From Oceanomicrobium pacificus (GTDB lineage: Bacteria > Pseudomonadota > Alphaproteobacteria > Rhodobacterales > Rhodobacteraceae), in the NCBI RefSeq assembly GCF_009833495.1, contig NZ_WUWG01000003.1:744001-808000 (forward strand): a DNA stretch of 64,000 nucleotides, in the 5' to 3' direction. Positions 1-64,000 of the stretch are shown in pieces. A program made the position numbers and the translations under genes. The notes under the pieces are model-generated. The model had not been told where the DNA came from and ran no database searches. It saw only the letters and a list, made by a program, of their open reading frames with translations. Each line of letters begins with the position of its first letter. Position 1 is the first letter of the stretch.

Positions 1-1
1 T

Positions 2-349
2 GCGATCGGGGACCGCCCGCTCAGCATCGAGGCGCAGGGCCCTGTCGCGCGCGACACCACCCTGCCCGGCCTGCCGGCCACGCTCGCAGCCGACCTGTTC
101 GAACTGGAGGCCGGCCAATCGATGCTCCTGACGGCGGGAGACGACATCCTGCTCGTGCACCTGACCGACATCATGCCTTTCGATGTCGATACCGAGGATA
201 ACGGCCAGTTGCTCGACACATTTCGGGCGCAGATTTCCCGACAGGTATCGGAAGATATGTTCGGCTATTTCGCACAGGCCCTGCAAGCAGAGGCCGGGGT
301 GACGCTCAATCAGGCGCTGCTCGACAATATCAACGCGCAGTTCCCCTGA
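2..349 (+). CDS. PpiD/SurA-like peptidylprolyl isomerase, C-terminal fragment
   Basis: This is the last 115 residues of a protein that enters from the left edge; the frame is open from base 2 to a TGA at 347-349. The fragment alternates a hydrophobic strand (ILLVHLTDI) with an amphipathic helix rich in Q, and ends in a short GVTLNQALLDNINAQF tail. That pattern resembles the end of inner-membrane-anchored PpiD-type periplasmic folding factors, which often lie next to trpE in Rhodobacterales. No catalytic part is visible, so the family call rests on the tail and on context. The next gene, trpE, starts 2 bases after the stop, so the two are probably cotranscribed. Confidence 0.6.
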   Translation, partial: AIGDRPLSIEAQGPVARDTTLPGLPATLAADLFELEAGQSMLLTAGDDILLVHLTDIMPFDVDTEDNGQLLDTFRAQISRQVSEDMFGYFAQALQAEAGVTLNQALLDNINAQFP

Positions 350-351
350 CG

Positions 352-1863
352 ATGAGCATCCAGCCCGCCTTTGACGCATTTTCCGCCGGGTTCGAGGCCG
401 GGCGGAACCAGGTCGTCTATACCCGCCTTGTCGCGGATCTCGACACGCCCGTGTCGCTGATGCTGAAACTCGCGCAAGCACGCAAGGACAGTTTCATCCT
501 CGAATCCGTGACCGGAGGCGAGGTGCGCGGCCGCTATTCGGCCATCGGCATGAAGCCGGACCTGATCTGGAAATGTCACGGGACGACCGCATCCATCAAC
601 CGCGACGCCCGGTTCGATCCCGACGCGTTTCGCGAGGAAGATGCCGACCCGCTGACTTCGCTCCGCGCGGTGCTGGAGGAAAGCCGCATCGACCTGCCCG
701 CGGATCTGCCGCCCATGGCCGCCGGTCTGTTCGGCTATCTCGGATATGACATGGTGCGGCTGGCGGAAAAATTGCCCGAACCCAATCCCGACCCGCTCGG
801 CCTGCCCGATGCGGTCATGCTGCGCCCGACGGTCATGGTCGTGGTCGACGGGGTGAAGGGCGAGGTCACGGTGATCTCTCCGGCATGGGCCAGTTCCGGC
901 CTGTCGGCGCGCGCGGCCTATGCGCAGGCCGCCGAACGGGTCATGGATGCGGTGCGCGATCTGGACCGGCAGCCGCCTGTGGACACGCGCGACCTGGACG
1001 CGGACGGGACGGCACCGTCGCCGGTGTCCAACATGAGCCGCGACAGCTATTTCGAGATGGTCGCGAAGGCCAAGGACTATATCAAGGCGGGGGACATCTT
1101 TCAGGTCGTGCCCAGCCAGCGCTGGAAGCGGCCCTTCACCCTGCCGCCCTTCTCGCTCTACCGCGCGCTGCGCCGGACGAACCCGTCGCCCTACATGTTC
1201 TTCTTCAATTTCGGCGGGTTCCAGATTGTCGGTGCCAGTCCCGAAATCCTTGTCGAGGTCAAGGGACGCGAGGTCACGATCCGGCCCATCGCGGGCACCC
1301 GTCCGCGCGGCAAGACGCCGGAGGAGGATCTGGCGCTCGAAGCCGATCTGCTCGCCGATCCCAAAGAATGTGCCGAACATCTGATGCTGCTCGATCTGGG
1401 CCGCAACGATGTGGGCCGCGTGTCGAAGACCGGCACGGTGGACCCCAATGAGCAATTCGTCATCGAGCGCTATTCCCATGTGATGCATATCGTGTCGAAC
1501 GTGCGCGGCATCCTGCAGGACAAATATGATGCGCTGGCCGCCCTTCTTGCCGGCCTGCCGGCCGGCACCGTGTCAGGCGCGCCCAAGGTCCGCGCGATGG
1601 AGATCATCGACGAGCTGGAGCCCGAGAAGCGCGGCGTCTATGGCGGCGGCTGCGGCTATTTTTCGGCCGGCGGCGACATGGATATCTGCATCGCGCTGCG
1701 CACGGCGGTCATCAAGGACCAGACGCTCTATATCCAGGCGGGCGGCGGTATCGTACATGACAGCGACCCGGAGGCCGAGTTCCAGGAAACGGTCAACAAG
1801 TCGAAGGCCCTGCAACAGGCAGCGGACGAGGCCGGCCTTTTCGTGAGCTTCCGCGGCAACTGA
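352..1863 (+). CDS. trpE: anthranilate synthase component I
   Basis: TrpE converts chorismate to anthranilate, the first step of tryptophan synthesis, using ammonia supplied by TrpG. The 503 residues match the usual length. The chorismate-binding half has the expected blocks: GASPE (294-298), PIAGTRPRG (312-320), LDLGRNDVGRV (348-358), AGTVSGAPK (404-412) and QAGGGIVHDSDPEAEF (462-477). The ILES block at 49-52 is where the tryptophan feedback site (LLES in enteric TrpE) lies, so allosteric inhibition is likely. It follows the PpiD-like gene after 2 bases, leaving no room for a leader-peptide attenuator. Its partner trpG is about 2 kb downstream behind an opposite-strand gene, so trpE and trpGDC are split. 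Confidence 0.97.
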   Translation: MSIQPAFDAFSAGFEAGRNQVVYTRLVADLDTPVSLMLKLAQARKDSFILESVTGGEVRGRYSAIGMKPDLIWKCHGTTASINRDARFDPDAFREEDADPLTSLRAVLEESRIDLPADLPPMAAGLFGYLGYDMVRLAEKLPEPNPDPLGLPDAVMLRPTVMVVVDGVKGEVTVISPAWASSGLSARAAYAQAAERVMDAVRDLDRQPPVDTRDLDADGTAPSPVSNMSRDSYFEMVAKAKDYIKAGDIFQVVPSQRWKRPFTLPPFSLYRALRRTNPSPYMFFFNFGGFQIVGASPEILVEVKGREVTIRPIAGTRPRGKTPEEDLALEADLLADPKECAEHLMLLDLGRNDVGRVSKTGTVDPNEQFVIERYSHVMHIVSNVRGILQDKYDALAALLAGLPAGTVSGAPKVRAMEIIDELEPEKRGVYGGGCGYFSAGGDMDICIALRTAVIKDQTLYIQAGGGIVHDSDPEAEFQETVNKSKALQQAADEAGLFVSFRGN

Positions 1864-1885
1864 CCGGCGGCAGATACAGACATGA

Positions 1886-1912
1886 AAAAGCCCGCCGGTC
1901 CGGCGGGCTTTT
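1886..1912. terminator. bidirectional intrinsic terminator between trpE and the convergent deacetylase-like gene
   Basis: A 7-bp GC stem (CCCGCCG, 1891-1897, with CGGCGGG, 1901-1907) has a 3-base loop. It is preceded by AAAAG and followed by CTTTT, so either strand gives a hairpin followed by a U-run. It lies 23 bases past the trpE stop and about 37 bases past the stop of the minus-strand gene ending at 1949. Confidence 0.85.
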
Positions 1913-1948
1913 GTCGTTCCGGGGCTGCGGCGGTCCGGCGGTCCGGTG

Positions 1949-3682
1949 TCAGCTCCCCTCCACCTGACGGCGAATGGCAACGCTGACAGGTGCAATTTCG
2001 AGCGCCTTCGCCCGGCCGTTCAGGAGCCATGACAGGATCGCATTCACCGTTTCGGGGAATGTGTGGCCGATCACAACCGCGCTGCCGACCTTGGAGGCCT
2101 GGAAGGCCGACCGGTCGAGCGCGGCGCCAATTTTTGCCACGTCCAGTTCGTCATCGATGACACGATAGGATTCGATGGCCGGGACACCTTCCACCGCGGC
2201 CAGTTCGGCAGCCGAGGTCAAGCCGCCCGCATTGGTGATCAGCGCATGCCCCGTCGGCTTGATATCGGCCAGAACCGATTTGACCAGATCGCGGTTGCGA
2301 TGCAGCGACCCGCCGGGCTGGTCCATGACGGCAAGCGCACCGGGCACCGTGTCGAGCATGCCCTGCACGACAGCGGCCGTGTCCGCCGGATCGCTGGACG
2401 AGGTCAGGCTGTCATAGGGGGTGAAGACCACCACCTCATGCCCCGCCTCGCGATAGGCCATGGCTGCCGCTGCAGCCCCCTCATTGTCGCCCGCAAGCGC
2501 GAAGGTAACCGGCACACGCACCGAGAGAAGATCGTCCCGCGCCACACCGTCCGCGCCGACATCGACAAGGATGATCGACAGGACCGGCTTGTCGCCCGGC
2601 CCGTCATAGGGCTGCGCGAAAGCCTCGAAGGCTGCGCCGCCGGCATCTGCCAGCACAGGCGCTTCGCTCCCGTCACCGCCCTCTGCCGGTGTATCCGCTT
2701 CGGGTGCGGCGTCGGCAGCTTCGGCTTCGGGTGCCGCATCCGCCGCCGGCGTCTCGCCGGTTTCGGCAGGCGCGGCATCACCTGTCTGCGGCAGGGCCGG
2801 TGCCGTGTCTGGCACGGCAAGCGCCAGTTCCTGCTCAGCCGGGGCTGGCGTGTCCGCACCGCTCAATTCAGGGTCGGCCCCCGCCAGTTCCGGATCGGCG
2901 CTATTCAGCTCGGGATCCGCGCCTGCCAGTTCCGGATCGAACCGCCCGTCCGGCAGCAACAACGGGTTGTCGTCGATCTGCACGTCCGTGGCGGACCCGA
3001 CAGAAAAATCGCTGCCGCCCACCGGCGCATCCGACACGATGATGATTTCCTCTTTCGGCACACCGACCGTGTCGAGGTCAATCTCCTCTTCCTCGCGGTC
3101 AGGCACGATGTCGATCGGCTCTTCAGGCGCCGCATCGGCCAGTTCGGCTTCCGGCTCGGCCGGCGCTTCGGTTGCGGCCGGGGCCAGAGCCACATCGGTC
3201 GCCGGTTCGCTTGGCAGTGCTGCCGGCGCACTGTCCCCGCCGCTCGGCGCGGTCAGGCTGCTCTGGCTGTCGCTTGCAGGGGCTTCCGGCGCCTGCGATC
3301 CGCCGAGCGGAGCGGCGGGCGCGGCATCACCGGGAAGCGCCGGCGCGCTCGATCCGTCCGAATCCGGCGCACCGCCGACCACGGGGGGCGCAGTGCTCTC
3401 TGTTGCGTCGGGCGTCGTGTCGCCAGCATTGGCCGACGCCGTGGGCGCGGCCGGCGCCGGTGCCGTCACTGCGGGTGCGTCCTGCTGCGGCAGACGCGCG
3501 CCTTCGGGTGTCTCCGGCGTATCGAGCGGGGCGAGGGATTCGAAGATCGGCGGTGCCGCCACGCGGTCCGATCCGCCGGGGCCGAAAATCGACCAGGCCA
3601 CCATGCCGATCGCGATCAGGAACCACATGGTGAAGAACCCACGCCAGAACCCGCCTACGCGTTCCACCTTCACATTCGCCAT
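1949..3682 (-). CDS. divergent polysaccharide deacetylase family (YibQ/DUF610-like) envelope protein
   Basis: A 577-residue protein in three parts. The N-terminus has one membrane helix (about 13-34, after a basic start). Residues 40-360 form a low-complexity linker rich in Ala, Pro, Asp and Glu, with four 7-residue repeats at 249-276. The C-terminal globular domain (about 366-577) keeps the YibQ-like layout, including the late IGHTFPETVNAILSWL block. Two metal-site positions of the family appear changed: the usual IDD is VDV, and the HxPME-type block is FTPYD. I infer a membrane-anchored periplasmic protein that has probably lost catalysis. It sits on the opposite strand between trpE and trpG and shares a terminator with trpE. 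Its role is unknown. Confidence 0.8.
   Translation of the reverse strand: MANVKVERVGGFWRGFFTMWFLIAIGMVAWSIFGPGGSDRVAAPPIFESLAPLDTPETPEGARLPQQDAPAVTAPAPAAPTASANAGDTTPDATESTAPPVVGGAPDSDGSSAPALPGDAAPAAPLGGSQAPEAPASDSQSSLTAPSGGDSAPAALPSEPATDVALAPAATEAPAEPEAELADAAPEEPIDIVPDREEEEIDLDTVGVPKEEIIIVSDAPVGGSDFSVGSATDVQIDDNPLLLPDGRFDPELAGADPELNSADPELAGADPELSGADTPAPAEQELALAVPDTAPALPQTGDAAPAETGETPAADAAPEAEAADAAPEADTPAEGGDGSEAPVLADAGGAAFEAFAQPYDGPGDKPVLSIILVDVGADGVARDDLLSVRVPVTFALAGDNEGAAAAAMAYREAGHEVVVFTPYDSLTSSSDPADTAAVVQGMLDTVPGALAVMDQPGGSLHRNRDLVKSVLADIKPTGHALITNAGGLTSAAELAAVEGVPAIESYRVIDDELDVAKIGAALDRSAFQASKVGSAVVIGHTFPETVNAILSWLLNGRAKALEIAPVSVAIRRQVEGS
2855..2938 (-). repeat. four tandem 21-bp units coding a DPELxxA heptad repeat
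   Basis: Inside the deacetylase-like gene, residues 249-276 read DPELAGA, DPELNSA, DPELAGA, DPELSGA. The DNA repeats with a 21-base period; the block GCCAGTTCCGGATC recurs on the plus strand. It lies in the acidic linker and could vary in copy number between strains by slippage. Confidence 0.85.
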
Positions 3683-3720
3683 TCGTCAGACCTCGTGCGC
3701 TTTTTTGGGGACAGGCGCCC

Positions 3721-3750
3721 TTGACCCCGAAACCATGATCAGACCATGTA
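3721..3750 (+). promoter_or_regulatory. possible promoter for trpGDC-moaC-moeA
   Basis: TTGACC at 3721-3726 is followed after 18 bases by CATGTA (3745-3750), a weak -10. A small hairpin (CTCGC 3754-3758 with GCGAG 3766-3770) follows in the putative leader. There is no Trp-rich leader peptide, so classical attenuation is not supported. The match is modest. Confidence 0.35.
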
Positions 3751-3809
3751 TAGCTCGCAAATCCGGCGAGACCACCTTAAAACGGTGAAAATCCATTGAG
3801 AGGAACAGC

Positions 3810-4391
3810 ATGCTGCTGTTGATCGATAACTACGACAGTTTCACCTACAATCTGGTGCACTATCTCGGCGATCTTGGGGCGGATGTCCGCGTCTACCGCA
3901 ATGACGAACTGGACGTGCAGGCCGCGATGGCCCTGCGCCCCGAGGCGATCATGCTGTCGCCCGGGCCCTGCGATCCCGATCAGGCGGGCATCTGCCTTGC
4001 GCTGACAGAAGCCGCAGCGGAGACGCGCACGCCGCTCATCGGGGTCTGTCTGGGGCATCAGAGCATCGGCCAGGCTTTCGGCGGCCGCGTTGTGCGCGCG
4101 GACCAGATCATGCATGGCAAGATGGGCGAGATCCACCACCGAGGCACAGGCCTGTTCAAAGGCCTGCCCTCGCCCTTCCAGGCGACACGCTACCATTCGC
4201 TGGTCGTCGCCCGCGACGGATTGCCCGATGTGCTGGAGGTGACGGCAGAGACGCCCGACGGCACCATCATGGGTCTTCAGCATCGTGACCTGCCGATCCA
4301 CGGGGTGCAGTTTCACCCCGAATCCATCGCGTCCGAACATGGCCATGCGCTGTTGCGCAACTTCCTCGACACCGTGAAGGAGCCGGCATGA
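3810..4391 (+). CDS. trpG: anthranilate synthase component II (glutamine amidotransferase)
   Basis: TrpG hydrolyses glutamine and passes ammonia to TrpE. The 193 residues form a class I glutamine amidotransferase. The nucleophile is Cys80 in GVCLGHQ, with His169 and Glu171 in the VQFHPES block, and the oxyanion region is SPGP (50-53). The start at 3810 begins the typical [15 protein letters not shown] motif and follows a GAGAGGA-type ribosome site. The stop overlaps the trpD start (ATGA at 4388-4391), indicating translational coupling. As in many bacteria, it might also serve aminodeoxychorismate synthase (PabA role); no separate pabA is seen here. Confidence 0.97.
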
Positions 4392-5404
4392 GCGACGGGT
4401 TCAAGGCACTGATCGGCGCGGCGGCCGAAGGGCCGCTGTCGCGCGGGGATGCGGAAACCGCTTTCGGGCTGATCATGGAAGGCGAAGCCACGCCGGCACA
4501 GATCGGCGGCTTCCTGATGGCGTTGCGGGTGCGCGGCGAAACCGTCGATGAGGTTGCCGCCGCAGCCACCGCGATGCGCGCGCGCTGCGTGCCGGTTCAG
4601 GCCCCTGCAGACGCGATGGACATTGTCGGCACGGGCGGCGACGGCAAAGCGACGCTCAATATCTCGACCGCGACCGCCTTTGTGGTGGCGGGCGCCGGGG
4701 TGACAGTTGCCAAGCATGGCAACCGCAACCTTTCGTCGAAATCGGGTGCCGCCGATGCGCTGACCGAAATGGGCGTGGACGTAATGGTCCCTGCCCCGGT
4801 CGTGGAACGCGCGATCGCGGAAGCCGGCATCGGGTTCATGATGGCCCCGATGCACCATCCCGCAACCCGTCATGTCATGCCGGCGCGGCAGGAACTGGGA
4901 ACGCGGACGATTTTCAACATTCTCGGCCCGCTGACCAATCCGGCCGGCGTCAAACGGCAGCTGACCGGCGCCTATGACCGGGCGCTCTTGCGGCCGATGG
5001 CAGAGACACTCGGCCAGCTTGGGTCCGACCGCGCCTGGCTCGTCCATGGCGGCGACGGGACGGACGAGATTTCTATCGCCGGTGTCACATGGGTTGCGAA
5101 ACTCGAGGACGGCACCGTGACGGAAGGCGAATTGCATCCCGAGGATGCCGGCCTGCCGGTGCACCTTTTCGACAGCATCCGCGGCGGAACGCCGGCGGAA
5201 AATGCCGCGGCCTTCCGCGACCTGCTCGACGGCACCGCCTCGGCCTATCGCGATGCGGTGCTGCTGAATGCCGCCGCCGCACTCGTCGTGGCCGGCCGGA
5301 CCGGTGATCTGCGCGAAGGCGCCGACATGGCGCGGGAGAGTATCGACAGCGGCCGCGCGAAACAGGCCATCGAAACACTGGCGCGGATCACCAGCGCCGC
5401 CTGA
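4388..5404 (+). CDS. trpD: anthranilate phosphoribosyltransferase
   Basis: TrpD joins anthranilate to PRPP, the second step of the tryptophan branch. Its 338 residues are the standard size. The PRPP-binding GTGGDG is at 81-86, followed by the [19 protein letters not shown] block (109-127) that contacts anthranilate and phosphate, and later the [11 protein letters not shown] motif. The gene overlaps trpG by 4 bases and is followed by trpC after 17 bases, so it belongs to the trpGDC operon. Confidence 0.97.
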
Positions 5405-5421
5405 CCCAATCAAGGACGCCC

Positions 5422-6228
5422 ATGCCCACCATTCTGGACAAGATCAAGGCCTACAAGCTCGAGGATGTCGCCGCCCGCAAGGCCGCACGCCCGCTGGCGG
5501 AGGTTGAAGCGGCGGCGCGTGCCGCGTCGCCCGTGCGCGGCTTTGCGGACGCACTCCGAAGGGCGTCGCAGGACGGCTACGGCCTGATCGCGGAAATCAA
5601 GAAAGCCAGCCCGTCCAAAGGGTTGATCCGCGCGGATTTCGACCCGCCGGAACTGGCGCGGGCCTATGCGCGCGGCGGCGCCACCTGTCTGTCCGTGCTG
5701 ACCGACACGCCCTCGTTCCAGGGGGCGGATGCCTATCTGGAAGCCGCCCGTGCGGCTGTAGACCTGCCGGTTCTGCGCAAGGATTTCCTTTACGACACCT
5801 ATCAGGTGGCCGAGGCGCGTGCGCTTGGCGCGGACTGTATCCTGATCATCATGGCGAGCGTATCGGACACGCAGGCCGCTGAATTGGAGGCGGCGGCCTT
5901 CGACTGGGGCATGGATGTGCTGGTGGAGGTGCATGACGCAGCCGAACTGGACCGGGCGCGCGCCCTCAAATCCCCGCTCCTTGGCGTCAACAACCGCGAC
6001 CTCAACACATTCCACACCACGCTCGATACCTCGCGAAAGTTGGCGGAACTGGCCGATCCGGCACGGATGCTCGTCTCCGAAAGCGGGCTGAACACACCAC
6101 AGGACCTTGCCGACATGGCCGCCATCGGCGCGCGGATCTTCCTGATCGGGGAAAGCCTGATGCGGCAGGCCGATGTGGAAGCCGCGACCCGCAGTCTCCT
6201 CGCCAATCCGGTGCGGGGCGCGGCATGA
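5422..6228 (+). CDS. trpC: indole-3-glycerol-phosphate synthase
   Basis: TrpC closes the indole ring from carboxyphenylamino-deoxyribulose phosphate. It is a 268-residue TIM barrel without a fused TrpF domain. Diagnostic blocks are [10 protein letters not shown] (58-67), with the catalytic Lys, LRKDF (118-122), GVNNRDL and the phosphate-binding SESGL near the end. The start follows a GGACGCCC stretch with no strong ribosome site, but it gives the family-typical N-terminus. It overlaps moaC by 4 bases (ATGA), linking tryptophan synthesis to molybdenum cofactor genes in one transcript. Confidence 0.96.
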
Positions 6229-6707
6229 GCACCTCCGGCCTCACCCATTTCGACGCCGAGGGCAAGGCGCAAATGGTCGATGTGTCCGGCAAGCCCGTGA
6301 CCGCGCGCGTCGCGGTGGCCGAAGGCGCGGTGCACATGGCGCCGGACACCCTGTCGCTTATCGTCGAAGGTCGTGCAAAGAAGGGCGACGTGCTCGCCGT
6401 GGCCCGCCTCGCCGGAATCATGGCGGCGAAAAAAACCCATGACCTGATCCCGCTCTGCCACCCGCTGCCGATCAGCAAGGTGGCGGTCGACCTGCAGCCC
6501 GATATGGCGGACAACCGCGTCACGATCCGCGCCGAGGTGCGCACGACCGGCCAGACCGGTGTGGAGATGGAAGCGCTGACAGCGGTGAATATCGCGGCGC
6601 TGACCGTCTATGACATGGTGAAGGCCGTCGACAAGGCAATGGTCATTTCCGACATTCGGCTGACCTTGAAAGATGGCGGGAAATCAGGCCGCTACGAGGC
6701 AGACTGA
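6225..6707 (+). CDS. moaC: cyclic pyranopterin monophosphate synthase
   Basis: MoaC converts the MoaA product to cyclic pyranopterin monophosphate, the first isolable molybdenum cofactor intermediate. The 160-residue protein carries the family signature almost throughout: MVDV (17-20), [13 protein letters not shown] (69-81), [10 protein letters not shown] (111-120), YDMVKAVDK (129-137) and GGKSG (151-155). Start and stop are coupled on both sides: 4 bases with trpC, and 1 base (TGATG) with moeA. The other moa genes are not in this window. Confidence 0.97.
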
Positions 6708-7891
6708 TGATTTCGGTCGAGGAGGCGAGAGAGCGGATCGCGGCGCTCCTGTCGCCCCTTGAAGCGGAACAGGTGCCGCTGGCCGAGGCCGGCGGGCGCG
6801 TGCTCGCCGCGCCGGTCCGCGCCGCCCGCACCCAGCCGCCCTTCCGCACGAGCATCATGGACGGGTATGCAATGCGGTCCGCCGATGCCCGTCCGGGACA
6901 CACGTTGCCCGTGGTCGGGGAAGCCGCCGCCGGCCGCGCCTTCGACGGATCGGTACCCGCAGGATGCGCGATCCGGATTTTCACCGGCGCACCCGTGCCG
7001 GATCCGCTCGACCGCGTCGTCATCCAGGAGGATGTGCGCCGCGACGGCGACCGGATCACCCTCAACAACCGGATCGAGGCGGCCGCCTTCATCCGCCCGG
7101 TCGGCGCGGATTTCGAGACGGGCATGGAACTGGGCGCGCCGCGCAGGCTGGGTCCGGCCGACATTGCGCTCATTGCAGCCATGGGCGTCGCCACCCTGCC
7201 CTGCATCCGCCAGCCCCGTATCGCGCTGATTGCCACCGGCGACGAACTGGTGATGCCGGGCGCAGAGGTCGGGCCGGACCAGATCGTTGCGTCCAACAGT
7301 TTCGGGCTGAAGGCCATGCTGGAAGCCTCCGGCGCCCGCTGCCGCCTGCTGCCCATCGCGCGTGATACGGTCGCGGACCTGCAGGCGGTGCTGCGCCTCG
7401 CGGAAGGGTCGGACTTGATCGTCACCATCGGAGGCGCCTCGGTCGGCGACCATGATCTGGTGCAGACCGCTGCCGAGGGCGCCGGCCTGTCGCTCGACTT
7501 CTACAAGATCGCGATGCGGCCGGGAAAACCCTTGATGGCCGGCCGGCTCGGGGACGCGACGCTGATCGGCCTGCCCGGCAATCCGGTGTCGGCCATGGTT
7601 TGCGGGCAGGTGTTCCTGCGCCCGATGCTCGATGTTCTGGCCGGGCTTGGCCTGCAGCCGATGGACACGCGCACCGCCACGCTGACCCGCCCGATGGGAC
7701 CGAACGGCCCGCGGGCGCATTTCATGCGCGCCACGGTCGAACGCCGCGCCGACGGGCTCCATGCGACACCGGCGGAGCGGCAGGATTCGGCGCTCCTGTC
7801 GGTGCTCAGCGCGAGCAATGCACTCCTCATCCGGCCGCCCCACGATCCGGCGCGTGCATCCGGCGACCCGGTGGAGGTGATGCAGCTTTAA
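6707..7891 (+). CDS. moeA: molybdopterin molybdenumtransferase
   Basis: MoeA inserts molybdate into adenylylated molybdopterin. The 394 residues show the usual order: an N-terminal domain with MDGYAMRS (51-58), the MoCF-like nucleotide/pterin domain with ATGDEL (176-181) and TIGGASVGDHD (240-250), then MRPGKP (270-275) and GLPGNPVSA (288-296), and a C-terminal beta domain. It begins on the last base of the moaC stop and ends the trp-moa run; lexA follows with its own promoter in the 72-base gap. Confidence 0.96.
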   Translation: MISVEEARERIAALLSPLEAEQVPLAEAGGRVLAAPVRAARTQPPFRTSIMDGYAMRSADARPGHTLPVVGEAAAGRAFDGSVPAGCAIRIFTGAPVPDPLDRVVIQEDVRRDGDRITLNNRIEAAAFIRPVGADFETGMELGAPRRLGPADIALIAAMGVATLPCIRQPRIALIATGDELVMPGAEVGPDQIVASNSFGLKAMLEASGARCRLLPIARDTVADLQAVLRLAEGSDLIVTIGGASVGDHDLVQTAAEGAGLSLDFYKIAMRPGKPLMAGRLGDATLIGLPGNPVSAMVCGQVFLRPMLDVLAGLGLQPMDTRTATLTRPMGPNGPRAHFMRATVERRADGLHATPAERQDSALLSVLSASNALLIRPPHDPARASGDPVEVMQL

Positions 7892-7900
7892 CGGGAGTCG

Positions 7901-7939
7901 TTGACACAAAGCGCGAACTTTTGTAGAACGTGGTGGAAC
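7901..7939 (+). promoter_or_regulatory. lexA promoter with LexA (SOS) operator
   Basis: A -35 TTGACA (7901-7906) and a -10 TAGAAC (7924-7929) are separated by 17 bases. GAAC at 7915-7918 and 7926-7929 are exactly 7 bases apart. This is the GAAC-N7-GAAC form of the alphaproteobacterial SOS box, and it covers the spacer and the -10. A third GAAC (7936-7939) follows after 6 bases. LexA would repress its own gene by blocking polymerase. The lexA start codon is 24 bases beyond. Confidence 0.9.
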
Positions 7940-7963
7940 GAAAGGGCGACAAAGGGGCAGTCC

Positions 7964-8656
7964 ATGTTGACGAAGAAGCAGTACGACCTTCTGGCCTTCA
8001 TCAAGAAGCGGATGGACCGGGACGGGATCCCACCCTCTTTCGATGAGATGAAGGATGCGCTCGACCTGCGCTCCAAATCCGGCATCCACAGGCTGATCAC
8101 GGCGCTGGAAGAACGGGGATTCATCCGGCGACTCGCCCATCGCGCCCGTGCGATCGAGATTGTCCGCCTGCCTGAAGGTTTGGCGCAGGAGGACGGTTTT
8201 GCGCCCCGCGTGATCGACGGCGGCCGCGACCGTGCACCGGAAGCCGACCTCCGCCCCGCGGCGGACGGCTATGCGATCGAACTGCCCGTGATGGGGCGGA
8301 TCGCCGCCGGAACGCCGATTTCCGCCATTCAGGAGATTTCGCACAATGTGGCCGTGCCAGCCGGCATGCTCGGATCCAGCGGGAAACATTTCGCTCTGGA
8401 GGTGAAGGGCGATTCGATGATCGAGGCCGGCATCAACAATGGCGATATCGTCGTCATCCGTGAACAGCCCGATGCCAGCAACGGCGATATCGTCGTCGCC
8501 CTGGTGGAGGATGAGGAAGCCACGTTGAAGAGGCTGCGCAAGAACGGATCCGCCATTGCGCTCGAAGCCGCGAACCCGGCCTACGAGACCCGCGTCTATC
8601 GCGATGATCAGGTGAAGGTGCAGGGTCGGTTGGTCGGTCTGATCCGGACCTACTGA
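7964..8656 (+). CDS. lexA: SOS repressor LexA (autocleaving S24 peptidase)
   Basis: LexA represses DNA-damage genes and is inactivated by RecA-stimulated self-cleavage. The 230-residue protein has an N-terminal winged helix (about 1-65, starting [13 protein letters not shown]) and a C-terminal S24 domain. The cleavage pair is Ala115-Gly116, the nucleophile Ser151 (GDSM) and the general base Lys189 (ATLKR). The start at 7964 was chosen because it gives the canonical N-terminus; an upstream TTG in the same frame lies inside the promoter. It is preceded by the operator at 7901-7939. Its end overlaps the convergent comEC stop by 7 bases. Confidence 0.97.
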
Positions 8657-10707
8657 CCGGACTGGAGGACCGAAGGCCCACCGGCCCAGGGGCGCACCCT
8701 TTGTGCCGGGTCGGTCCAGCGCAGGTCCGGCCGCTTGTTTGAGCCCCGGAAATAGACCGCAACCGCGCCGCGCTGGTCCAGATCGGATCGACCGATCGCG
8801 ACGCAGGGGCCATTTTGTGGCGCCGGGCCGGGCAGGATCAGCAGGTGCTGTGCCCGACAGACCGGCTCGAACCCTTCACCCTCGCGCATCAGGACGATCG
8901 TCCACGCGCCCGAACGGGCCAGACGAAGCCCTCCATCGCGGGTCCAGCCTGGCCGTTCTGCGGCGGCTTTCAGGTCCGCCGTGTCACCATCCGCCGCAAG
9001 CCAGTTCTCGACCGCAAACCGGTCGCCGCGGGCGTCCGACAGGCTGCGCCCTGCTTCGGTCAGAAGGCCCGCCACGCGCCCGGACGGGGCCACGATCAGG
9101 TCGGGCCGCGGCGTGAGCAACCAGAGGGCGATACCCGCGGCCGCCACCGGCAAGCCGCCCCAGTTGCGTCGCGCCGCAAGGCAAACCCACAGCCCCCCCG
9201 CCGTGACGAGAGCCAGTGCCATGGGCGGTCCGGCCGGCACAGCCGCCACCGCGCCGGGCCAAGACGCCACCGTCGCGGCAATGGCGAGCACCAGGGCAAT
9301 CCCCTTCCCCATCACCCAGAGCGCAGGCGCCGCCAGCCCGATCGGCGCGAGACAGGCCGCCGCAATCGCGCCCGGCATGATGACACTGCCCATCACCGGA
9401 ACGGCCAGCATGTTGGCAACAAGCCCGTAGCGCGGCGCGAGATTGAAGTGATAGGCGGCGAACGGTGCGGTCGCGGCACCTGCCACAAGGGCGCTTAGCG
9501 CCAGAGCCGCGAGCCAACGGGTCGCAAGCGCCGCCCATCCTTTGGCCGGCCCGAAGCGCCCGCGGACCGCGCCGAAGGCCGCGACCAGCGCCAGCGTGGC
9601 TGAAAAGGACATCTGGAAGCCGGCCTCCAGCACCGTTCCGGCAGGACCGAGGCACAGAAGGACCAGCGCCGCGATCGTCACCGACCTGATGGTCAGAGCC
9701 GGCCGGTCGAGCATCACGGCCCCGAGCATGATCGCCACCATGACAAACGCCCGCTGTGTCGCCACGTTTCCGCCGGAAAGGCCGAGATAGGCAATCCCGG
9801 CCGCGAGCGCGGCAAGTGCCGCAATCTTGCGAACAGGCCAGCGGTCCCCGACCGATGGCAGCATCAGCAGCGCCAGCCGCGCGAGCGCAAACACCAGTCC
9901 CGTCAGCATCCCCACATGCAGCCCGGAGATCGCCAGCAAATGCGCTAGGTTCGCTGCTCGCAGATGCGCCACATCGGCCGGATCAAGCTCCGAGCGGTCA
10001 CCGGTCAGGATCGCGGCGGCAAACCCGCCGCTCCGCCCGTCCATCCGCGACCGGAGTGCACGGGACAGACTGACGCGCCGGACCTCGATCCAAGTCCGCC
10101 AGCCGCGCGCGTCGGCAGGTGGATAGCGCAGCACCGGCAGGGGCGCGAAACCGGTGGCCCCTATCTGGCGGAAATAGCTGTAGCGCCGGAAGTCGAAACC
10201 GCCGGGTTCCACCGGGCCTTTCGGGGCGGCAAGCCCGGCTTCCATCAACAGTCCCTGGCCCGGCAGCAAGGGCCTGTCAGGCAAATCGCCGCGCATCACG
10301 ATCCGGACCCGTTCAAGCGGTGGGCCGGCCCATCCGAATAGCGTGACATCCTCCAGCAGCACACGCGGATGGCCACCGGCCGACCGGTCGAGCGCCACGA
10401 TCCGCCCCGCGACCGGACCATACCAGTCCCTTTCGATCACCGGCGTCGCGATCCGGACGGTTTTCAACGCCCCGAGCCCGAGGCCGCAGACCACTGCCAG
10501 CACGAGGAGGACCGGCACCGGCGTCGCCGCACGTTTCCAGCCGAGCCAGACGAGCGAGACGGCACCCGCCGCAGCCCAGAGAGCCGCCATGCGCGGTGTC
10601 GGCTCCTGCCAGAGCGCGGCATAGACCGCCATGCCGGCACCGAAGGCGACGATGGCGGCATCCGCCACCTGTCCGGCAGCGCGCGGGCTTTGCCCCGGCT
10701 CGGACAC
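8650..10707 (-). CDS. comEC: ComEC/Rec2-family DNA uptake membrane protein
   Basis: ComEC forms the inner-membrane channel that takes up single-stranded DNA in competent bacteria. The 685-residue protein starts with several membrane helices and a DUF4131-type domain (about 20-190). The competence domain runs from about 228 and has the hallmark [11 protein letters not shown] (256-266), followed by many transmembrane helices to about residue 540. The roughly 140-residue tail has no HxHxDH motif, so the metallo-beta-lactamase domain of Bacillus-type ComEC appears absent or degraded. It is convergent with lexA (7-base overlap) and divergent from gltX. Whether this strain is transformable cannot be told from the window. 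Confidence 0.9.
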
Positions 10708-10735
10708 GCCTCCCCCTTCCCGGGCCGATGGCCCC

Positions 10736-10765
10736 TTGTGACCGCGGACCGAAATGGCCTACATA
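10736..10765 (+). promoter_or_regulatory. candidate gltX promoter
   Basis: TTGTGA (10736-10741) and TACATA (10760-10765) lie 18 bases apart in the 102-base gap between divergent comEC and gltX. This would start transcription about 35 bases before the gltX ATG. The match is moderate. Confidence 0.45.
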
Positions 10766-10809
10766 CCGGGGCAAATTCTTCCCAATTCTTGGTTTCCGAG
10801 AGGTTAATC

Positions 10810-12219
10810 ATGGCTCCGACCGCCGCTGATACCGTCACGCGTTTCGCCCCGTCCCCGACCGGGTTCCTTCATATCGGCGGCGCCCGCACCGCCCTGTTCA
10901 ACTGGCTCTATGCCCGCCACAATGGCGGCAAGTTCCTGCTGCGGATCGAGGATACGGACCGCGCGCGCTCCACACCGGAGGCCACTGAGGCGATCCTTGA
11001 CGGCATGCGCTGGCTCGGGCTCGACTGGGACGGGGACGCGATCAGCCAGTTCGGCAACCGCGACCGCCATCAGGCCGTGGCAGAAGATATGGTCGCCCGC
11101 GGCACCGCCTATCGCTGCTATGCCACGAAAGAGGAAATCGACGCGTTCCGTGAGGCGGCAAAAGCTGAAGGTCGACCGCCGCTCTTCCGGTCGCCCTGGC
11201 GCGATGCCGATCCGGCGACAGCGCCCGATGCGCCTTATGTGGTGCGGCTGAAGGCGCCGCGCGACGGGGAAACCGTCATCCGCGACCGCGTTCAGGGCGA
11301 CGTCACCTTCCGCAACGAAACGCTCGACGATCTGATCCTCCTGCGCTCGGACGGCACGCCGACCTACCTGCTGGCAGTCGTCGTGGATGATCACGATATG
11401 GGTGTGACCCATGTGATCCGCGGTGACGACCATCTGACCAATGCCGCACGGCAGGCGCTCATCTATGCCGGAAATGGCTGGGATGTGCCTGAATTTGCAC
11501 ATATTCCGCTCATCCACGGTCCGGACGGCGCAAAACTGTCGAAACGCCACGGCGCGCTCGGCGTGGACGCCTATCGCGACATGGGCTATCCGGCGGAGGC
11601 GATGCGCAACTATCTGGCGCGGCTCGGCTGGTCGCACGGAGATGACGAGTTTTTCACCACCGAACAGGCGATCGGCTGGTTCGATCTGGCGCAGGTCGGC
11701 AAATCGCCTGCGCGATTCGACTTCAAGAAGCTGGAAAACCTGTCCGGCCAGCATATCCGCGCGATGGCGAATGACCGGCTTCTGGCCGAGGTCGAAGATT
11801 TTATTGCGGTGCAAAACAATCCGCCGCTCACCGATACGCAGCGGGCGCTCTTTCTCTCTGCGATGGACGGGCTGAAGGAACGCTCCAAGACATTCCCGGA
11901 ACTTCTTGAAATGGCGCACTTCTTCTTGGGTGAGCGCCCCTTTGTGCCGGATGCGAAAGCAGCAGCGATCCTCGATCCGGTATCCCGTGGTATGCTGAAC
12001 AGATTGACTTCGCGCCTGCGGGATGCTAGCTGGTCCGCAGAGAACCTTCAGGCCGTCACCCGTGACTTCGCCGAGGGGGAAAACCTGAAACTTGGCAAGG
12101 TGGCACAGCCACTGCGCGCAGCCCTGACCGGACGCACGGTGTCTCCGAGCGTGTTTGAGGTCATGGAGCTGATCGGACGCGACGAAACCCTCGCCCGACT
12201 CGAGGACAGCGCTGTCTGA
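10810..12219 (+). CDS. gltX: glutamyl-tRNA synthetase
   Basis: GltX charges tRNA-Glu (and in many alphaproteobacteria also tRNA-Gln, for later amidation). The 469 residues form a class I synthetase with [13 protein letters not shown] (12-24, HIGH motif) and the ATP loop KLSKR (242-246, KMSKS type). The C-terminal anticodon-binding helical domain runs from about 320. The start at 10810 gives the conserved N-terminus; longer upstream frames have no family match. A 141-base gap with short repeats separates it from gltA. Confidence 0.97.
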
Positions 12220-12246
12220 CGCACGGGATGTCAGGCGCTCGGTGGC

Positions 12247-12298
12247 GGCGCATCCCGCGCTCCGCCGGCGCATCCCACGCGCCGCGCATGCGCATCCC
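12247..12298 (+). repeat. three spaced copies of GCGCATCCC between gltX and gltA
   Basis: GGCGCATCCC starts at 12247 and 12267, and TGCGCATCCC at 12289, giving a period of 20-22 bases in the 141-base gltX-gltA gap. An upstream GGGATG (12225-12230) could pair with one copy. The spacing, about two helical turns, could suit protein binding, but the same 10-mer also occurs by chance elsewhere in this GC-rich sequence. Confidence 0.5.
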
Positions 12299-12360
12299 CG
12301 GCCAGGGATCAGCGATGAGCAGAGCTGCCGGCAGGCAGGTACGAAGGACAAGGATAGACG

Positions 12361-13653
12361 ATGTCAGAACAGAAAAATGCCAAACTCGACCTGAAGGGCC
12401 AGACCTTCGAACTGCCGTTGAAGAGCCCGACACTCGGACCCGATGTCGTCGATATCCGCAAACTCTATGCCGAAGCCGACGTGTTCACCTACGATCCGGG
12501 CTTCACCTCCACCGCCTCCTGCGAAAGCTCGATCACCTATATTGACGGTGGCAAGGGCGAGCTGCTCTATCGCGGCTACCCGATCGACCAGCTGGCCGAA
12601 AAATCCCACTTCCTCGAGGTGTGCTTCCTGCTGCTTTACGGCGAGCTGCCGACCGCGACCGAACTGACCGATTTCGAGACCCGCGTCACCCGTCACACGA
12701 TGCTCCACGAGCAGATGACGAATTTCTTCCGCGGTTTCCGCCGCGACGCACACCCGATGGCCATCGTCTGCGGCGTTGTCGGCGCCATGTCGGCCTTCTA
12801 CCATGACAGCACCGATATTTCCGATCCGTGGCAGCGCGAAGTGGCCACCATCCGGCTGATCGCCAAACTGCCGACGATCGTGGCCTGGGCCTACAAATAC
12901 CATGTCGGCCAGCCCTTCGTTTATCCGCGCAACGATCTCGACTATGCGTCGAACTTCCTGCACATGTGTTTCTCGGTCCCGGCCGAGGAGTATAATGTCG
13001 ACCCGATCCTGTCGCGCGCGATGGACCGGATATTCACCCTCCACGCAGATCACGAGCAGAATGCCTCGACTTCCACGGTGCGGCTCGCGGGCTCCTCGGG
13101 TGCCAACCCGTTCGCCTGTATTGCGGCCGGTGTCGCCTGCCTCTGGGGCCCTGCGCATGGCGGCGCGAACGAAGCCTGCCTGCGCATGCTGCGCGAAATC
13201 GGCTCGGTCGACCGCATCCCCGAATTCATCGAGCGCGCGCATGACAAGAACGACCCGTTCCGCCTGATGGGCTTCGGGCACCGGGTCTACAAGAATTACG
13301 ACCCGCGCGCGAAAGTGATGCAGGAAACCGCCAAGGAAGTGCTCGAATTGCTCGGGGTGGAAGACAATCCGACCCTGCAGGTGGCACAGGAGCTGGAACG
13401 GATCGCCCTGTCCGACCAGTATTTCATCGACAAGAAACTCTACCCGAATGTGGATTTCTATTCCGGCATCATCCTCGATGCGATGGGCTTCCCGACCTCG
13501 ATGTTCACGCCGATCTTCGCGCTCGCGCGCACCGTCGGCTGGATTTCCCAGTGGAAGGAAATGCTGGAGGATCCGACGCAGAAGATCGGTCGCCCGCGCC
13601 AGCTCTATACGGGCGCCGCGCATCGCGACTATGTCGACGTCGAAAAACGCTGA
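12361..13653 (+). CDS. gltA: citrate synthase (type II)
   Basis: GltA condenses oxaloacetate and acetyl-CoA to citrate, the entry step of the TCA cycle. The 430-residue length and N-terminal strands fit the hexameric, NADH-sensitive type II enzyme of Gram-negative bacteria. Active-site blocks are [11 protein letters not shown] (226-236), [10 protein letters not shown] with His266, [13 protein letters not shown] with His307, and the VDFYSG region with the catalytic Asp. The gene is followed 8 bases later by a strong terminator, so it is probably monocistronic or cotranscribed with gltX. Confidence 0.97.
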
Positions 13654-13660
13654 TATCAGG

Positions 13661-13691
13661 ACGGGCGCCGGGGCAATCCGGCGCCCGTTTT
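13661..13691 (+). terminator. gltA intrinsic terminator
   Basis: A perfect 11-bp stem (ACGGGCGCCGG 13661-13671 with CCGGCGCCCGT 13678-13688) has a 6-base loop and is followed by TTTT (13688-13691). The following YbaK-like gene starts only 7 bases further on. Confidence 0.9.
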
Positions 13692-13698
13692 CCATCCG

Positions 13699-14169
13699 AT
13701 GAGCAAGAGCCTGAAACGTGTGATCGCCGATGCCGAAGCGCGGGGCCTGCAGATCGAGGTCCTGCGGATGGACGACGGCACCCTGACGGCGCAGGCCGCC
13801 GCCGATGCGGTGGGCACGACGCCTGCACAGATCGTGAAGTCGATCATCTTCCGCGATGCGGCGACCGACGAGCATGTGCTCTTCCTGACCGCGGGCCACA
13901 ACCGCGTCTGTCCCGACAGGGCCGCGCAAGTCGCGGGAATCGACCTTGCCAAGGCCGATGCGGCCAGCATCCGACGGGTGACCGGGTTTGCGATTGGCGG
14001 CGTGTCGCCGCTCGGCCATCTGACGCCGATCCGGACCTATCTCGACCCGGATATCCTGAACTTCGACACGGTCTGGGCCGCGGCCGGCACGCCGCACCAT
14101 CTGTTCGAGATCGCACCGGACGCCCTCCAGAAGGCCACGGGCGCGACCACGGCGGCCTTTACGGTCTGA
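13699..14169 (+). CDS. YbaK/EbsC-family aminoacyl-tRNA deacylase
   Basis: The family hydrolyses wrongly charged tRNAs (YbaK acts on Cys-tRNA-Pro; other members differ). The 156 residues match the single-domain fold: an N-terminal helix, an AADAVGTTPAQIVKSIIF block (about 34-51) and the late GFAIGGVSPLGH (about 95-106), the family's most conserved loop. The substrate cannot be assigned. The ATG lies right behind the gltA terminator with no clear ribosome-binding site, so it may depend on read-through or its start may be misplaced; GTG at 13720 is an alternative. Its end overlaps lpxB (convergent) by 11 bases. Confidence 0.85.
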   Translation: MSKSLKRVIADAEARGLQIEVLRMDDGTLTAQAAADAVGTTPAQIVKSIIFRDAATDEHVLFLTAGHNRVCPDRAAQVAGIDLAKADAASIRRVTGFAIGGVSPLGHLTPIRTYLDPDILNFDTVWAAAGTPHHLFEIAPDALQKATGATTAAFTV

Positions 14170-15346
14170 TCTGGTCCAGCACGCTGCGCGCCGCGCGGCG
14201 CCCGGGCGGCAGATCACCCTGCCCCAGCAACGTCATCGACGTGGCAAATGCCGCTTTCTGGGCGGCCATCGCGTCCGGATCGTCCAGGAGCGCGGCCACG
14301 CCGCCTGCCAGCGCCGCCGGCGTGCAGTCCTCCAGCAGATATTCCGGCACGATGCGGCTGTCGGTCAGGATGTTGACGAGCGTGACCGTGTCGAGCTTCA
14401 CCAGCCTGCGGGCGAGAAACTGCGAGAACTTCGCCCCACGATAGGCAATCACCATCGGCGTGCTGGCGGCCGCCAGTTCCAAGGACACGGTGCCCGAGGC
14501 CGCAAGCGCCAGATCGGCCGCGGCAAAGCAGGCCCGCTTGCGGGCAAGCGCGGCCTCGGCCGGCAAATCGCCCGGCTCAAGGAGCCGGACGGACAGGCCG
14601 CTTCCCGCGATCATGTCGCGCAAGGTTTCGGCCTGCGGCCCGACGGTCTGCATGAGCAGTTGCACGTCCGGCCGGTCGGCCTGCACCTGTCCGGCGGCCT
14701 GCAAGAAATCGGGGCCGAGCCGGAACACTTCCCCGCCGCGGCTTCCCGGCAGAAGCAGCAGCAACGGTCCGTCGCCGGGCGCAAATTCAGCGCGGAACCT
14801 GTCGATATCGGCGGCGCTTGGCTGCGGTTCCGTCACGACCGGATGCCCGACGAAATCGCAGGTCAAGCCCGCGGCTTCCATATAGGGCGGCTCAAAGGGC
14901 AGCAGGGCCAGCACATGGTCCACGACCTTCGCCATCTTGGCAGCGCGACCGGGCCGCCAGGCCCAGACCGAGGGCGCGACATAGTGGATCACCTTCAGGT
15001 CCGGCAGCTGTTGTCGCGCCCGCCGTGCGACCCGCAGCGTGAAATCGGGACTGTCGATGGTGACGAGCGCGTCGGGCCGTGCCGCCACAACCGCCTCAGC
15101 CGTCTCGCGGATCCGGCGCAAGAGGAGCGGCAGGCGCGGCAGCACCTCGGCCACACCCATCACCGACAGATCCTCCATCGGGAAGCGGCTCTCCAGCCCC
15201 TCGGCGGCCATTTCCGGCCCGCCAACCCCATCCACCTGTGGCGGTGCGCCAAGCTCGTCACGCAGGCCGGACAGAAGCGCCGCGCCCAGCCGGTCGCCCG
15301 ACGGTTCGCCGGCGATCAGGAAAAATTTCGGATCTGCCGCCGTCAT
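14159..15346 (-). CDS. lpxB: lipid-A-disaccharide synthase
   Basis: LpxB joins UDP-diacylglucosamine and lipid X into the lipid A disaccharide at the inner-membrane surface. The 395-residue GT19 glycosyltransferase has the N-terminal AGEPSGDRLGAAL (12-24), HYVAPSVWAWRPGRAAKM in the middle and the sugar-nucleotide region LLLPGSRGGEV. It is the last gene of the minus-strand lpx run and overlaps lpxI by 4 bases, so it is translationally coupled to the enzyme that makes lipid X. Confidence 0.96.
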   Translation of the reverse strand: MTAADPKFFLIAGEPSGDRLGAALLSGLRDELGAPPQVDGVGGPEMAAEGLESRFPMEDLSVMGVAEVLPRLPLLLRRIRETAEAVVAARPDALVTIDSPDFTLRVARRARQQLPDLKVIHYVAPSVWAWRPGRAAKMAKVVDHVLALLPFEPPYMEAAGLTCDFVGHPVVTEPQPSAADIDRFRAEFAPGDGPLLLLLPGSRGGEVFRLGPDFLQAAGQVQADRPDVQLLMQTVGPQAETLRDMIAGSGLSVRLLEPGDLPAEAALARKRACFAAADLALAASGTVSLELAAASTPMVIAYRGAKFSQFLARRLVKLDTVTLVNILTDSRIVPEYLLEDCTPAALAGGVAALLDDPDAMAAQKAAFATSMTLLGQGDLPPGRRAARSVLDQIRP

Positions 15347-16230
15347 GGCGAGGGATCGGCCGGTCGCGCCCAGAGAAAGAGCCCGTGGCGGTCTGCCTCG
15401 GCAACCGTCTCGTCGAGACCGAGGATGAGCACGCTGTCGGCCTGCACTACAACGCCTGCCAGCCCGGCCGTGGCCGCATGGGTCATCGTATCGGGACCGA
15501 TCGCGGGCAAGTCGACGCGCCAGTCCTGCCCCTGTTTCGGCGCCTTCAGCAGCACGCCGCGGCTGCCTTTCGGGTCGGGCCGGAAGCGGGCGCCGGTCTT
15601 GGCCACGAAATCGAGCATCTGGTCGGTGCCCTGAATGGATTCGGTGGCAAGGCAGATGCCCTGCGCCACCACGGCCCCCTGCCCGACATCGACCTCGCCA
15701 AGGGCGGCCACGATCTGGGCCGCACGGGCGGCATCGCTGCGGTCGTCCGGTCCGGGCTTGGCTTGGGTATAGACGCCCTCGCGTGCAATCAGGTTGGCGA
15801 GCATCGCATGGGGAGCGATCACCTTCATCCCTTCCGCCTCGAAAATGCCCGCGATCGCGCGGAGCGTTTCGTCATCCCCCTTTTTCAGGGCGGGCAGCAC
15901 GGTCGCGGCGAGCTTCACGCCCTTCATGTCGAACCTCAGCGGGTTCAGTTTCGGGCGCACCATGCCGCCCGCGAAGGACACGGCGGTGCAACCCGCTTTC
16001 TTGAGATCGGCAAAGAGCCGGCCCGCCTTCTCGAAAACCGCATGGATGGTCGGGTGTTCGCCGGCCCAGTCCACCTCGATTCCTTCAAAGGTCACCACAC
16101 GGTAGTTGAGGCCCTGCCTGCGGCATTCCTCCGCCACCATGCGCGGCAGGACCCCGGCACCCGATATGATGCCGAGACCGCCAAACAGTTCGGGCGGCGG
16201 GAAGGTCGGGGCATCGCTCTGGTCAGCCAT
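15343..16230 (-). CDS. lpxI: UDP-2,3-diacylglucosamine diphosphatase, LpxI type
   Basis: LpxI hydrolyses UDP-2,3-diacylglucosamine to lipid X. It is the unrelated substitute for LpxH found in alphaproteobacteria. The 295 residues show the DUF1009 layout: GLGIISGAGVLPRMVAEECR (about 19-38) at the front and, at the end, GVVVQADSVLILGLDETVAEADRHG (split over about 263-290). It lies between lpxA (9-base gap) and lpxB (4-base overlap), exactly where the pathway needs this activity. Confidence 0.95.
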   Translation of the reverse strand: MADQSDAPTFPPPELFGGLGIISGAGVLPRMVAEECRRQGLNYRVVTFEGIEVDWAGEHPTIHAVFEKAGRLFADLKKAGCTAVSFAGGMVRPKLNPLRFDMKGVKLAATVLPALKKGDDETLRAIAGIFEAEGMKVIAPHAMLANLIAREGVYTQAKPGPDDRSDAARAAQIVAALGEVDVGQGAVVAQGICLATESIQGTDQMLDFVAKTGARFRPDPKGSRGVLLKAPKQGQDWRVDLPAIGPDTMTHAATAGLAGVVVQADSVLILGLDETVAEADRHGLFLWARPADPSP

Positions 16231-16239
16231 GGCCAGCTG

Positions 16240-17040
16240 TCAGTCCGGCACCGTCAGGTGGCGCGCCGTGTCCGACAGGATGAATTGCGTCACCTCGACC
16301 ACGAGCGGATTGTCGGCCCGGGCCTCGGCCACCTTACGGGCGCGGTCCTGCACCGTGCCCTCTCCGGAGAAGATCTCCGAATAGGCGGCGCGGAGCCCGT
16401 TGATCTGGTCCTTGGGCGCGCCCTTGCGCTTCAGTCCGACAAGGTTGAGCCCGGCCAGCGCGCCCCGATTGCCGGTCGCCATGCCGAACGGGATCAGATC
16501 GGCGACGAGGCCGGTCTTGCCGCCCACCATAGCGCCCCGCCCGATCCGGCAGAACTGGTGGACGCCCGCCTGTCCGCCGATGATCACGTCGTCCTCGACC
16601 GTCACATGGCCCGACACGGAGGTGTGGTTCGCAACCACAAGCCGGTTGCCGAGCATACAGTCATGCCCGACATGGACACCCATCATGTAAAGGCTGTCAT
16701 CCCCGACACGGGTCAGACCGCCGCCGCCTTCTGTGCCGGGGTTCATCGTCACATGCTCGCGGATCATGTTGCGCGCGCCGATCTCCAGCCGGGTCTTCTC
16801 GCCGCGGAATTTCAGATCCTGCGGCTGGTGCCCGATCGAAGCGAAGGGCCAGATGCGGGTCTTCTCGCCCACGCTGGTATCGCCGGCCACAACGACATGG
16901 CTGATCAGTTCCACACCGTCGGCCAGAACCACCTGCGGCCCGACATGGCAATAGGGGCCGATCACAACGCCCGCGCCGATGCGCGCGCCTTCCTCGACGA
17001 TGGCGGTCGGATGGATCTGCGCCGTCTGGTCGATGCTCAT
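16240..17040 (-). CDS. lpxA: acyl-ACP--UDP-N-acetylglucosamine O-acyltransferase
   Basis: LpxA adds the first 3-hydroxyacyl chain to UDP-GlcNAc, starting lipid A synthesis. The 266-residue protein is a left-handed beta helix of hexapeptide repeats (about 1-190) with the catalytic-His region GVHVGHDCMLGN. The C-terminal helical domain contains LVGLKRKG and GLRAAY. It sits 12 bases after fabZ. The chain length chosen by its hydrocarbon ruler cannot be read safely from sequence alone. Confidence 0.96.
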   Translation of the reverse strand: MSIDQTAQIHPTAIVEEGARIGAGVVIGPYCHVGPQVVLADGVELISHVVVAGDTSVGEKTRIWPFASIGHQPQDLKFRGEKTRLEIGARNMIREHVTMNPGTEGGGGLTRVGDDSLYMMGVHVGHDCMLGNRLVVANHTSVSGHVTVEDDVIIGGQAGVHQFCRIGRGAMVGGKTGLVADLIPFGMATGNRGALAGLNLVGLKRKGAPKDQINGLRAAYSEIFSGEGTVQDRARKVAEARADNPLVVEVTQFILSDTARHLTVPD

Positions 17041-17052
17041 GGCAGGTCTCCC

Positions 17053-17529
17053 TCAGGCGCCGTCCGGCGGCGCGATCATGGCGGAAAATTCAGCCTCGGC
17101 GACGACCTTGCCATCAACCATGCCCTCGCCCCAGAATTTCCAGACCTTGCCGCGGCCGCGCACCACTTTCACATGCAGCTCCAGCTGGTCGCCGGGGCTC
17201 ACGATCTGGCGGAACTTGGTCTTCTCCAGCGTCATGAAATAGACCAGCATATCGCTGTCGATCAGGTCGAGCGACTTGACCACCAGCACGGCCGCCGTCT
17301 GTGCCATCGCCTCGACGATGGTCACTCCTGGCATCACCGGGCGGGCCGGGAAATGGCCCTCGAAATGCGGCTCGTTCACCGTGACATTCTTGATCCCGAC
17401 AGCACTCTCATTGACCTTGATGTCACGCACCTTGTCGATGAACAGGAACGGGTAGCGGTGCGGGATCATCCGCTTGATCTCAAGAATGTCGGCGCTCGGC
17501 AGCGCCGTGTCGGTTGTCTGTTCAGACAT
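17053..17529 (-). CDS. fabZ: 3-hydroxyacyl-ACP dehydratase
   Basis: FabZ removes water from 3-hydroxyacyl-ACP in fatty acid elongation and competes with LpxA for the same substrates, which explains the linkage. The 158-residue hot-dog protein has [12 protein letters not shown] (23-34) and the catalytic [20 protein letters not shown], with His59 and Glu73. It lies between ompH and lpxA. In many relatives lpxD occupies the gap upstream of fabZ, but here that gap is only 51 bases. Confidence 0.96.
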
Positions 17530-17580
17530 GGGGTCCGTCCTCGTTCTGAATCCTCTGGCGGGGCGGCCGGGCCGCCTGCC

Positions 17581-18216
17581 TCATGGGTCGGTTATATCGG
17601 AAATATCCGTGAAGGCGAGATCGAGTCGCTCGATCACCTCCTGCGTCACGTTGAGCCTGCGGTCCGACAGGATGAGCGCGCTTTGCTCCATGATCGCCAG
17701 TGCGCCGCGCTCGACCATCACCGCCTGCAGAACCGGCGCCGTGCGCACCAGAAAATTGCGCCGCAGCCCGTCATATTTCTCCAGGAGTGCGTCGGCCTTG
17801 CCCTCCTGGGCCTCGCGCGCCGCCACGACCTTGCGGTCGAACGCATCCGCGAGCGCGCGGAACTCGTCCTTCGTGACCGTGTCGCGCAGGTCCGTCAGCC
17901 GCTGTTCCTCGCGCTCGAACTCGCGCTCCAGATTGCGACTCTCGGCCCGCAGGCTGTCGGCCTCTTCCTCCTGCAGGCGCAGGATCTCGCGCCCGATGAC
18001 GCTGTCGGTCAGGAGCCGGTCCTGATTGATGACAAGGATCGCCGGGTTCGACGGCATTGCGCCAATGGGCGCCGTTGCGCCGCTGGTGGGCGCACCCAAG
18101 GGGGCCGCGGTGCCCGCAGTTCCCTCCTGCGCCGTCGCCGGCGGTGCCCCAGCCCCGCCAAGGAGCAGGGCCAGCACCGCCGCGGGGCCTATGCCGCGAA
18201 ACCCGATCATGTGCAA
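17581..18216 (-). CDS. OmpH/Skp-family periplasmic chaperone
   Basis: Skp-type chaperones carry unfolded outer-membrane proteins to BamA. The 211-residue protein has a signal peptide with a predicted cut after Ala29 (PATA/QEG). A short Ala/Pro-rich stretch follows, then a long charged alpha-hairpin (about 75-175, with EEADSLRAESRNLEREF and EREEQRLTDLRD) typical of the tentacles. It starts 6 bases after bamA, so the chaperone and the insertase are cotranscribed. The two Met codons at the start (residues 1 and 3) make the exact start uncertain by two codons. Confidence 0.88.
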   Translation of the reverse strand: MHMIGFRGIGPAAVLALLLGGAGAPPATAQEGTAGTAAPLGAPTSGATAPIGAMPSNPAILVINQDRLLTDSVIGREILRLQEEEADSLRAESRNLEREFEREEQRLTDLRDTVTKDEFRALADAFDRKVVAAREAQEGKADALLEKYDGLRRNFLVRTAPVLQAVMVERGALAIMEQSALILSDRRLNVTQEVIERLDLAFTDISDITDP

Positions 18217-18222
18217 ACTATG

Positions 18223-20577
18223 TCAGAAGCGGGTGCCGATGGAAAAGCGGAACTTCTCCAACACGTCGGTATCCTCGAACTGGATCGGATAGGCCCAGTC
18301 GAAGCGCAGAGGGCCGATCGGCGTTTCCCAGAAGAGGCTGACACCGGCCGCGGAGCGCAGACGGAACTTGTCGTCGATCTCCCCCGAGGCGCCCGGCACG
18401 ACATTGTCGAGCGACCAGAGCGAGCCGGCTTCCGCAAAGACGCCGCCATAGATGCCCCACTCGGGCGGCAGGCCGATGGGGAAGCTGCCCTGGAACCGCG
18501 CCATTGCGTAACTGTTGCCGCCAAGGCTGTCGTCAATATCCCCGCCCGTGGCAGAGCAGGCCGAACAGACATCGCGCGGACCGACTCCGGACCGGGCGAA
18601 GCCGCGGAACGTGTCACCGCCAAGGAAGAACCGGTCGATGACACGGGTGTTGCCCTTGAAGGTGGTCAGGTAGCCGCCCTCCAGCTCGCCCGAGACGATC
18701 AGTTCCTCGTCAAAGAAGCTGCGGAAGACACGCGCGCGCGCCACCGTCTTGGAATAGGACGTATCCCCGCCGACGCCTGACAGGTCCTGATTGAGCACGA
18801 AGATGAAGCCCGCGGTCGGATCCACGACCGAGTTCCGGCGGTCATAGGCATAGGTGAAGCCGATGGCCGAGGTGGACAGTTCGCCCACATCCGCCGCGAT
18901 GATCGGCGAGACATTGTCCCCGATCTCCGAAATCTCGTCGCTCGATCCGCGATAGCGCAGCGTCAGGCGCCCGTTTTCCGACACGGGGAAACCGATCCGC
19001 GGCTCGAAGCCGATATTCTTCGTCTGATAGGAGGATTCCGTCCGCGAGAAGTCGCGGTAGTAGATATCGAAACCGCCAAGCAGATCGCGATCCAGAAGCG
19101 CCGGTTCGGTGAAGCTGAACGAGGCCGTCGTCAGGTCGGTCGATTTCCCGAGCAGCACGGACACGGTCTGGCCGCGGCCAAGGAAGTTGCGTTCGGTCAG
19201 TTCGATCGTGCCCGCGATTCCTTCCTGCGTGTCATAGGACAGGCCGAAGGACAGGCTGCCGGTCGGTGCTTCCTCGACCTCCACATCGATCACGGCGCGG
19301 TTGGGTGCCGAGCCTTCCTCGACCCGCACTGCAACATTGCCGAAATAGCCCAGCCCGCGGATCCGGTCCTCCCCGCGGCGCAGGGCGCGGGAGTTGAACG
19401 CATCGCCTTCGGCAAACTCGAACTGCCGCCGGACCACGCGGTCAAGCGTGTTGGTGTTGCCGCGAATGTCGATCCGCTCGATGAAGACGCGCGGGCCCTC
19501 GAACAGCTCAAACACGATGTCGATGGTGCGGTTGTTGGCGTTTTTCTGCACGCGCGGACGCACGTCGACGAAAGCAAACCCTTTCTGACCGGCGAGGAAC
19601 GCCATCCGCTCGATGATCTGCTCAACGTCCTTCGACGAGTAGACGTCACCGGAGCGCACGTCGATCAGCTTCTCGAATTCGGTCGGATCGAGGCGCGGAT
19701 TGTCTGCGGCAACGCCGATGCGCCCGAACCGGTAGACCGGCCCCTCATAGAGGTTGAAGGCCACGAAGAATCCGTCCCGCTCACGCGACATTTCCGCGGT
19801 CGCGGACCGGACCTGGAAATCGGCATGGCCGCGTTCAAGGTAGAAGTCCCGCAGCAGCTGCTTGTCGAATTCCAGCCGGTCACGGTCATATGTGTCGGAC
19901 TGGACGATGAAGCTGAGCAGCCCCGCCTGAGAGGTCTCGATCACGCGCCGCAGGCGGCGGTCGGAATATTTCTCGTTGCCCACGAAGGAGATTTTCTGGA
20001 TCTCGGTCGTGTCGCCCTCGAACACCTCGAAGACCAGATCGACGCGATTGTCGGGGCGCTGGATGATGACCGGACGCACCTGCGCGGTGAAGCGGCCGCC
20101 GGCTGCATAGGCCGCGACGATGGCGGCGACATCGGCTTCGGCTGCGGCGCGGTTGAAGGGCTGGCGCGGGCGCAGGCGGATGACCGATTGCAACTGCTCA
20201 TCGTCGATGCGCTTGTTGCCCTCGAATGCGATGCGGTTGATCGTCGGGTTCTCTGTCACCTGAATGACGAGGCTGTTGCCTTGCGGGACGATGTCGACCG
20301 ACTCGAACAGGCCGGTCTCGAAGAGACGGCGGACGGCGGCGTTGATCTCATCCCCGCCGACCGGAACATTGACCGGTATACCGGCAAAGGACCGGATCGT
20401 TGCCGCCTCGATCCGCTGGTTGCCGCTGACCTGAATGGAGCCAAATGACCGTGCGCCCTGAGCAAATGCAGCACCGCCGGTGCCGTCCGGAAGGGGCACA
20501 GAAACACCTGCCAGTGCCACGCCGATGCCCAACACAGCTGCCCGGATGATCCGGCCGCCCAGGTTCAGAAATGCCAT
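18223..20577 (-). CDS. bamA: outer membrane protein assembly factor BamA
   Basis: BamA inserts beta-barrel proteins into the outer membrane. The 784-residue precursor has a signal peptide (cut after Ala39, AFA/QG), five POTRA domains (about 43-420, starting SFGSIQVSGNQRIEAATIRSF) and a C-terminal Omp85 barrel (about 440-784). The barrel ends in a Phe, the usual barrel signature (FSIGTRF). It contains the DRFFLGGDTFRGF motif (VRGF-type lid loop, about 655-667). It follows rseP with a 67-base gap holding AT-rich palindromes and perhaps a promoter, and it precedes ompH. Confidence 0.97.
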   Translation of the reverse strand: MAFLNLGGRIIRAAVLGIGVALAGVSVPLPDGTGGAAFAQGARSFGSIQVSGNQRIEAATIRSFAGIPVNVPVGGDEINAAVRRLFETGLFESVDIVPQGNSLVIQVTENPTINRIAFEGNKRIDDEQLQSVIRLRPRQPFNRAAAEADVAAIVAAYAAGGRFTAQVRPVIIQRPDNRVDLVFEVFEGDTTEIQKISFVGNEKYSDRRLRRVIETSQAGLLSFIVQSDTYDRDRLEFDKQLLRDFYLERGHADFQVRSATAEMSRERDGFFVAFNLYEGPVYRFGRIGVAADNPRLDPTEFEKLIDVRSGDVYSSKDVEQIIERMAFLAGQKGFAFVDVRPRVQKNANNRTIDIVFELFEGPRVFIERIDIRGNTNTLDRVVRRQFEFAEGDAFNSRALRRGEDRIRGLGYFGNVAVRVEEGSAPNRAVIDVEVEEAPTGSLSFGLSYDTQEGIAGTIELTERNFLGRGQTVSVLLGKSTDLTTASFSFTEPALLDRDLLGGFDIYYRDFSRTESSYQTKNIGFEPRIGFPVSENGRLTLRYRGSSDEISEIGDNVSPIIAADVGELSTSAIGFTYAYDRRNSVVDPTAGFIFVLNQDLSGVGGDTSYSKTVARARVFRSFFDEELIVSGELEGGYLTTFKGNTRVIDRFFLGGDTFRGFARSGVGPRDVCSACSATGGDIDDSLGGNSYAMARFQGSFPIGLPPEWGIYGGVFAEAGSLWSLDNVVPGASGEIDDKFRLRSAAGVSLFWETPIGPLRFDWAYPIQFEDTDVLEKFRFSIGTRF

Positions 20578-20614
20578 TCTGCCTGCCCCTTGTCCCTGCT
20601 CGCCTATTTGTTGG

Positions 20615-20640
20615 CGCTATATATAGCGTATTTTATACGC
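20615..20640 (-). promoter_or_regulatory. overlapping AT-rich palindromes and possible promoter before bamA
   Basis: A perfect 14-base palindrome CGCTATATATAGCG (20615-20628) overlaps a second dyad, GCGTAT-TTT-ATACGC (20626-20640). They fill the otherwise GC-rich rseP-bamA gap. On the minus strand, TTGTGA overlapping the rseP stop, followed by these TATA-rich bases, could act as a bamA promoter; the palindromes could be an operator. Confidence 0.45.
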
Positions 20641-20644
20641 CGTG

Positions 20645-21982
20645 TCACAATCTCATGATGTCGTTATACGTCGCAAACAGCATCAGCAACAATACCATTG
20701 CCAAGCCTATCGACATGGCCACCTGCAGCCAGCGGTCGCTCGCGGGTTTGCCGCGGATTGCCTCATAGGCGAACATGACTAGATGCCCGCCGTCGAGCAC
20801 CGGCACCGGAAAGAGGTTCAGCAGCCCGATGGCCGTCGACAGGACCGCGATCAGGTTGATGAAGCTGAGGAGCCCCTGACTGGCGGTCTCCCCCGAAATC
20901 TGCGCGATCCCGATGGGGCCTTGTAGGTTTTCCGGGCCGAGATCACCGGTGATCATGGCCTTCAGGCCGGTGAGCGAGGAAGTGATGACGAGCCAGACCC
21001 GTTCCACCCCGAGGCCGAGCGCCCGAAGCGGGTTCGGCCGTTCGGTCGCAGGCGCGAAGGCCAGCCCGCCCGACACGCCGATCATCACGCGTTTCTCGAA
21101 CCCGCCCTCACCGTCGCCGGTATCGCGGAGCTCGGGCGCGATGGTCAGGTCGAGCGTTTCACCTGCGCGGTCGACCCGCAGGCCGAGCGGCGCCCCTTCG
21201 GACGCCATGACGATCTGGCGCAGGTCTTCGAACCGCACCAGATCGGTGCCGCCTGCCGACAGGATCACGTCACCCGGCTCCAGCCCGGCCCGGCTCGCGG
21301 GCGACAGGGGCTCCACTCCATAGACGATCGGCGGCAGAAGATAGGGGGCGGTGACATCGACCAGATCGCCGTCGCGGCGCACGGTCAGATCCATCGGGCC
21401 GGCCTCCGCCATTCCGTCCACGATGGTCAGAAGCTCGGTATAGTCGGCGACATCCGTGCCTTCGGCGGCAACGATCTCGTCCCCGACCTGCAATTCATTC
21501 ACCTGCCCCGGCAGCGCGACAATCTCGCCTACGACGATACCCGGCTTTGCGACTCCCTGCACAAGGATGAGGCCCGCAAAGACAATCGCGGCAAGGATGA
21601 AGTTGAAGACCGGTCCGGCAAGAACCGTCAGGGCGCGGCGCCCGACGCTCGCACCGTGGAAGCTGGCGGCCCGTTCCTCGGGCGACAGTTGCTCGAGTGC
21701 GTCGGGGTCGGCGCGGCTCGACCCATCGGCGTCGCCCGCGAATTTCACATAGCCGCCGAGCGGCAGGGCCGCGACCTGCCAGACCGTGCCGCGCCGGTCG
21801 GTCCGCCGCCAGAGCACGGGGCCGAACCCCATCGAGAAAATGTCGGCCTTGATCCCGCACCAACGCCCGACGATGTAATGGCCATATTCGTGCACGAAGA
21901 CGACGATCCCGAGCACGACGATGAACGGCAGCACCACCGACAGGAAGGGGCCGATCACGGGCAAGGCAGCTATCAGGTCCAT
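20645..21982 (-). CDS. rseP: site-2 intramembrane zinc protease RseP
   Basis: RseP-type proteases cut membrane-bound anti-sigma factors or signal-peptide remnants within the membrane. The 445-residue protein has the zinc motif HEYGH (31-35) in the first helix and tandem PDZ domains in the periplasmic part (about 120-310, with NELQVGDEIVA and AGLEPGDVILSAGG). The C-terminal LDGGHL block supplies the third zinc ligand. The gene starts on the last base of the dxr stop. The linkage with bamA and cdsA is the classic envelope arrangement. Its target is unknown here. Confidence 0.95.
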   Translation of the reverse strand: MDLIAALPVIGPFLSVVLPFIVVLGIVVFVHEYGHYIVGRWCGIKADIFSMGFGPVLWRRTDRRGTVWQVAALPLGGYVKFAGDADGSSRADPDALEQLSPEERAASFHGASVGRRALTVLAGPVFNFILAAIVFAGLILVQGVAKPGIVVGEIVALPGQVNELQVGDEIVAAEGTDVADYTELLTIVDGMAEAGPMDLTVRRDGDLVDVTAPYLLPPIVYGVEPLSPASRAGLEPGDVILSAGGTDLVRFEDLRQIVMASEGAPLGLRVDRAGETLDLTIAPELRDTGDGEGGFEKRVMIGVSGGLAFAPATERPNPLRALGLGVERVWLVITSSLTGLKAMITGDLGPENLQGPIGIAQISGETASQGLLSFINLIAVLSTAIGLLNLFPVPVLDGGHLVMFAYEAIRGKPASDRWLQVAMSIGLAMVLLLMLFATYNDIMRL

Positions 21983-23175
21983 CAGGCCTCCGAAACGGTT
22001 GGGACCGCGCCGGTTTCACCCAGCGGTTCCGTGGCGCGGGCGAGCGCATCGGCCCGTTGCACCGCGGCCAGATCGTAGCTGGCCAGATTGATCTCGCGAT
22101 GCGTATCGAGCGCATCCATCACGCCTTCCACATGGGCCGCCATGGCCAGGAAGTCAATTTCGCCGGCAATGAACAGGTCTAGCGCGACCTCTTTCGCCGC
22201 GTTGAGCACGGCCCCGTGCAGACCGCCGCGCGCCATCGCCCGGCGCGCCAGACGGAGCGCGGGGAACCGGTCCGGATCCTCGGGTTCGAAATCGAGGCGC
22301 GAAAGGGTCGCGAAATCGAGCCGCTCGACCGGCAGGTCGATCCGTTCGGGCCAGTTGAGCGCAAAGCCGATTGCGCCGCGCATATCCGGCGCACCGAGTT
22401 GCGCCATGATCGCGCCGTCACGATATTCCACCATCGAATGGATGATGGATTGCGGGTGGACAACCACCTCCACCTGCTCCGGTGAAACGCCGAAAAGCTG
22501 ATGCGTTTCAATGACCTCCAGCGCCTTGTTGAACATGGTGGCGCTGTCGATCGTGATCCGTTGGCCCATATCCCAGTTGGGGTGGCAGAGCGCCTCGTCA
22601 AGCGTCGCCTTGGCCATCTGCGCGCGGGACCATGTGCGGAACGGACCGCCGGAGGCCGTCAGGATGATCCGCGATACTTCGGACAGGCGTTCACCGCGAA
22701 GCGCCTGAAAAATCGCACTATGCTCGCTGTCGACCGGCAGGAGCGTGCAGCCCGACGCGGCACAGACCTGCTTCAGGAGCGCACCGGCACAGACAAGCGA
22801 TTCCTTGTTGGCGAGCGCCAATGTGCCAGTATTTGCCGCTGCGGCGAGCGTCGGGGCGAGCCCTGCGGCGCCGACGATGGCAGAGAGAGTCCAGTCTGTC
22901 GGACGCGCGGCGGCCTCGGTAAGTGCATCAGACCCGGCCGCGACCTCGATTCCGCTGCCCTTGAGCGCTTCGGCCAGCGCCGCCCCCTGCCCCGCATCAG
23001 CAGTGACCGCGATCCGCGCCTTCAGCGCCTTTGCCTGGCACGCCAGTTCAGGGATGTTCGACGCGCCGGAGACGAGTTCAACCTCGGGGCGCTCCGCTTC
23101 GGGTAGACGCATCAGAAGATCGAACGCATTGCGCCCGATCGATCCGGTCGCGCCCAATATGCTGATCCGACGCAT
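21982..23175 (-). CDS. dxr: 1-deoxy-D-xylulose 5-phosphate reductoisomerase
   Basis: Dxr makes 2-C-methylerythritol 4-phosphate, the committed step of the MEP isoprenoid pathway that feeds undecaprenyl phosphate synthesis by the neighbouring uppS. The start at 23175 gives 397 residues beginning MRRISILGATGSIG, the NADPH loop. Later blocks are ANKESLVCAG, the metal/substrate region VDSEHSAIFQAL, and TASGGPFR. The chosen ATG lies 2 bases after the cdsA stop; a longer upstream frame would overlap cdsA and lacks homology. Confidence 0.96.
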   Translation of the reverse strand: MRRISILGATGSIGRNAFDLLMRLPEAERPEVELVSGASNIPELACQAKALKARIAVTADAGQGAALAEALKGSGIEVAAGSDALTEAAARPTDWTLSAIVGAAGLAPTLAAAANTGTLALANKESLVCAGALLKQVCAASGCTLLPVDSEHSAIFQALRGERLSEVSRIILTASGGPFRTWSRAQMAKATLDEALCHPNWDMGQRITIDSATMFNKALEVIETHQLFGVSPEQVEVVVHPQSIIHSMVEYRDGAIMAQLGAPDMRGAIGFALNWPERIDLPVERLDFATLSRLDFEPEDPDRFPALRLARRAMARGGLHGAVLNAAKEVALDLFIAGEIDFLAMAAHVEGVMDALDTHREINLASYDLAAVQRADALARATEPLGETGAVPTVSEA

Positions 23176-23177
23176 CT

Positions 23178-23996
23178 TCAGTTGCCGAAGACACCGGCGA
23201 CAACACCGGTCATACCGCACAAAAGCGAAGCCGCCATCAATCCGTCCAGCCGGTCCAGAAGGCCGCCATGTCCGGGCATGATCTGGCCGCTATCCTTGAT
23301 ACCGCGCACCCGTTTGACATGGCTTTCCAGAAGGTCCCCGGCCTGGCTGACCATCGCGGTCACAAGGCCCAACAGGACCAGCGGGAAGAGCAGAACACCC
23401 TCGATCAGCGGTGCCATGATGGCCGCAACGAGCATCGCCAGCACCCAGCCGCCGATCGCGCCCGACCATGTCTTCTTCGGGCTGACCGCGGGCCAGAGCT
23501 TCGGCCCCCCGAATATCCGCCCGGCAAAATAGCCGCCGACATCCGCTGCAACCACCGTCAGCACCAGCCAGAGGATCAGCGTGAACCCGTCGTCGCTGTC
23601 GGACCGCAGGAGTGCCAGCCCCGCCATTGCGAGCGCGATATAGGCCAGGCCGGCAAAGGACCAGACCGGCCAGCGCCGGTCGACAAGCAGCATCGATGCG
23701 CCGCCCGCAAATACAGTCAGAAGCCCCGCCATCGGGCCGATCAGATCGGCCGCGACAACCGTGGCTGCGGCAGTCAGGATGCCGATGAGCATCGCAGGTG
23801 CCGCAATGGCGCTGTCCGTATCGAACATGCGGCGATACTCGATCTGCATCAGCGCCGCACCGGCCGCCAGCAGGACCGTGCTGAATGGCGCGCCGAGATA
23901 GAACACGCCGAGCGCCACGAGCCCAAGGCCGACGCCCGAGGCCGTACGGACACCCAGATCGGCAAATTTCGACGTGTCGGACGGGCCGTTCGTCAT
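23178..23996 (-). CDS. cdsA: phosphatidate cytidylyltransferase
   Basis: CdsA makes CDP-diacylglycerol, precursor of all bacterial phospholipids. The 272-residue protein is largely hydrophobic, with about seven membrane helices. It carries SPKKTWSGAIGGW in the middle and the full family signature near the end: SHVKRVRGIKDSG followed by PGHGGLLDRLDG. It overlaps uppS by 4 bases (ATGA), so it is coupled to it. Confidence 0.95.
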   Translation of the reverse strand: MTNGPSDTSKFADLGVRTASGVGLGLVALGVFYLGAPFSTVLLAAGAALMQIEYRRMFDTDSAIAAPAMLIGILTAAATVVAADLIGPMAGLLTVFAGGASMLLVDRRWPVWSFAGLAYIALAMAGLALLRSDSDDGFTLILWLVLTVVAADVGGYFAGRIFGGPKLWPAVSPKKTWSGAIGGWVLAMLVAAIMAPLIEGVLLFPLVLLGLVTAMVSQAGDLLESHVKRVRGIKDSGQIMPGHGGLLDRLDGLMAASLLCGMTGVVAGVFGN

Positions 23997-24721
23997 CCGA
24001 CCACGGCTCCGAAGCGGCGTTCGCGCTGGCGGAACCGGTCCAGACAGGCCGCCAGATCGTCAGGCGTAAAATCGGGCCAGCACGTGTCGACGAACACATA
24101 TTCCGAATAGGCCGCCTGCCAGAGCAGGAAGTTGGAGATGCGGTTCTCCCCCGACGTGCGGATCACCAGATCCGGGTCCGGCAGGCCGGCCGTGTCGAGA
24201 TAGCCGGCAAACCGGTCCTCGGTCACATCTTCGGCGCGGAGCTTGCCGACCGCCACGTCCTGTGCCACGCGGCCCGCCGCGCGGGCCAGCTCGGCCCGCC
24301 CGCCATAGTTGAGCGCGACCGTCAGTTGCAGCCCGTCATTGGCTTCGGTCCGTTCTTCCAGCCCCAGCATGAGGCGCTGCAGGTCCTCATCCAGCCGTTC
24401 CCGGCCGCCGATGAAGCGGACCCGCACATTGTTCGACATGAGCTTGGCGGATTCCTTGGTGATATAGCGGCGGAGCAGGTTCATCAGTCCCGTGACCTCC
24501 GCCTCGGCCCGCTTCCAGTTCTCGGTCGAGAAGGCGAAAATCGTGAGATAGGTGATGCCGAGACCCGGCGCGGCCTTTACAAGATCACGCACCGATTCCA
24601 CGCCCTTGCGATGGCCGGCGAGCCGCGGCAGACCGCGGCGCGTGGCCCAGCGGCCATTGCCATCCATGATGATCGCCACATGTTGTGGCGTATCCGGCGT
24701 GAATTCGGTTGTCGCGTTCAT
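23993..24721 (-). CDS. uppS: undecaprenyl diphosphate synthase (cis-prenyltransferase)
   Basis: UppS extends farnesyl diphosphate to the C55 carrier used for peptidoglycan and O-antigen. The 242 residues include the catalytic loop HVAIIMDGNGRWA (14-26, Asp20), GHRKGVES, FAFSTENWKR and, near the end, RTSGENRISNFLLWQ with the pyrophosphate-binding residues. It follows frr after a 33-base gap and overlaps cdsA, in the conserved frr-uppS-cdsA order. Confidence 0.96.
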   Translation of the reverse strand: MNATTEFTPDTPQHVAIIMDGNGRWATRRGLPRLAGHRKGVESVRDLVKAAPGLGITYLTIFAFSTENWKRAEAEVTGLMNLLRRYITKESAKLMSNNVRVRFIGGRERLDEDLQRLMLGLEERTEANDGLQLTVALNYGGRAELARAAGRVAQDVAVGKLRAEDVTEDRFAGYLDTAGLPDPDLVIRTSGENRISNFLLWQAAYSEYVFVDTCWPDFTPDDLAACLDRFRQRERRFGAVVG

Positions 24722-24754
24722 CCTGCCCTGCCCCTCGGACCCATTCAGACCAAA

Positions 24755-25312
24755 TCAGACCTGCATAATTTCTTCTTGTTTTGCTTCCAGAACCTTATCG
24801 ACTTCGGCGATTTTCTTGTCCGTCAGCTCCTGGATCTCGTCGGACCAGAGCTTCACATCATCCTCGCTCATGCCGTCATTCTTCAGCTTCTTGAGCTGGT
24901 CCATCCCGTCCCGGCGCACATTGCGGATCGCGATCCGGGCACTTTCGGCATATTGCCCGCCCAGTTTGGCCATTTCACGGCGGCGCTCTTCGTTCAGTTC
25001 CGGGATCGGAAGCCGCAGGATCGTGCCGTCCATCACCGGGTTGATGCCAAGGCCGCTGTTGCGGATCGCCTTGTCGACCGCATTGACCAGCCCCTTGTCC
25101 CAGACATTGACCACCACCATACGCGGCTCGGGCACATTGATCGTGGCGCACTGGTTGAGCGGCATGGAACTGCCATAGGCGTCCACCATCACCGGATCGA
25201 GCATGGAGGCCGATGCACGGCCGGTCCGCAGGGACGCGAACTCCCCGCGCAGCGCCGACAGTGCGCCGGACATGCGTTTTTCCAGTGCGTCGAGATCGAT
25301 TTCCTCGTCCAT
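24755..25312 (-). CDS. frr: ribosome recycling factor
   Basis: RRF splits post-termination ribosomes together with EF-G. Its 185 residues show the two-domain pattern: an N-terminal coiled-coil helix ([14 protein letters not shown], and [13 protein letters not shown] at about 26-38) and the small beta domain with [13 protein letters not shown]. The C-terminal helices contain [11 protein letters not shown] and end in the [19 protein letters not shown] tail. It is 40 bases downstream of pyrH, the near-universal pyrH-frr pairing. Confidence 0.97.
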
Positions 25313-25352
25313 CTTCCGTCTCCTTCCCCGGTTTTCCCGGGCTATCTGTTTG

Positions 25353-26093
25353 TCAGCTCGGTTCCACGACCGTGTAGCGGCCCTTGCCGTTCAGCACACC
25401 CACGAGCCCGTTCGGCTCGTCGAGCGAAAAGACCACGATCGGCAGCGCATTGTCGCGCGCCAGCGCGATGGCGGATGCGTCCATCACCTTCAGGTTTTTC
25501 TGCAAGACTTCGTCGTAAGTCACTCGTTCATAACGCTTTGCATCCGGATTGGTTTTGGGGTCGCTGTCATAGATCCCGTCAACCTGCGTGCCCTTGAAGA
25601 TCACTTCGCAATCCATTTCGGACGCGCGCAGCGTGGCGGCCGTGTCGGTCGTGAAATAGGGGTTGCCGGTGCCGGCGGCGAAAACGCAGACGCGCCCTTT
25701 CTCCAGGTGGCGGACCGCGCGGCGGCGGATATAGGGTTCGCAGATCTGGTCCATCGGAATGGCCGAGATCACACGGGTGAAGATGCCCAGATCCTCAAGC
25801 GCGGACTGCATGCCGAGCGCGTTCATCACCGTGGCGAGCATGCCCATATAGTCGGCCGTTGCCCGCTCCATCCCCTGCGCGGAACCCTGCAGCCCGCGAA
25901 AGATGTTGCCGCCACCGATCACGAGGCAGATTTCCACGCCCAGATCATGGACCTTCTTGATCTCGTTGGCGATGCGCTGGACGGTGGGCGGGTGGAGCCC
26001 GAATTGCTGGCTGCCCATCAGGGCTTCGCCAGAGATCTTCAGCATGACACGTTTATAGGCCGGCTTGGTTTCGCTGTCTGACCCGTCCGTCAT
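25353..26093 (-). CDS. pyrH: uridylate kinase
   Basis: PyrH phosphorylates UMP to UDP, feeding nucleotide-sugar synthesis for the envelope genes downstream. The start at 26093 gives 246 residues ([19 protein letters not shown]). The amino-acid-kinase fold has [10 protein letters not shown] near 18-27, [10 protein letters not shown], and late [13 protein letters not shown]-type nucleotide residues, with [20 protein letters not shown] after them. A longer upstream frame begins in the intergenic region and was rejected. It is 40 bases upstream of frr; 147 noncoding bases and a VOC gene separate it from tsf. Confidence 0.96.
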
Positions 26094-26240
26094 GCAAAGA
26101 TTCTCCGTCTGTTGAAACAGCGCCAAAATGGGCGATAACGGCACCGGATTCAATGCCAAACGCACCCTTTCGGGCGGTTTCCCGCCCCCGCCCTTTCCCG
26201 CTGTGGTGGAACCGTCGGCCGCTGATGCCGGCCTGTCGCG

Positions 26241-26618
26241 CTACGGATCGAGCCGCCAGGGCGGATGGCGGCGGTTGTCACCCGCATGATAGAGGCAGAG
26301 CCGGTGACCCGTCGGATCGGTGAACCGCGCTTCGCGCCAGAGCCAGCTTTCGCTTGTCGGCGGGCTATCGAAACGGATGCCGCGCGCCTTCAGATCGGCA
26401 TGGGTCGCGTCCACATCCGCGACCTCGAAATAGAGCACGGTGCCACCGACCCGCGGCGCGTCCGACAGGTGGAGCGAGAAGGTGCTCGTCCCCGATGGCA
26501 GTTCGAACCGCGCATATTCCCCGCGGGCCGAGACGATCAGCCGGAAGCCGAGCGTCAGGTAGAAATCGACGCTGGCTTTGAAATACGCGACGTCGATCGT
26601 GACCTGGTTGAGGTCCAT
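26241..26618 (-). CDS. VOC/glyoxalase-fold protein
   Basis: A 125-residue protein with the two beta-alpha-beta-beta-beta modules of the vicinal oxygen chelate fold: an N-terminal module with SVDFYLTLGFRLIV (about 16-29) and a second with VLYFEVADVDATHADLKARG and FTDPTGHRLCLYHAG. The family includes glyoxalase I, dioxygenases and antibiotic-binding proteins, so no substrate can be assigned. It interrupts the usual tsf-pyrH neighbour order, sits after the tsf terminator, and probably has its own weak expression. The start at 26618 was chosen because MDLNQVTIDV is the family-like beginning. Confidence 0.8.
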   Translation of the reverse strand: MDLNQVTIDVAYFKASVDFYLTLGFRLIVSARGEYARFELPSGTSTFSLHLSDAPRVGGTVLYFEVADVDATHADLKARGIRFDSPPTSESWLWREARFTDPTGHRLCLYHAGDNRRHPPWRLDP

Positions 26619-26650
26619 TGCCACCCCCGGCACTGCTGTTGCCAAAGAAA

Positions 26651-26678
26651 AAGGGCCCACCCTTCCGGGCAGGCCCTT
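26651..26678 (-). terminator. tsf intrinsic terminator
   Basis: On the minus strand AAGGGCC pairs with GGCCCTT (26651-26657 with 26672-26678), the stem extending inward with one interruption. It is followed by TTTTT (plus-strand A-run 26648-26652). It lies 20 bases after the tsf stop and would end the rpsB-tsf transcript before the VOC gene. Confidence 0.85.
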
Positions 26679-26698
26679 CGAACCTAGCGGTGGCTGGA

Positions 26699-27574
26699 TC
26701 AGCCGGCCATGGTCTTGGCGACCTCGGCGGCGAAATCCTCTTCGACCTTCTCGATGCCTTCGCCGACTTCGAGACGGACATAGCCGAGAACTTCGGCACC
26801 GGCATCCTTGGCGGCCTGACCGACCGTCACGTCCGGGTTCATGACGAATTTCTGGTTCAGAAGGGTCACTTCCTCGAAGAATTTCTTCATGCGGCCGACG
26901 ATCATCTTCTCGATGACATTGTCGGGCTTGCCGGATTCGCGGGCCTGTTCGGTGAGCACCTGCTTCTCGCGCTCGACCAGAGCCTGATCCAGATCGGCTT
27001 CGGACAGCGAGGCCGGGTTGGTCGCGGCAACGTGCATGGCGATCTGCTTGGCGACGCCTTCGTCACCGCCCTTGAGCGCGACGAGCACGCCGATCTTGCC
27101 CATGCCGGTCGCGGCGGCATTGTGGACGTAGGTGGCCACGACATCGCCTTCGATCCGGGCCATGCGGCGCACGGACATGTTCTCGCCGATGGTGGCAACC
27201 TTGTCGGTCACAGTCGCTTCGACGGTCTTGCCGCCAAGGTCGGCCGCTTTCAGCGCGTCGACATCGGCCACGTTCAGCGCGGCTTTGGTGATGTCGGACA
27301 CCATGGACTGGAATTCGGCGTTCTTGGCGACGAAGTCGGTTTCGGAATTGACCTCGACAGCCACGCCAACGCCATTCTCGACGGCCACGCCGACGAGACC
27401 CTCGGCCGCGGTGCGGTCGGATTTCTTGGCCGCTTTCGCAAGACCTTTGGTGCGCAGCCAGTCAACGGCAGCTTCCATGTCGCCGTCATTTTCGGTGAGC
27501 GCCTTCTTGGCGTCCATCATGCCCGCGCCGGTGGCGTCGCGGAGTTCTTTGACCTGAGCAGCGGTAATCGCCAT
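26699..27574 (-). CDS. tsf: elongation factor Ts
   Basis: EF-Ts exchanges GDP on EF-Tu. The start at 27574 gives 291 residues beginning [26 protein letters not shown], the conserved N-terminal UBA-like module. The TDFVAKN motif of the core domain lies near residue 80, and the C-terminal module ends with [12 protein letters not shown]-type sequence. It is preceded by a leader with two hairpins after rpsB and followed by a strong terminator. The ribosome site GAAGGAGATC is 7 bases upstream. Confidence 0.97.
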
Positions 27575-27600
27575 CTTCGATCTCCTTCGTGAATCAACGG

Positions 27601-27663
27601 GAACCGGCCTGTTGCCGGTTCGCAAACGGTCTGGGTGCCGCAGGGGTCTACACGATCCCTGCG
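27601..27663 (-). promoter_or_regulatory. two stem-loops in the rpsB-tsf spacer
   Basis: The 105-base spacer holds two perfect hairpins: CGCAGGG/CCCTGCG (27639-27645 with 27657-27663, 11-base loop) and GAACCGGC/GCCGGTTC (27601-27608 with 27614-27621, 5-base loop). Neither has a U-run. They may attenuate transcription or stabilise rpsB mRNA ends, setting the S2 to EF-Ts ratio. Confidence 0.55.
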
Positions 27664-27679
27664 ACAGATTTGCGTCGGA

Positions 27680-28465
27680 TCAGGCGTCGGCCTTGGCGTC
27701 TGCGGCGGCCTCTTCGGCGACGGCTTCCTCGGCCGGCGCTTCGTCCATGGCGCCAACGTCGACACCAGCGGAACCGAGCTGGGCGGCCATGCCGTCCAGA
27801 GCGGCGCGGGCCACGAGATCGCAATAGAGCGCGATCGCACGAGCGGCGTCATCGTTGCCCGGGATCGGGAAGTCGATGCCGTCGGGCGCGCTGTTGGTGT
27901 CGACCACGGCCACAACCGGAATACCCAGTTTCTTGGCTTCGGCGATGGCGAGCGCTTCCTTGTTCGTGTCGATCACGAAGATCAGGTCCGGCGTGCCGCC
28001 CATTTCGCGAATGCCGCCGAGCGACAGCTGCAGTTTGGTCTGCTCGCGCTCCATGTTGAGGCGCTCTTTCTTCGTCAGGCCAACGGCACCGGATTCCAGC
28101 TGCTCGTCGAAGCCCTTCAGGCGCGCGATCGAGTTGGACACGGTTTTCCAGTTGGTCAGCGTGCCGCCGAGCCAGCGGTGGTTCATGTAATACTGGGCCG
28201 ACTTCTCGGCCGCTTCGGCAATGGCTTTCTGGGCCTGACGCTTGGTGCCGACGAAGAGCACGCGGCCGCCCTTGGCAACCGTCTGCTGCACGGCCTGCAG
28301 CGCCTGGTCGAGGAGCGGCACGGTCTGCGTCAGGTCGAGAATGTGGATGCCGTTGCGCTCGCCATAGATGTACTGACCCATGCGGGGGTTCCAGCGGTGC
28401 GTCTGGTGGCCGAAGTGAACGCCGGCTTCAAGCAGCTGGCGCAATGTGAACTCGGGAAGAGCCAT
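27680..28465 (-). CDS. rpsB: 30S ribosomal protein S2
   Basis: S2 is a late-assembling small-subunit protein. The start at 28465 gives 261 residues with the canonical opening [21 protein letters not shown], the [13 protein letters not shown] block (about 125-137) and PDLIFVIDT further on. The tail (about 230-261) is an Ala/Glu-rich low-complexity extension common in alphaproteobacterial S2. A GGAAAGGA ribosome site precedes the ATG; upstream in-frame sequence is leader. It heads the rpsB-tsf unit. Confidence 0.97.
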
Positions 28466-28583
28466 TGTCTTTTTCCTTTCCGGTTTTGTCCTCAGCGGGT
28501 CGAAGGGCATACGCCCAACCGGTGGACCCTTGGGGATGTCTCCCCCAATGGCCCGAAGCCCGCCTGTGGTCTCAATCCGCGTG

Positions 28584-28612
28584 CACATAGAGGGAATGCC
28601 ATGGTTTGGCAA
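28584..28612 (-). promoter_or_regulatory. candidate rpsB promoter
   Basis: On the minus strand a -35 TTGCCA (28607-28612) and a -10 TATGTG (28584-28589) are exactly 17 bases apart, about 110-120 bases before the rpsB ATG. The -35 is inside one arm of the 28606-28639 inverted repeat. Confidence 0.6.
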
Positions 28613-28639
28613 GGGCGTTCTGACGATTTCCCTTGCCAA
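28606..28639. promoter_or_regulatory. perfect 10-bp inverted repeat between divergent rpsB and psuK
   Basis: TTGGCAAGGG (28606-28615) is followed after 14 bases by its exact reverse complement CCCTTGCCAA (28630-28639). Arm centres are 24 bp apart, suiting a dimeric regulator, or a hairpin in a psuK leader. It covers the -35 of the candidate rpsB promoter and lies 27 bases before the psuK ATG. Confidence 0.65.
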
Positions 28640-28666
28640 GCGGCGGCGGCTGGGAAATCAGGGGGC

Positions 28667-29554
28667 ATGACCCAGACCGACCCTATTCTGTGTATCGGCT
28701 CCGCCCTGTGGGACATCATCGCCCGCACCGAGCGGCCGATGAAACCCGGATATGACGTGCCCGGCCAGATCGATCGCCAGCTTGGCGGCGTTGCGCTCAA
28801 TGTCGCGCTCGCGATCCGCGCCCACGGGCTGCAGGCTGCCGTCCTGACCGCCATCGGCGAGGATCCGGACGGTGACAGCCTGATCGCGGCCCTTGCCGAG
28901 GCCGGGATCGACATGCGTTACGCGACCCGCGTCAGCGATCCGACGGACAGCTATATGGCGATCGAGAGCCAGGGCGATGTGTTTGCCGCCGTCGCCGATT
29001 GTGTGACGCTGGAGCGCGCGGGCGACACGATTGTGGCCCCCCTGCGGGACGGAACGCTGGCCGCAGCCGACCGCCCGTGGCGCGGAGCCGTGGTGATCGA
29101 CGGGAACTTGTCCGAAGAGGTGCTCTTCTCGATCTCGGCTCATCACGACCTGCGCCATGCCTCCATGTATCTGGTGCCGGCCAGTCCCGGCAAGGCCGAG
29201 CGGATGCGCCGCGTGCTGCGCCGTGGCGAGGGCACGATCGTTGTCAATATCCACGAGGCGGGCATCCTCTGCCAGGAAGAGTTCCGCACCAGCACCGACG
29301 CGGCACTGGGTCTGCGCGCGCTTGGCGCCCAACGCGCCATCGTGACCAACAGCGCGCGCACGGCCTGTCTGGCCGAGGAAGCGGGGCTTGTGGAACGTGA
29401 CCCGCCACCCGTCGTGCCGCGCACCGCCACCGGCGCGGGCGACGCGTTTCTGGCCGGCTTCATATGCGCCGAAGTGCGCGGGGCCACGAGCGCCGATGCG
29501 CTCGACGCCGCCATCGCGTCGGCCGCCGCCCATATCTCGCAGGAGTCTCCATGA
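28667..29554 (+). CDS. psuK: PfkB-family kinase, probable pseudouridine kinase
   Basis: PsuK phosphorylates pseudouridine, and the next gene product, PsuG, then splits the product to uracil and ribose 5-phosphate. The 295-residue ribokinase-fold protein has LGGVALNVAL (39-48) at the substrate side and the catalytic ATGAGDAFLAGF (254-265, base Asp259). The function follows from the 4-base overlap with psuG. The start is uncertain: ATG 28667 gives the family-like MTQTDPILCIGSALWD but has AGGGGG almost touching it. ATG 28601 has a well-spaced GAGGG but would add 22 unlikely residues and run through the inverted repeat. Confidence 0.85.
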   Translation: MTQTDPILCIGSALWDIIARTERPMKPGYDVPGQIDRQLGGVALNVALAIRAHGLQAAVLTAIGEDPDGDSLIAALAEAGIDMRYATRVSDPTDSYMAIESQGDVFAAVADCVTLERAGDTIVAPLRDGTLAAADRPWRGAVVIDGNLSEEVLFSISAHHDLRHASMYLVPASPGKAERMRRVLRRGEGTIVVNIHEAGILCQEEFRTSTDAALGLRALGAQRAIVTNSARTACLAEEAGLVERDPPPVVPRTATGAGDAFLAGFICAEVRGATSADALDAAIASAAAHISQESP

Positions 29555-30468
29555 CCGCACCGCTTGCCTATTCCGCCGAAGTTGCCGAAGCGCGCGCGTC
29601 GGGCCGCCCGATCGTCGCGCTGGAAAGCACCATCATCACCCATGGCATGCCCTATCCGCAGAATCTCGAAACCGCGCGGCAGGTCGAAGAAGATATCCGT
29701 GCAGAAGGTGCGGTTCCGGCCACCATCGCGCTGATGGGCGGGCAGATCTGCATCGGGCTCGACCCCGATGCGCTCGACGCGCTGGCGCGCACGCCCGATG
29801 CGGCGAAAGCGTCCCGCGCCGATATCGCCGCCATTCTGGCCGCGGGACGGACGGGCGCCACCACGGTGGCCGCCACCATGATCTGCGCGCATCTGGCGGG
29901 GATCGAGGTCTTTGCCACCGGCGGGATCGGCGGCGTGCATCGTGGTGCAGAGTCCAGCTTCGATATATCCGCCGACCTGACGGAACTGGCTGAAACGCCC
30001 GTCACGGTGGTCGCGGCGGGCGCAAAGGCGCTCCTTGACCTGCCCAAGACACTCGAAGTGCTCGAAACGCGCGGCGTGCCGGTCATCACCGTCGGACAAG
30101 ATGCCTTCCCGGCCTTCTGGTCGCGCGACAGCGGCCTGCCGAGCCCGCTCCGCTGCGATACAGCCGCCGAGATCGCCGCTGCGCACCGGATGCGCGGACG
30201 CCTCGGCCTGCCCGGCGGGCAGCTGGTGGCCAACCCGATCCCCGAAGCGGATGAGATTTCGCGGGATATCATGGTGCCGGTGATCGAGCAGGCGCTGGCA
30301 GAAGCCGATGCGGAAGGGATCGCGGCCAAGGCGGTGACACCGTTCCTGCTTGGCCGGATTTTCGAATTGACCGAGGGCCGTTCGCTGACCGCAAATATAG
30401 CGCTTGTGCGCAACAATGCCCGTCTGGCCGCGGCGATTGCCATTGCCCTGCAAACAGCCAGCACCTAA
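29551..30468 (+). CDS. psuG: pseudouridine-5'-phosphate glycosidase
   Basis: PsuG cleaves the C-C glycosidic bond of pseudouridine 5'-phosphate. The 305 residues show the family core: IVALESTIITHGMPYPQNLE (21-40, catalytic Glu25), a GARTGATTVAATM-like nucleotide-side region (about 107-118), FATGGIGGVHRGAESSFDISADL, and AGAKALLDLPKTLE with the active-site Lys. It is translationally coupled to psuK (ATGA). No dedicated pseudouridine transporter or RNA-degrading partner is adjacent. Confidence 0.95.
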   Translation: MTAPLAYSAEVAEARASGRPIVALESTIITHGMPYPQNLETARQVEEDIRAEGAVPATIALMGGQICIGLDPDALDALARTPDAAKASRADIAAILAAGRTGATTVAATMICAHLAGIEVFATGGIGGVHRGAESSFDISADLTELAETPVTVVAAGAKALLDLPKTLEVLETRGVPVITVGQDAFPAFWSRDSGLPSPLRCDTAAEIAAAHRMRGRLGLPGGQLVANPIPEADEISRDIMVPVIEQALAEADAEGIAAKAVTPFLLGRIFELTEGRSLTANIALVRNNARLAAAIAIALQTAST

Positions 30469-30526
30469 GTAATAGCTGACTTTTCGGGGCGAAGATCGCC
30501 CCATCCACGCAGGACCCCGACCGACC

Positions 30527-31285
30527 ATGGCCAAGAAGCCAAAGAAGAAGAAGATCCTGCTGCCGCAGCCGAAACAGACAATCGTCCAGCGGGTGCGCAG
30601 CAATTTCTTGACCGGCCTTGTGGTCGTCGCGCCGGTCTCGCTGACCATCTACATCATCTGGACGGTCGTGGCCTTCATCGATGCGAAGGTCGTGCCGCTG
30701 GTGCCCGATGTCTACAATCCGGCCACCTATCTGGGGCAGGATATTGCCGGCTTCGGGGTGGTGATCTTCATCGTCTTCACGGCGATTGTCGGCGCGCTGA
30801 CCAAGGGGCTCTTCGGGCGCCAGCTGATCCGCTTCGGCGAAAGCATCGTCGACCGGATGCCGATTGTCCGCTCGGTCTATAACGGCTTGAAACAGATCGT
30901 GGAGACGGTCCTGTCGCAGAACCAGGCGACGTTCGAGCAGGCCTGCCTGATCGAATATCCGCGCAAGGATGTCTGGGTGGTGGCCTTCATCTCGACCGAA
31001 TCCCGCGGCGAGATCCCGCGCCGTGCGGGCGAGGACGAGCTTCTGTCGATCTTCGTGCCGACGACCCCGAACCCGACATCCGGTTTCCTGCTCTTCCTGC
31101 CGAAGCGCGATGTGATCGTGCTCGACATGAAGGTGGAGGATGCGGCGAAACTCGTCATCTCCGCCGGTCTGGTGGTTCCGCCCACGGCAGAGGAGATCGC
31201 CGCCGGCCGCGCCGGATCGGTGCGCCGGCCCCCGGCGCGTGTCGCCACGACAGCGCAGGGCAAGCCCAAAGCGGCGGTCGACTGA
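30527..31285 (+). CDS. DUF502 family membrane protein
   Basis: A 252-residue protein of unknown function. A Lys-rich N-terminus (about 1-15) precedes two transmembrane helices, about 28-52 (FLTGLVVVAPVSLTIYII) and 72-92 (FGVVIFIVFTAIVGALTK). A soluble domain follows, with the family's VDRMPIVRSVYNGLKQIVET (about 107-126), FEQACLIEYPR and FVPTTPNPTSGFLLFLP blocks, then a Pro/Ala-rich tail. It starts 58 bases after psuG and ends 10 bases before the LysE-type exporter, so the three may be cotranscribed. No function is inferred. Confidence 0.88.
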   Translation: MAKKPKKKKILLPQPKQTIVQRVRSNFLTGLVVVAPVSLTIYIIWTVVAFIDAKVVPLVPDVYNPATYLGQDIAGFGVVIFIVFTAIVGALTKGLFGRQLIRFGESIVDRMPIVRSVYNGLKQIVETVLSQNQATFEQACLIEYPRKDVWVVAFISTESRGEIPRRAGEDELLSIFVPTTPNPTSGFLLFLPKRDVIVLDMKVEDAAKLVISAGLVVPPTAEEIAAGRAGSVRRPPARVATTAQGKPKAAVD

Positions 31286-31295
31286 CGCGCCCCCC

Positions 31296-31907
31296 GTGAT
31301 CGAGGCGACGCTCACCGGCTTCCTGACCTCCATCTCGCTGATCCTCGCGATCGGCGCGCAAAATGCTTTCGTGCTGCGGCAGGGTCTGGCCCGAAGCCAT
31401 GTTTTCGCCGTCTGCCTGACCTGCGCCCTGTCGGACGCGATCCTCATCACGCTCGGCGTGGCAGGGTTCGGCGTCGTTGTTGCCGCCTATCCCTCCCTGC
31501 CCCGGATCATGGTCTGGGCGGGAGCGGCGTTCCTGCTCTTCTACGGCGCCACGCGCTTCCATGCCGCCTGGAAGGGCCATGCCGGCATCGACCTGTCGGG
31601 CAAGGCCGCGCCGCAGAGGCTCGGCACGGTTCTGGCGACCTGCCTCGCGCTCACATGGCTGAACCCGCATGTCTATCTCGACACGTTCGGCCTGATCGGC
31701 GCGGTCTCCACGGGCTTTGCCGGCGCGGTAAAGACCGGGTTCGCCATTGGCGCGGTCACGGCGAGCTTCGTCTTTTTCTTCTCGCTCGGCTATGGCGCGC
31801 GCCTGCTGACCCCGATCATGCAATCCGCGCGCAGCTGGGTCGTCCTCGATATCCTGATCGGGCTGGTGATGTGGGCGCTGGCGGTCGGGCTGGTGCTGAG
31901 CCACTAG
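31296..31907 (+). CDS. LysE/ArgO-family amino acid exporter
   Basis: LysE-family proteins export basic amino acids or homologous substrates. The 203-residue protein starts at a GTG, giving the conserved front TGFLTSISLILAIGAQNAFVLRQGL (GxQN motif in the first helix). About six hydrophobic segments follow, with a TWLNPHVYLDT block near 118-128, which is typical of the LysE/ArgO branch rather than RhtB. The GTG start is supported by the 10-base gap to the DUF502 gene and by the conserved N-terminus. No LysR-type regulator is adjacent, so the substrate stays open. Confidence 0.88.
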   Translation: MIEATLTGFLTSISLILAIGAQNAFVLRQGLARSHVFAVCLTCALSDAILITLGVAGFGVVVAAYPSLPRIMVWAGAAFLLFYGATRFHAAWKGHAGIDLSGKAAPQRLGTVLATCLALTWLNPHVYLDTFGLIGAVSTGFAGAVKTGFAIGAVTASFVFFFSLGYGARLLTPIMQSARSWVVLDILIGLVMWALAVGLVLSH

Positions 31908-31919
31908 CCAAAAGAAAAC

Positions 31920-31943
31920 GCCCCGGCCACGAGGGGCCGGGGC
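31920..31943 (-). terminator. terminator of the peptide-binding protein gene
   Basis: A 9-bp GC stem (GCCCCGGCC 31920-31928 with GGCCGGGGC 31935-31943) is followed on the minus strand by TTTTCTTTT (plus 31911-31919). It sits 25 bases after the minus-strand stop at 31969 and 13 bases after the LysE stop, so it may also stop plus-strand transcription, though without a U-run. Confidence 0.85.
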
Positions 31944-31968
31944 GCTCGTCATCAGGCCTCGCGGAGGC

Positions 31969-33765
31969 TTATTCCTCGTTCCACCAGACATCGGGCAGGA
32001 AGCCGATCCAGTCGCCGTAAATCGGCAGTGTCTCGGGGTATTTCAGCCGGCTTGCATGGGCCAGTCGGCTCACGTCGGAGAACCAGAACGGCACCACGTA
32101 GCGCCCGGATGTCAGCACACGGTCGAGTGCCTTCGTGGCGGCCACGAAATCCTCCTGGCTTTCGGCCGACAGCATCGCGTCGATCATCGCATCCGCCGCC
32201 GGGCTGTTCACGCCCATATAGTTGCGCGTCCCCGGCTCGGTGACACCGTTGCTGCCCCAGTAGAAGCGCTGCTCGTTGCCCGGCGACAGCGACAGGCCCC
32301 AGCGGTTGACCATCATGTCATAGTCATATTCGGTCGCCCGCGCCTTGTGCTGTGCGCTGTCCACCAGTTCGATGCCGGGTGTGATGCCAAGCTGCTTGAG
32401 CGCATCGAACCACATGTTGGCAAGACCTTCATCACGGTTCGATTTGAGCATGATCTCGAAGGTGAACGGGTTGCCGTCTGCGTCTTTCAGTTCGCCATCC
32501 TGAATGGTCCAGCCGGCGGCTTCCAGTTGCTGGCGCGCCGCGCGCAGGTTCGAGCGGTTCCGCTCGCTCCCGTCGGACACCGGCAATGCGTAGCCGTCAA
32601 TGGCACCGGGCAGAAGCTCGTCTGCAAAGGGGGCGAGCAGTTCCGCGACCTTGCCTTCGGCGGGTTCACCGACGGCCATGCCGAGCGGCGAGTTGGCGAA
32701 GTAGCTGGTGCGGCGCGGATAGACGCCATTGTTCAGCGCCTGGTTGATGAACTCAAAGTTGAACGCGTGCAGGAGCGCGTCACGCACCCGCCAATCCTCG
32801 AAGATCGGACGGCGTGTGTTGAAGACGAACCCTTCCATGCCCGCCGGGCGCTGGTGCGGAATGACGGATTTCGTCACCTCGCCGCTGGTCACGAGCGGGA
32901 AGTCATACTCGTTCTCCCATTTGACCGGATCGCCCTCGCGGAAGACGGACGTCTCCCCAGCCGTGAAGGATTGCCAGACGACGCCCGCATCGCCGTAGAA
33001 TTCGTAGCGGATCTCGTCGAGATTGTTCCGCCCCTTGTTGAAGGGCAGGTCCTTGCCCCAATAGTCGGGGTTGCGCACGAAGGAGATATAGCGCCCCGCC
33101 TCGAAATCTCCGACCGTGTAAGGGCCTGTGGCGGTGGGCACATCAAGCGTGCTTTCGGCAAAATCGCGGCCTTCCCAGTCGGACTGTTTCAGGATCGGGC
33201 GCAGGCCGAGGATGAGCGGCAGTTCGAAATCAACCGTGTTGAAGGTGAACCGCACCCCGCGCTCGCCGACACGCTCGACCGTCTCCACCTTCTTCCAGCT
33301 GTTGCCGAAACTCGGCAGGCCTTTCTCGGCGAGGATCTCGAACGACCAGATCACGTCATCGACCGTGACCGGGCTGCCGTCGGAAAAGGCGGCCTCGGGA
33401 CGCAGATGAAACTCGACCCATTCGCGGTTCGGGCCGGTCTCCACCGATTCGGCGAGCAGCCCGTAGAGGGTGAAGGACTCGTCCCAGCTGCGGCCAAGCA
33501 GCGATTCGAACACATGCGCCCGTAGCCCCCAGGGCGACCGGCCTTTCAGGATGTAGGGGTTGAACGCATCGAAGCCGCCCGACTCGCCAAAGACGATCCG
33601 GCCCCCTTTCGGCGCGTCCGGATTGACATAGGGCAGTTCGGTAAAGTCCGGACCAAGGGCCGGCTCGCCATACATAGCGATGCCATGCTGTGGCTCGGCA
33701 TACGCTATATGTGCCATCGTGCCCAAGGAGAGGGCCAGCCCTAGTGCGATCCTGTGCGGTTTCAT
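31969..33765 (-). CDS. ABC transporter substrate-binding protein, family 5 (YejA-like)
   Basis: Family 5 binding proteins capture oligopeptides or related solutes in the periplasm. The 598-residue precursor has a signal peptide (MKPHRIALGLALSLGTMAHIAYA, cut near residue 23) and then HGIAMYGEPALGPDFTELPYVNPDAPKGG, the front typical of YejA-type proteins. Later blocks WSFEILAEKG, GPYTVGDFEAGRYISFVRNPDYWGKDLPFNKGRNN and the C-terminal substrate lobe fit the family. No permease or ATPase gene lies next to it, so it must work with a transporter encoded elsewhere. It is followed by a strong terminator and preceded by a candidate promoter. Confidence 0.92.
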   Translation of the reverse strand: MKPHRIALGLALSLGTMAHIAYAEPQHGIAMYGEPALGPDFTELPYVNPDAPKGGRIVFGESGGFDAFNPYILKGRSPWGLRAHVFESLLGRSWDESFTLYGLLAESVETGPNREWVEFHLRPEAAFSDGSPVTVDDVIWSFEILAEKGLPSFGNSWKKVETVERVGERGVRFTFNTVDFELPLILGLRPILKQSDWEGRDFAESTLDVPTATGPYTVGDFEAGRYISFVRNPDYWGKDLPFNKGRNNLDEIRYEFYGDAGVVWQSFTAGETSVFREGDPVKWENEYDFPLVTSGEVTKSVIPHQRPAGMEGFVFNTRRPIFEDWRVRDALLHAFNFEFINQALNNGVYPRRTSYFANSPLGMAVGEPAEGKVAELLAPFADELLPGAIDGYALPVSDGSERNRSNLRAARQQLEAAGWTIQDGELKDADGNPFTFEIMLKSNRDEGLANMWFDALKQLGITPGIELVDSAQHKARATEYDYDMMVNRWGLSLSPGNEQRFYWGSNGVTEPGTRNYMGVNSPAADAMIDAMLSAESQEDFVAATKALDRVLTSGRYVVPFWFSDVSRLAHASRLKYPETLPIYGDWIGFLPDVWWNEE

Positions 33766-33807
33766 CTGCTCAACCTTTTGATTTGTGAATCGTTTCTCGG
33801 TGGTGCG

Positions 33808-33835
33808 AGTTTACCGCTGCCCGAGGAGTGATCAA
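33808..33835 (-). promoter_or_regulatory. candidate promoter of the YejA-like gene
   Basis: On the minus strand TTGATC (33830-33835) and TAAACT (33808-33813) lie 16 bases apart, about 45 bases before the ATG at 33765. The AGGTTGAG sequence between it and the start may be a weak ribosome site. Confidence 0.45.
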
Positions 33836-33843
33836 AATTTATC

Positions 33844-33872
33844 TTGGAGTCTGAGCCGGCATTTTGTATAAA
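33844..33872 (+). promoter_or_regulatory. candidate promoter of an orphan small RNA
   Basis: TTGGAG (33844-33849) and TATAAA (33867-33872) are separated by 17 bases on the plus strand, in a 315-base region with no protein gene. It points at a hairpin-terminated stretch that begins about 7 bases later. Confidence 0.5.
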
Positions 33873-33878
33873 GGGGGC

Positions 33879-33955
33879 ACTGCTCGATAGGTTTCTTGCC
33901 TGTATGAAACCTGCCTCAATAACTTAACGCCCTCCTTGCGAGGGCGTTTTTTTTG
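33879..33955 (+). ncRNA. candidate trans-acting small RNA, about 75 nt
   Basis: Downstream of the 33844-33872 promoter lies a stretch with two hairpins. The first is AGGTTTC/GAAACCT (33889-33895 with 33906-33912, 10-base loop). The second is a terminator, ACGCCCTC/GAGGGCGT (33927-33934 with 33940-33947), followed by eight T (33947-33954). No reading frame of note fits, and the terminator serves no plus-strand gene. The terminator arm and loop contain CCTCCTT, complementary to Shine-Dalgarno sequences, as in several alphaproteobacterial sRNAs. The rest of the 33766-34080 gap holds flanking promoters only. Confidence 0.55.
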
Positions 33956-33997
33956 GTTGTTTCTCCGGCAGTTTTTCCGATCTGTGCATCCGCACAA

Positions 33998-34026
33998 TTG
34001 AACTTCGCACCTGCAATACATACGGT
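33998..34026 (+). promoter_or_regulatory. possible bdhA promoter
   Basis: TTGAAC (33998-34003) and TACGGT (34021-34026) are 17 bases apart, downstream of the sRNA terminator and about 55 bases before the hydroxybutyrate dehydrogenase ATG. The -10 match is weak. Confidence 0.3.
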
Positions 34027-34080
34027 CCTGAGCAGAATTCCGCCGCCACCCGCGACGGAGAAGGAACAGGGAGCGTCCTC

Positions 34081-34866
34081 ATGGCACTTGCAGGCAAAAC
34101 CGCCATCATCACCGGATCGAACTCGGGAATCGGACTGGGCATCGCAGAGGTGCTCGTGCGCGAGGGCGCGCATGTCATCCTCAACAGTTTCACCGACCGG
34201 GAGGAGGATCACGCCCTCGCCGCCAAGATCGCGGACGGTCAGCCGGGCAGCGCCGAATATCGCCAGGCCGACATGTCGGACGGCGATGCCTGCCGTGCGC
34301 TCGTCGACGGGGTGGCGAAGGATCGCGGCACGGTAGACATCCTGATCAACAATGCCGGCATCCAGCATGTGGCTGCGATCGAGGAGTTCCCGCAGGACAG
34401 CTGGAACCGGATCATCGCGATCAACATGAACTCCGCCTATCACACGACCGCACGGGCCGTGCCGGTGATGCGGGAAAACGGCTGGGGCCGGATCATCAAT
34501 GTCGCCTCCGTGCACGGGCTGCGGGCCTCGCCCTTCAAATCGGCCTATGTGGCGGCGAAACATGGCGTGGTGGGGATGAGCAAGGTCGTGGCGCTGGAAA
34601 CCGCCGAGGATCCGATCACCTGCAACGCGATCTGCCCGGGTTATGTGCTGACACCGCTCGTCGAGGCACAGATCCCCGATACGATGGAGAAATATGGCAT
34701 GGACCGCGATACGGTGGTGCGCGAGGTGATGCTGCAACGCCAGCCGTCGCGGGAATTTGCCACGACCGAACAGATCGGCGGCACCGCGGCCTTCCTCTGC
34801 TCGGACGCCGCCGCGCAGATCACAGGCACGACCATTTCGGTTGATGGCGGCTGGAGCGCGATGTAG
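34081..34866 (+). CDS. bdhA: 3-hydroxybutyrate dehydrogenase (SDR)
   Basis: The enzyme interconverts 3-hydroxybutyrate and acetoacetate with NAD, linking polyhydroxybutyrate breakdown to central metabolism. The 261-residue short-chain dehydrogenase has TGSNSGIG (11-18), NNAG (90-93) and the catalytic Ser143-Tyr156-Lys160. The NAICPGYVLTPLVEAQIPD block (182-200) distinguishes hydroxybutyrate dehydrogenases from other SDRs. It ends DGGWSAM as expected. No other PHB gene is adjacent. A perfect hairpin follows the stop. Confidence 0.9.
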   Translation: MALAGKTAIITGSNSGIGLGIAEVLVREGAHVILNSFTDREEDHALAAKIADGQPGSAEYRQADMSDGDACRALVDGVAKDRGTVDILINNAGIQHVAAIEEFPQDSWNRIIAINMNSAYHTTARAVPVMRENGWGRIINVASVHGLRASPFKSAYVAAKHGVVGMSKVVALETAEDPITCNAICPGYVLTPLVEAQIPDTMEKYGMDRDTVVREVMLQRQPSREFATTEQIGGTAAFLCSDAAAQITGTTISVDGGWSAM

Positions 34867-34877
34867 GAAATTCCGGA

Positions 34878-34899
34878 GGCGTGCGACATTTCGCACGCC
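34878..34899 (+). terminator. hairpin after bdhA, probable weak terminator
   Basis: GGCGTGCGA (34878-34886) and TCGCACGCC (34891-34899) form a perfect 9-bp stem with a CATT loop, 12 bases past the bdhA stop. Only ATTCC follows, so there is no real U-run; it may protect the mRNA end or need Rho. Confidence 0.55.
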
Positions 34900-34991
34900 A
34901 TTCCGCCCCGTTCTCAAGCAAAAGTGATCCGACCGCAGCTTGCACACGTATGCATGCACAATAGTGTGATTGCGGACTAGGGGCTTGGACG

Positions 34992-35465
34992 ATGAAAATT
35001 CTGATTATCTGCAAGGGCAACGCCATCGGGTCGCCGATGGTTGAATCTCTCCTGAACCACAAGGGTGCACAACGGTTGACAGCGCTGTCTGCGGGAACAG
35101 AACCGAAGAAACGCATCCGCCGCGAGGTTGCGGAATACCTGATCCGGCGCGGCCACGATCCGCGCGTCGGCACCTGCACTCACTGGCGCGATGTCGATCT
35201 GTCGGACGGGGATTTCGACGTGGTCATCAATTTCTGCGAGATCGAAGGCGATGTGTCTCCGGAACTGATCGGCAAGGCGATGCTGGTCGACTGGTCCGAT
35301 CTGGTCCCGGCAGGCCTGACCTGTCAGGCGAAGCTGGCGAAAGACGAGATCTCCGCGCTCTACAGCGCTTTCGACCGTCGGGTGGAAGCTCTGCTCTCCC
35401 TGCCGTTCGAATATCTCGACCGGGCGACCCTGCGCCCTGCCCTCGCCCGCGCCCTCTCTGTCTGA
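34992..35465 (+). CDS. degenerate low-molecular-weight phosphatase / ArsC-like protein
   Basis: A 157-residue protein shaped like the LMW tyrosine phosphatase/thioredoxin-type arsenate reductase fold. It opens MKILIICKGNAIGSPMVES, which aligns with the P-loop CxGNxCRSPMAE and keeps Cys7 and Ser14, but position 13 is Gly where the phosphate-binding Arg is required. A second ArsC-like cysteine region (INFCEIE, Cys82) and the C-terminal helix (LAKDEISALYSAFDRRVEALL) are recognisable, whereas the DP general-acid motif is not. Catalysis is therefore doubtful; it may bind ligands or regulate. The GFA-type gene follows 13 bases later, suggesting a two-gene unit. Confidence 0.6.
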   Translation: MKILIICKGNAIGSPMVESLLNHKGAQRLTALSAGTEPKKRIRREVAEYLIRRGHDPRVGTCTHWRDVDLSDGDFDVVINFCEIEGDVSPELIGKAMLVDWSDLVPAGLTCQAKLAKDEISALYSAFDRRVEALLSLPFEYLDRATLRPALARALSV

Positions 35466-35478
35466 CGGCAACCGCAAC

Positions 35479-35883
35479 ATGTCGGAGCCCAGCTACAGGA
35501 TCGGATGCGATTGCGGAACGGTTCAGGTGACACTCACCGGCAGCCCCCGCGTGCGCGGCCATTGCCACTGCAATGCCTGCCGCATCCTGCTCGACACTCC
35601 ATATCACTCGGTGACCGCCTGGATGCCCGAGCAGGTCGACGTGACCGCGGGCAGCGACAGTCTGGTCAGCTTTCAGCATCCCGACCTGTCGATGAAGAAA
35701 ATCTTCTGCCGGGATTGCGGGACCACCTTGTGGAACACCAACAAGATGGACTGGCGCGTCGTGTCCCAGCATCTGATCGCCAAACGGCTCGGGGGCCTGC
35801 CGGACGAGCTGCAATCGCTCAGCCACTTCCACTATGGCGCGCGGATTGTCGACGTGGATGACGATCTGCCGAAGAAAGACTGA
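35479..35883 (+). CDS. GFA-family zinc protein (glutathione-dependent formaldehyde-activating-like)
   Basis: The founding member was proposed to speed glutathione-formaldehyde adduct formation, and most homologues are uncharacterised. The 134-residue protein keeps the zinc cysteine set: Cys10-x-Cys12, Cys29-x-Cys31-x-x-Cys34, and Cys77-x-x-Cys80 followed by GTTLW. The usual NGI-type loop is not obvious. It lies 13 bases after the phosphatase-like gene and 3 bases before the end of the convergent XRE regulator. The substrate is unknown. Confidence 0.85.
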   Translation: MSEPSYRIGCDCGTVQVTLTGSPRVRGHCHCNACRILLDTPYHSVTAWMPEQVDVTAGSDSLVSFQHPDLSMKKIFCRDCGTTLWNTNKMDWRVVSQHLIAKRLGGLPDELQSLSHFHYGARIVDVDDDLPKKD

Positions 35884-35886
35884 GCG

Positions 35887-36543
35887 TCAGTCCACCAGTG
35901 ACGTGACCCAGAGGATGACCGCATCTTCCTGGCTGAGCGACACGAGGTTGTGCCCCATCGCCGCGTCATAATAAGCGGTGTCGCCGCGTTTCAGATCGAC
36001 CGGCTCGTAGAACTCGCTGAAGAACCGCACCACGCCCGACAGGACATAGAGAAACTCCTCCCCGTCATGGCGCACCCATCCGTCAAACTCGTCGAAGGAA
36101 CGGGCCCGCACCGTCGCGCGATAGGGCAACATCCGTTTGCGGCTGAGGTCGGCGGCAAGGATCTCATGCTCGTAGGTCTTGGTGATGAGCGCCGTGCCCT
36201 CTCCGGTGCGGGTGATCGCGCGCCGCGCCAGCACCCGGTCGTTCTTCGGCGGGGTGAAAAGCTGCGGGATGGATATATCGAGCCCGTCCGCCAGCTTGCG
36301 CATCGCATCGAAGGTGGGCGACATTTGCTCGTTTTCGATCTTCGACAGGGTCGAGCGGGCCAATCCGGCCTTGCGGGCCGCCTGTTCCAGCGTCCAGTTG
36401 CGCGCCTTGCGCAGCGCCCGCACGCGTTCGCCCAGGTTGATCGGCGCGGCAAGCTGGTCGTCGCCGCTGGCGCGCGCCACACGCAAAACGCTGATTTCCT
36501 GATCGCTTTCCGGCGTCTCTGGTCCGCTGGACGGCATCGACAT
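35887..36543 (-). CDS. XRE-family regulator with C-terminal cupin domain
   Basis: A 218-residue transcription factor. An acidic N-tail (1-35) precedes an HTH of the lambda-repressor type (about 37-95, LGERVRALRKARNWTLEQAARKAGLARSTLSKIENEQMSPTF, given here only as a region). The cupin domain covers about 125-216, with HDGEEFLYVLSGVVRFFSEF and KRGDTAYYDAAMGHNLVSL. Such regulators usually sense a small ligand of a nearby catabolic or redox pathway. It is divergent from the acyl-CoA synthetase-DsbA pair (67-base gap), the most likely target. A GAAGGAG ribosome site precedes the start. Confidence 0.85.
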   Translation of the reverse strand: MSMPSSGPETPESDQEISVLRVARASGDDQLAAPINLGERVRALRKARNWTLEQAARKAGLARSTLSKIENEQMSPTFDAMRKLADGLDISIPQLFTPPKNDRVLARRAITRTGEGTALITKTYEHEILAADLSRKRMLPYRATVRARSFDEFDGWVRHDGEEFLYVLSGVVRFFSEFYEPVDLKRGDTAYYDAAMGHNLVSLSQEDAVILWVTSLVD

Positions 36544-36610
36544 CGCTCCTTCAAAAGATTAGGAGGCTGCATAGCCCCTTTGATCGCAACCTTCAATTCC
36601 CCGGCCCGCC

Positions 36611-38185
36611 ATGCCTGACCCTGCGCTCTTCGATGACGGACCGCCGCCCACCTGCCCGGCGCGGTTCAACATGGCAGCCTATGTGCTGGAGGCTGGACGG
36701 GCGCGGCCCGACCATCCGGCGCTTCTGACACTGGCTGGTCCGGGACAGGTGGCTTTGAGTCTCAGCCACGGGGCGTTGCGCCGTGCCGTTCTGGAAACGG
36801 CCGCAGGTTTGCAGGCTGCGGGCTTGGCGCGGGGCGACCGGATCGTGCTGCGGCTGGGCAATGTGCCGGCCTTCCCGATCCTCTTCTATGCATCCCTTGC
36901 GCTCGGGGCCGTGCCGGTCCCACTCTCGGCCCAGCTGACGGCCAGCGAACTGGCACCCATGCTGGACCTGATCGCGCCAGCGATGATCGCGCATGGCGGT
37001 GACCTGCCCTTGCCCGACCATAAGGCGCTGCGGGTCGATGCCGACCGGCTCGATCATTTGCGCACGTGCGGCACGCTGGCGGGATTTGCGGACACGGGCG
37101 CCGACGATCCGGCCTATATCCTCTTCACATCCGGGACGGGCGGGCGTCCGCGCGCCGTCCTGCACGCACATCGTGCGGCCTTTGCCCGGCGGATGATGTG
37201 GCACGACTGGTACGGGCTGACGCCACGCGACCGGATGCTGCATGCCGGCGCCTTCAACTGGTCCTATACGCTCGGCACCGGCCTGACCGACCCGTGGGCT
37301 GCCGGTGCCACCGCGTTGATCTATACCGGTCCGCCGGACCGGGCCGTCTGGGCGGCGCTCGCAGCAGAACATGGCGCGACGATTTTTGCAGCTGTGCCGG
37401 GCGTTTATCGCCAACTTCTGAAGTCTGGCGCGGATTGCCGCGCCGGTTTTTCCGCTCTGCGCCACGGCCTGTCGGCGGGCGAAGCCATGTCGCCCGACCT
37501 GCACCGCGCCTGGCAGGACGCGACCGGCTGCCGCGTGCACGAGGCGCTCGGCATGACCGAGATTTCCACCTATGTTTCGGGCGCGCCGCACCGGCCTGCG
37601 CCGACTGGCACGTCAGGCTATCCGCAGGCCGGACGCCGGATCGCCATCCTGCCGGAGACGGACGCGGATACGGCATCCGGTGCGCGCCCCGCTCCGGTTC
37701 CGCGCGGCACACCCGGTCTTCTGGCGGTCTCCACCCGGGACCCGGGCCTGATGCTCGGCTATCTCGACGAGGCGGGCGCGCCGCCCCGGCCCGCAGACGG
37801 GGACTGGTTCCTGACCGGTGACCGCGCGGTCATGGCTGAGGACGGCGCCATAACCCATCTGGGCCGCGCGGACGATGTGCTGAATGTGCAGGGCTACCGC
37901 GTCTCGGCACGCGAGGTCGAACTGGCGCTCGCAGCCCACCCACAGGTAGAGGAGGTCGCGGTTGCCGCCCTGCGTCGCCGCGCCGATCTCGACGTGATGG
38001 CGGCCTTCATCGTGCCGGTCGCGGGTTCACATCCCGCGCCCGAGACCCTATCTGACTTCCTGAATGACCGGCTCGCCCGCTACAAACAGCCGCGCGAGTT
38101 CATCCTGCTCGATGCCCTGCCCCGCAGCGCCAACGGCAAAATCCTCAAACGCGTCCTGACGGATGCCCATGGCTGGAAGGGCTGA
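36611..38185 (+). CDS. AMP-forming acyl-CoA synthetase (ANL superfamily)
   Basis: The enzyme adenylates a carboxylate and transfers it to CoA. The 524 residues have the P-loop ILFTSGTGGRPRAVLHAH (170-187; the usual TSGTTGxPK with Gly and Arg substitutions), the adenine-binding GMTEIS near 315, the TGD motif in WFLTGDRAVM, and the C-terminal catalytic Lys510 in SANGKILKRVL. The FNWSYTLGTGL block resembles benzoate-CoA ligase and medium-chain synthetase relatives, but the substrate is not determined. It is followed 1 base later by a DsbA-family gene and is divergent from an XRE-cupin regulator. Confidence 0.88.
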   Translation: MPDPALFDDGPPPTCPARFNMAAYVLEAGRARPDHPALLTLAGPGQVALSLSHGALRRAVLETAAGLQAAGLARGDRIVLRLGNVPAFPILFYASLALGAVPVPLSAQLTASELAPMLDLIAPAMIAHGGDLPLPDHKALRVDADRLDHLRTCGTLAGFADTGADDPAYILFTSGTGGRPRAVLHAHRAAFARRMMWHDWYGLTPRDRMLHAGAFNWSYTLGTGLTDPWAAGATALIYTGPPDRAVWAALAAEHGATIFAAVPGVYRQLLKSGADCRAGFSALRHGLSAGEAMSPDLHRAWQDATGCRVHEALGMTEISTYVSGAPHRPAPTGTSGYPQAGRRIAILPETDADTASGARPAPVPRGTPGLLAVSTRDPGLMLGYLDEAGAPPRPADGDWFLTGDRAVMAEDGAITHLGRADDVLNVQGYRVSAREVELALAAHPQVEEVAVAALRRRADLDVMAAFIVPVAGSHPAPETLSDFLNDRLARYKQPREFILLDALPRSANGKILKRVLTDAHGWKG

Positions 38186-38186
38186 C

Positions 38187-38873
38187 ATGACCACGACCCT
38201 CGACATCACTTCCGACCCGATCTGCCCCTGGTGCTATATCGGCAAGAGCTATCTCGACCGAGCGCTGGCACAAGCGCCCGACCATCCGTTCGAAATCCGC
38301 TGGCGTCCGTTCCAACTCAACCCCGACATGCCGGCCGAGGGCATGGACCGCCGCGCCTATCTCGAAGGCAAGTTTGGCGGGCCAGAGGGTGCAGCAAGCG
38401 TGTACGGCCGGATCGAGGAAACCGCGAAACAGGCCGGGCTCGACATCGATTTTGCCGCGATCAAGCGGACGCCCAACACCATCGACGCACACCGGCTCAT
38501 CCATTGGGCCGGGATCGAGGGGCGCCAGCCGGCCGTTGTGGCCCAGCTGTTCCGCCGCTATTTCCGCGAGGGGCAGGATATTTCCGACCATGGCGTGCTG
38601 ACCGATGTGGCCGAAGCAGTCGGCATGAATGCCGAGGCCACCGCGCGGCTCCTGTCGGGCGAGGCCGACCGGGACGAGGTGCGCCGCGCCGACCAGATGG
38701 CCCGCGACATGGGCGTTCAGGGTGTGCCGACCTTCATCATCGGGGCGCATTATGCGCTGAGCGGTGCGCAACCGCCCGAGCTTTGGGGGCAGGTGATCGC
38801 GGAGATCACGGAAAAGACCCGCGCCATGGCCGACACGGCCGCGCGCGAGACGCCGGGCGGCCTGCCGAACTGA
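38187..38873 (+). CDS. DsbA-family (FrnE-like) thiol oxidoreductase
   Basis: A 228-residue cytoplasmic thioredoxin-fold protein with no signal peptide. The redox motif is CPWC (13-16) in SDPICPWCYIGK, followed by the inserted helical domain (about 60-150). The cis-Pro region GVQGVPTFIIG (about 177-187) closes the fold. FrnE-like members act in polyketide isomerisation or redox repair, but most have unknown substrates. The ATG at 38187 starts 1 base after the acyl-CoA synthetase stop, so both are made together. Confidence 0.88.
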   Translation: MTTTLDITSDPICPWCYIGKSYLDRALAQAPDHPFEIRWRPFQLNPDMPAEGMDRRAYLEGKFGGPEGAASVYGRIEETAKQAGLDIDFAAIKRTPNTIDAHRLIHWAGIEGRQPAVVAQLFRRYFREGQDISDHGVLTDVAEAVGMNAEATARLLSGEADRDEVRRADQMARDMGVQGVPTFIIGAHYALSGAQPPELWGQVIAEITEKTRAMADTAARETPGGLPN

Positions 38874-38880
38874 ACGGGCT

Positions 38881-39948
38881 TCAGCCCGGCAGGAAGACGC
38901 GGGTTTCGCGCGCCGTCAGGCTCAGCCGCCGCGTCGGACCATAGCCGCTGAGGTCGGCGCGCAGTTCGGGGAACAGGTCGAGCACCTCCGCCACATGGTC
39001 CGTCTGCAGCATGTCGAGCGTCAGATCGCCCAGAAACAGGCTTTCCGACCAGACCCCGTCCGCCATCACGATCTGGTGGCGATCGAAGAGCATATGCCAG
39101 TAGGTCACGCTCGCGGCGTCCTCGTCCCGCAGGACGCCGGAGGCCCCGACCAGACCGGCTGCCGGTGCCAGCACTTCCGACGTGTCGAAATAGAGCTGCG
39201 CCACCGGACCCGCGACCAGCATCCGGTGCTGGGGGGAGACGATCAGGTCGCGCGACGGTGTGTCGGGCCCGAACGCATGCGCCCGGATCCGCACAGGCCG
39301 CATCCGCGCCGCCGTGCCGGACAGGGCGACCGTCCGGCTGCCGATCCAGCGCAGGGGCTGCGGCCCGTCATCCCACGTCAGAACCATATCGCCGGGCGCC
39401 AGCGTCTCGATCGCGCGCGGCCCTGCTTGCGTGTCGATCAACGCGCCTTTGGTGAAACAGACGAAGCTCTGCCCCGGTGTTGGCGGATTGGTGAAGACAT
39501 AGCTGCCATCGGGTTGCAGCCCGAGCGAACTGCCGATGACCTGCCCCGTCGTGTCGAGCACCTGCGCCGCCTGCCCCGCGAAAGGGTCGCCTGTCGCAGT
39601 AGAAGCCGTGTAGGGCGTGCCGAAACTGTAAAGCCCGAATGTTTCGCCGGTGACCGCATCATAGAGCCCCACCGCATCCTCGCGGTGCAGCGCCAGCGGT
39701 CCGGTGCCAAAATTTGCCCCGAACACATAGTGGTCTGCTGCGTTGCCGGTGGTCAGCTGCCCGTCCGTGACCGTGTATATGTCACCGGCGGCGGGGCTGG
39801 CCGTCGTCGATCCGTCATGGCTGCGATCATAGATCACCAGACGCAGGTTCGCCGGATCGCCGGTATAGGAGGACGGGATCCGCACCTCGAGCATGTCGAG
39901 ATTGGCCGAACCCAGATACTTGATCTCCGAAATTGCCGGATCTGCCAT
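38881..39948 (-). CDS. Hint-domain protein with N-terminal lamin-tail-like domain
   Basis: A 355-residue protein common in style to Rhodobacterales. Residues 1-155 are beta-rich and resemble a lamin-tail or similar surface domain (SEIKYLGSANLDMLEVRIP). The Hint (hedgehog/intein) domain covers about 163-340. Its first residue is Cys164 (CFTKGALIDT), and it has the AIETLAPGDMVLT block and the SPQHRML motif with His241. Hint domains cut the bond before their first Cys, so the protein could release or lipidate its N-part, or be a degenerate descendant. No signal peptide or type I secretion genes are nearby. It is convergent with the DsbA gene (7-base gap). Confidence 0.82.
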   Translation of the reverse strand: MADPAISEIKYLGSANLDMLEVRIPSSYTGDPANLRLVIYDRSHDGSTTASPAAGDIYTVTDGQLTTGNAADHYVFGANFGTGPLALHREDAVGLYDAVTGETFGLYSFGTPYTASTATGDPFAGQAAQVLDTTGQVIGSSLGLQPDGSYVFTNPPTPGQSFVCFTKGALIDTQAGPRAIETLAPGDMVLTWDDGPQPLRWIGSRTVALSGTAARMRPVRIRAHAFGPDTPSRDLIVSPQHRMLVAGPVAQLYFDTSEVLAPAAGLVGASGVLRDEDAASVTYWHMLFDRHQIVMADGVWSESLFLGDLTLDMLQTDHVAEVLDLFPELRADLSGYGPTRRLSLTARETRVFLPG

Positions 39949-40010
39949 GCCTGCCCTGTCTTCCCCCGCCTGACAGCTGTCGCCCTTCCAGCTTCCGCGT
40001 CAATCCTTAA

Positions 40011-43000
40011 TCAGGCTTTGTCAGCCTTCGCTCTGCCCTTCGCGGCCCCGTCCTGCACGGAGAGTTGAGCCAGATCGCGCGCGATGGCAAAGGCGCCCTT
40101 CACCTTCTCCGCATCATTGGCCCAAGACCGCCGCACGACGATCTTGTTGTCCTTCACCTTGGCCAGCCCGTTCTGCTTCTGGATGAAGGTCACAAGGCCC
40201 GCCGGATTGGCGAACTTGTCCTTGTGGAACTGGATCGTCGCGCCTTTCGGCCCGCCGTCGAGTTTCGCAATGCCCGCCTTCCGGCACATGGCCTTGATGC
40301 GAACAATGTTCATCAACATGTTGACTTCACGCGGCAATTTTCCAAACCGGTCGATCATTTCCGCCGCGAACCCTTCGAGTTCGACCTTGGTCGACAGGCC
40401 CGACAGGCGGCGATAGAGACCGAGCCGCACATCGAGGTCGGGCACATAGCTGTCGGGGATCAGCACCGGCACGCCAAGGTTGATTTGCGGCGCCCATGTC
40501 TCGTCAGCTTCTGACAGGCCCTCTAGCTCGCCTGCCTTGATCTTGGCAATCGCCTCTTCCAGCATCTCCTGATAGAGCTCGTAGCCGACCTCGCGCACAT
40601 GGCCAGACTGCTCGTCGCCGAGCAGGTTCCCCGCCCCGCGAATGTCGAGATCCTGACTGGCCAGCGTGAAGCCTGCACCGAGCGAATCGAGCGCGCCCAG
40701 CACGCGTAGACGTTTTTCCGCCCCCGGCGTCAGCGGCTTGCGCGGCTTGGTCGTCATGTAGGCATAGGCGCGGATCTTCGACCGGCCGACACGCCCGCGG
40801 ATCTGGTAGAGCTGCGACAGGCCGAACATGTCGGCCCGATGCACAACGAGCGTGTTGGCGGCCGGAATGTCGAGGCCGCTTTCCACGATGGTCGTGGCCA
40901 GAAGCACATCATACTTGCCGTCGTAGAACGCGTTCATCCGGTCGTCGAGTTCGGTCGCCGGCATCTGCCCGTGGGCCACGACAAAGCTGACCTCGGGCAC
41001 CTGTTCGCGCAGGAATTCCTCGATATCGGCCAGATCGGAGATGCGCGGCACGACATAGAAGCTCTGCCCGCCGCGATAATGTTCGCGCAGGAGCGCCTCG
41101 CGGATCGTGACCGGATCGAATTCGCTGACATAGGTGCGGATCGACAGCCGGTCGACAGGCGGCGTGCCGATGAGCGACAAGTCCCGAACGCCTGACAGCG
41201 CCAGTTGCAGCGTGCGCGGGATCGGCGTGGCCGACAGGGTCAGCACATGCACCTCGGACCGCAACTGCTTCAGCCGTTCCTTGTGGGTGACGCCGAACTT
41301 CTGTTCCTCGTCCACGATGATCATGCCCAGATTGGCAAATTTCACGTTCTTGGCGAGGATCGCATGGGTGCCGACCACGATATCGACCTGCCCGTTGGCC
41401 AGTTCCGCGCGGGTCAGGTTCGCCGATTTCTGCGTCACGAAGCGCGACAGTTGTCGCACGGTGACCGGCAGGCCCCGGAACCGTTCCGCGAAGTTCTGGT
41501 AGTGCTGGCGTGCAAGCAGCGTCGTGGGCGCGATCACCGCGACCTGGGTGCCCGACATGGCCGCCACATAGGCCGCCCGCAGCGCCACTTCGGTTTTCCC
41601 GAAGCCCACATCGCCGCAAACGAGCCGGTCCATCGGACGGCCCGACGCCAGATCCTCCAGCACATCCTCGATCGCATTCAGCTGGTCATCCGTTTCCTGA
41701 TAGGGGAAGCGGGTGCAGAATTCGTCATAGCTGTGATCCTGCGGCACGAGCTTCGGCGCGGTGCGCAGAGCACGTTCCGCAGCGATCCGGATGAGCTTGT
41801 CCGCCATGTCGCGGACCCGCTCCTTCAGCTTCGCCTTCTTCGCCTGCCAGGCGCCGCCGCCGAGCCGGTCGAGCAGCCCTTCCTCATGCCCGTAGCGGCT
41901 GAGCAGTTCGACATTCTCCACCGGCAGGTAGAGCCGATCGCCGCCGGCATATTCGAGCGCGATACATTCGTGCGGCGCGCCGGCGGCGGTGATCGTCTCC
42001 AGTCCCGTATAGCGCCCGACCCCGTGCTCGATATGGACGATCAGGTCGCCGGGGCTGAGGCTGTTCGCTTCGGTCAGGAAGTTTTCCGCCTTGCGGCGGC
42101 GGCGCGCGGGCCGGATCAGCCGGTCGCCCAGCACATCCTGCTCGGCAATCACCGTATAGGCCGGGGTCTCGAACCCCTGTTCCAGTCCCCAGATCGCCAG
42201 ATAGAGTCCGCCGGAGCCGGCAGGCAGGTCGGTCAGCCGATCCAGGTCCTGACAGTCGGTCAGCCCGTCATCTTCCAGAAGCGTCCGGAACCGCTCGCGC
42301 GACCCTTCGGAATAGCAGGCAAGGACCACATGGCCGGACCTGCGCCGGGCACCGATATGCTCGGCCAATGCACCGAAAAGCGATATCTCCTCGCGCTGGC
42401 GCTCCGGCGCGAAATTGCGCCCGATCCGGCCGCCCGCATCGATGACGCCCGGTCCGGACGGAGACGGAAGCGGGCTGAAGAGCCGCAACCGGCGGCCGGC
42501 CATGGCCGCATCCCATGCCGGATCGTCGAGATAGAGCGCCTCGGGTCGCACGGGCTTGTAGACCGACCCCAGTTTCGAGCGGTCCTGCAGGGCCGCCTGA
42601 CGGGCCTCATACTGTTCGGAGATCGCGGTCCAGCGCGCGTGCCGTGCCGCGTCGCTCTGGTCGTCCATCGAGACCGGCGCATCCGGCAGGTAGTCGAAAA
42701 AGCTCTCAAGCCCCTCATAGAAAAACGGGAGCCAATGCTCCATCCCCTGATGCTTGCGGCCCTCGCTGACGGCAGCATAGAGCGCATCGTCATTGCCCGC
42801 CGCCCCGAAACTCGTGCGATAGGCCTGCCGGAAACGCTTGATCGCCGCCTCGTCGAGGATGATCTCGGACACGGGCGCCAGTTCGATCCGGTCGATATGG
42901 GCGGTCGTGCGCTGGGTCTCGGCGTCGAAACGGCGGATACCATCCACCACATCGCCGAACAGGTCGAGCCGCACCGGACCGCCCTGCCCCGGCGGGAAAA

Positions 43001-43505
43001 TGTCGATCAACCCGCCGCGCACGGCAAAATCGCCCGGTTCGGTCACCGTCGGGGACGGGCTGAACCCCATCCGCACAAGGAAGGCGCGCAGGGCCTCCAC
43101 ATTCAGTTGCCGGTCCTTCTCGGCCACGAAACTGGCAGCGGCAATCGCCGCATGGGGCGGCACTTTCTGGGTCGCGGCATTGAGCGTCGTCAGGACCAGC
43201 GCCGGCCGGTCGAACCCGCCCGCAAGCGTGGCGAGCGTCGCCATGCGCTGGGCGGAAATGTCGGCATTGGGCGAGATGCGGTCATAGGGCACACAATCCC
43301 AGGCCGGGAAGGTCAGAACCGGCAGATCGGGCGCGACGAAGCCGAGCGCGGTGCGCAGCGCGGCCATCCGGGCATCGTCGCGGGCCACGTGAATGACCGG
43401 TCCGCCATGCGCCGCCACCTCGCGCGCGATCAGCTGCGCGTCGAATCCCTCGGGCGCGCCACCAACCAGAAGCCGGTGCGTCTCTGATCTGTTTTTTCCG
43501 CTCAT
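40011..43505 (-). CDS. mfd: transcription-repair coupling factor
   Basis: Mfd removes stalled RNA polymerase and recruits UvrA to DNA lesions. The start at 43505 gives 1164 residues. The UvrB-like N-terminal module has FPAWDCVPYDRISPNADI near 80-97. The CarD-like polymerase-interaction domain (SPGDLIVHIEHGVGRYTGLE) is near 480-500. The RecG-type translocase has Walker A GDVGFGKTEV near 633 and DEEQKFGV near 730, and a C-terminal module closes the protein. Longer upstream frames on this strand overlap a membrane-protein gene and have no homology. A small membrane protein gene lies 80 bases upstream on the same strand. Confidence 0.97.
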   Translation of the reverse strand: MSGKNRSETHRLLVGGAPEGFDAQLIAREVAAHGGPVIHVARDDARMAALRTALGFVAPDLPVLTFPAWDCVPYDRISPNADISAQRMATLATLAGGFDRPALVLTTLNAATQKVPPHAAIAAASFVAEKDRQLNVEALRAFLVRMGFSPSPTVTEPGDFAVRGGLIDIFPPGQGGPVRLDLFGDVVDGIRRFDAETQRTTAHIDRIELAPVSEIILDEAAIKRFRQAYRTSFGAAGNDDALYAAVSEGRKHQGMEHWLPFFYEGLESFFDYLPDAPVSMDDQSDAARHARWTAISEQYEARQAALQDRSKLGSVYKPVRPEALYLDDPAWDAAMAGRRLRLFSPLPSPSGPGVIDAGGRIGRNFAPERQREEISLFGALAEHIGARRRSGHVVLACYSEGSRERFRTLLEDDGLTDCQDLDRLTDLPAGSGGLYLAIWGLEQGFETPAYTVIAEQDVLGDRLIRPARRRRKAENFLTEANSLSPGDLIVHIEHGVGRYTGLETITAAGAPHECIALEYAGGDRLYLPVENVELLSRYGHEEGLLDRLGGGAWQAKKAKLKERVRDMADKLIRIAAERALRTAPKLVPQDHSYDEFCTRFPYQETDDQLNAIEDVLEDLASGRPMDRLVCGDVGFGKTEVALRAAYVAAMSGTQVAVIAPTTLLARQHYQNFAERFRGLPVTVRQLSRFVTQKSANLTRAELANGQVDIVVGTHAILAKNVKFANLGMIIVDEEQKFGVTHKERLKQLRSEVHVLTLSATPIPRTLQLALSGVRDLSLIGTPPVDRLSIRTYVSEFDPVTIREALLREHYRGGQSFYVVPRISDLADIEEFLREQVPEVSFVVAHGQMPATELDDRMNAFYDGKYDVLLATTIVESGLDIPAANTLVVHRADMFGLSQLYQIRGRVGRSKIRAYAYMTTKPRKPLTPGAEKRLRVLGALDSLGAGFTLASQDLDIRGAGNLLGDEQSGHVREVGYELYQEMLEEAIAKIKAGELEGLSEADETWAPQINLGVPVLIPDSYVPDLDVRLGLYRRLSGLSTKVELEGFAAEMIDRFGKLPREVNMLMNIVRIKAMCRKAGIAKLDGGPKGATIQFHKDKFANPAGLVTFIQKQNGLAKVKDNKIVVRRSWANDAEKVKGAFAIARDLAQLSVQDGAAKGRAKADKA

Positions 43506-43585
43506 GGCAGGCAGGTAGACCAGCGACCCGCCCGCGACAAGTCCCCGCGCACGCGCGCGAGCGGAAAAGCGCGACTTTTGCCTGT

Positions 43586-44101
43586 TCAGAAGGGCGGATA
43601 GGTCCGGATCAGGTGCAGCATCACGCCGATGAAGACCGCCAGGAAGATCGACAGAAGCCCGATCGCCTGCGTCCAGAACCGGTGCCAGCCGATCATGTCG
43701 AGCAGCGCTTCCGCGTCCGGCTCCTCCCGCAGCACCCGCGCCGCCAGCCGCCGCCGCCGGAAAAGCACGAGGCTGAGCGGAAGCGCGAGCAGGAACAGCG
43801 CCGCCACCGGTTCGACCCGCAGCCACAGGCCGGTGAGCGCCAGCACGGTCAGCACGAAGGCCAGAAGACCACTGATCCACGCGCCAAAGAGCTGGAACCC
43901 CTCGTCCAGTCGGCGGGCATGGATGCCGGCCAGTGTGACGATGTCACTGCGCGCCGCATCCTCGCCGCGTCGCGCCCGGATCGCCAGATCGTTCGGCACG
44001 CCGAGGGTGGAATGGGACACGACCACCCAGATGAGCGCGGTCAGCAGCCAGTACCACAGGCTGAAGATCTGCCCGGTGCCGAAAATCTGGCCATATGTCA
44101 T
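43586..44101 (-). CDS. predicted four-helix membrane protein, function unknown
   Basis: I do not recognise the family. The 171 residues show hydrophobic segments at about 12-30, 72-90, 92-112 and 143-163. Between them are a charged loop (NDLAIRARRGEDAARSDIVTLAGIHARRLDEG, 37-68) and an RRRRLAARVLREEPDAE stretch. The protein would expose its charged loop to one side of the inner membrane. It lies 80 bases before mfd on the same strand and is divergent from hemB. The codon pattern matches its neighbours. Confidence 0.7.
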   Translation of the reverse strand: MTYGQIFGTGQIFSLWYWLLTALIWVVVSHSTLGVPNDLAIRARRGEDAARSDIVTLAGIHARRLDEGFQLFGAWISGLLAFVLTVLALTGLWLRVEPVAALFLLALPLSLVLFRRRRLAARVLREEPDAEALLDMIGWHRFWTQAIGLLSIFLAVFIGVMLHLIRTYPPF

Positions 44102-44244
44102 TCTGATTGTCGCCTGCCTGCCGTCACACTGGGCCGACAGTGACCCGATGCCGCGCCGAATTCAAGCGGGGTCGCAAGCCCCCTCTCTTCCCGATCCGCG
44201 GCCCCTCGGCTATGGTCCGCGCAGAAGCAGATGCCGGAGCGCCC

Positions 44245-45258
44245 ATGTCCCAGATCGTCACGCCCTTTCCGCTGCGCCGCGCCCGGCGCACCCGCCGCAC
44301 CGAATGGATGCGCGAGATGGTGCGCGAGCACCGCCTGTCGACCCGCGACCTGATCTGGCCGATCTTCATCCGCGACGGCGAGAATGTGACCGAACCGGTG
44401 GACGCCCTGCCCGGCGTGTCGCGCCTGTCGATCGATCAGGCGGTTCTGGCAGCCGAAGAAGCGGCGGCCCTGGAAATTCCGTGCCTTGCGCTCTTTCCCT
44501 ATACCGATCCGGCGCTCAAGACTCCGGAGGCAGAGGAAGCCTGGAACCCAGACAATCTGGTCAACCGCGCAACCCGCGCCATCAAGGCTGCTGTTCCGGA
44601 CATCGGCATCATGCTCGATGTGGCGCTCGACCCCTATAACAGCGACGGGCATGACGGGATCGTGCGCGACGGCGAGGTGCTGAACGACGAAACGCTTCTG
44701 GCGCTGGAGAAGCAGGCGCTGGCGCAAGCTGACGCGGGCGCGGACATTCTCGGGCCGTCCGACATGATGGACGGGCGGATCGGGGTGATCCGTCAGGCGC
44801 TGGAGCGCAACGATTTCGGCCAGACGGCGATCATGTCCTATTCGGCCAAATATGCCTCAGCCTTCTATGGTCCGTTCCGCGACGCGGTCGGTGCGTCGGG
44901 TGCGCTCAAAGGTGACAAGAAGGGCTACCAGATGGACCCGGGCAACGGGGCGGAAGCCCTGCGTGAGGTCGCGCATGACCTGTCCGAAGGGGCCGACATG
45001 GTGATGGTCAAGCCCGGCATGCCCTATCTCGACATCTGCCAGCGGGTGAAGGCGGAGTTCGGCGTGCCGACCTTCGCCTATCAGGTGTCCGGCGAATATG
45101 CGATGATCCGTGCCGCTGCGCAGAACGGCTGGATCGACGGGGATGCGGCGATGATGGAAAGCCTGACAGCCTTCAAACGCGCCGGATGCGACGGAATCCT
45201 GAGCTATTTCGCGCCGCGCGTGGCCCGCATCCTGCTCGACGAACCGCTCGACGACTGA
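44245..45258 (+). CDS. hemB: delta-aminolevulinic acid dehydratase (porphobilinogen synthase)
   Basis: HemB condenses two 5-aminolevulinate molecules to porphobilinogen for heme, and in phototrophic relatives bacteriochlorophyll. The 337 residues carry the two active-site lysines, Lys202 (SYSAKYASAFYGPFRDA) and Lys256 (MVKPGMPYLD). The active-site metal segment DVALDPYNSDGHDG (125-138) has Asp/Ala in place of the three cysteines of zinc enzymes, so this is the non-zinc (Mg-type or metal-free) form. The start at 44245 gives the family N-terminus. It is divergent from the membrane-protein/mfd unit. Confidence 0.97.
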   Translation: MSQIVTPFPLRRARRTRRTEWMREMVREHRLSTRDLIWPIFIRDGENVTEPVDALPGVSRLSIDQAVLAAEEAAALEIPCLALFPYTDPALKTPEAEEAWNPDNLVNRATRAIKAAVPDIGIMLDVALDPYNSDGHDGIVRDGEVLNDETLLALEKQALAQADAGADILGPSDMMDGRIGVIRQALERNDFGQTAIMSYSAKYASAFYGPFRDAVGASGALKGDKKGYQMDPGNGAEALREVAHDLSEGADMVMVKPGMPYLDICQRVKAEFGVPTFAYQVSGEYAMIRAAAQNGWIDGDAAMMESLTAFKRAGCDGILSYFAPRVARILLDEPLDD

Positions 45259-45267
45259 CGCGCCGCG

Positions 45268-46368
45268 CTATCCCGACCATGTGGGCGGATCACGCCTGTC
45301 CAGCGGACCCGCGCGCAACCGGTCGTAAAGGTCGTGGATGCCCGCCACTTCGGCACGGATCGAATGATGGGCGACCACATCCGTCCGCGCCGACAGGCCG
45401 AGCGCCCGTACATGGTTGGGATCGTCCAGAAAAGGCGACAGCACGCGGGCCAGATCGGCAGCATCGCCGGTCGCGAAGCGCGCGCCGTTGACGCCCGGTC
45501 GGATCAGTTCAGGCCAGTAGCCTGCGCCCGAGGTGACGGCCATCGCGCCCGATGCCATGCCTTCGAGCGGGGTCAGGCCGAAGCCCTCCGTGCGCGACGC
45601 GGCCAGCAAAATATCCGTACGCCGGTACCAGTCGCGGATGGCCTCTGCCTCCAGATCGCCCAAAAACCGGACCCTGTCCGACAGGCCGGCTGACTCAATT
45701 TTTGACTTCAAATCAGATATATAAGACTCGTCTTTCGCAAGCCCTGTGAAGAAGGCGCCCCAGTCGGGGCGATCGGGCAAGGTCGCACAGAGCGCCTCCA
45801 CCGCCAGATCGGTCCCTTTGGACTCGCGCAAGCGCCCGAAACAGCCGATCAGGTAGCGCGCGGGAATGCCGCTCGTCGCCACGGCTGCCGCCTTGTCCGG
45901 CGGTGGCGTGAAATCGTCTGTGTCCACCCCGTGCGGGACGACGGTCGTGTACCAGTCGAGATGGCTTGCGGCCCGCTCAGACGTCGCGATGATCGCGTCC
46001 ATCCGGCCCATGATACCGCGCAACACCCGCCCGTGGCGGCGCGGGGCAGCAGAGGTGAAGACGAGCCGCCAGTTCTGCCCCAGCCCGTATTTGAGCCAGA
46101 GGCCGGTCAGCATCTCCACATCGCGGCGTGCATGCCAGATGCGGGGCCTGCCGTCGGACGTGGCCGACCATCCGGCGCGCACGACCGAACGCAGCGGCCA
46201 TGTCCCGGACAGGCCAAGTCCGCCGGTATCCACCACAGCGATCTCGCGCTCCTCCTGCTGCAAGGGCACGAGCGCGGCAACCGTGGCCGAGACGCCGGTA
46301 AAGCGCGCGTGCTGGTTGGCCACGACAATGTCGGGCAGCCGGCCCGGGGGCTTGGCAGATGCGGTCAC
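45268..46368 (-). CDS. GT4-family glycosyltransferase
   Basis: A 366-residue GT-B glycosyltransferase. The N-terminal acceptor domain includes WHARRDVEMLTGLWLKYG (about 78-95). The C-terminal nucleotide-sugar domain includes VVPHGVDTDDF, GCFGRLRESKGTDLAVEAL (typical GT4 start of domain 2) and the EX7E-type SRTEGFGLTPLEGMASGAMAV. It could act in lipopolysaccharide core or capsule synthesis; the acceptor is unknown. A short AT-rich stretch with rare codons (45691-45737) codes for YISDLKSKIES. It is convergent with hemB (9-base gap). Confidence 0.85.
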   Translation of the reverse strand: MTASAKPPGRLPDIVVANQHARFTGVSATVAALVPLQQEEREIAVVDTGGLGLSGTWPLRSVVRAGWSATSDGRPRIWHARRDVEMLTGLWLKYGLGQNWRLVFTSAAPRRHGRVLRGIMGRMDAIIATSERAASHLDWYTTVVPHGVDTDDFTPPPDKAAAVATSGIPARYLIGCFGRLRESKGTDLAVEALCATLPDRPDWGAFFTGLAKDESYISDLKSKIESAGLSDRVRFLGDLEAEAIRDWYRRTDILLAASRTEGFGLTPLEGMASGAMAVTSGAGYWPELIRPGVNGARFATGDAADLARVLSPFLDDPNHVRALGLSARTDVVAHHSIRAEVAGIHDLYDRLRAGPLDRRDPPTWSG

Positions 46369-46504
46369 GCGGGGTGCCTCCGTTCATGTCATGCGGCGGC
46401 TTTTCTCGCATCAATACCGGCAGAGTGGAAGTGATTTCAGGACTGTGGTAAACAGGATGCAACCGGCTTCAGACCGGAAAAACAGGCATATTTCGGAGCA
46501 GATC

Positions 46505-47059
46505 ATGACATCCTTGACCCGTCGCACCTTCATTCTTGCGGCCGGCGCCACTGCCGCATGCAGCTCGCCGCCGCCGATCAACTCGCCGCGCGTGGAGCTG
46601 GACAGCGCGATCATGGACGCGCGCAAATTCATGTTCACCTCGGTGCCCGGCAGCCAGCAGCTCGCGGAACGCTCGGCCGGCTACCTCATCATGCCGCAGG
46701 TGATCGAGGCGGGCTTCATGGCAGGCGGCTCATATGGCGAGGGCGGCCTCATCATCGGGGAGGCGATCGTCGACTATTATTCCGTCGCCAATGTCTCCTT
46801 CGGGTTCCAGGTGGGCGCGCAGCAGGCCAGCCACGCGCTTTTCTTCATGACCCAGGAAGCGCTGCAGAACTTCCGCACGGCAGATGGCTGGAAACTCTCG
46901 GCTGACGCGACATGGGTGATCGACACGACGGGCATCAGCTTCGGTGCGTCGAGCAAGACGCTCAATCAACCGGTCATCGCGCTTGTGTTCAACCAGTCCG
47001 GCGTGATTGCCGGCGCGACGCTGCAGGGCGGGAAATATTCCCGTATCGTGCGAAACTGA
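46505..47059 (+). CDS. SYLF/YSC84-domain lipoprotein
   Basis: A 184-residue exported protein. The N-terminus TSLTRRTFILAAGATAAC combines a twin-arginine-like RRTF motif with a cysteine at 19 that could be lipidated, although the lipobox (TAAC) is imperfect. The rest fits the SYLF (YSC84) lipid-binding domain: RSAGYLIMPQVIEAGFMAGGSYGEGGLIIG (about 57-86), then YYSVANVSFGFQVGAQQ and ALFFMTQEAL. The bacterial role is unclear. It follows a 136-base gap after a divergent glycosyltransferase and is followed by a hairpin. The start at 46505 is supported by GGAGCA upstream. Confidence 0.82.
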   Translation: MTSLTRRTFILAAGATAACSSPPPINSPRVELDSAIMDARKFMFTSVPGSQQLAERSAGYLIMPQVIEAGFMAGGSYGEGGLIIGEAIVDYYSVANVSFGFQVGAQQASHALFFMTQEALQNFRTADGWKLSADATWVIDTTGISFGASSKTLNQPVIALVFNQSGVIAGATLQGGKYSRIVRN

Positions 47060-47065
47060 ATTATC

Positions 47066-47094
47066 GGGATGCGCCCCGTCGGACGGCGCATCCC
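47066..47094. terminator. hairpin between two convergent genes
   Basis: GGGATGCGCC (47066-47075) and GGCGCATCCC (47085-47094) form a perfect 10-bp stem with a 9-base loop, 6 bases past the SYLF stop and 9 bases past the stop of the minus-strand hydrolase. There is no U-run on either side, so it may act as a weak or Rho-assisted terminator for both. Confidence 0.6.
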
Positions 47095-47103
47095 TGCCCG
47101 CCC

Positions 47104-48012
47104 CTAGTTCCGCTGGAAATGCGCGATGATGATCGCGGCCACGATATCGGGCTGTTCGCTCGACAGCGCATGGCCCGCATGGGGCACTTCCGCATAGGTC
47201 ACCTGATCGCCGAGGTCGGCTTCCAGAACGCGGCCGGCCTTGTCAGGCGGTGCGATGAAATCCTCCCCCGCCTGCACCAGAAGGAACGGCACGCCGCCGG
47301 CCGCCTTGAAAAAATCGCCATTCACCATGTTGGCAGCATGGACCTCTGCAGCCGCAAGCTCCGGATACCAACCCTCCAGCCAGACGGACGCGTCATTGCC
47401 GACGGCAAAGAAGGCGCAGGCCAGCGCCTTCAACCGCTCGGGCTCGGCCAGCGACAGGTTGAAACTGCCGCGCAGGCAGGATTGCTGTTCTTCCGACATG
47501 GCGAAATTGCCGCCGGATGCCATGAGCGCCAGATTGTCGACCATATCGGGGTAGAGGGTCGCGAATGTGCGTGCCAGCCGGTTGCCAAACGCGTGGCCGA
47601 TCAGGCTGACCTGAGTGATGCCGAGCGCGTCGAAGCTCCGTTTCAGGTCATTGGCGAACTGGCCCATCGACAGGTTTTCCGGCGTCAGGTCCCCGCGGCT
47701 TCGCCCGATTCCGCGGGGCTGCACGAGCACCACACGATAGCCGGCCTCGACAAAGCGGCGGGTCAGCGTGGAGTGATAATCCTCGGTATAGTCCTCCACC
47801 CCGCGGCCGAGCGAGGGGATGATCGACAGCCACGGCCCGCTGTCACCGTCGGCGGCGAAGACGCGCACATGGTTGGCCGTGCCGTCGCCATGCTCCACCA
47901 CCTGTTCATCGACCAGATGGTCCCATGCCGTGCCTTCATCCGCGGCCCGAAGCGGCCCAGTGCAAGCCAGACCGGCTGCACAGATCAGCGAAAGAAAAAT
48001 ACCGGCCCTCAT
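47104..48012 (-). CDS. exported alpha/beta-hydrolase-fold protein with altered nucleophile elbow
   Basis: The 302-residue precursor has a signal peptide (about 1-23, CTGPLRA/ADEG). The alpha/beta hydrolase core includes VVLVQPRGIGRSRG and, near 137-141, the elbow GHAFG, where the usual GxSxG serine is Ala. The late His (VPHAGHALS) and an acid (QAGEDFIAP) of the triad are kept. Ala at the nucleophile suggests a different chemistry or loss of hydrolysis; a similar GHAFG elbow occurs in some uncharacterised hydrolase-like proteins. It stands alone, convergent with the SYLF lipoprotein gene. Confidence 0.75.
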   Translation of the reverse strand: MRAGIFLSLICAAGLACTGPLRAADEGTAWDHLVDEQVVEHGDGTANHVRVFAADGDSGPWLSIIPSLGRGVEDYTEDYHSTLTRRFVEAGYRVVLVQPRGIGRSRGDLTPENLSMGQFANDLKRSFDALGITQVSLIGHAFGNRLARTFATLYPDMVDNLALMASGGNFAMSEEQQSCLRGSFNLSLAEPERLKALACAFFAVGNDASVWLEGWYPELAAAEVHAANMVNGDFFKAAGGVPFLLVQAGEDFIAPPDKAGRVLEADLGDQVTYAEVPHAGHALSSEQPDIVAAIIIAHFQRN

Positions 48013-48124
48013 CCCAAGCCCTCCTGTCGCGACGGCGCTGACGTGCCGCCTTCGGTCAGGACGCTAGCCTGCGCGCGACCACCCGCCTAGCCGCTATTCG
48101 CAACTTTCGTGCGAAATCCGACAG

Positions 48125-48811
48125 TCAGCGCTGCGCTTTGGTGGCGGCGGAGCGGATCGCCGCGATGTTGCGGCCGTAATCCTCCGGCGTGCCGCCCTTG
48201 AACACAGCCGACCCCGCCACGAGCGCATCGGCGCCTGCCGCCGCGCAGAGCGGCGCCGTGTCGGGCGTCACGCCGCCGTCGACTTCCAGCCAGATCGGCC
48301 GGTCGCCGATCATCTTGCGGATGCGGCCGATCTTCTCCACCTGCGACTGCAGGAAGGACTGGCCGCCGAAACCGGGATTGACGGTCATCACAAGGATCAG
48401 GTCGAGCCTGTCGAGCACATATTCGATGGCCGATTCTGGCGTCGACGGGTTCAGCGACACGCCCGCCTTGCAGCCGAGCGACCGGATATAGTCGAGCGAC
48501 CGGTCGAGATGCGGCCCGGCCTCGGCATGGATGGTGATGATGTCGGACCCGGCCTTGGCGAAGGCCTCCAGATAGGGATCGGCGGGCGCGATCATCAGAT
48601 GCACATCCATCACCGTCTTCACATGCGGGCGGATCGCCTTCACCACGTTGGGGCCGATGGTGATGTTGGGCACGAAATGCCCGTCCATCACATCCACATG
48701 GACCCAGTCGCAGCCCTGCGCCTCGATGGCCTGCACCTCCTCGCCCAGACGAGCGAAATCGGCAGACAGGATGGAGGGCGCGATCTTGATCGAACGGTCG
48801 AAATCGGACAT
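48125..48811 (-). CDS. rpe: ribulose-phosphate 3-epimerase
   Basis: Rpe interconverts ribulose 5-phosphate and xylulose 5-phosphate in the pentose phosphate and Calvin cycles. The start at 48811 gives a 228-residue TIM barrel: [15 protein letters not shown] (11-25), the metal-binding [16 protein letters not shown] (38-53, His38 and Asp40), [18 protein letters not shown] and [12 protein letters not shown]. It is flanked by 112-base gaps on both sides, so it may be transcribed alone. No Calvin-cycle genes are nearby. Confidence 0.96.
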
Positions 48812-48923
48812 GCGGTCACTTCCTTCGTCTGAGCGGCGCGCGCCGCCTGTTGGCCTCTGCCGCCAGCGGCTACCCCAGCGGCCCCGCCGGGGCAAGCCCG
48901 ACCGGAGCGCCCGGGTGCGGCAA

Positions 48924-49799
48924 TCAGTCCGCGGGTTGCGCGAGCCGGCGCATCAGGCTCGATGTGTCCCAGCGCCCGCCGCCCTTCTTCTGTATATCCT
49001 TGTAGAACTGGTCCACCGCAGCGGTCATCGGCAGCGACGCGCCGTTGCGGTCGGCCTCGGCCAGACAGATGCCGAGATCCTTGCGCATCCAGTCCACCGC
49101 GAAGCCGAAATCGAACTCGTCGCGCAACATGGTCGAGCCACGGTTCTCCATCTGCCAGGAGCCGGCCGCCCCTTTGGAGATCACGTCGAGCACGGCCTCT
49201 CCGTCGAGACCGGCGCATTGCACGAAATGCATCCCCTCCGAGAGCGCCTGCAACAGGCCGGCAATGCAGATCTGGTTGACCATCTTGGTCAGCTGGCCCG
49301 CGCCCACCGGCCCCATCAAACGGCAGGAACGCGCGAAGGCGTCGATGGCGCCGGAGACCTGATCGAAATGGGCCTGCGCGCCGCCGCACATGACGGTCAG
49401 CTGGCCGTTCTCGGCGCCCGCCTGACCGCCTGAGACGGGCGCATCGATGAACCCGACGCCGGCAGCCTCGGCCTCCGCAGCCAGTTCGCGGGCAACCTCT
49501 GCCGAAGCGGTCGTATGGTCGACAAAGATCGACCCTTTGGCCATCGCGCCAAGCGCGCCATCAGGGCCAAGGACGACCGATCGCAGGTCATCGTCATTCC
49601 CGACGCAGGCAAAGACGATCGCAGCCCCTTCGGCGGCCGCGCGGGGCGTATCGGCACGCGCGCCGCCATGCTCGGCCACCCAGGCTTCGGCCTTGGCCGC
49701 GGTGCGGTTGTAGACGGTGACCTCATGGCCTGCAGCTTTCAGATGGCCCGCCATCGGATAGCCCATCACGCCCAGTCCCAGAAATGCAACCTTTGCCAT
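48924..49799 (-). CDS. beta-hydroxyacid dehydrogenase (3-hydroxyisobutyrate / tartronate semialdehyde family)
   Basis: The family oxidises 3-hydroxy acids or reduces aldehyde acids such as tartronate semialdehyde and succinic semialdehyde. The 291 residues start with the Rossmann motif [16 protein letters not shown] (5-20). The substrate motif [21 protein letters not shown] lies near 120, and the catalytic Lys is in [11 protein letters not shown] (about 171), with [10 protein letters not shown] near 240. The exact substrate is open. The start at 49799 is preceded by a GGAGGGAC ribosome site. It is divergent from a penicillin acylase-like gene across 102 bases that hold a palindrome. Confidence 0.9.
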
Positions 49800-49817
49800 A
49801 CGTCCCTCCAGTTTTCC

Positions 49818-49836
49818 CGCTGACGTTACGTCGGCG
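49818..49836. promoter_or_regulatory. operator-like palindrome between divergent dehydrogenase and acylase genes
   Basis: The 19-base CGCTGACGTTACGTCGGCG reads as CGC-T-GACGT, a central T, ACGTC-G-GCG: 9-base arms with one mismatch. It lies 5 bases before the acylase -35 and within the leader or promoter of the dehydrogenase, a good place to control both genes. Confidence 0.45.
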
Positions 49837-49838
49837 CG

Positions 49839-49867
49839 TTGTTTCTGGTCTAGTGGCCTGCTATCCA
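49839..49867 (+). promoter_or_regulatory. candidate promoter of the penicillin acylase-like gene
   Basis: TTGTTT (49839-49844) and TATCCA (49862-49867) are 17 bases apart, ending 34 bases before the ATG at 49902. A GCAGGAAT stretch serves as ribosome site. Confidence 0.5.
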
Positions 49868-49901
49868 ATTCGGGTCAAGCACCTGGCAGGAATAAACCTC
49901 T

Positions 49902-52370
49902 ATGGAACGGCTCTTTCGGTGGCTGCTGCGCAGCCTGATCGCTCTTGTCGCGATTGCGCTTCTGGGAGCCGGACTGGCCTATTATCTCGCGGCCGGATCG
50001 CTGCCGGACTATGACCGCCGGTTCACGGTCTCGGGCGTCTCCGCGCCGGTCGAGATTGTGCGCGACAATCATGCCGTGCCGCATATTTTCGGCGAAACAG
50101 ACGCCGACACGCTTTTCGGCCTCGGGTTCGTGCATGCGCAGGACCGGCTCTGGCAGATGACGCTGCTGCGGCGCACCGCGCAGGGGCGGCTGTCGGAAAT
50201 GTTCGGCGAGCGGACGCTCGAGATTGACCATCTGATGCGGGCGCTCGACATTTACGGCATCGCGCGGCGCGCGGTTGCGCACCAGCCGCCAGAGGCGCAG
50301 GCGCTCTTGTCGGCCTATGCGGCTGGCGTGAATGCCTACCTCGGCGCCGTCGGGTCTGAAGCGCTCGGCCGGGGCGCGCCCGAATTCCTGCTCTTTTCCA
50401 ACGAGATCGCCGCCTGGACGCCGGCCGACAGCATCGCCGTCTCGAAGCTGATGGCGCTGCAGCTGACCGACAAGGCCCAGAAGGAGGTTTTGCGCGCGCG
50501 TCTGAGCCTGATCCTGCCCGCCGAGCGGGTCCGCGACCTGCTACCCGACGCGCCCAACAAGCCGGTCATGGCGCTGCCGGAATTTGCCGCGCTTTTCGAT
50601 GACGCGCCCGCGCCGGTCCGGATGGCGGCCGGGATCGGCAGGTCCGATCCCCTGAACCCGGTCCGCCCCGTGGGCAGCGCCGGTGCGTCCAATGCCTGGG
50701 CCGCGATGGGGCAAAGAGCGGCAGCCGGCCATCCGCTTCTGGCCACAGACCCGCATCTGGGGCTGACCGCCCCGTCGATCTGGATGCTCGCCCGCCTGCA
50801 ACTGACGAGCGGCGGCGTGATCGGCGCGACGATCCCGGGCGGCCCCGCGATCCTTGTCGGGCGCAACGCCTCGCTCGGCTGGGGGTTGACCGCGGCCTAT
50901 CTCGACGATCAGGACCTCTATATCGAGGAGTTGAAACCGGGCGACCCGAGCGCCTACCGGGTGGGCGATACTTATGTCCCTTTCCGCACCCGCGACGTGG
51001 TCATCACGATCAAGGATGCACCGCCTGTTACCCGCACGCTCCGCTGGACGGAGAACGGCCCTGTTCTGCCAGACGAACCCTACGGGCTGGCCGCGATCAC
51101 CCCGCCCGATCATGTGATGAGCCTCGCCTGGACCGGCCTCATCGAAGAAGACACGACACCGAGTTTCTATCTCGAACTGATGCACGCCAAATCGGTCGAC
51201 CGGGTCCGCGAATTGGCGCCGCTCGCCGTGGCGCCATCGACCAACCTGATCCTCGCCGACAGCCGGAATGTCGCGATCCAGACGCTCGGCCGGATGCCGC
51301 GCCGCAATGCGGCCCATTCCAGCCAGGGGCGCATCCCCTCGCCCGGCTGGCTCGATCGCAACCGATGGGATGGGTTCTTCCCGACCGAAGACAATCCTTG
51401 GGTCAAGAACCCGCCGAGCGGGATTGTGGTCAACACCAACAACAAGATCGTGGACGGGGACTTCCCGCGCCACTTCAGTTTCGACTGGGGAGACACGCAG
51501 CGCATCACCCGCGCCGAGCGGCTGTTGAACTTGCGCGAGTTCCATACGCTCGACAGTTTCATCGAAATCCAGACCGATGATGTGTCACCGACGGCGCGCA
51601 ACCTCCTGCCGCTGATCGGGCGCGACCTCTGGTATGCGGGCCAGCCCGCCGCCGAGGACAAGGCCGGGCGGATGCGCCAGCAGGCGCTGGAGCGGCTCGC
51701 GGTCTGGAACGGGCAGATGACCGAACATGATCCGGAGCCGCTCATCTTCTCGGCCTGGCTCCGGGCGTTGCAGCGGCGGCTCGTCATCGACAGTCTCGGG
51801 CGTGACACGAGCCTTCTGACCCACCCCGATCCGGCCTTCATCGAACGAGTGTTCCGCGATGTCGACGGGGCCAGCATCTGGTGCGACATCCAGCAGACGA
51901 CGGCGGCAGAAAGCTGCCAGATGATGGCAGAGGCCGCGCTGGATGATGCGCTTCTGATGTTGTCGGAACGCTATGGCGACCGGCTGGAAAGCTGGCGCTG
52001 GGGCGACGCGCACGAAGCGCGCCACGACCATACGGTGCTTGGCAAGATTCCGGTCCTCAGCTGGTTCACCAACATCCGGCAGGACACGTCGGGCGGCGAC
52101 AATACGCTATTGCGCGGCCGCAGCGCCGGCACCGGTCCCGACCCGTTCGCCAATGTGCATGCGGCGGGGTTCCGCGGCGTGTTCGATTTCAGCGACCCCG
52201 AAGCCTCTGTCTTCATCATCTCCACGGGCCAGAGCGGGCATTTCCTGTCCCGCCACTATGATGATCTGTCAGTGCTCTGGCGGCGGTCGGAATATGTGCC
52301 GATGGCGCTCGACCCGGTGCTAGCGCGCGGCGGCGCGCTCGGCACGACATGGCTCGATCCGTCAAACTAG
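49902..52370 (+). CDS. penicillin acylase-family Ntn hydrolase
   Basis: These enzymes cut amide bonds such as those of penicillins or acyl-homoserine lactones after autocatalytic processing. The 822-residue precursor begins with a membrane/signal helix (about 8-30). The alpha chain has DNHAVPHIFGETDADTLFGLGFVHAQDRLWQM (55-86). The beta chain would begin at Ser263 in GASNAWA, the N-terminal nucleophile, with DPHLGLTAPSIW after it. The spacer and beta-chain lengths are normal. The natural substrate is unknown; quorum-signal degradation is possible. It is divergent from a hydroxyacid dehydrogenase. Confidence 0.9.
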   Translation: MERLFRWLLRSLIALVAIALLGAGLAYYLAAGSLPDYDRRFTVSGVSAPVEIVRDNHAVPHIFGETDADTLFGLGFVHAQDRLWQMTLLRRTAQGRLSEMFGERTLEIDHLMRALDIYGIARRAVAHQPPEAQALLSAYAAGVNAYLGAVGSEALGRGAPEFLLFSNEIAAWTPADSIAVSKLMALQLTDKAQKEVLRARLSLILPAERVRDLLPDAPNKPVMALPEFAALFDDAPAPVRMAAGIGRSDPLNPVRPVGSAGASNAWAAMGQRAAAGHPLLATDPHLGLTAPSIWMLARLQLTSGGVIGATIPGGPAILVGRNASLGWGLTAAYLDDQDLYIEELKPGDPSAYRVGDTYVPFRTRDVVITIKDAPPVTRTLRWTENGPVLPDEPYGLAAITPPDHVMSLAWTGLIEEDTTPSFYLELMHAKSVDRVRELAPLAVAPSTNLILADSRNVAIQTLGRMPRRNAAHSSQGRIPSPGWLDRNRWDGFFPTEDNPWVKNPPSGIVVNTNNKIVDGDFPRHFSFDWGDTQRITRAERLLNLREFHTLDSFIEIQTDDVSPTARNLLPLIGRDLWYAGQPAAEDKAGRMRQQALERLAVWNGQMTEHDPEPLIFSAWLRALQRRLVIDSLGRDTSLLTHPDPAFIERVFRDVDGASIWCDIQQTTAAESCQMMAEAALDDALLMLSERYGDRLESWRWGDAHEARHDHTVLGKIPVLSWFTNIRQDTSGGDNTLLRGRSAGTGPDPFANVHAAGFRGVFDFSDPEASVFIISTGQSGHFLSRHYDDLSVLWRRSEYVPMALDPVLARGGALGTTWLDPSN

Positions 52371-52404
52371 GCTTGGCGGCGTTCCGGCGCCGCAACCGGC
52401 CCGG

Positions 52405-53625
52405 TCAGGCAAACAGGTCGTGGCACAATTCCAGCGCATCGACGAGCGTATCGACCTCGTCACGCGTGTTGTAGAGCCCGAAACTCGCCCGGCAGGTCGC
52501 CGTGACGCCCAGATGCTGCATGAGCGGCTGGGCACAGTGATGGCCTGCGCGCACCGCGATGCCCTTCTGGTCGATCACGGTGGAAATGTCATGCGCATGG
52601 GCCGCCCCGTCGAGCGTGAAGGAGAAGATCGCCCCGCGATCGGCCGCATGGCCCTGGATGTTGAGCCAGTTGAGCCCCTTGAACCGGTCCATCGCATAGT
52701 CGCGCAGATCGGCCTCATGCGCGGCAATCGCATCCATCCCGAGCCCGGTCATATAGTCGATCGCGGCCCCGAGCCCGATCATCTGCACGATACCCGGCGT
52801 GCCTGCCTCGAACTTGTGTGGCGGGTCGTTATATGTGACCGCGTCGCGGGTCACGTCGCGGATCATGTCGCCACCACCCATGAAGGGCCGCATCTCGTCC
52901 ATCCGCTCGCGCCGGATGTAGATCGCGCCCGACCCTGACGGGCCATAGAGCTTGTGGCCGGTGATCGCGTAGAAGTCGCAGCCCAGATCCTGCACATCGA
53001 CGGGCATGTGGACGGCCGCCTGGCTGCCATCGACGCAGACCGGCACGCCTTTCTCGCGGGCCCCGGCGCAGATCGACTTGATGTCGACAATGGTGCCGAG
53101 CACGTTCGACATGTGGGTGATCGCGACCAGTTTGGTGCGCGGCCCGATGGCGGCAAGCACCCGCTCGGGGTCCAGCGCGCCCGTCTCGTCCGGTTCGACC
53201 CATTTCAGAACCACACCCTGCCGTTCGCGCAGGAAGTGCCACGGCACGATATTGGCATGGTGTTCCATGACAGACAGCACGATCTCGTCACCCGGCTCCA
53301 GCCGCGGCGCCGCCCAACCGTAGGAGACGAGGTTGAACGCTTCCGTGGTGCCGGAGGTGAACAGGATCTCCTCTTCATGGCCCGCATTGAGGAAGGTTTT
53401 CAGCGTGCCGCGCACGGCCTCGAACTTGTCCGTGGCGAGGTTCGACAGGAAATGCAGGCCACGGTGCACGTTGGAATATTCCATCGCATAGGCCTGCGTG
53501 ACGGCGTCAATGACCGCCTGCGGCTTCTGGGCCGAGGCGCCATTGTCGAGATAGACAAGAGGCTTGCCATGCACGCTGCGGCTCAGGATCGGAAAATCCT
53601 GCCGCACGGCCGTCACGTCATACAT
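52405..53625 (-). CDS. sufS: cysteine desulfurase, SufS type
   Basis: SufS takes sulfur from cysteine for iron-sulfur cluster assembly by SufBCD. The 406-residue PLP enzyme has YLDNGASAQKP (25-35), the PLP Lys225 in ITGHKLYGPSG and the persulfide-forming Cys364 in RAGHHCAQPL, all group II (SufS) features. It starts directly after the stop of the third YIP1-like gene with no spacer. No SufE, SufU, SufA or SufT gene follows in the window, so the sulfur acceptor must be encoded elsewhere. Confidence 0.95.
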   Translation of the reverse strand: MYDVTAVRQDFPILSRSVHGKPLVYLDNGASAQKPQAVIDAVTQAYAMEYSNVHRGLHFLSNLATDKFEAVRGTLKTFLNAGHEEEILFTSGTTEAFNLVSYGWAAPRLEPGDEIVLSVMEHHANIVPWHFLRERQGVVLKWVEPDETGALDPERVLAAIGPRTKLVAITHMSNVLGTIVDIKSICAGAREKGVPVCVDGSQAAVHMPVDVQDLGCDFYAITGHKLYGPSGSGAIYIRRERMDEMRPFMGGGDMIRDVTRDAVTYNDPPHKFEAGTPGIVQMIGLGAAIDYMTGLGMDAIAAHEADLRDYAMDRFKGLNWLNIQGHAADRGAIFSFTLDGAAHAHDISTVIDQKGIAVRAGHHCAQPLMQHLGVTATCRASFGLYNTRDEVDTLVDALELCHDLFA

Positions 53626-54210
53626 TCAGATGTCCTCCAGCGGCACCAGACCAAACCCGACCAAAAAGATCGACAAGCACAGCGCTACACCCAAAACCGT
53701 CAGGAAGGCAACGCCCAAACCCTTCAAGTTGGTGTCATAACCGTGCAGTGCGGTCGTGAAGCTGGAATAGATCCAGATCATCCAGATATTGCCCGCCAGA
53801 ATGAAGAGCGCGGCGAGCGGCGGGACGAGCAGGAAGAGCAGGAAGGCCGTGACCTGAAGCGCCAGCGACACGACCGACAGCCAGGCCACCATGGCGAGCG
53901 CCCCGTCGAACGTGCCGGTGCCCGCAAGCGCCCGGCCGATCTTGGTCACGAAGAAGGCGAAGGCCAGCATGGTCGCCAGCTTGATCAGCGCCAGCGGCAG
54001 CGTGCCGACCGCGAGCCAGGCGAAAGCGCCTTCGGTCTCCACCGGCATGATCATCGTCTGGACCGCCGTCAGGATACCTTCGAGCGCCAGCACCAGAACC
54101 AGCACCTGCATCCAGGCGCCCCGCTCCAGCGGCAGTGCAAAAACAGAACCGGCCGCATCCTGCGGCCGGCGGAGTGTCTCGGCGAAGAGACGCCGAAGAA
54201 TGTCTTTCAT
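53626..54210 (-). CDS. YIP1-family-like membrane protein C of the suf operon
   Basis: A 194-residue membrane protein with about five hydrophobic segments (33-54, 62-92, 103-128, 130-150 and 168-188). It starts MKDILRRLFAETLRRPQDAAGSVFAL and contains the aromatic block GNIWMIWIYSSFTTALHG, which fits the YIP1 superfamily. Its start overlaps the stop of YIP1-like protein B (ATGA at 54207-54210 on the plus map), and its stop abuts the sufS start, so it is firmly inside the suf operon. The function is unknown; a membrane role linked to Fe-S assembly or iron/sulfur supply is only an inference. Confidence 0.8.
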   Translation of the reverse strand: MKDILRRLFAETLRRPQDAAGSVFALPLERGAWMQVLVLVLALEGILTAVQTMIMPVETEGAFAWLAVGTLPLALIKLATMLAFAFFVTKIGRALAGTGTFDGALAMVAWLSVVSLALQVTAFLLFLLVPPLAALFILAGNIWMIWIYSSFTTALHGYDTNLKGLGVAFLTVLGVALCLSIFLVGFGLVPLEDI

Positions 54211-54863
54211 CAAATGACCCCGGTGGCTCTGAGATACATGCCCATCACGACGGCCACGATGGCCAGAACGGACATCGACATGAATATCAGGGAGACCGAG
54301 CGGAATCCATTTGCTTCTGCCACACCGGCCGAAATGAACCAGGTGAAGGGGATGAGGCCGATCCAGTAGGGCGGCAGCGCGACCCAAGGCTCCTTCAGGA
54401 CCGGGAAGGACGGCTCGAAAAGCGACATCATCACCGTCACGATGGCGGCCAGCAGCCCGAAGGGGGCAGACACGACTGCACCCCAGAAAAGCCCCGCCCG
54501 CGTGTCCTTCCAGCTGCCCTTGCCGCCGAAGAGCTTGAGCGACAACCAGACCGCGCCGGAGAAGAGATACATGACCGCCGTGCGCACGAAGAGCGCCGCA
54601 ATCAGCCAGAGCCCGATCTCGGCCGGGATCTTGTCCGACGCGCCCTCGGTCGGGGCCACGGCGGTCTTGATCGACCAGCTGAGGAAAAAGACGATGTCGG
54701 ACAGCATCACGTAGAAAAGCAGCCGCGCCTCGCTCGGCTGCTCGGCGATCAGGCGCCGGGTCGAGCGGCGCATATCCTTCCACGCATCCAGCACACGTTC
54801 GGCCAGATTGCTGCGGGACGACTGGTAAACCCCAGTCGTGGTGGAGAATTCTTCTGTACTCAT
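54210..54863 (-). CDS. YIP1-family-like membrane protein B of the suf operon
   Basis: A 217-residue protein with an N-terminal soluble stretch (1-48) ending in the RLIAEQPSEARLLFYVMLSD block, and about four to five membrane segments. The WLSLKLFGGKGSWKDTRAGLFWGAVVSAPFGLL region (about 108-140) carries the family-typical FGGxGxWxxTRxxLFW pattern, also present in protein A. It overlaps protein C by 1 base. A 114-base gap separates it from protein A, the only substantial spacer in the operon. Confidence 0.82.
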   Translation of the reverse strand: MSTEEFSTTTGVYQSSRSNLAERVLDAWKDMRRSTRRLIAEQPSEARLLFYVMLSDIVFFLSWSIKTAVAPTEGASDKIPAEIGLWLIAALFVRTAVMYLFSGAVWLSLKLFGGKGSWKDTRAGLFWGAVVSAPFGLLAAIVTVMMSLFEPSFPVLKEPWVALPPYWIGLIPFTWFISAGVAEANGFRSVSLIFMSMSVLAIVAVVMGMYLRATGVI

Positions 54864-54977
54864 GGCCTCGATCTCGGACTTATCGCTGGTGGGGGGGTAC
54901 TGCCCGCTGACAACTCGGCACGCTGCTCACACACGCGCAAAGGATGCGCGCGAACTTGGACAAGAATAAGGCTAAGT

Positions 54978-55580
54978 TCAGAAAAGCGCGACGAAAACTG
55001 CCGGAATTGCAACAACTGTTGCACAGATGACGGTGGCCACCCGCGCGGTGGATGCAAAGCCTTCCGCCTCGGCCAATGCCGCAGCCCAGGACCAGAGCAG
55101 CACGGCAAGGCTGATCGTGCCGAGGATCGGGGATGCAAGCGCCGCCAGTTCCGGCCGGTAGGCAAACAGCGCCGCAAAGGCCGAGGTCACGAGGACCACC
55201 GGCATGGCAACCACCAGCCCCCAGAAGAGCGCGAGCCGTGCGGAAAAGAAGTTCCCCTGCCCGCCAAAGACCCGCGCCAGCAGGTGTGACAGGGCCGCCA
55301 CCCCGTAAAGGATGAGCGGCAGGAAGAAGAAGAATCCGAAAATCCGGCCTGAAAGAGCGGCCGCAAGCGGGTCATCCGCCTCTGCCGCCAGATCCGCCGT
55401 GCCGCGCAGCCCCGGCAGGGAGGCCACAAACAGAAGCGCGCAGGCCAGCATCAGGAAGAAGAGCGCCCGCTCTTCCCCGAAGCCGCCCTGCATCTGCCGC
55501 CGCATCGCGGGCCGGAACCCGCGATAGGCGTTCAAAATGTCGGCAACCAGACCGGGGCTGCCGCTCTTCCGCTCAGCCAC
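54978..55580 (-). CDS. YIP1-family-like membrane protein A of the suf operon
   Basis: A 200-residue paralogue of protein B. It shares the order soluble start, RRQMQGGFGEERALFFLML, then LLARVFGGQGNFFSARLALFWGLVVAMP, and ends in two hydrophobic helices. The GTG at 55580 is chosen because it lies 8 bases inside the sufD end and gives VAERKSGSPGLVADIL; another GTG at 55613 is possible. It is the first of three such genes between sufD and sufS. The function is unknown. Confidence 0.78.
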   Translation of the reverse strand: MAERKSGSPGLVADILNAYRGFRPAMRRQMQGGFGEERALFFLMLACALLFVASLPGLRGTADLAAEADDPLAAALSGRIFGFFFFLPLILYGVAALSHLLARVFGGQGNFFSARLALFWGLVVAMPVVLVTSAFAALFAYRPELAALASPILGTISLAVLLWSWAAALAEAEGFASTARVATVICATVVAIPAVFVALF

Positions 55581-56861
55581 GCCGCCGGTCGAGCCAGCCG
55601 GCCAGCTGGGCACGGATCACGTCGGCCAGCGCATCATCCTCGATCTCCTGGATCGCCTCATCGACGAAGGCGAGCACGAGCATGTCGGTCGCATCCTCCT
55701 TCGAGATGCCGCGGGAGGTGAGGTAGAAAAGCGAGGTCTCGTCCACCGCGCCGCAGGTCGAGCCATGCGAGCAGACCACATCGTCGGCGTAGATTTCCAG
55801 CTCCGGCTTGGCAAGGAACTGGCTGTCATCGTCGAGGAGCAGTCCCTGGCTGATCTGGTAGCCGTCTGTCTTCTGCGCGTCGGGCTGGACAAGGATCTTG
55901 CCCTGGAACACGCCGGTGGCGCCCGATTTCAGCACCTTCTTGAAGACCTGCCGGCTTTCGCAATTCACCGCGTCATGGGTGATGAAGACCGTGTCGTCAT
56001 GGTGGAAATCGCCCTCGCCGATGCAGGCGCCGGCCACATGGGCCGTGGCATCGTCGCCGGTCAGTTCGATCACGCATTCGTTGCGGGTGAGCGCGCCGTT
56101 CACGGTGAGCGTGAAGCTCTTGAATGCGCTCTCGGCCTCGAGCCGCGCGAACAGGTGCGTGGCGGCAAGCCGCTCGCGGTCCCGGCCCTGAATACGGACA
56201 TGGTTGAACCGGCCCGTGTCGGCAACCTCGACCTCCATCACCTTGTTGAACCGCGCTGCGGCGGCTCCGGTCTCAAGCACGGTCAGTGCCGCGCCCTCCT
56301 CTACCCGGATCACGTGATGGACCGCACAATCGGCGGACGCTGCCGTGTGCCGGTGGTGGAACTGCACAGGGCGGGTCACCTGACCGGTCGCGCGGATCAC
56401 GATCCCGTCCCGCGCCACGGCGCTGTTGAGCGCGGCGAGCGGACGCTCCACCGGCGACTGGCCGGCGGCTTCTAGAACGCCGTAGACGTCGCGCGCCCAG
56501 TGGATATCCGCAGCCTGTGCCGTGGCGAGCGTCTCGATCTCCAGCCCGTCAAGCGCCAGCGCGTCGGACGCATCCGCGTCGAACCGGCCATCCACGAAGA
56601 CAAGCCGAAGCGGCGTGGCCTCTGCGAACACATCCGCGGTTTCATCCGGCATCGCGGCCACATCGGCCGCAGCCGCGGCGGTCAGCGGCGCGGGGTTGGT
56701 GAACTTCCAATATTCGTCACGACGGCCCGGCAGGCCCATGCCGGCCAGACGCGACAGGGCCGCGCTGCGGGCCTCCGCCGCCCAGCCGCCATCGGTGCCG
56801 TCGCGCGACAGCCGGTCGACCAGTGCTGCGACCGGATCATCCTTTTCCAGTGCCAGCCCCA

Positions 56862-56862
<1 letters not shown>
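55573..56862 (-). CDS. sufD: Fe-S cluster assembly protein SufD
   Basis: SufD joins SufB and SufC2 in the scaffold that builds iron-sulfur clusters and may help iron entry. The start at 56862 gives 429 residues: a variable N-terminal part with LPGRRDEYWKFTNPAPL (about 44-60) and the C-terminal parallel beta-helix with QKTDGYQISQGLLLDDDSQFLAKPELEIYADDVVCSHGSTCGAVDE (split, about 322-372), which holds the conserved His. The start overlaps the sufC stop by 1 base; the end overlaps YIP1-like gene A by 8. Confidence 0.95.
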
Positions 56863-57617
<755 letters not shown>

Positions 57618-57641
57618 GTTTCTATTCCCAAATCAGGCGTG

Positions 57642-59168
57642 TCAGCCCACCGAGCCTTCCAGCGAGATGGCGACGAGTTTCTGTGCTTCCATGGCGAATT
57701 CCATCGGCAGGGCCTGGAGCACGTCCTTGCAGAAGCCGTTGACCACGAGCGCGACGGCCTCTTCCTCGTCCATGCCGCGCTGGCGGCAATAGAAGAGCTG
57801 GTCATCATCGACCTTGGAGGTTGTCGCCTCATGCTCGACCCGGCTCGAATTGTTCTTGCATTCGATATAGGGCACCGTGTGCGCGCCGCATTTATCCCCG
57901 ATGAGCAGGCTGTCGCACTGGGTGTAGTTGCGGCTGTTCTTGGCCTTCGGGTGCATCGAGACGAGGCCGCGATAGGTGTTCTGCGCCTTGCCCGCGCTGA
58001 TCCCCTTGGACACGATCCGCGACCGCGTGTTCTTGCCCAGATGGACCATCTTGGTGCCGGTATCGGCCTGCTGCATGTTGTTGGCGATGGCGATCGAGTA
58101 GAACTCGCCCTGGCTTTCCTCGCCCCGCAGGATGCAGCTGGGATATTTCCACGTCACGGCAGACCCGGTTTCCACCTGCGTCCACATGACCTTCGAGCGG
58201 TCGCCGCGGCAGTCGGCCCGCTTGGTGACGAAATTGTAGATCCCGCCCTTGCCGTTCTCGTCGCCCGGATACCAGTTCTGGACGGTGGAATATTTGATCT
58301 CCGCATCTTCGAGCGCGACCAGTTCCACGACCGCGGCATGCAGCTGGTTCGTGTCGCGCATCGGCGCGGTGCAGCCCTCCAGATAGGAGACATAGGAACC
58401 CTTGTCGGCGATGATCAGCGTGCGCTCGAACTGGCCGGTATTCTCTGCATTGATGCGGAAATAGGTGGACAGTTCCATCGGGCAGCGGACGCCGGGCGGC
58501 ACATAGACGAATGACCCGTCGGAAAAGACCGCGCTGTTGAGCGTGGCGTAGAAATTGTCCGACACGGGGACGACCGTGCCGAGATATTTTTTCACCAGTT
58601 CGGGATGCTCGCGCACGGCTTCCGAAATGGAGCAGAAAATCACGCCGGCCTTGGCCAGTTCTTCCTTGAAGGTGGTGCCCACGGACACGCTGTCGAAAAC
58701 CGCATCGACAGCCACCTTGCGGCCCTCGGCTGCAGCATCGCCCGCGCCCTCGACACCGGCAAGGATCATCTGTTCCTTCAGCGGGATGCCGAGTTTTTCG
58801 TAAGTTGCCAGCAGTTCGGGATCGACCTCGTCAAGCGACTTGGGCTTTTCCTTTGCCATGCTCGCCGGCTGGGCATAGTAATACTGGTCCTGAAAATCGA
58901 TCTTCGGGTAATGGACCATCGCCCATTCGGGCTCCTGCATCTGCGTCCAGCGGCGATAGGCACCAAGACGCCATTCGGTCATCCAGTCCGGCTCGCCGTT
59001 CTTTTCGCTGATCAGACGGACGATATCCTCGTTCAGCCCTTTCGGGGCATATTCCATCTCGATCTCGGTCTCGAACCCGTATTTGTAGCGCTCGCCGACC
59101 GAGCGCACGGCATCGACTGTTTCCTGATCGACGCCGTCCTTGACCTGAAGTTTCTCCATCGCGGTCAT
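57642..59168 (-). CDS. sufB: Fe-S cluster assembly protein SufB
   Basis: SufB is the main scaffold on which the cluster forms with sulfur from SufS. The 508-residue length is typical of alphaproteobacteria. Blocks include [15 protein letters not shown] (about 61-75), the [21 protein letters not shown] stretch (split), [12 protein letters not shown], and the C-terminal region with the conserved Cys of [20 protein letters not shown] second Met at residue 4 is an alternative start. It follows nifS after 12 bases. Confidence 0.96.
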
Positions 59169-59180
59169 CCGCCCTTCCTT

Positions 59181-60230
59181 TCAAGCGCTTCGTTTGCGGA
59201 AGCGTGTGTAATGTTCAATCCAGGTGGAGGCGAAGCCGTCCACCTCGGCATCCGTGGTTGCGGTCCCCATCGATACGCGGATCGCACCGCCGGAGATCAG
59301 TTTGTCAAAGCCCATCGCGGCAAGGACGCGGCTCTCCCGGACCTTGCCCGAGGAACAGGCCGAACCGGCCGAAATCGCATAGCCCGCAAGGTCCATCTGC
59401 ATGACCTGCGTCTCGCCCTTCCAGCCCGGAACCGCGAGGCAGCTCGTGTTGGGCAGGCGTGGCGCATCGAGCCCCGGGATCACGAGGTCGGACGCGGCAT
59501 CGAGCAGGTGCGCTTCCATCCTGTCGCGACGCTCTGCGACCGCTTCCCATGCGCCGCTCTCGAGCTCTGCCACAGCCGCCTTCAGGGCCGCGGCAAATCC
59601 GGCAATTCCGATCACATTCTCCGTGCCCGACCGGCGGCCCTGTTCCTGACCGCCGCCCCGCAGGGTCGCCGCGACATCGCGCCCCTGCCGCAGCACCAAT
59701 GCGCCTATACCTTTCGGCCCGCCGAACTTGTGCGCTGACACGGCTGCCATCTCGGCCCCCGACCAGGCAAAGGCAAAGGGCAGTTTCCCGATCGCCTGCA
59801 CCGCATCGCAGAAGAAAAGCCCTTCAGGCAGGTCCTGCAGGATGCCGGTCTCGCTGTTGGCGCGTTGCACTGCGCTTGAAGCGGGGTCGTCGACGGTGAC
59901 CTGTCCGTTCCCGTCGACGGCCAGATCGGCTGTGACCCAGGCCGCCACCGCATCATGTTCCACCGCGCCGGCATGGATATCCCTGTCATGCAGGGCCAGT
60001 GCGGCGGCCTCCGTCGCGCCGGAGGTAAAGACAATATCTGCGCCCGACGCCCCGAGCGCTTCGGCAATCTCGGCCCGCGACCGCTCCACCAGCGCGCGGG
60101 CGGCGCGACCCGCGGCATGGACGCTCGACGGATTGCCCACGATGTCGCAGGCCGCAATCATCGCGTCACGGGCTTCCGCGCGCAGCGGCGCCGTGGCGTT
60201 CCAGTCCAGATAGGCGTGTCGGGCGGTCAC
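59181..60230 (-). CDS. cysteine desulfurase, NifS/IscS-like (short form)
   Basis: A second PLP cysteine desulfurase in the same operon as sufS, belonging to group I. The 349-residue protein has YLDWNATAPLRAEARDAM (7-24), FTSGATEAAALAL, the PLP Lys168 in SAHKFGGPKGIG and Cys292 in ISAGSACSSGKV. At 349 residues it is shorter than IscS (about 400). In Rhodobacterales this gene regularly sits between the Rrf2 regulator and sufB. It could supply sulfur for tRNA thiolation or for early cluster assembly. It overlaps iscR by 4 bases. Confidence 0.92.
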   Translation of the reverse strand: MTARHAYLDWNATAPLRAEARDAMIAACDIVGNPSSVHAAGRAARALVERSRAEIAEALGASGADIVFTSGATEAAALALHDRDIHAGAVEHDAVAAWVTADLAVDGNGQVTVDDPASSAVQRANSETGILQDLPEGLFFCDAVQAIGKLPFAFAWSGAEMAAVSAHKFGGPKGIGALVLRQGRDVAATLRGGGQEQGRRSGTENVIGIAGFAAALKAAVAELESGAWEAVAERRDRMEAHLLDAASDLVIPGLDAPRLPNTSCLAVPGWKGETQVMQMDLAGYAISAGSACSSGKVRESRVLAAMGFDKLISGGAIRVSMGTATTDAEVDGFASTWIEHYTRFRKRSA

Positions 60231-60694
60231 GCGCCCTCCTCGTCGACAAGCTCGATAAAGGCCGGCACCGCCGGACAGGGGGCGAGCTGGTCGGCGGTGA
60301 TGTCACTCAGCCGGGTCTGGTGCAGAAAGACGTAGACATGGGCCGAAAGCTGTTCCCAAAGCCGGTCGGTCAGCCCCTGCGCTTCGGTGCCCGAACGCGC
60401 GCCCGAGGCCCCTGCCCCGCGGCTCAGCGCATCCATCGTCTCGTCCACGGCGCCGAGGATTTCGGACACGCGGATCCGGTCCACCGGACGGGCCAGCCGG
60501 TAGCCGCCGCCCGGGCCGCGCACGCTGTCCACGATCCCCGCCCGGCGCAGCTTCACGAACAGCTGTTCGAGATAGGCCAGCGAGATGTCCTGCCGCTCGG
60601 AGATTTCCGACAGCGACACAAGACGGTCCTCGCCCTCACGCGCCAGATCGGTCAGCGCGATCATCGCATAGCGGCCTTTGGTGCTCAGCTTCAT
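60227..60694 (-). CDS. iscR: Rrf2-family regulator, IscR-like
   Basis: IscR-type regulators sense Fe-S status and control isc/suf genes. The 155 residues open MKLSTKGRYAMIALTDLA with the winged-helix DNA-binding domain (1-75), including LAYLEQLFVKLRRAGIVDSVRGPGGGYRL (split, about 39-67). Unlike E. coli IscR, which has three cysteines near 92-104, only Cys140 is present, in LAPCPAVPAFI. As I recall, an atypical, cysteine-poor cluster coordination was reported for Rhodobacter IscR. It heads the nifS-sufBCD-sufS operon and overlaps nifS by 4 bases. Confidence 0.9.
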   Translation of the reverse strand: MKLSTKGRYAMIALTDLAREGEDRLVSLSEISERQDISLAYLEQLFVKLRRAGIVDSVRGPGGGYRLARPVDRIRVSEILGAVDETMDALSRGAGASGARSGTEAQGLTDRLWEQLSAHVYVFLHQTRLSDITADQLAPCPAVPAFIELVDEEGA

Positions 60695-60777
60695 CCGGAA
60701 ATCCCGACGGTCGGAGTTGACGCAAGCAGGAACAATGCTTACTCACATTTCAGCCCGGAGCAGGTCTGCCCCGGAAA

Positions 60778-60814
60778 TTAGAATTGTTCTAGATTGTCCG
60801 ACCGATTCCGTCAA
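60778..60814 (-). promoter_or_regulatory. iscR-suf promoter with Irr-type (ICE) palindrome
   Basis: On the minus strand TTGACG (60809-60814) and TAGAAC (60786-60791) are 17 bases apart. The -10 is covered by the palindrome TTAGAA-TTG-TTCTAG (plus 60778-60792), close to the iron control element TTTAGAA-N3-TTCTAAA bound by Irr in alphaproteobacteria. Downstream in the leader is a second dyad, AAGCA-N7-TGCTT (60724-60740). Control by Irr, IscR or both fits an iron-regulated suf operon. Confidence 0.65.
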
Positions 60815-60854
60815 GCATTGGTCCGACACTCCCGCGCGTTGGAGCAGCACATAT

Positions 60855-61505
60855 ATGCCCGAGGTCATTTTTCCCGGACCTGAAGGTCGGCTCGAAGGCC
60901 GCTACCACCCCCAGAAAGCCAAGGACGCGCCGATCGCGATCATCCTGCACCCGCACCCGCAGTTCGGCGGCACGATGAACAACAAGGTCGTCTACAACCT
61001 GCATTACGCTTTCCTGAACATGGGCTTCACCTGCCTTCGGTTCAATTTCCGCGGTGTCGGGCGCAGCCAGGGCGAATATGATCAGGGCGTGGGCGAATTG
61101 AGCGATGCCGCCGCGGCGCTCGACTATCTGCAGGCGCTCAACCCCAATGCGAAACATTGCTGGGTTGCGGGCTTCTCCTTCGGCGCGTGGATCGGCATGC
61201 AGCTTCTGATGCGCAGGCCGGAAATCGCCGGGTTCATCTCGGTCGCGCCGCCGGCCAACATGTATGATTTCAGCTTCCTTGCGCCCTGCCCGTCCTCGGG
61301 CCTCATCATCAACGGATCGGCTGACAAGGTCGTGCCGCCGTCCGATGTGACCGGACTGACGGAAAAACTGCAACAGCAGAAGGGCATCACCATCACCCAT
61401 GAAGTGGTGGACGGTGCCGGCCATTTCTTCGATCCCGGCATGGACGAGATGATCTCGACCGTCGATGGCTATGTCCGCCGCCGGATGACCGAAACCACCC
61501 GTTAA
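60855..61505 (+). CDS. alpha/beta hydrolase (dienelactone hydrolase-like)
   Basis: A 216-residue cytoplasmic hydrolase found widely in alphaproteobacteria. It begins MPEVIFPGPEGRLEGRY and has ILHPHPQFGGTMNNKVVYNL (oxyanion side, about 32-51). The nucleophile elbow is GFSFGAW with an intact Ser (about 101-107), the acid is in NGSADKVVPP and the His in GAGHFFD. The substrate is unknown. The start at 60855 has GGAG 10 bases upstream. It is divergent from iscR, sharing a 160-base regulatory region, so it may respond to the same signal. Confidence 0.85.
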   Translation: MPEVIFPGPEGRLEGRYHPQKAKDAPIAIILHPHPQFGGTMNNKVVYNLHYAFLNMGFTCLRFNFRGVGRSQGEYDQGVGELSDAAAALDYLQALNPNAKHCWVAGFSFGAWIGMQLLMRRPEIAGFISVAPPANMYDFSFLAPCPSSGLIINGSADKVVPPSDVTGLTEKLQQQKGITITHEVVDGAGHFFDPGMDEMISTVDGYVRRRMTETTR

Positions 61506-61521
61506 TTCCGCCGGCCGGCGC

Positions 61522-62631
61522 TCAGCCGGCCGCCACCGCGTCGGGCAGCGACAACCGACCGCCCGTCACGGGCCGGTCCACGCCGGTCGTGCCCGGGGCC
61601 GACAGCGGCAGACCGCGCTCGGTCCGCGCAGCCAGATAGGCGAAGGCTTGCGCTTCCAGCATGTCGCCGTCGAGCCCGAGCCGTTCCACCGGCCCGACAG
61701 GGGCTGCCAGCGCGGCGGACAGGCGGGCCATCATATGGCCGTTGCGCCGCCCGCCGCCGCAGATGAACCAGCCTTCGACCGGTTTCGGGAAATGCGCTTC
61801 CGCCGCTGCGATCCCGGCCACCGTCATGGCCGAAAGCGTGGCGGCGGCATCGGCTGTGCTTGCGCCGTCAACCCATGCCGAAACCATATCAAAATCATTC
61901 CTATCCAATGACTTGGGCGGATTTTTTAAGAAGTAAGGCAAGCCGAGATACCGTGCCACCGCGCCCGCATCCGCCTGCCCCGCCGCCGCCGTCGCGCCAT
62001 CCGCATCATAGGCCGCGCCGGTCCGCGCCAGCATCAGATCGTTCAGAAGCGCATTGCCAGGTCCGGTGTCGAAGGCCAGAAGCGCCTGTGCGGCGGCCGG
62101 GTCTTCCACGGCCGGATCGACCCATGTCACATTGGCGACCCCGCCGATATTGACGAAGGCAACGGGCGCGGAACAACCGGCCCACCGCGCGCAGGCGTGA
62201 TGGAAGAAGGGTGCGAGCGGCGCGCCCTGCCCGCCGGCGTCCATATCGGCGCTCCGGAAGTCCCAGGCCACGCGGCAGCCGCTGTCGCTTGCCAGTCGCG
62301 CGCCATCGCCGATCTGGAAGGTGCGGCCCGTGTCCGGATCATGGCTCAGTGTCTGGCCGTGAAAGCCGACCAGTTGACCGCTCCGCGCCCCGATCGCCTG
62401 CAGGGCGTCGAGATGCCGTGCCCGCACCCGCGCCTCGATCTCGGCCAGCAGGTTCGACTGGGGATCGGGCCATTGCCCGAACCCCGAAGCGATGAGCGCC
62501 CGGTCATCAGGGTCCAGATCAAGGGTCAGATGGGACCCGAATCCGCCGATCCGCTCGCCATCCGTGTCGAGCAGCGCCACATCTACCGCGTCGAGCGAGG
62601 TTCCGCTCATCATGCCGATCACGGTCTGCAT
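61522..62631 (-). CDS. anmK: anhydro-N-acetylmuramic acid kinase
   Basis: AnmK phosphorylates and opens 1,6-anhydro-MurNAc released from peptidoglycan turnover. The start at 62631 gives 369 residues: [12 protein letters not shown] (6-17) for [13 protein letters not shown] in the middle, [23 protein letters not shown], and the conserved [17 protein letters not shown] patch at 61872-61938, coding for that last block, is AT-rich with codons rare in this genome. An ATG at 62649 is an alternative start. It is divergent from tyrS. Confidence 0.95.
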
Positions 62632-62716
62632 GCCAATTCCTGCGCCCATGCCCCTTCCCTTCGCTGCTGAGCAAGCTATACATCGCGCCATTGCAACATC
62701 CAATGGACCGCACGCG

Positions 62717-63964
62717 ATGACCTACACGCCCAAGAGCGAATTTCTGCACCAGATGCAGACCCGCGGCTTCATGCAGGACTGTACCGACCTGCAAGGCCTC
62801 GACGACGCCCTCATCGAAGGTGTGGTTCCGGGCTATATCGGCTTCGACGCGACGGCAGACAGCCTTCACGTCGGCTCGATGATTCAGATCATGATGCTGC
62901 GCTGGCTGCAGAAGACCGGCCACAAGCCGGTCGTGCTGATGGGCGGCGGCACCTCCAAGATCGGCGACCCGTCAGGCAAGGACGAGGCGCGGCAGCTGCT
63001 GACCAACGACCAGATCGGCGAGAATATCAAGGGCATCCGCAAGGTGTTCGACCGGTTCCTGACCTTTGGCGACGGCCCGTCGGATGCGCTGCAGGCCAAC
63101 AATGCCGACTGGCTCGACACGCTGAACTATATCGAGTTCCTGCGCGACTATGGCCGGCATTTCACCATCAACCGGATGCTGACCTTCGACAGCGTACGGC
63201 TGCGGCTCGACCGCGAACAGCCTCTGACATTCCTCGAATTCAACTACATGCTCCTGCAAGCCTATGATTTCATGGAGATGAACCGCCGCTGGGGCGTCGG
63301 GCTGCAGATGGGCGGCTCGGACCAGTGGGGCAATATCGTCAATGGCGTCGACCTGACCCGGCGGATCAACCGCAACACGGTTTTCGGCCTGACGACGCCG
63401 CTGCTGACAAAGTCGGACGGGTCCAAGATGGGCAAATCGGCCAATGGCGCGATCTGGCTCAACGAAGAGCGTCTGTCGAGCTACGAGTTCTGGCAGTTCT
63501 GGCGCAACACGTCGGATGCGGACACGGGCAAGTTCCTGCGGCTCTTCACGGAACTGCCGGTCGATGAATGCAACCGTCTGGGCGCGCTTCAGGGGTCGGA
63601 AATAAACGAGGCGAAGATCATCCTCGCCAACGAAGTCACCGGTCTCGCCCGCGGTCCGGAAGCGGCGCAGGCCGCCGAGGCGACGGCCCGCGAAGTGTTC
63701 GAGAAAGGCGGCATCGGGGACGATCTGCCGACCGTCGCGATCCCGGCGGCCGACCTGTCGGAGGCCGGGATCTCGGTCGTGCAGCTCTTCGTGCGCGCGG
63801 GCCTTGCCAGTTCGGGCAAGGAGGCGAAACGCCTGATCGCCGAAGGCGGCGCGCGCATCGACGACGCACCGGTCACCGATGCGGGCCAGATGATCGGACT
63901 GTCGGATGCGCCGCTGAAACTGTCGGCCGGCAAGAAGCGCCACGCATTGGTGCAGCGCGGCTGA
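62717..63964 (+). CDS. tyrS: tyrosyl-tRNA synthetase
   Basis: TyrS charges tRNA-Tyr. The 415-residue class I synthetase has [17 protein letters not shown] (about 42-58, HIGH-type loop), [14 protein letters not shown] (about 200-213) with tyrosine-binding residues, and the KMSKS-type loop [12 protein letters not shown]. An S4 RNA-binding domain covers about 350-412 ([27 protein letters not shown] region). The ATG at 62717 gives the conserved front; upstream in-frame sequence overlaps anmK on the other strand. Its stop lies 36 bases from the right edge; nothing further can be called. Confidence 0.96.
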
Positions 63965-64000
63965 GCGGTCACTCCCCGAGCATCCAGGTGCCATCGGGGT

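Follow-up and report, generated by a model that had tools for sequence, protein, structure and literature searches.

In the window, the 64,000-nucleotide stretch of the Oceanomicrobium pacificus genome analysed here, two divergent protein genes enclose a gap in which a short RNA gene is predicted (Table 1). The gap without protein genes, the TTGGAG and TATAAA boxes with their 17-base spacer, the first hairpin, and the terminator hairpin with its run of eight T had all been pointed out in an earlier note, and all of them are found where it placed them. The first hairpin has 7 pairs, as the note claimed, or 8 pairs when its closing U-G pair is counted. Two T of the terminal run lie inside stem pairs of the terminator.

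Table 1. Features of the predicted sRNA locus and its flanking genes
Feature	Position	Strand	Details
YejA-like substrate-binding protein gene (SBP_bac_5), divergent	31969..33765	-	Pfam PF00496, E 6e-63
Intergenic gap	33766-34080		315 bases between flanking genes
A/T-rich element, directly 5' of -35	33832..33842	+	Family consensus TTTTCAAACTTTTAG
-35 element CTTGGAG	33843..33849	+	Includes TTGGAG at 33844-33849
-10 element TATAAA	33867..33872	+	17-base spacer after -35
Predicted sRNA, about 76 nt	33879..33954	+	Predicted 5' end A33879
Nearly invariant 40-nt core ACTGCTCGATAGGTTTCTTGCCTGTATGAAACCTGCCTCA	33879..33918	+	Core pattern search in family genomes
First hairpin	33888..33913	+	Stem 33888-33895 / 33906-33913, arms TAGGTTTC/GAAACCTG
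First-hairpin loop UUGCCUGUAU	33896-33905	+	From folds of the RNA
Candidate seed CCUGCCUC, complement GAGGCAGG	33910..33917	+	Unchanged in 16/16 full-length diverged members
Linker CCUCAAUAACUU	33914..33925	+	Unpaired in most folds
Intrinsic terminator	33926..33954	+	Stem 33926-33948, 9 pairs; T8 33947-33954
CCTCCTT in terminator	33931-33937	+	Four of seven bases in stem; non-conserved
3-hydroxybutyrate dehydrogenase gene, same strand as sRNA	34081..34866	+	TIGR01963 above cut-off

The predicted 76-nt transcript has a folding z-score of -4.2 against shuffles, and its best fold contains the first hairpin described in the earlier note. For the 83-nt stretch at 33876-33958 the z-score is -4.0 against dinucleotide shuffles; its best fold forms another pairing at the first hairpin by means of upstream bases without conservation in the family. 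A consensus promoter scan found 0 promoters at threshold, with 1.0 expected, and the two boxes scored below threshold. By themselves they are therefore unremarkable, and the comparison across the family decides. A strong intrinsic terminator-like site is also seen on the minus strand at 31916-31947, 3' of the YejA-like gene.

Distribution of the RNA and conservation of its core

A BLAST query of 126 bases gave matches in 36/37 genomes of the same family and in 0/24 genomes of other families of the class. In a wider draw with one genome per genus, the RNA was found in 385/394 family genomes, a count that takes in one genome (G156) with an E-value of only 0.0018, which the covariance model did not confirm, and another (G413) in which a contig end truncates the copy. 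Of the 347 family genomes with a completeness of 90% or more and a contamination of 5% or less, 346 gave BLAST matches. A query from Paracoccus sediminis matched 124/125 Paracoccus genomes. The covariance search in Rhodobacterales that the earlier note had proposed was carried out with a model built from 48 diverse members (alignment A1), and it matched every one of the 121 genomes sampled from the order (all of family f1). In a sample of 385 genomes of the class, the five family genomes listed have scores of 104 bits or more. The best match outside the family in this sample reaches 31.9 bits and covers little beyond the terminator; when the five best outside matches were aligned, scarcely more than the terminator was shared.

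The first 40 nt of the RNA form a nearly invariant core. At up to 3 mismatches it is present in 378/394 family genomes and in 340/347 of the high-quality subset, and the reversed pattern gave 0 matches in the 394 family genomes. Among 150 core matches listed, 147 are exact and the other three carry 1, 1 and 3 mismatches. Ruegeria pomeroyi, Paracoccus, Sulfitobacter, Leisingera and Neomegalonema are among the matches listed for an exact 39-mer; these loci, being chosen for an exact core, were excluded from the assessment of core conservation and included in the promoter, terminator and context counts. In a genome that we take, from its SorX neighbourhood, to be that of R. sphaeroides 2.4.1, the ortholog lies on chromosome 1 at about 1443995-1444072, minus strand. 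In the plasmid set, four Paracoccus replicons of 1.46-2.24 Mb carry the RNA, and in P. versutus, P. ferrooxidans and P. pantotrophus it lies on a replicon of that size. No copy was found in viral contigs (exact 26-mer) or phage records.

These findings imply that the locus is very probably a strikingly conserved sRNA gene, family-wide in Rhodobacterales as sampled. To our knowledge, bacterial sRNAs that occur almost throughout an order and hardly vary over half of their length are few, and an RNA of this kind would be expected to have many partners or an essential one. The window holds no Rfam 15 match at the gathering score, so that annotation relying on Rfam would miss the RNA. Additionally, a mini-ORF, ATGAAACC (MKPAS...), was considered as a coding product and rejected: among 161 unique members, 91 have a stop in its frame before the RNA ends, 68 read on into the terminator, and 2 have no such ATG. 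A frame so poorly kept indicates that the RNA is non-coding.

Promoter and terminator in the family

Conservation extends upstream of the core. In 185 unique upstream segments, numbered from the first C of the core (position 0), an exact CTTGG stands at -37 in 149 and an exact TATAA at -13 in 139. The A/T-rich element spans -52 to -39, and each column from -48 to -40 is 81-96% one base; the copy in the window departs from the family consensus at some positions. In most of the 185 segments the core starts 6-7 nt 3' of the conserved -10 box, with the -35 box at a fixed distance. The boxes would presumably fit the housekeeping sigma factor. TTG and TAT boxes are also the pattern given for RpoHI/RpoHII promoters in the part of PMC10673084 that was available, and these boxes are present in the sRNA promoter too.

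The terminator is supported by covariation. In alignment A1 (48 sequences), 6 of the 7 counted stem pairs are changed on both sides, and 43 cells show both-side changes vs 10.3 after shuffling. The 8 pairs of the first hairpin are invariant in the same 48 sequences, so covariation neither supports nor refutes this hairpin.

An orphan sRNA is expected to have its own promoter and its own Rho-independent terminator; the conserved predicted -35/-10 pair in the 185 upstream segments and the terminator described above provide both. Together with the nearly invariant core, they strongly support the earlier note's reading of the locus as an orphan sRNA. The note had also considered that the hairpin might end a longer transcript, running antisense to the YejA-like gene on the plus strand, in which case there would be no sRNA gene. 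The terminator is certainly present, as that explanation requires, but a conserved -10 box 6-7 nt before the core and a -35 box at a fixed distance in most segments leave it highly improbable.

Diverged members and the candidate pairing segment

Nineteen poor, missing or mismatched cases were collected as a diverged set. Seventeen have a match at E <= 0.01 (G156 and G178 are not among them), and one locus was aligned for each; one of these (L241) is cut by a contig end, leaving 16 full-length members. Among these 16 members the 5' tail and the loop are changed and GAAACCTGCCTC is constant. In one of them (L240) the 5' stem arm is changed as well, giving an A-C mismatch. GAAACCUGCCUC is the longest segment unchanged across the diverged members. 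Since GAAACCTGCCTC stays fixed while the tail, the loop and, in L240, the opposing stem arm change, its sequence is apparently used beyond the formation of the hairpin, and the segment seems to be constrained for sequence and not for the hairpin alone. The 3' part of the linker is variable in sequence and length among members, and in the fold of one member (L107) the linker region partly pairs with the 5' tail.

The earlier note had drawn attention to CCTCCTT in the terminator as an anti-Shine-Dalgarno arm. The motif does exist in the window. It occurs in 8/161 unique members, or in 7/174 unique segments in another count, and the commonest terminator arms in the family are GCCCGC, GCCGGC and GCCAGC. 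Because of this rarity the motif is rejected as a working part of the RNA. A function resembling anti-Shine-Dalgarno pairing may lie in the conserved CCUGCCUC instead.

Genomic neighbourhood

Three duplicate loci were removed before the neighbour genes were counted, and these counts include some genomes twice, from two collections (e.g. L006/L052). The YejA-like gene is divergent from the sRNA in 168/176 loci. Downstream, 130 of the 169 loci with enough flank have the dehydrogenase gene on the same strand at a distance of no more than 600 nt. Both neighbours occur together in 122/162 loci, and in some loci neither does. In P. ferrooxidans the RNA is flanked by genes for an ABC transporter substrate-binding protein and a 3-hydroxybutyrate dehydrogenase; the P. 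pantotrophus record is unannotated at the RNA locus.

The frequent company of the dehydrogenase gene raises the question of whether the RNA is a terminated 5' leader, or attenuator, of that gene, with the sRNA as the short RNA that it yields; UpsM stands in this relation to the dcw cluster. The 130 loci with the gene nearby on the same strand would agree with such a leader. Against it, 39/169 loci keep the RNA although no dehydrogenase gene follows on the same strand within 600 nt, and in three loci (L044, L098 and L136) the next mapped gene, which is LysE-like, is convergent. Retention of the RNA without a mapped co-directional neighbour indicates that it is more than a leader, and the orphan status proposed in the earlier note holds where the downstream gene is absent or convergent. 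Moreover, the conservation of the core exceeds the apparent needs of a leader, and no alternative pairing between core and terminator appeared in the folds made. We therefore regard the leader explanation as improbable.

The neighbouring genes were also considered as targets of the RNA and found to be unsupported, as pairing between the core and their leaders is barely above shuffles (about 0.2 of the shuffle standard deviation, which is 4.4-4.6 kcal/mol). The mean energy is -24.3 kcal/mol for YejA leaders (n=174; shuffled -23.5) and -25.7 kcal/mol for dehydrogenase leaders (n=149; shuffled -24.8). In R. sphaeroides GAGGCAGG is located 5' of the dehydrogenase gene, and it is found in just 1 of 143 unique dehydrogenase leaders, counted with gene starts set by a simple rule.

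Two further observations concern these regions. Leaders of YejA-like orthologs carry GGATTGTT directly before the start in 54/167 unique cases; the leader in the window differs. In R. sphaeroides an element, CATTCGCGAAGCGCG, stands behind the sRNA terminator on the opposite strand (L186/L197) and recurs elsewhere in the same genome (G075) at C4:2598411-2598444, C5:656492-656521 and C4:268164-268190. Three extra matches of the R. sphaeroides query consist of this element alone and are not copies of the sRNA.

Proposed mode of action

On the comparative evidence above, the locus very probably holds a genuine trans-sRNA gene. The reading that we prefer, and consider probable from sequence comparison, is that of an independently transcribed, intergenic, trans-acting sRNA that pairs with several mRNAs through its core. 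RNA polymerase would start at about 33879 from the conserved promoter and stop at the T8 terminator. The core, comprising the 5' tail, the loop UUGCCUGU and the stem arm/linker GAAACCUGCCUCAA, would be kept for base-pairing with several mRNAs, probably with the help of Hfq; the U-rich terminator tail is the sole feature of the RNA compatible with the Hfq-dependent class. The candidate seeds, loop UUGCCUGU and stem/linker CCUGCCUC, are complementary to ribosome-binding regions that contain AGGCA. The most likely outcome would be the masking of AGGCAG-type ribosome-binding regions, presumably leading to repression.

A protein site would equally explain why paired and unpaired positions alike are invariant. 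The RNA might thus bind a protein (RNA polymerase, or a CsrA-like or ProQ-like protein) or sponge another sRNA, with no mRNA pairing at all, and sponge sRNAs are reported in alphaproteobacteria, with CrfA as an example, in the available part of PMC12559287. However, the RNA matches no Rfam family at the gathering score, and by inspection its core has no G-rich stretch with which to sequester C-rich sRNAs. Action by protein binding or sponging is judged unlikely, and mRNA pairing through the core stays the preferred reading.

A candidate target: the cpaC-like pilus secretin gene

Candidate targets were sought by scanning 12 genomes for GAGGCAGG-N2-8-ATG. The pattern gave 214 matches vs 18 for the reversed control, an unfair control, GAGG being a ribosome-binding motif in its own right. 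Nine genomes were fully listed, with 144 sites, and 142 of these were examined; R. sphaeroides' own dehydrogenase site and G034:C2:6951 were left out. Clustering also took in 10 sites of three further genomes (six of 27 from G392 and two from each of the others). Among 79 frames of at least 60 codons, a pilus secretin-like family recurs in five genomes of five genera, and one other family recurs in two. The secretin sites are L281 in the window's genome, L299 in R. sphaeroides (G075), L270 (G116), L289 (G003) and L346 (G164). Under independence such a recurrence would have a probability of about 1e-8 over 4000 families, a figure to be read with the fact that leaders of relatives are not independent. 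In the window itself GAGGCAGG occurs 5 times against 3.55 expected, which is about chance.

The protein at L281 has a T2SS-T3SS_pil_N domain, and NCBIfam gives L270 secretin-family matches alone, below cut-off. We call the gene CpaC-like (Tad/Flp-type) on the basis of the domain and of Rhizobium hits annotated CpaC or having cpaB neighbours. The cpaC-like leaders share a conserved 10-mer, GAGAGGCAGG, which runs two bases past the complement of the seed. In Pseudorhodobacter turbinis the secretin gene, a close ortholog (56% identical) that was not chosen by the pattern, has GAAAGGCAGTGATATG, in which AGGCAG is kept and GAGGCAGG is absent. Six secretin genes on plasmids from other orders, and a remote copy on a Paracoccus plasmid, have neither AGGCAG nor GAGGCAGG; these seven genes are distant, three of them stand behind an annotated cpaB, and 8/187 records were examined in all. 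YejA leaders share GGATTGTT in 54/167 cases without a known sRNA reason, and hence the cpaC pattern is no proof of targeting.

In four of the five pattern-chosen leaders (L270, L281, L289 and L346, not L299), TTGATTCTTG is seen about 80-90 bases 5' of GAGAGGCAGG, and it is also located upstream of the start in the Pseudorhodobacter copy (L396). It is possibly a promoter or a regulator site.

From the leader patterns, the cpaC-like Tad/Flp pilus secretin gene is offered, as a hypothesis only, as a first target. A much broader proposal would make this near-universal Rhodobacterales sRNA a central post-transcriptional switch that represses translation of surface-attachment genes, cpaC first, by pairing of CCUGCCUC with GAGGCAGG at ribosome-binding sites, and so couples attachment to growth state in roseobacters and their relatives. 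We hold this proposal to be doubtful. If the cpaC target were true, its interest would come through the tad cluster, which marks putative diatom colonisers among Rhodobacterales according to the accessible part of PMC8383342.

Comparison with known sRNAs

In the article texts searched, no publication recognisable as describing this RNA was found, and a literal sequence search of them gave none. The available part of the R. pomeroyi study PMC4809877 contains no recognisable counterpart. A match by coordinates to a published R. sphaeroides or P. denitrificans sRNA was sought and not found; the matches listed for the 125 Paracoccus genomes include none at the published positions. As far as the accessible text of PMC5107571 goes, P. 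denitrificans 'Intergenic 134' and 'Intergenic 60' (84 and 80 nt) appear in an RT-PCR-confirmed table and are Rhodobacteraceae-wide, and 'Intergenic 134' has a gene context in common with a putative R. sphaeroides sRNA. It may be the RNA described here. Its number suggests a position on chromosome 2, which would fit the replicons that carry the RNA in P. versutus, P. ferrooxidans and P. pantotrophus. However, the same text reports 134 as similar to Streptomyces and Chloroflexus DNA and 60 as similar to Sphingomonadales DNA, and such similarities outside the order, compared by description, are a misfit with a family found here in Rhodobacterales only.

StsR (formerly RSs0827) of Rhodobacter sphaeroides is described, in the parts of PMC8307010 and PMC8625941 available, as a 72-nt orphan sRNA under RpoHI/RpoHII. 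The RNA resembles it as an orphan sRNA of a Rhodobacterales member and in its TTG and TAT boxes of the RpoHI/RpoHII type. Identity with StsR was rejected, as the probe GGACAGTGAAGGTAGAACGG, taken from the accessible part of PMC11354728, is by inspection absent from the RNA and from its R. sphaeroides ortholog. In the R. sphaeroides sRNA list, 38/79 are orphan (available part of PMC8625941). Published work on this species uses both sRNA deletion and Northern blotting (PMC11354728, same part), so the function of the RNA is directly testable through its ortholog there.

A terminated leader of the UpsM type was rejected in view of the 39/169 loci in which no same-strand dehydrogenase gene follows within 600 nt. 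CcsR1-4 and 'cuckoo'-type sRNAs have CUCCUCCC loops. Like them, the RNA is an alphaproteobacterial sRNA with C-rich segments resembling an anti-Shine-Dalgarno sequence; unlike them, its conserved part has no CUCCUCCC, and CCTCCTT is just a terminator variant.

Membership of the alphaR8/MmgR family (RF00519, suhB) was also considered and rejected, since the window scores 20.4 bits against a gathering score of 41 bits. RF00519 scores of 23-28 bits, in a range where chance matches are frequent, occur at the RNA loci of several relatives. An asX2 match on the minus strand of the window was likewise observed (27.9 bits, E 0.0014, gathering score 70). The genome of the window has a separate RF00519 match of 54.9 bits, outside the window (G000 C1:1223275-1223346, minus strand). 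The RNA is similar to alphaR8/MmgR/SisA-D in its size, its one 5' hairpin, its C/U-rich linker and its terminator, but it differs from them in having its own core sequence and a separate locus in the same genome.
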